A stretch of 13,041 bases of DNA, taken from contig WJIO01000360.1 in assembly GCA_014730235.1 (NCBI GenBank), positions 1-13,041 of the forward strand, written 5' to 3'. Origin of the DNA: Candidatus Poribacteria bacterium. Lineage in GTDB: Bacteria > Poribacteria > DTPJ01 > WJIO01. The notes under the pieces are model-generated. The model saw only the letters and a list, made by a program, of their open reading frames with translations, was not told the origin of the DNA and ran no database searches. Positions 1-13,041 of the stretch are shown one piece after another; the first letter of the stretch is position 1; every line of letters begins with the position of its first letter. The position numbers and the translations under genes are program-made.

Positions 1-34
1 TTCAATGTGTTAAAAATAAGAAACTTCTATATGC

Positions 35-103
35 TGTCATTCCTGCGAAACTCTTATTCCTTTTTGCTCAAGCTTTTTCAAAAAGCTTGAAGCAGGAATG
101 ACA
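35..103. repeat. REP/MITE-like inverted repeat
   Basis: Outer 12-bp arms TGTCATTCCTGC (35-46) and GCAGGAATGACA (92-103) are exact reverse complements. Inside lies a second perfect palindrome with 11-bp arms, TCAAGCTTTTT (68-78) and AAAAAGCTTGA (80-90), around a single base at 79. The right half reads as one continuous arm; the left half carries about 20 unpaired bases (47-66) between its two arm segments, so the element folds as a long hairpin with a one-sided bulge. Arms of the 'GTCATTCCNGC' type recur in dispersed intergenic repeats of many Gram-negative genomes, which is the reason for the call. There is no ORF inside and no clear T-run, so I do not call it a terminator. The rest of 1-198 holds nothing else I can support. 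Confidence 0.6.
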
Positions 104-198
104 AGCTGAGAAAATTTTCAAATTATAACCATACTCAAACCGGAAGAGCCAAAGTTTTCACGGACAAGAAATTTATGCTTGGTAAAATCTATTTTTCT

Positions 199-227
199 TT
201 GACATTAATTAGGCTATGTGTTATCCT
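199..227 (+). promoter_or_regulatory. Sigma-70-type promoter for the small Cys protein and rqcH
   Basis: A perfect -35 TTGACA (199-204), a 17-base spacer and a -10 TATCCT (222-227) preceded by TGT form an extended -10 promoter. The predicted start is near 234, giving a leader of about 40 bases before the ATG at 273. The -10 itself is only 4 of 6 to consensus, but the extended TG should compensate. Confidence 0.6.
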
Positions 228-272
228 TTTTAATTGGCTAAAGACATAAACACAAAGAAGGAATGATAATAA

Positions 273-428
273 ATGTTAAAATTTTTACGAGGATTATGGC
301 AGCGAATCATGTTGGCCCATCGGGGGGAGAGCTTCCTGTGTGATTCATGCAAATACGACTGGGGCGATGTCTGCCGAAGGAAAGAAAGGCCAAACGCAGT
401 CACATGCCCTGATTACAAAAGAAAGTAA
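273..428 (+). CDS. Small four-cysteine protein (51 aa), putative metal-binding
   Basis: An ATG at 273 follows a clear Shine-Dalgarno AAGGAA (258-263, 9-base spacer); the frame runs 51 codons to TAA at 426-428. The cysteines follow C23-X2-C26-X7-C34-X10-C45, with the last inside a C-P-D-Y motif and a basic C-terminal tail. The N-terminal 20 residues are basic and hydrophobic without being a convincing signal peptide or membrane span. The four-Cys spacing suggests a small zinc-ribbon-like or other metal site; this is inference. Similar short proteins with a terminal 'RPNA..CPDY' pattern seem familiar to me, but I know no assigned function. It is the first gene after the promoter at 199-227, and its stop lies 6 bases before the rqcH ATG, so the two should be co-transcribed and may be translationally coupled. 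The clean RBS, cysteine pattern and operon position argue for a real gene despite its size. Confidence 0.75.
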   Translation: MLKFLRGLWQRIMLAHRGESFLCDSCKYDWGDVCRRKERPNAVTCPDYKRK

Positions 429-434
429 CCCAAA

Positions 435-2174
435 ATGCCCTTTGACAGTATCACATTATATTCTGTCGTCCAGGAACTCAAAGAAAAAATTCTCAGCGGT
501 AAAATCATAAGTATAATACAATCTTCACCCTTTGATTTTACCATGACAATAGCATCTCACAATGGCAATCATAATCTTCTTATATCCATACATCCCAGCT
601 ACGCCAGAATACACCTGACTCAAACAGACCCAAAGCGTGATAAAAGATGGCACTTCGCAGACTTTCTCCAAAAACACGTACAGGATGGTATAATTGATTC
701 TATTCAACAGGTAGAGTTGGATAGGATCATCAAAATCCGAATAATCCCACAAACAGAGATCATGTATCCTGAACCAAAGCTACTCATTGGCGAATTCATG
801 GGTAAACACAGCAATGCCATACTGGTGGATGAAGACTCCGGTAAAATTCTGGAAAGCCTGAAGCATATTGACGAGACTATGAGCCGATACCGGGAAATAC
901 TGCCCGGGTTGGAATATAAGCCACCCCCACCCTCAGGTCAAAGCATAGATCCTTTTTCAGTTGACAAACAAACCTTTTTATACATCCTTAAAGATGGAAG
1001 CGCCAAACTCCGCAATAAACTTCTAAAAAATTTTAAGGGTATAAGTCCTTCTCTGGCAAAAGAAATAATAGCTCGCAGTCAGGATGAATCACCTGAAGCA
1101 GTATGGAAATCCTTCAATCAGATTATGGCATATATCCAAAAAGGTAAATTCAAACCTACGGTTGTTACCAATCCCCAAAACGACACAGATGTTATGGATG
1201 TCTCAGCGTTAAATCTGCATCAGTTCCCTGAAATGGAAAGCATACATTTTGATTCCACCGGAGAAGCTCTGGATTTTTACTACCATAAATTGTCCTTCAA
1301 AGAGGCAATACAATCGGAAAAATCTGCCATCCTCCAGGCTGTTAAGAAACGCCATGAGATGCTGGCTGATAAACATAAAACACTGAAAGAACAGTTGAAA
1401 AAAGCGAAAAACGCCGAAGAGTTTAAAATCAAAGGGGAATTATTAACCGCAAACCTTTACAAAGTTGAGCGAGGACAAAAAGAGGTAACCGTACAGAATT
1501 TCTACGATCCCGAAGGAAAAGAGGTGGTAATCCAGCTTGATGAAAAAATCAGCCCCTCCGATAACGCCCAGCAGCTTTTCGAACAATACAAAAAGGCCAA
1601 GCGCAGTAAAAGCAAGCTGGAAAGCCTGATTAACAAAAACAAAACCGAAATCAGGTATATATCCCGGGCTCAGGAAGCCGTAGAACAGACAGAGGATATG
1701 GAAACCCTGGAAAAAATCCGTAATGGACTGGCAAAAGAAGGCATAATCAGAAAAAAAGATGATACTAAAAAGAAATCAAAACAGGAAAAAGCACCCCTTT
1801 TCCGCCAGTTTAAATCATCCCAGGGCTTCCAGATATATGTAGGAAGAAACGACCGGGAAAATGACCTTATAGTAAAGGGAGAAAGCACAAAACACGACAT
1901 GTGGCTTCACGCAAAGCAGATCGAAGGCTCTCATGTGCTGATCAAAAACCCCGAAAAAAAAGGTGATATCCCCGAAAGAACTCTACTGGAAGCCGCCATA
2001 ATAGCCGCCCAATTCAGCAAAGCCAAACATTCAACTGTTGTACCTGTGGACTACACATGGGTAAAATACGTCAATAAACCCCGGGGAGCAAAACCCGGCT
2101 TCGTTACCTACACCCACGAAAAAACCCTCTTTGTATCACCGGCGGATTTTAATAAGCTGTTTCAATCAGAATAA
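435..2174 (+). CDS. rqcH: RqcH/NFACT ribosome quality-control protein (FbpA/Tae2 family)
   Basis: A 579-residue bacterial NFACT protein, the usual length for RqcH. In this family the protein binds stalled 50S subunits carrying peptidyl-tRNA and, with tRNA-Ala, adds C-terminal alanine tails that mark the chain for degradation; older annotations call it fibronectin-binding protein A. Visible order: NFACT-N (about 1-175), with the family's D96-R97 pair (equivalent to the functional DR motif near residue 97 of Bacillus subtilis RqcH) and the GEFMGKHSNAILVD motif (119-132); a helix-hairpin-helix segment (190-215); a charged coiled coil (about 290-450); and NFACT-R (about 459-565), with DMWLHAK (488-494) and the KPRGAKPG loop. 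No eukaryotic-type NFACT-C domain is present. The RBS is weak (purine-rich AAAGAAAG overlapping the previous stop), so coupling to the small Cys gene 6 bases upstream is likely. It converges on the LamG gene with only 16 bases between the stops. Confidence 0.95.
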   Translation: MPFDSITLYSVVQELKEKILSGKIISIIQSSPFDFTMTIASHNGNHNLLISIHPSYARIHLTQTDPKRDKRWHFADFLQKHVQDGIIDSIQQVELDRIIKIRIIPQTEIMYPEPKLLIGEFMGKHSNAILVDEDSGKILESLKHIDETMSRYREILPGLEYKPPPPSGQSIDPFSVDKQTFLYILKDGSAKLRNKLLKNFKGISPSLAKEIIARSQDESPEAVWKSFNQIMAYIQKGKFKPTVVTNPQNDTDVMDVSALNLHQFPEMESIHFDSTGEALDFYYHKLSFKEAIQSEKSAILQAVKKRHEMLADKHKTLKEQLKKAKNAEEFKIKGELLTANLYKVERGQKEVTVQNFYDPEGKEVVIQLDEKISPSDNAQQLFEQYKKAKRSKSKLESLINKNKTEIRYISRAQEAVEQTEDMETLEKIRNGLAKEGIIRKKDDTKKKSKQEKAPLFRQFKSSQGFQIYVGRNDRENDLIVKGESTKHDMWLHAKQIEGSHVLIKNPEKKGDIPERTLLEAAIIAAQFSKAKHSTVVPVDYTWVKYVNKPRGAKPGFVTYTHEKTLFVSPADFNKLFQSE

Positions 2175-2190
2175 AAGCTATAGATAGCCA

Positions 2191-2964
2191 TCAATCCCTT
2201 TTCAGCTTACCCCAGGTAGTTGTCAATTTACCGTCTCTGTAGGCAACAGACAGACTGGACAACATACCTTCTACAATCTCATCTTGAGTTCTTACAACGC
2301 TTGATATCTCCACCTCATCAATAATACCATGAAACAATTCCTCCACAACTCCACCACCCGGCTCATCCTTGCCGCCAATAACAAGTCGGAATGTAGAGGG
2401 ATCAACACTTTCGGCAACACTACCTTCAGCATCTACCTCACCGTCAACGTAAATTACGCAATTCTTACTCCCATCTTCAAATGTTATAGCAGTATGATGC
2501 CACTCACCGACATGATCCATAAAATTATACTTCGATCTCAAAGCAGCGCCCCATATTCCATACCATAACAAGCCGGTATTCTCCACGTTCCACTGAAACT
2601 CATTCATCTTAAACACTATGCCAGCCGCATTGCTTCCCGTCCAGCCACCGGGATTTGAAAGAACTTTAATCCAGGCAGCTACGGTCTGATCTGTTGTGTG
2701 GAGCGTTTCAGCTTCCGGCACTTCAACAAAAGATGTCTCTCCGTTAAATTCCAATGCGTTTTCATATTTGCCGTTGACCCAAACAGCGTCAATAATAGTA
2801 CCATGATGACCGTTTTCCGAATGATCTGTCAGCGTATCTCCCTCACCTTCATCAAAGCTCCAGTAAGCTATAGTGTTTTCATCCAATATTGCACCGAAAG
2901 AAAATGCAGAAAATCCCACTAGCAAAACAGTTACAAAGATAAACAATAAATAAGAATATTTCAT
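2191..2964 (-). CDS. Secreted LamG/concanavalin A-like domain protein
   Basis: A 257-residue exported protein. Residues 1-25 form a signal peptide (K3, hydrophobic core, likely cleavage after the SFGA stretch). The rest is one LamG-type jelly roll (Laminin_G_3 class): IAYWSFDEGEGD (32-43), DHSENGHHGTI (47-57), ALEFNG (70-75), WHHTAITFEDG (155-165), IYVDG (171-175) and the closing strand GIIDEVEIS (213-221). Such domains bind carbohydrates or proteins, or serve as passive modules; no catalytic domain is present, so the ligand is unknown. After the domain comes an approximately 20-residue tail with KLTTTWGKLK (246-255); similar '(K)LATTWG' tails are familiar to me from Poribacteria LamG proteins and may be a lineage-specific sorting or anchoring tail (inference). 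The ATG at 2964 has a strong SD, GGAGG (2975-2979), 10 bases upstream. It appears monocistronic, with its own promoter and a possible operator just upstream. Confidence 0.9.
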   Translation of the reverse strand: MKYSYLLFIFVTVLLVGFSAFSFGAILDENTIAYWSFDEGEGDTLTDHSENGHHGTIIDAVWVNGKYENALEFNGETSFVEVPEAETLHTTDQTVAAWIKVLSNPGGWTGSNAAGIVFKMNEFQWNVENTGLLWYGIWGAALRSKYNFMDHVGEWHHTAITFEDGSKNCVIYVDGEVDAEGSVAESVDPSTFRLVIGGKDEPGGGVVEELFHGIIDEVEISSVVRTQDEIVEGMLSSLSVAYRDGKLTTTWGKLKRD

Positions 2965-3033
2965 AATCCCAATACCTCCCCGGTTACATTAATTGCTACC
3001 AATAAATTTACATACCGGTAAATCGCAGGATAC

Positions 3034-3051
3034 TGTATTTTATAAAATACA
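3034..3051. promoter_or_regulatory. 18-bp perfect palindrome over the LamG -10 (putative operator)
   Basis: TGTATTTTATAAAATACA is its own reverse complement over all 18 bases; symmetry breaks one base outside (C at 3033, T at 3052). It covers the whole -10 hexamer and 9 bases of the spacer, the position expected for a repressor site. TGTA...TACA outer triplets are typical of several dimeric regulators. No regulator gene is in the window, so identity is unknown. An AT-rich palindrome could also be incidental to promoter composition. Confidence 0.45.
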
Positions 3052-3065
3052 TGCCAGTGAGTCAA
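3037..3065 (-). promoter_or_regulatory. Near-consensus sigma-70 promoter of the LamG gene
   Basis: Reading the minus strand: -35 TTGACT (3065-3060, 5 of 6), exactly 17 bases, then -10 TAAAAT (3042-3037, 5 of 6). The predicted start is near 3030, giving a leader of about 65 bases with the SD GGAGG at 2979-2975. This is the best promoter on the minus strand of the window. Confidence 0.7.
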
Positions 3066-3104
3066 CAAAAATCTTCTTAAAATTATATATTTATCATTTA
3101 GCGA

Positions 3105-3494
3105 TTAAACCACTCCTCTGTGGTTATCCCAATCACTCCCTGCAACTAAACCCCATGCAATTATATAATCAATACCCTTTGCATATCCATCCAGATCAAC
3201 CCCACCGAGATTTCCTTCAATTGTCGCATTATTAGGTCTGCGAAAATCCGATTTAAAATATGTGGGAAAGTATGTAGTAGTATTTTGTAAAGTAAATTCT
3301 TTTAATTGGAGAAAAGTCGCGATACGCCAGCCGCTACCAGCCCTGTCAAAGGCCAAAGGCATAATGACTTTATTATTTTCGATTAAGTCAAACCCTGACG
3401 TATAAACCTTCACTTCATCCGAAAGCTTTTTAATATAATAGCAGGCATGGACAATATAAAAACAGGATGTTAAAGCCAGGGAATGATAATCTAC
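3105..3494 (-). pseudogene. Truncated duplicate of the C-terminal part of the GT-C-like protein
   Basis: Codons from 3494 to the TAA at 3107-3105 encode a decayed copy of roughly residues 358-488 of the intact protein at 3534-5081. Matching landmarks: a last membrane helix with YIVHACYY (copy: YVVHMSYY), VYTSG (VYNSG), GWRI (SWRI), TYFPTYFKSDFRRP (DYFPTIFKPDFHRP), and IDYIIAWGLVAGSD (IDYVLTWAMVPGSD). It lacks the whole N-terminal membrane region and an internal segment of about 12 residues (the GYYGYKRG loop). No good start or RBS is seen: homology begins right after an in-frame TAA (3497-3495), only about 40 bases past the intact gene's stop. In-frame codons after the TAA (about 3104-3069, ending ILRRF) resemble the paralog's terminal KIFRR, suggesting the stop is a later mutation. 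A tandem duplication followed by deletion is the simplest reading; expression as a small soluble domain cannot be excluded (GTG at 3413). Confidence 0.7.
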
Positions 3495-3533
3495 TTATCA
3501 GCCAGCAAACTGTATTTTATTTCATTAATGAAT

Positions 3534-5081
3534 TTAGCCATCGTTTTTCCTTCTGAAAATCTTCAACTTGCCGTTTTGCTTAACCAATTCATAGAGTTCC
3601 ATCACCCGCTTTTCGATATCACTCCCGGGAACCATAGCCCATGTAAGAACATAATCTATATTATCCTTATAGACATTCAGATTTATATTGGCCTGGCCTG
3701 TATGAACTTCAGAGATCGTGGGTCTGTGGAAGTCGGGCTTAAATATTGTAGGAAAATAGTCGGTGCCGCCTGCCTCATAATTAATCAAATTTATACATCC
3801 TCGCTTATATCCATAATATCCTGGAGTATGTGTAAAAACACCGATCCGCCAGCTTTTACCGATATAATCAAAACACAAAGGTAGCAGAACAGTATTTCTC
3901 TCCACAGAATCACAACCGGAATTATATACCTCTATTTCCTCATTTATTATTTTATGGTAATAACTCATGTGGACAACATAAATAACAGCCAGAGAAATAA
4001 TAACTCCTACTAAAATCCACCTTAAAAACTTGGGCATATTCCAGCTAAACCAAGGGATAATTATCATAAAGGGAAACATAGCCAGTCTTGTCTTAATAAA
4101 TCCCCCACCGGACATGCCATCAGGAGCTTTAATGTATATAACAAAAAACACCCCGCAAAGTATAAAAATCAGATCTTTTCTGGATATTCGCAAACCTAGC
4201 CGCCAGTTTTCCTTCAACACATGATCCCGCACCAGAGAATAAAGTAAAAGGACAAGGAAAATCACATTTGTTATCTTGCCTAATATAATCTGGCTTTCGC
4301 TGTGAAAGGCCAGGGATTCGTTGCGGGTAAAATATTCCCACAATCGGCTTAATGTCCAGGCCCCGGGCACAGGTGGGGTATCTCTGGTAAGAACGTAGTA
4401 TAAAGTCAGACCACCCGACGGAATCATACAGACAAGACTAAAAAGCGATTGTTTCCACTTGGAGGGCCTGAAAAAAACAACTGCGCCAACTCCAATGCAA
4501 AAAGCCGCCATTACCAGGGGAAGGGGATGGCAAAAATACAATATCAAAAACAAAATACCAAGCACAACCGCATTTTTTACTCCAAAATCATCAAACCGCC
4601 GCCACCAGTACCCCAGCACCAGCATAAACATACCAAATCCCAGGGAAAAATTGTAAAACCCCATCAAAGATATATAATTATAAATAAAGAAAAAAGCCAG
4701 AAAAGCCAGAGGTATTCTTCCTTTACCTACACTGTTCACAAAATAGAGGGCGGAAAAGGCCATAAGTATAACATATCCCGTTAGTAAAAGCTTTTCCGAT
4801 ACCAACGGCGGAACAACATACATCATCAGCATCATAAAAACATGTGACGCCCAATTAGGTACTGGGGCTTTTCTTATATCATAATACTTGCTGAATTCGT
4901 ATTCGGGATTATTATAATTCTTGAGAATAAATGAGTTATATATATGGCTGGGCCCATCCTGGGATGGAAAATATTTAAATATCCATATAGGAAGTATATA
5001 AATCAATACCAGAATCAAAAATGCAATAATCCAGGTATCTCTAAATAAAGCCCTGGATGGAAGAAAATGTTTTATTTTCAT
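3534..5081 (-). CDS. Polytopic membrane protein, GT-C-like (function unproven)
   Basis: A 515-residue protein with about 9-10 hydrophobic segments (18-37, 78-93, 96-115, 123-140, 143-160, 171-185, 188-204, 213-231, 268-284, 303-317, 332-347, 353-371) followed by a soluble C-terminal domain of about 140 residues (375-515). The first outer loop after TM1 carries the acidic motif FPSQDGPSH (38-46). An Asp in this position is the usual catalytic or metal site of GT-C glycosyltransferases that use polyprenyl-phosphate sugars, so a role in envelope glycan or glycoprotein synthesis is plausible, but no diagnostic motif proves it. I chose ATG 5081: the longer TTG frame from 5108 would start inside the terminator stem at 5100-5126. 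The chosen ATG lacks a visible Shine-Dalgarno and lies only 19 bases after the terminator stem, so how this gene is transcribed and translated is not obvious. A truncated copy of its C-terminal domain follows about 40 bases downstream. Confidence 0.75.
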   Translation of the reverse strand: MKIKHFLPSRALFRDTWIIAFLILVLIYILPIWIFKYFPSQDGPSHIYNSFILKNYNNPEYEFSKYYDIRKAPVPNWASHVFMMLMMYVVPPLVSEKLLLTGYVILMAFSALYFVNSVGKGRIPLAFLAFFFIYNYISLMGFYNFSLGFGMFMLVLGYWWRRFDDFGVKNAVVLGILFLILYFCHPLPLVMAAFCIGVGAVVFFRPSKWKQSLFSLVCMIPSGGLTLYYVLTRDTPPVPGAWTLSRLWEYFTRNESLAFHSESQIILGKITNVIFLVLLLYSLVRDHVLKENWRLGLRISRKDLIFILCGVFFVIYIKAPDGMSGGGFIKTRLAMFPFMIIIPWFSWNMPKFLRWILVGVIISLAVIYVVHMSYYHKIINEEIEVYNSGCDSVERNTVLLPLCFDYIGKSWRIGVFTHTPGYYGYKRGCINLINYEAGGTDYFPTIFKPDFHRPTISEVHTGQANINLNVYKDNIDYVLTWAMVPGSDIEKRVMELYELVKQNGKLKIFRRKNDG

Positions 5082-5099
5082 AGCATTGATCAAATAAAA

Positions 5100-5126
5100 A
5101 AGGCACAAGCAAATACCTTGTGCCTT
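5100..5126 (-). terminator. Intrinsic terminator after the ABC ATPase gene
   Basis: Perfect 10-bp stem AAGGCACAAG (5100-5109) / CTTGTGCCTT (5117-5126) with a 7-base loop. On the minus strand it is followed at once by TTTTTTATTT, a good U-tract. It sits 24 bases past the ATPase stop and just upstream of the next gene's ATG. Confidence 0.88.
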
Positions 5127-5150
5127 AAGAAATATTAAACCAAAATGGTA

Positions 5151-5960
5151 TTATGCCTCTTCGCCTTCCAGAATACCCACGGCCAGGTCCATATCGCTTC
5201 GAGCCACGATCCTGTCCACCCTTCCGTCTCGAATCCAGAATATGCGGTCAGAAACGTCAAGCATTTTTAGGTCGTGAGTAGCAGAGATAATTGTAACGCC
5301 GTTTTCCTTGTTCAACCTTTTGAGAAGGCTGATAATCTCTCTACCCGTATTAAGGTCAAGGTTTCCCGTAGGCTCATCGGCCAGCACAATCGCAGGATCA
5401 TTGGCCAATGCCCGGGCAATGGCCACACGCTGCTGCTGACCACCCGAAAGTTCAAGCGGTTTATGCTGAATTCGGTCTCCAAGTCCCACCATAGTAAGAA
5501 GGTCAACGGCCTTTTCGATACTCTCTTCCGAGGTAACTCCGGCAAAGATCATAGGAAGTGTAACGTTTTCCAGAGCCGTCATAACTGAAATAAGGTTGAA
5601 CGACTGGAAGATATATCCTATTTTACGGCATCTCAACCATGCCAGTTCATAGGCGTCCAACTGGGCAATATCCACCTCATCAATATAAACGCGACCGTCA
5701 GTAGGCTTATCAAGGCCTCCAATCATGTTAAAAAGTGTGCTTTTACCCGAACCTGAGGGACCCATGATGGAAATATATTCCCCACGTTTAACTTCCAGGT
5801 TAATACCTCTAAGAGCTTCTACTATAACGCTGCCCATTTCATATCTTTTAATAACGTTCCTGACTCTAACGGTATTCTCTTCAGTACCTTTAATCTCGCC
5901 GCTGGTATCGTCGGCTACAGTATCTTTATTTTCTTCTTTTAATACTTCTTCCTCTGGCAT
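5151..5960 (-). CDS. ABC transporter ATP-binding protein, LolD/MacB (FtsE-like) type
   Basis: A 269-residue nucleotide-binding subunit of the family that drives FtsX-fold permeases (LolCDE, MacB, FtsEX): ATP hydrolysis in the cytoplasm moves a periplasmic stalk instead of powering a channel. All motifs are intact: Walker A GPSGSGKST (67-75), Q-loop Q119 in YIFQSFNL, signature LSGGQQQR (171-178), Walker B plus catalytic Glu in IVLADEPTG (191-199), D-loop NLD (200-202) and switch H229 in SATHD. The N-terminal 30 residues are a highly acidic extension not needed for the fold. SD GGAG (5974-5971) lies 10 bases before the ATG. It is third in line after the two-repeat protein and PqqD-like genes (133-base gap) and is closed by the terminator at 5100-5126. 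It has no membrane partner of its own unit; the FtsX permease at 9884-13041 is the natural candidate (inference). Confidence 0.93.
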   Translation of the reverse strand: MPEEEVLKEENKDTVADDTSGEIKGTEENTVRVRNVIKRYEMGSVIVEALRGINLEVKRGEYISIMGPSGSGKSTLFNMIGGLDKPTDGRVYIDEVDIAQLDAYELAWLRCRKIGYIFQSFNLISVMTALENVTLPMIFAGVTSEESIEKAVDLLTMVGLGDRIQHKPLELSGGQQQRVAIARALANDPAIVLADEPTGNLDLNTGREIISLLKRLNKENGVTIISATHDLKMLDVSDRIFWIRDGRVDRIVARSDMDLAVGILEGEEA

Positions 5961-5995
5961 CCTTTAATCACTCCATTATATATAGTTTTATATCA

Positions 5996-6024
5996 ATTAA
6001 GCTCTCTCCTTTAAGCAATTTCAA
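5996..6024 (-). promoter_or_regulatory. Weak candidate promoter before the ABC ATPase gene
   Basis: Minus strand: -35 TTGAAA (6024-6019, 5 of 6), 17 bases, -10 CTTAAT (6001-5996, 4 of 6), leading to a start about 30 bases before the ATG. The 133-base gap to the PqqD-like gene makes an internal promoter possible, but readthrough from upstream is equally likely; no strong terminator is visible in the gap. Confidence 0.3.
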
Positions 6025-6093
6025 GAAAATCTATTCAACCCTTCACTTAATAGGCAAAGCTTTTCCCCCTTAATAAGTGGATCAGAGGGATTA

Positions 6094-6537
6094 TTAACTT
6101 ATTGCTTCTATTTCTTTATCAATCTCCTCTTTGGCATCTTTAGGTACAGCAAAACCCACCATACCCCGCTTGCCTAATTTCCGAAAATATGCCATCAGAG
6201 ACATCTCCGCCTCTTTACGGGTAAGTTTGTATTTATTGCACAATGTTCTTACGATAGTATCTATGGAATTATGACCATCGCACATAGTCCATACAAAAGA
6301 ACCGACTTCATCCAGAGCAACAACCCTGGATTTTGGTAGCATAAAAATTTTGGTAATAATTTTAATCCATAAGCTATCCTTTTGAGGAACTACAAGAGAA
6401 ACTTCGCCTTTTTCGTTTTTATCCCATTTTATAAGGCTGTTCCTGACAGGATAAGACTTTAAAACATCGCTTTTGGTGAACTTAAGTCCACCCTTTTTCA
6501 TTTTTCTTCTAATAAGGAATCTACTTATCGGGTTCAT
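6094..6537 (-). CDS. PqqD-superfamily (RRE-fold) protein
   Basis: A 147-residue protein with a PqqD-type winged-helix domain at about 30-128: the core LDEVGSFVWTMCDG (75-88), then the usual helix with SIDTIVRTLCNKYKL (91-105) and a closing helix ending in KRGMVGF (123-129). PqqD domains bind leader peptides in RiPP pathways (RiPP recognition element) and also occur as stand-alone proteins of unknown role. It differs from classical PqqD (about 90 residues) by a basic N-terminal arm (1-29), an insertion after RNSLIKWDK with a beta strand (EVSLVV), and an acidic C-terminal tail. No radical-SAM enzyme, precursor peptide or pqq gene is in the window, so PQQ synthesis is not supported. Its ATG overlaps the stop of the preceding gene by 4 bases (ATGA at 6537-6534), so the two products are almost certainly made together. 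Family confident, function unknown. Confidence 0.82.
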   Translation of the reverse strand: MNPISRFLIRRKMKKGGLKFTKSDVLKSYPVRNSLIKWDKNEKGEVSLVVPQKDSLWIKIITKIFMLPKSRVVALDEVGSFVWTMCDGHNSIDTIVRTLCNKYKLTRKEAEMSLMAYFRKLGKRGMVGFAVPKDAKEEIDKEIEAIS

Positions 6538-7520
6538 TGTCCTATATTTTGTCCCTCCAGTATCGCTTCTTCAGAAATTTCTTCATCTTCTCCATGACAT
6601 TTTATACTGGAAGCAACCTGAGCCGTCAATTCACCTGCATTTTTTTTGGCTACGGCCATTATTACAAATATCCTGTTGGACTTCTTACAATGCCAAAATT
6701 GGGCAGCTATCTGTTTTCTCCTGAGCAGCTTATCAATTGCAAAAACCGGTGAAAGGGGAATATTATCTATAAATCTCTTTTCTTGTCCCAGCATCTGAAT
6801 TCTGTGATCATCTTCATCTTCTATTTCTTCAAAAGAAAAACCATATTTCTTCAAAACCTTTGCGTAGTATCCCCGAAACCATGTTTCCAGGTCTGTATCT
6901 CTTAAAGTCACATCAGCCAATCCATATCTTTCAATATCAAGGCTACGACTGCCATCAATAAAACCCAGCATCAAATACCCTGACATAAGCTTACGTTTTT
7001 CCAGTTGGTATCTACGCGGAACTTCAACCATAAGCTGATAAGCACTCCAGAAATTTGTATGTCCATCAGGATGGTCTTTTATTGATTCAAAAATTCTATT
7101 GGTAAGGGGTAAAAGAGTTTCCTTTAATCGTCCCATTATCTGAACGACAATTATTCGCTTACATTCTTTACAATGCCATATAGCCCCATTAGCCCTTACA
7201 TTTGATTTCCAGTTATAAAATAATACTTTTCTGCCTTCAGAAAATTCCTCATCCTTTATCAGGTTAGTATCCCTTTTTATTTTCAGACCTTCGGCGGTTC
7301 CTCCCAGCCTCTTTTTCATGCTCTTAAAATAACTGTCCAGAATTTTATGTAGGTCTGGGTCTTTTTCTTTTGATTTTGACCATTTTAACTCCATGCGCGG
7401 CATTTCTTCGTCATCCATGCGCACATATCCGTTGTCATAGTCTCCCGAAAGACCACCAAACTCCCAATCCGAAGGGAGTTCCATACTTATTCCTTGCCAT
7501 CCAAATTTTACCCAGTTCAT
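6534..7520 (-). CDS. Two-repeat protein of unknown function
   Basis: A 328-residue soluble protein with no signal peptide, membrane span or recognised catalytic motif. It appears to be an internal duplication of an alpha/beta unit: repeat A (about 8-148) and repeat B (about 158-308). Paired landmarks are ISMELPSDWE (11-20) with LMVEVPRRYQ (163-172); GYVRMDDE (31-38) with GYLMLGFID (181-189); a long helix with SYFKSMKKR (63-71) with GYYAKVLKKYG (217-227); and WHCKECKRIIVVQ (115-127) with WHCKKSNRIFVIM (276-288). Both repeats keep the W-H-C triplet; repeat A also has C120, giving C117-X2-C120, which repeat B lacks. The stop overlaps the PqqD-like start by 4 bases, so tight coupling and joint function are likely. 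No good SD precedes the ATG at 7520. I recall similar proteins next to PqqD-like genes in related bacteria, but no named function. Confidence 0.75.
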   Translation of the reverse strand: MNWVKFGWQGISMELPSDWEFGGLSGDYDNGYVRMDDEEMPRMELKWSKSKEKDPDLHKILDSYFKSMKKRLGGTAEGLKIKRDTNLIKDEEFSEGRKVLFYNWKSNVRANGAIWHCKECKRIIVVQIMGRLKETLLPLTNRIFESIKDHPDGHTNFWSAYQLMVEVPRRYQLEKRKLMSGYLMLGFIDGSRSLDIERYGLADVTLRDTDLETWFRGYYAKVLKKYGFSFEEIEDEDDHRIQMLGQEKRFIDNIPLSPVFAIDKLLRRKQIAAQFWHCKKSNRIFVIMAVAKKNAGELTAQVASSIKCHGEDEEISEEAILEGQNIGQ

Positions 7521-7562
7521 ATCTTTTATCTGTGAAGAAAAATGTTTAGATTATTCATCCTG

Positions 7563-7596
7563 CTCAGAATTACAAACTCATAATTGCCATTCTGAG
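7563..7596. repeat. Inverted repeat in the leader of the two-repeat gene
   Basis: Exact 8-bp arms CTCAGAAT (7563-7570) and ATTCTGAG (7589-7596) separated by 18 AT-rich bases, about 45-75 bases upstream of the ATG at 7520. It could form a modest leader hairpin. There is no T-run and no known riboswitch motif. Confidence 0.35.
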
Positions 7597-7603
7597 TAAA
7601 GTA

Positions 7604-7677
7604 GAAAATTCCCTCTCGCCCTTTTCTAAATGCGAAATTTTCATCTCCTCATTTGTAAAGGGATTAAGAGGAATTTC
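7604..7677. repeat. Degenerate REP-like intergenic element
   Basis: Two imperfect hairpin units in tandem: GAAAATT (7604-7610) pairing with AATTTTC, with a CCCTTTTCTAAA core between them, then CTCCTCATTTG with GTAAAGGG...GAGGAATTTC (to 7677). The pattern of C-rich and G-rich blocks around TTTGTAAA or TTTCTAAA is that of common dispersed intergenic repeats, here eroded to low GC. It lies in the 290-base gap between the hairpin at 7771-7806 and the two-repeat gene. Confidence 0.4.
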
Positions 7678-7710
7678 ACTGATTAAAGGAAATTTTTAAC
7701 GTTATGATAA

Positions 7711-7739
7711 ATAATTAATCGAAAATATCCCTTCGTCAA
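7711..7739 (-). promoter_or_regulatory. Weak candidate promoter for the two-repeat/PqqD/ATPase unit
   Basis: Minus strand: -35 TTGACG (7739-7734, 5 of 6), 17 bases, -10 AATTAT (7716-7711, 4 of 6), placed just after the hairpin that closes the upstream unit. It would give a leader of about 180 bases carrying the two inverted repeats at 7604-7677 and 7563-7596. Confidence 0.35.
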
Positions 7740-7770
7740 AACAGGGATAGGTAGGATTAACAAAAGCATA

Positions 7771-7806
7771 TATAAGCCTGGGGATTTGTAAATCCCCAGG
7801 CTTATA
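7771..7806 (-). terminator. Strong hairpin after the DUF6785-like gene (likely terminator)
   Basis: Perfect 17-bp arms, TATAAGCCTGGGGATTT (7771-7787) and its reverse complement (7790-7806), with a 2-base centre. It starts 4 bases after the stop codon of the minus-strand gene at 7811. The U-tract is poor (TATGCTTTTG after the stem), so it may act as an mRNA 3'-end stabiliser as well as, or instead of, a true intrinsic terminator. Confidence 0.65.
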
Positions 7807-7810
7807 AAAA

Positions 7811-9820
7811 TTAGAAGGGCTTGACAATCACCGCTTTGGACACAAGTGCAATCGCAACGGTAGCCATACTCACCAGTCCCACACCACAGCCAAAGCCAGC
7901 AGCCAGAACCGGAGTGTATCTATACCATCTCTTAAGTCCAAATTTCTTTATCATATAATACTTACCAAGCAAAGCACCAACAAGTGTCCATATATCTCTG
8001 CCGGGATCAGCACCTAAGCCGTGTAAAAATCCATAATACCACATGCTGTGACCACCGGGCAGAAGCGGATTAGCAAGCCATAAAACACCGTAAAGACCAA
8101 GGCAAGAGATCAAGCCTGTGAGAACATATTTGCCCCTTACAGCTTGTAACATCTGACTTTGACCATCCCTTAATGACGTAACCCACATACATCTTGACGT
8201 AACACTCATAGGCCATGTAACCTGTGCATGCGGATAGACGGCCGAAGGAATAGGAGCCAGCTTCCAGATAAAGTGATAAACAAGGATACCTGAAACCAGC
8301 AATATCGGCAGAGTTATCAAAGTCGCAGCAATAGAGCTGGTAAAGGTCGTACCTGTAAGCTCAAGTACTCGCCAGTGCATTGTACCTCGGCCATAGTCCT
8401 CCTGTGGAACAGGGGCAAACCAGATATCTATTTCTTCATATCTACTCAATAAGTAAGTCGCTTGCCTTAAATACGGTATTTCAAAAAGGTCTTGATTTAA
8501 TATTCCAAAAGTTCTCGCTGTAATATAAGAATTCAATGGAGTCCATAAGAAAGCAAAGAACAAAAGGAAACCCAAGGGAAACAAAGGCACAAGATAGCGA
8601 TGGAGAATCCATGTATGAATGGACATTCCCACAAACCACATACCAAGAGCCAGCCATATAGGGAAATCTCCTCGTCCCGGCGGTGTAGCAAGAGAACCAC
8701 GCTCACCAGCCTGTTTCTGTTTGGCACTCCTGAATTTAAAGAGCATAGGAACTGTAACAGCAAGACCTATAATAGCAATACAAAAAGACTTGCCCATACC
8801 AAAACTAAGCCAGAAGTCAATGTTATTGGCAAATCCGGTAGCTCGTACATCATCCCCGGGATGCCAGGAATGGAGTATTTCCAGACGATAAAGTATTTGC
8901 GGATTAAGTATAAACTGCGTAAAGGTTTCCGCAATAATTCTTGACAAAACCATAGGGAAAGGTAAAACAAATCCCGTAAGCATCGCGCTCATCTGGGTAC
9001 GAAGGGCAAACATTCCCGTAGGAGCAAAACCTTCAATGTTGGTGGTAAAGTCAATCCATGGGATCTTAAGTATCTGTATGGGTCGGCTCATCATAACACC
9101 GGTTAAAGCCGGAACACCGATATAAATAGCACCCCAAATTAATCCCAGCATGGATGCAAGACTAAACACCCTCCAGCGCCATGTTTCACGCTTTCCTGTA
9201 GTTTCTGCAAGAGCAGTAGCTCCTTGAGCAGCAACAGGAGCAAGCGGAAAAGGCAATCTTTCCAAGTCAGCGGTCATTCTGAAGAGAAAATAACCGCCGC
9301 CAATTCCTCTCATTCGTCCCAGAGTTTGCCCCATAAGCATAAGCATTATGGGCCACAACCAATCTCTGTGTATAAGGCTTCTGGTCGCCAGAGACTCAGA
9401 ACCCGGCGGTGGAACAACCCACGTGGGCACCTTGTCGGCTATTTCAAATTGCACAGCCTGAGGAGACTGTATGAAATACTGATTCCATATCATTCCACCG
9501 TAGAAATTACCAGCACCAACTGCAGCGCCTGCTAGCCCCAGGAGGATGTAGAGTTCCTGACGTCTAACGGTAGTGAAGGATCTTCGAGCAAGCTCAGTAA
9601 ACAGAATAACGGCAACCCAGGGGGCAGCCCCAGCCCCGCTTTGGCCTGCAACCAAGCTCAGATATATGGAGCCAGGCATCATAAGAAGACCGACGAACAG
9701 TGCTCCCAGAACTACTTTAAGAGTTAAGCCGGACTCGAAATTTCGGACACCGCCGTCTATGTCATACCTTTTTGCCCATGACTGCCATTCCTCAGCCATG
9801 GAAACTCTTTTTCTGGCCAT
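7811..9820 (-). CDS. DUF6785/DUF6784-type polytopic membrane protein (OPT-like)
   Basis: A 669-residue integral membrane protein with roughly 12-13 hydrophobic helices (for example 33-58, 67-80, 90-112, 153-170, 219-242, 272-298, 343-362, 386-403, 410-432, 494-516, 563-583, 636-660) and a hydrophilic, Trp/Arg-rich N-terminus. It looks like the DUF6785/DUF6784 proteins of Poribacteria, Planctomycetes and relatives. The segment RLPFPLAPVAAQGATALAE (188-206) resembles the conserved helix-entry motif of oligopeptide transporters (OPT), so a secondary transporter is plausible; substrate unknown. Start chosen at ATG 9820, not the upstream GTG 9826, because the GTG lies inside the SD GGAGG (9830-9826), which is 5 bases from the ATG. 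It lies 63 bases after the FtsX permease gene and is probably co-transcribed with it; a strong hairpin follows the stop. Family fairly sure; transport role inferred. Confidence 0.78.
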   Translation of the reverse strand: MARKRVSMAEEWQSWAKRYDIDGGVRNFESGLTLKVVLGALFVGLLMMPGSIYLSLVAGQSGAGAAPWVAVILFTELARRSFTTVRRQELYILLGLAGAAVGAGNFYGGMIWNQYFIQSPQAVQFEIADKVPTWVVPPPGSESLATRSLIHRDWLWPIMLMLMGQTLGRMRGIGGGYFLFRMTADLERLPFPLAPVAAQGATALAETTGKRETWRWRVFSLASMLGLIWGAIYIGVPALTGVMMSRPIQILKIPWIDFTTNIEGFAPTGMFALRTQMSAMLTGFVLPFPMVLSRIIAETFTQFILNPQILYRLEILHSWHPGDDVRATGFANNIDFWLSFGMGKSFCIAIIGLAVTVPMLFKFRSAKQKQAGERGSLATPPGRGDFPIWLALGMWFVGMSIHTWILHRYLVPLFPLGFLLFFAFLWTPLNSYITARTFGILNQDLFEIPYLRQATYLLSRYEEIDIWFAPVPQEDYGRGTMHWRVLELTGTTFTSSIAATLITLPILLVSGILVYHFIWKLAPIPSAVYPHAQVTWPMSVTSRCMWVTSLRDGQSQMLQAVRGKYVLTGLISCLGLYGVLWLANPLLPGGHSMWYYGFLHGLGADPGRDIWTLVGALLGKYYMIKKFGLKRWYRYTPVLAAGFGCGVGLVSMATVAIALVSKAVIVKPF

Positions 9821-9825
9821 AAACA

Positions 9826-9830
9826 CCTCC
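9826..9830 (-). promoter_or_regulatory. Shine-Dalgarno that fixes the start of the DUF6785-like gene
   Basis: Minus-strand GGAGG is followed by TGTTT and then ATG at 9820-9818. This 5-base spacing rules out the overlapping in-frame GTG at 9826 as the start. Confidence 0.8.
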
Positions 9831-9837
9831 TGTCAAT

Positions 9838-9866
9838 GGATCTATGGTCCCACCGACCTATAGACC
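9838..9866. other. Intercistronic hairpin between permease and DUF6785-like gene
   Basis: TCTATGGTC (9841-9849) pairs with GACC-t-ATAGA (9855-9864), leaving a 5-base loop and a one-base bulge; flanking GG/CC can extend it with one more bulge. It stands 8 bases upstream of the downstream gene's SD. There is no T-run, so it could tune mRNA stability or relative expression of the two genes, not stop transcription. Confidence 0.35.
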
Positions 9867-9883
9867 AGACTATATATTTATAC

Positions 9884-12800
9884 CTAACCAGCTGCCTCGG
9901 GTTCCATTGAAGCAGCGGCAACTGTCTCTCGTCTACCACGTTCATGGAACTCATTTCTGACAGCCACGTTAAATGTTCTCCAAAGTAAAAATTGCTTCCG
10001 AAGTAAGTTAAGGAATCTTCTATTAACCCGCTTCCAGGATGCTATTTCTCCGCTCTCACGATACACTCTCAGATATATCTTGTAGAGGTCTTTCTCTTCC
10101 TTCTCCTCAGCGGGAACAGTCGCCAGTTCAATCCGCTGGCTAACACCAAGGTCATAGGGAGCAAGCCATACCATCATACCGATGGTATAATCCTCCTCTC
10201 CGGAAGGTCGAGTTTTTCGCTCAAAACTGACCTGATCTGTGTAAAAATCACTGGCAGATTCATCCGCATGAGCTTCAAAATAATCCCGCATGAATATGTT
10301 GAGACCCAGAGCTTCTTCAAAAAGAACAGTAAAGGGCAGGTCAAAGTGCCATTCATCGCCATCAGGTTCCGGAAGCTTCCATTTTCTTTCAATATCGGGA
10401 ACTGCCATACGGGAAGCTTTAACAGCAGGATATATGGTTGATCCCAGAACCACCAGCATAACCACGATTGTAGAGGTAACCGTTGACATGGATGAATAAT
10501 TCAACGTCAGACCGGCCAATAATCCCCATTTAACTAATGCCCAGGCCGTAGCCTGACCGAGGAGATAACCAAGAATACCTCCGATAATGGCATAAACACA
10601 AGCCTCAGCAATAAACAGGAATGCAACATGAACAGGAGCTAATCCAACAGCACTGTAAATACCGATTTCTCTTACTCGTTCATAAACAGCACCTAGCATG
10701 GTATTCAAAACGATAAGAGCAGCAATTAATATAGGTATAAACAAATTACCCATACCGGAGAATGATGTCATACCTATTGAACTGTAAAGATAAGCATCGT
10801 TTGTCTCCATATTACCCACAAAAACGTCCAGGGCAATTCTAGGCATCAGGTCTGCCATTATCTTTTCCAACTGTTTTTCTGCCGTCATGCTTACCTGTTC
10901 TTCTGAACCTGTCATTCTGACAGCAACCGACTTCAGGTTTCCGCCCATATTCATAACAACCGAATACGGCAGAATAGCGATAGTCTGCGGTGTAAGATGC
11001 AGATACTTCTGCAACTCACCTTCCAGCGTCTCACCACCCATCTGAAGACCTCTGGCATGCTGTTGCTGCATCAAAAGATAGTCAACCGGCGTCAGTTCCT
11101 CGCCGTCCAGGTCTTTTATATCCTTGAAGCTTGTATCCAGAACACCCACGATGGTATAACTTCCTCCACCGATTTTTAACTCCATACTCCCTACATCACT
11201 TTCGGTAATACTAAGAGCCGAGGCCATTCCAGCGGGTAATATAGCACCATAGGTCTCTCCGGGTTTAAACCATCTTCCCCACTTCAGTGACCTGTCTATT
11301 CCAGTAACCCCGGGCTCTGTTTCTGACATACCCAGAAGCGCAGTAGCTGTAAACTTTTTACCGTTATCAGCCACAAGCTCGATAAAAGATTGGTCACCAA
11401 GAGAAGATGAGAAATACCAGGCCCGGGCAGAAACTGGGTTCTGCACCTCCATTGTACCGCCATCATCTAACTCCAGGGTAGTATTTTCCAGGTCATTCCT
11501 AATAGAGGAATAAAGCGGTTCCTCAAGGGAATGCCAGTATTGGTTTCTTATAAGCATTCCGGTATAAGCAGGTCTTACCGATGGAAGTCTGGTTTTATTG
11601 CTCTGCATGAATGTTCGTACAGATGTAAATGATATAACGGTAAATGTCAATATAACCAGAGTTCCGCAGGTTAATATAGTTCTGCTCTTACGCTTTCTCA
11701 TATTGGATATACCAAGAGCAAAAGCAGCGGCACTGGCCGAAAGTCTGCCCACATCAGCTTTATAAACCTTGGATGTCTCTTGTTTAATACGCTCCAATTG
11801 TTCCTCAAACTTGCGTATGATAATAGATATAACAATGGCGGATAACGCAAGAACAACGAAAGCCAGAAGTATAATCAGTGGAGTAACCGTAATCTGGAAA
11901 GCAGGATGTACCTGGGAAAGCAGGAAAAATACCAGCAGGAATATTATAAACGTAGCGGCAACCTGCTTGTTTACATTGGGGAAGTGGAAAATCAACCTTT
12001 CCATGAAATATGCAAAGGGCATCAATATTGCCAGGTAGAACATAACACCCTTGATAACGTCGTTACCTGTTCCCTTTATGTCAGGATATGCCCTGGATTC
12101 ATATCCCCAGGCAGCTCTGGCCAGCTTCAAAGCCTCATCATACTTCTCCGCACCCAAAAGCATTTGAGCTTTTGTAAGATAGACATTGGCCATCTCATGA
12201 AGCCTGTCAAGCCTGTCATTGCTGATTCCATAACGTTTATAAAGATCTCCACGACTTTCATCCAAAGCCCACATATCTTTAACAACAACATATGGGGTAA
12301 CTCTTATAGAACCATTTTCCCGAACAATAAATCCTTTACCAGTATAAAGTGTAGGTTTCTCTTCAGCCTCTTCGTCTGTCGCATCGGCCTTTACCAGAAG
12401 TAATCTCTTACCTAGAAGACCTGCACCCATACCAACTTTTATTCTGGTGCCCGGTTCTGAATAAATCAACGCAATTGGCTCAACAGAAGAAACCATCGGC
12501 TGAGGCCAGGGCTTTGAGTAACCATACTGCATAGGTTCACCATCCGTAAGAGCATCATAAACCGAAAGCTCTTTCAGAGTCTGGTAATAACGCTGATCCA
12601 CAAGGTCATATATAGTGGTGCTGACACACGGGAAAACAACAACGCGAGCACCTTTTCTGCGAGTATTTATTGGTATCTGGTTACTAAATATCTTCGCACC
12701 ATAAACACCCTGGTCTGGCGCATATGCTATATCTCCGGATTCTGAATCTATCTTATAAGCCTCAACAGTCTGACGACCTCCAGGCCTGTAAACCGCACGT

Positions 12801-13041
12801 CCTTCCATACCTAAACCTTCAAGCTGGAACTTACCCTTACCATCTGACATGGTGAAAAGATCGCCTCGAACACCCATAAGCGTCTTATGTCTGCGCCTGA
12901 TAGTCATTATAGTATTAGGAACCGGAGTGTTGGGTATAGGACTTTCCTTTGCGTCAAATTCCACAACATTACCATGAAGTGTACAATAATAGTTACCAAC
13001 CTTCGCCGCAGTTGGCATCTCAGGATCTCTCAGTATCTGAA
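9884..13041 (-). CDS. Very large FtsX/MacB-type ABC permease with extra domains (5' partial)
   Basis: At least 1,051 codons; the frame stays open to the right edge. The codons before the first ATG (13018) read as plausible protein (ILRDPE), so I treat the N-terminus as outside the window. Numbering from that ATG: a beta-rich carboxypeptidase-regulatory-like region (about 10-130); a second soluble region with a helical hairpin (270-310, EKYDEALKLARAAW, TPR-like); three or four helices (324-401); then the MacB/FtsX core with TM 446-468, a large extracytoplasmic domain (about 470-750) and C-terminal helices (757-778, 795-820, 845-866) with the hallmark RVREIGIYSAVGL (781-793); finally an unusual soluble C-terminal domain (about 880-1030). 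Typical FtsX/LolC/MacB permeases are 300-650 residues and lack the front and back modules. It has no ATP-binding domain; the ATPase at 5151-5960 is the likely partner. Probably works at the cytoplasmic membrane as a mechanotransmission or export permease; substrate unknown. Confidence 0.88.
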   Translation of the reverse strand, partial: QILRDPEMPTAAKVGNYYCTLHGNVVEFDAKESPIPNTPVPNTIMTIRRRHKTLMGVRGDLFTMSDGKGKFQLEGLGMEGRAVYRPGGRQTVEAYKIDSESGDIAYAPDQGVYGAKIFSNQIPINTRRKGARVVVFPCVSTTIYDLVDQRYYQTLKELSVYDALTDGEPMQYGYSKPWPQPMVSSVEPIALIYSEPGTRIKVGMGAGLLGKRLLLVKADATDEEAEEKPTLYTGKGFIVRENGSIRVTPYVVVKDMWALDESRGDLYKRYGISNDRLDRLHEMANVYLTKAQMLLGAEKYDEALKLARAAWGYESRAYPDIKGTGNDVIKGVMFYLAILMPFAYFMERLIFHFPNVNKQVAATFIIFLLVFFLLSQVHPAFQITVTPLIILLAFVVLALSAIVISIIIRKFEEQLERIKQETSKVYKADVGRLSASAAAFALGISNMRKRKSRTILTCGTLVILTFTVISFTSVRTFMQSNKTRLPSVRPAYTGMLIRNQYWHSLEEPLYSSIRNDLENTTLELDDGGTMEVQNPVSARAWYFSSSLGDQSFIELVADNGKKFTATALLGMSETEPGVTGIDRSLKWGRWFKPGETYGAILPAGMASALSITESDVGSMELKIGGGSYTIVGVLDTSFKDIKDLDGEELTPVDYLLMQQQHARGLQMGGETLEGELQKYLHLTPQTIAILPYSVVMNMGGNLKSVAVRMTGSEEQVSMTAEKQLEKIMADLMPRIALDVFVGNMETNDAYLYSSIGMTSFSGMGNLFIPILIAALIVLNTMLGAVYERVREIGIYSAVGLAPVHVAFLFIAEACVYAIIGGILGYLLGQATAWALVKWGLLAGLTLNYSSMSTVTSTIVVMLVVLGSTIYPAVKASRMAVPDIERKWKLPEPDGDEWHFDLPFTVLFEEALGLNIFMRDYFEAHADESASDFYTDQVSFERKTRPSGEEDYTIGMMVWLAPYDLGVSQRIELATVPAEEKEEKDLYKIYLRVYRESGEIASWKRVNRRFLNLLRKQFLLWRTFNVAVRNEFHERGRRETVAAASMEPEAAG

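Follow-up and report, generated by a model that had tools for sequence, protein, structure and literature searches.

A conserved five-gene locus of Poribacteria that apparently encodes an undescribed membrane machine built round a giant FtsX/MacB-type permease

Five genes on the minus strand of a 13,041-nucleotide stretch of Poribacteria DNA (the window) appear to specify a real and apparently undescribed membrane machine built round a giant ATP-driven permease; no paper on the system was found among the open-access PMC papers. On the evidence of sequence comparison, we consider it likely (a probability of roughly 0.55) that they encode a new Type VII ABC system of the FtsX/MacB superfamily, which resides in the inner membrane, acts in the periplasm and probably has partners from the OPT superfamily. 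Systems of this type are defined by the partners they have, and their work is done on the periplasmic side (PMC12646458; PMC5985334). The genes occur in the order permease, OPT-like protein, two-repeat protein, PqqD-like protein and ATPase. The permease frame is cut by the contig end, and the genome carries its remainder on a second contig (G000:C188). The features are as follows.

5100–5126, minus strand: intrinsic-terminator-like site 3′ of the ATPase gene (terminator scan)
5151–5960, minus strand: Type VII ABC ATPase (Pfam ABC_tran, 4.4e-35)
6094–6537, minus strand: PqqD-like protein (Pfam PqqD, 5.3e-12; PDB PqqD 3g2b, 9.4e-6)
6534–7520, minus strand: two-repeat protein, a tandem of PsbP/Mog1-like domains (residues about 1–153 and 162–310; AlphaFold2 pLDDT 85.7)
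7771–7806, minus strand: perfect 16-bp hairpin, terminator-like, 3′ of the OPT-like gene (fold z −6.6)
7811–9826, minus strand: OPT-like membrane protein (no Pfam match above cut-off)
9884–13041, minus strand: C-terminal ~1,050 codons of the giant FtsX/MacB-type permease (PERM), frame open to the window edge
9887–10393, minus strand: C-terminal domain of PERM on the cytoplasmic side, conserved across three phyla and of no recognised family
10406–10741, minus strand: FtsX C-terminal membrane domain of PERM (Pfam FtsX, 1.3e-13; hydropathy segments)
11123–11680, minus strand: sub-threshold MacB-like extracytoplasmic domain of PERM (Pfam MacB_PCD, 5.4e-5; 24.0 bits vs cut-off 27)
4119–8241 of contig C188 (locus L190): N-terminal 1,374 codons of PERM (signal-like segment, M28-like domain and following region)

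The first-pass annotation, made from the window alone, had proposed that the five genes form a multi-gene membrane system, and comparison of gene neighbourhoods bears this out. Rather than being scattered in relatives, the genes retained identical order and strand, as far as the contigs reach, in all 20 Poribacteria loci compared, which represent eight further families. When ORFs of at least 120 amino acids were clustered, no neighbour family other than the five genes was common to more than two of the nine Poribacteria families; short precursors next to the PqqD-like gene would fall below this length. Since these five genes, and only these, are common to all Poribacteria families tested, the set is not a chance assembly. 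The two-repeat protein gene was present in 57 of 58 genomes, and in the remaining one (G027) a search with the PqqD profile also gave no match, reflecting either absence or an assembly gap; a scan of genome contigs with a single two-repeat protein sequence gave no match. The proposed division of the genes into two adjacent units fits the hairpin at 7771–7806 and the site at 5100–5126, although the number of terminator-like sites over the whole scan was no higher than in shuffled sequences (4 vs 4.7).

A search of genome contigs with an alignment of the OPT-like protein gave 281 relatives; among 80 of these, the system occurs in at least two other phyla, Desulfobacterota and Latescibacterota, and further phyla are possible. 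Its presence is near-universal in Poribacteria, widespread in a second phylum and patchy in a third. The permease and OPT-like genes were linked in all 18 Poribacteria loci whose contigs extend to the permease, and in 13/16 Desulfobacterota and 13/14 Latescibacterota loci examined. At the latter two sets of loci the OPT-like protein is usually accompanied by a second OPT-like protein, DUF6785, whose gene was present in 15/16 and 13/14 of them, respectively. All nine Desulfobacterota loci in which a small FtsX permease (sFtsX) and the ATPase were found have the order sFtsX-ATPase-permease-DUF6785-OPT, and one Latescibacterota locus (L184) has all seven genes. In Poribacteria, the locus has no DUF6785 gene, and the small FtsX permease gene is located elsewhere, with a paralogous ATPase. 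The linkage of permease and OPT-like genes is repeated in paralogous loci of a single genome (L165, L166, L168 and L169 of G412); three Desulfobacterota loci (L176, L178 and L179) have an OPT-like gene with no permease nearby. Judged from gene content, the core outside Poribacteria is the permease, the OPT-like protein and DUF6785, to which Desulfobacterota add the small FtsX permease and the ATPase. The PqqD-like and two-repeat genes had been described as a coupled pair. They were indeed only ever found together, but outside Poribacteria they are accessory, occurring in 3/16 Desulfobacterota and 2/14 Latescibacterota loci.

The full-length permease, of ~2,400 amino acids, comprises a signal-like peptide, an M28-peptidase-like domain, LysM repeats and then 3 + 4 membrane helices of the FtsX/MacB type, with a region of ~1,600 residues preceding the main membrane part. 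It had been presented as a giant FtsX permease without an ATPase; the Pfam match (1.3e-13) upholds the FtsX assignment, but the window holds only the C-terminal part. Pfam FtsX and a hydropathy scan together reveal the FtsX permease layout of one helix, a large outer domain and three helices, with three or four segments after the outer domain depending on the copy; the predicted topology (about 7–8 membrane segments) derives from this simple scan. The MacB_PCD match exceeds its cut-off in the permease of one relative (L051, 36.2 bits). The M28 match scored 32.7 bits in the window's own genome and 31.4–39.4 bits in relatives (cut-off 21.3). The catalytic Glu pair is gone in all 22 aligned domains of the system, across all three phyla, and the metal-binding His is replaced in 19 of the 22. 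By its residues, then, the M28-like ectodomain is peptidase-like but catalytically degenerate ('dead'). Besides the LysM repeats, the Poribacteria permeases have a middle region that is charged and looks rich in helices. A Pfam scan of one Desulfobacterota permease, shorter by ~800 residues, gave no LysM match. The C-terminal domain gave no PDB or Pfam match, and the idea that it is another PsbP-like domain found no support in profile comparison (≤0.7%).

The ATPase carries the Walker A, Q-loop, signature, Walker B and H-switch motifs, in agreement with a Type VII-type protein. It had been read as a LolD/MacB-type ATPase without a permease. LolD is its best NCBIfam match, but it is not a spare LolD, because in Desulfobacterota the orthologous gene sits directly between those of the giant permease and of the small FtsX permease, which has 4 helices. 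In a tree, the Poribacteria ATPases of the system clustered with those of Desulfobacterota and Latescibacterota (91/98); the Poribacteria paralogue and two LolD-type outgroups fell outside this cluster. The possibility that the permease has an ATPase of its own beyond the right edge of the window was not borne out: there is none upstream of it in relatives, nor on the stretch of its own genome that contig C188 covers. Sequence and gene order thus support the assignment of the ATPase and the permease to one system.

The OPT-like protein is probably a remote member of the OPT superfamily. Comparison by hhalign gave 90.8% for the OPT-like protein against DUF6785 and 84.6% for DUF6785 against OPT, with reversed and FtsX controls at ≤2.7%; the former value depended on the depth of the alignments, being 6.6% with few sequences and 90.8% with 53 and 38. 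The direct profile match to OPT (PF03169) was weak (39.5%), Pfam OPT did not match the protein, and no PDB sequence relative was found at E ≤ 1. Its AlphaFold model has a pLDDT of 36, so the fold assignment rests on the profile comparison. Most Latescibacterota genomes have many OPT-like paralogues.

The two repeats of the two-repeat protein were supported by comparing the profiles of its halves (90.7%; reversed control, 0.1%). The protein has no Pfam family above cut-off, no hydrophobic helix in the hydropathy scan and no PDB sequence relative at E ≤ 1. Its predicted fold matches PsbP (Z 14.2), Mog1 (11.8), the Eag chaperone SciW (10.4) and DcrB (10.2); the N-terminal half reaches Z 14.2 and the C-terminal half, more weakly, 8.8. 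The stop of its gene overlaps the start of the PqqD-like gene by 4 bases (6534–6537). The PqqD-like protein has a conserved N-terminal extension of ~60 residues and lies below every NCBIfam cut-off (PQQ_PqqD, 27.6 vs 46 bits; others likewise), consistent with the earlier statement that this is not a known RiPP or PQQ locus. The suggestion that it recognises a leader peptide found no support, since it lies below these cut-offs and no further conserved gene adjoins it.

In the working scheme for a Type VII ABC system, the ATPase would drive the permease, either as a homodimer or with the small FtsX protein, via mechanotransmission that shifts the ectodomain. The dead M28 domain would act in the periplasm, capturing but not cutting a substrate that is peptide-like or lipid-linked. 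One or more OPT-superfamily partners may belong to the same complex, passing the substrate through the membrane or being gated by the complex, and the PsbP-tandem/PqqD-like pair, always kept by Poribacteria, may be a cytosolic accessory module (an adaptor or regulator). Against this scheme stand the weak direct match to OPT, the three Desulfobacterota OPT-like genes that have no permease close by and, in Poribacteria, the separate location of the small FtsX permease with its paralogous ATPase and the lack of DUF6785 at the locus. A bolder version, which we hold only tentatively, is a hybrid transporter in which the Type VII ABC machine directly powers or gates the OPT-superfamily proteins and the dead M28 domain is the periplasmic substrate receptor. 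The most invariant linkage, that of the permease and OPT-like genes (with DUF6785 outside Poribacteria), is what a joint complex would leave.

The earlier proposal of envelope export or lipoprotein handling survives as one option only, and an unlikely one: a LolCDE-like machine whose PqqD-like protein would act in the cytosol by recognising a substrate or a leader peptide. The ATPase's best NCBIfam match, LolD, the MacB/LolCE-type FtsX part of the permease and the PqqD fold match (Pfam, PDB 3g2b) would suit it, but the ATPase scores 233 bits for LolD, where the cut-off is 308, the permease likewise stays under the LolC/E cut-off, and elsewhere in the same genome (C326) a separate full-length FtsX-type permease adjoins a LolD-like ATPase. 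Moreover, the PqqD-like gene is absent from most loci outside Poribacteria and has no further conserved gene near it, and PqqD/RRE profiles also match helix-turn-helix proteins outside RiPP loci (PMC7470986). We similarly doubt an FtsEX-like machine for envelope or peptidoglycan remodelling, in which ATP hydrolysis moves the ectodomain and thereby activates cell-wall enzymes. FtsEX is a Type VII system (PMC12646458), and the LysM repeats and charged middle region of the Poribacteria permeases are in keeping with such a role; the shorter Desulfobacterota permease, however, lacked the LysM match, and the OPT-superfamily partners and many Latescibacterota OPT-like paralogues would be left unexplained.

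We give little credence to the view that the locus merely places two unrelated systems side by side, one a Type VII ABC transporter and the other an OPT-type importer together with regulators. Although the hairpin splits the window genes into two units and some OPT-like genes occur without the permease, the permease and OPT-like genes stay linked across three phyla and, within G412, at several paralogous loci, and the OPT-like gene of the window shares its unit with the permease, not with the ATPase. Least probable, and very much so, is kinship with the CARF_m8/LolE membrane proteins listed in PADLOC, which would make the permease a protein of sensing or defence whose cytoplasmic C-terminal domain reads a nucleotide signal. 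The model CARF_m8--CARF_LolE_TM matches permease residues 277–904 (1.3e-53) and, weakly, two of 12 isolated C-terminal domains (best, 1.1e-5), but the match is mostly to the membrane part, the model also hits 13 of 14 control genomes, as would be expected of a generic match to FtsX, and a gene so nearly universal and so constant in position among Poribacteria does not resemble a defence gene.

Few Type VII ABC systems have a known function, and the present one brings an undescribed partner set. We know of no case in which the OPT transport family is ABC-powered; if OPT-superfamily proteins are in the complex, an ATP-driven mechanotransmitter would be joined to this family. The system also supplies testable partners for DUF6785, for a new OPT-like family and for a PqqD-like protein outside RiPP loci.

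Among known systems, LolCDE, MacAB-TolC and FtsEX share the FtsX membrane domain and the LolD/MacB-type ATPase. The present system, in contrast, falls below the equivalog cut-offs for LolD (232.9 vs 307.75 bits), LolC/E (22.8 vs 362.45 bits), MacB (221.7 and 37.1 vs 966 bits), FtsE and FtsX; its permease has an additional block of three helices as well as the giant M28-like ectodomain, its neighbours differ, and its ATPase and permease are separate genes, whereas the MacAB-TolC ATPase is fused to the permease N-terminus. The CARF_m8 LolE_TM models (PDLC01991/PDLC01990) match the membrane half of the permease (residues 277–904), including a stretch ahead of the FtsX part, better than any other model in the library, but they lack the M28-like ectodomain and the present gene set, a CARF domain being implied by the model name. 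DUF6785/DUF6784 and OPT transporters (PF20581, PF03169) show remote homology over most of the OPT-like protein by profile comparison, yet neither Pfam model matches it and it forms its own family. Both halves of the two-repeat protein, the second less surely, have the fold of the PsbP/Mog1/DcrB-Eag/LpqN superfamily, but identity is ~10%, which does not imply function, and here the domain is duplicated in tandem and has a PqqD-like gene as its partner. YbbAP-TesA of E. coli is a Type VII ABC system with a periplasmic hydrolase (PMC12646458) and, like the present system, combines a large permease and a periplasmic hydrolase-like module with a Type VII ATPase that is a protein of its own. The YbbA profile scored 213.3 bits against the ATPase, below its cut-off of 336, and the YbbAP-TesA permease has ten helices as against about 7 predicted plus a signal-like segment. 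In the present system, the hydrolase-like module is fused to the permease and devoid of catalytic residues, and the OPT-superfamily, PsbP-like and PqqD-like neighbours are new.

The window makes up the whole of contig C304 in a draft genome of 5.5 Mb, and its open reading frames bear out the five co-oriented minus-strand genes of the first-pass annotation, which encode a giant FtsX/MacB-type permease, an OPT-like protein, a two-repeat protein, a PqqD-like protein and an ABC ATPase. The proposed division into two adjacent units, permease-OPT and two-repeat-PqqD-ATPase, fits a hairpin located 3′ of the OPT-like gene and a site resembling a terminator 3′ of the ATPase gene; overall, the terminator scan returned 4 sites against 4.7 expected by chance and so showed no excess. 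The interval from the PqqD-like gene to the ATPase gene holds a dispersed repeat of ~87 bp (6010–6096), with ~12 similar copies elsewhere in the genome. By eye, a short ORF at 3105–3413 resembles the C-terminal end of the adjoining 524-aa membrane protein (3534–5108), and is perhaps a decayed duplicate of it.

The two-repeat gene was present in 57 of the 58 genomes sampled, and the order permease-OPT-two-repeat-PqqD-ATPase was invariant in 20 Poribacteria loci, as far as the contigs reach. When neighbours of at least 120 aa were clustered, each of the five genes was shared by at least 8 of the 9 families, and no other neighbour by more than two. Three loci, all of one family, have a second OPT-like gene, and some carry insertions, such as methyltransferase genes; in two loci, DNA-methyltransferase genes lie between the permease and OPT-like genes (L045:10377-12587 and L041:5634-7289).

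OPT-like relatives were also found in Desulfobacterota (20/297 genomes, one match apiece) and Latescibacterota (58/64 genomes, up to 12 matches apiece). In both phyla, the loci encode this permease, again with M28-like and FtsX parts, and usually DUF6785, a second OPT-like membrane protein; those of Desulfobacterota also encode a small FtsX permease (sFtsX) and the ATPase. In each of the 50 loci tabulated, the two-repeat and PqqD-like genes were either both present or both absent. One Latescibacterota locus, L184, reads DUF6785-permease-OPT-two-repeat-PqqD-sFtsX-ATPase. Another Latescibacterota OPT-like protein (L169:8323-11541) has a C-terminal PDZ domain. A glycosyltransferase-family-28-like gene precedes the operon in some Desulfobacterota loci (L175:18518-19690, L177:236-1396), which hints at a link with envelope glycans.

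Judged by its reading frame, the permease gene is cut in the window, with 1,050 codons as compared with 2,330–2,530 in relatives having full-length frames. When the genome was searched for M28 matches, a 1,374-codon frame came up that runs off the end of contig C188. This frame terminates in ...SSILIQ(I), the window frame opens with QILRDPEM, and the relatives are continuous across the junction; the contig ends have only nine bases in common, so that the join rests on homology. The full-length permeases of relatives begin with a hydrophobic segment resembling a signal peptide, followed by matches to M28 and LysM and then by FtsX. The PADLOC model CARF_m8--CARF_LolE_TM strongly matched the membrane half of the permease, at residues 277–904 of the frame in the window and also in loci L052, L132 and L184.

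We aligned the M28-like domains against a bona fide M28 protein from this genome, taking the catalytic residues to be those generally known for the M28 family. The catalytic glutamate pair (GEE) was lost from 22/22 system domains across three phyla, its place being taken mostly by GH or AH with one further residue, and the metal histidine was replaced with tyrosine or phenylalanine in 19/22, domains of some loci being missed by the motif and uncounted. By these residues, the M28-like domain of the permease is dead.

The window ATPase has the full set of motifs and is of the Type VII type. In the tree, it clusters with the system ATPases of other phyla; the root is unsure because just two outgroup ATPases were included, both on very long branches. 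A second conserved pair, 4-helix sFtsX plus an ATPase paralogue, occupies a separate locus in 22/24 Poribacteria genomes:

L191:6334-7800 (contig C326 of the window's genome), sFtsX and ATPase-paralogue pair; L198–L218 in relatives

The OPT-like protein matched no Pfam family. In profile comparisons with widened alignments, it scored 90.8% against DUF6785 over 574 columns; against an OPT set of four sequences only, DUF6785 scored 84.6% and the OPT-like protein directly 39.5%, with controls (reversed, FtsX) at 2.7% or less. DUF6785 (PF20581) has undergone a large expansion in Poribacteria, with 7 to at least 40 matches per genome in 24/24 genomes, and had matches in 0/14 control genomes. Its neighbours in this genome and relatives (e.g. 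L143, L221–L230) include, by eye, oxidoreductase-like and sulfatase-like genes.

The model of the two-repeat protein (pLDDT 85.7) has two PsbP/Mog1-like domains. Its fold matches include PsbP, Mog1, DcrB, LpqN and Eag chaperones, and a fold shared at ~10% identity implies no function. The PqqD-like protein clearly belongs to the PqqD fold family and scores below every NCBIfam cut-off; the leader-peptide recognition once proposed for it found no support.

The core idea of a five-gene membrane system holds, and the set is a real, conserved Type VII ABC system. The dead peptidase domain suggests that the M28-like domain would bind rather than cut, and the steady company of probable OPT-superfamily proteins suggests that membrane transport would be involved. 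In Type VII ABC transporters, ATP consumption is coupled to periplasmic work, and they typically translocate no substrate through the inner membrane (PMC12646458, PMC5985334). By analogy with them, the ATPase of the window's system, which is apparently undescribed so far, would move the giant ectodomain of the permease.
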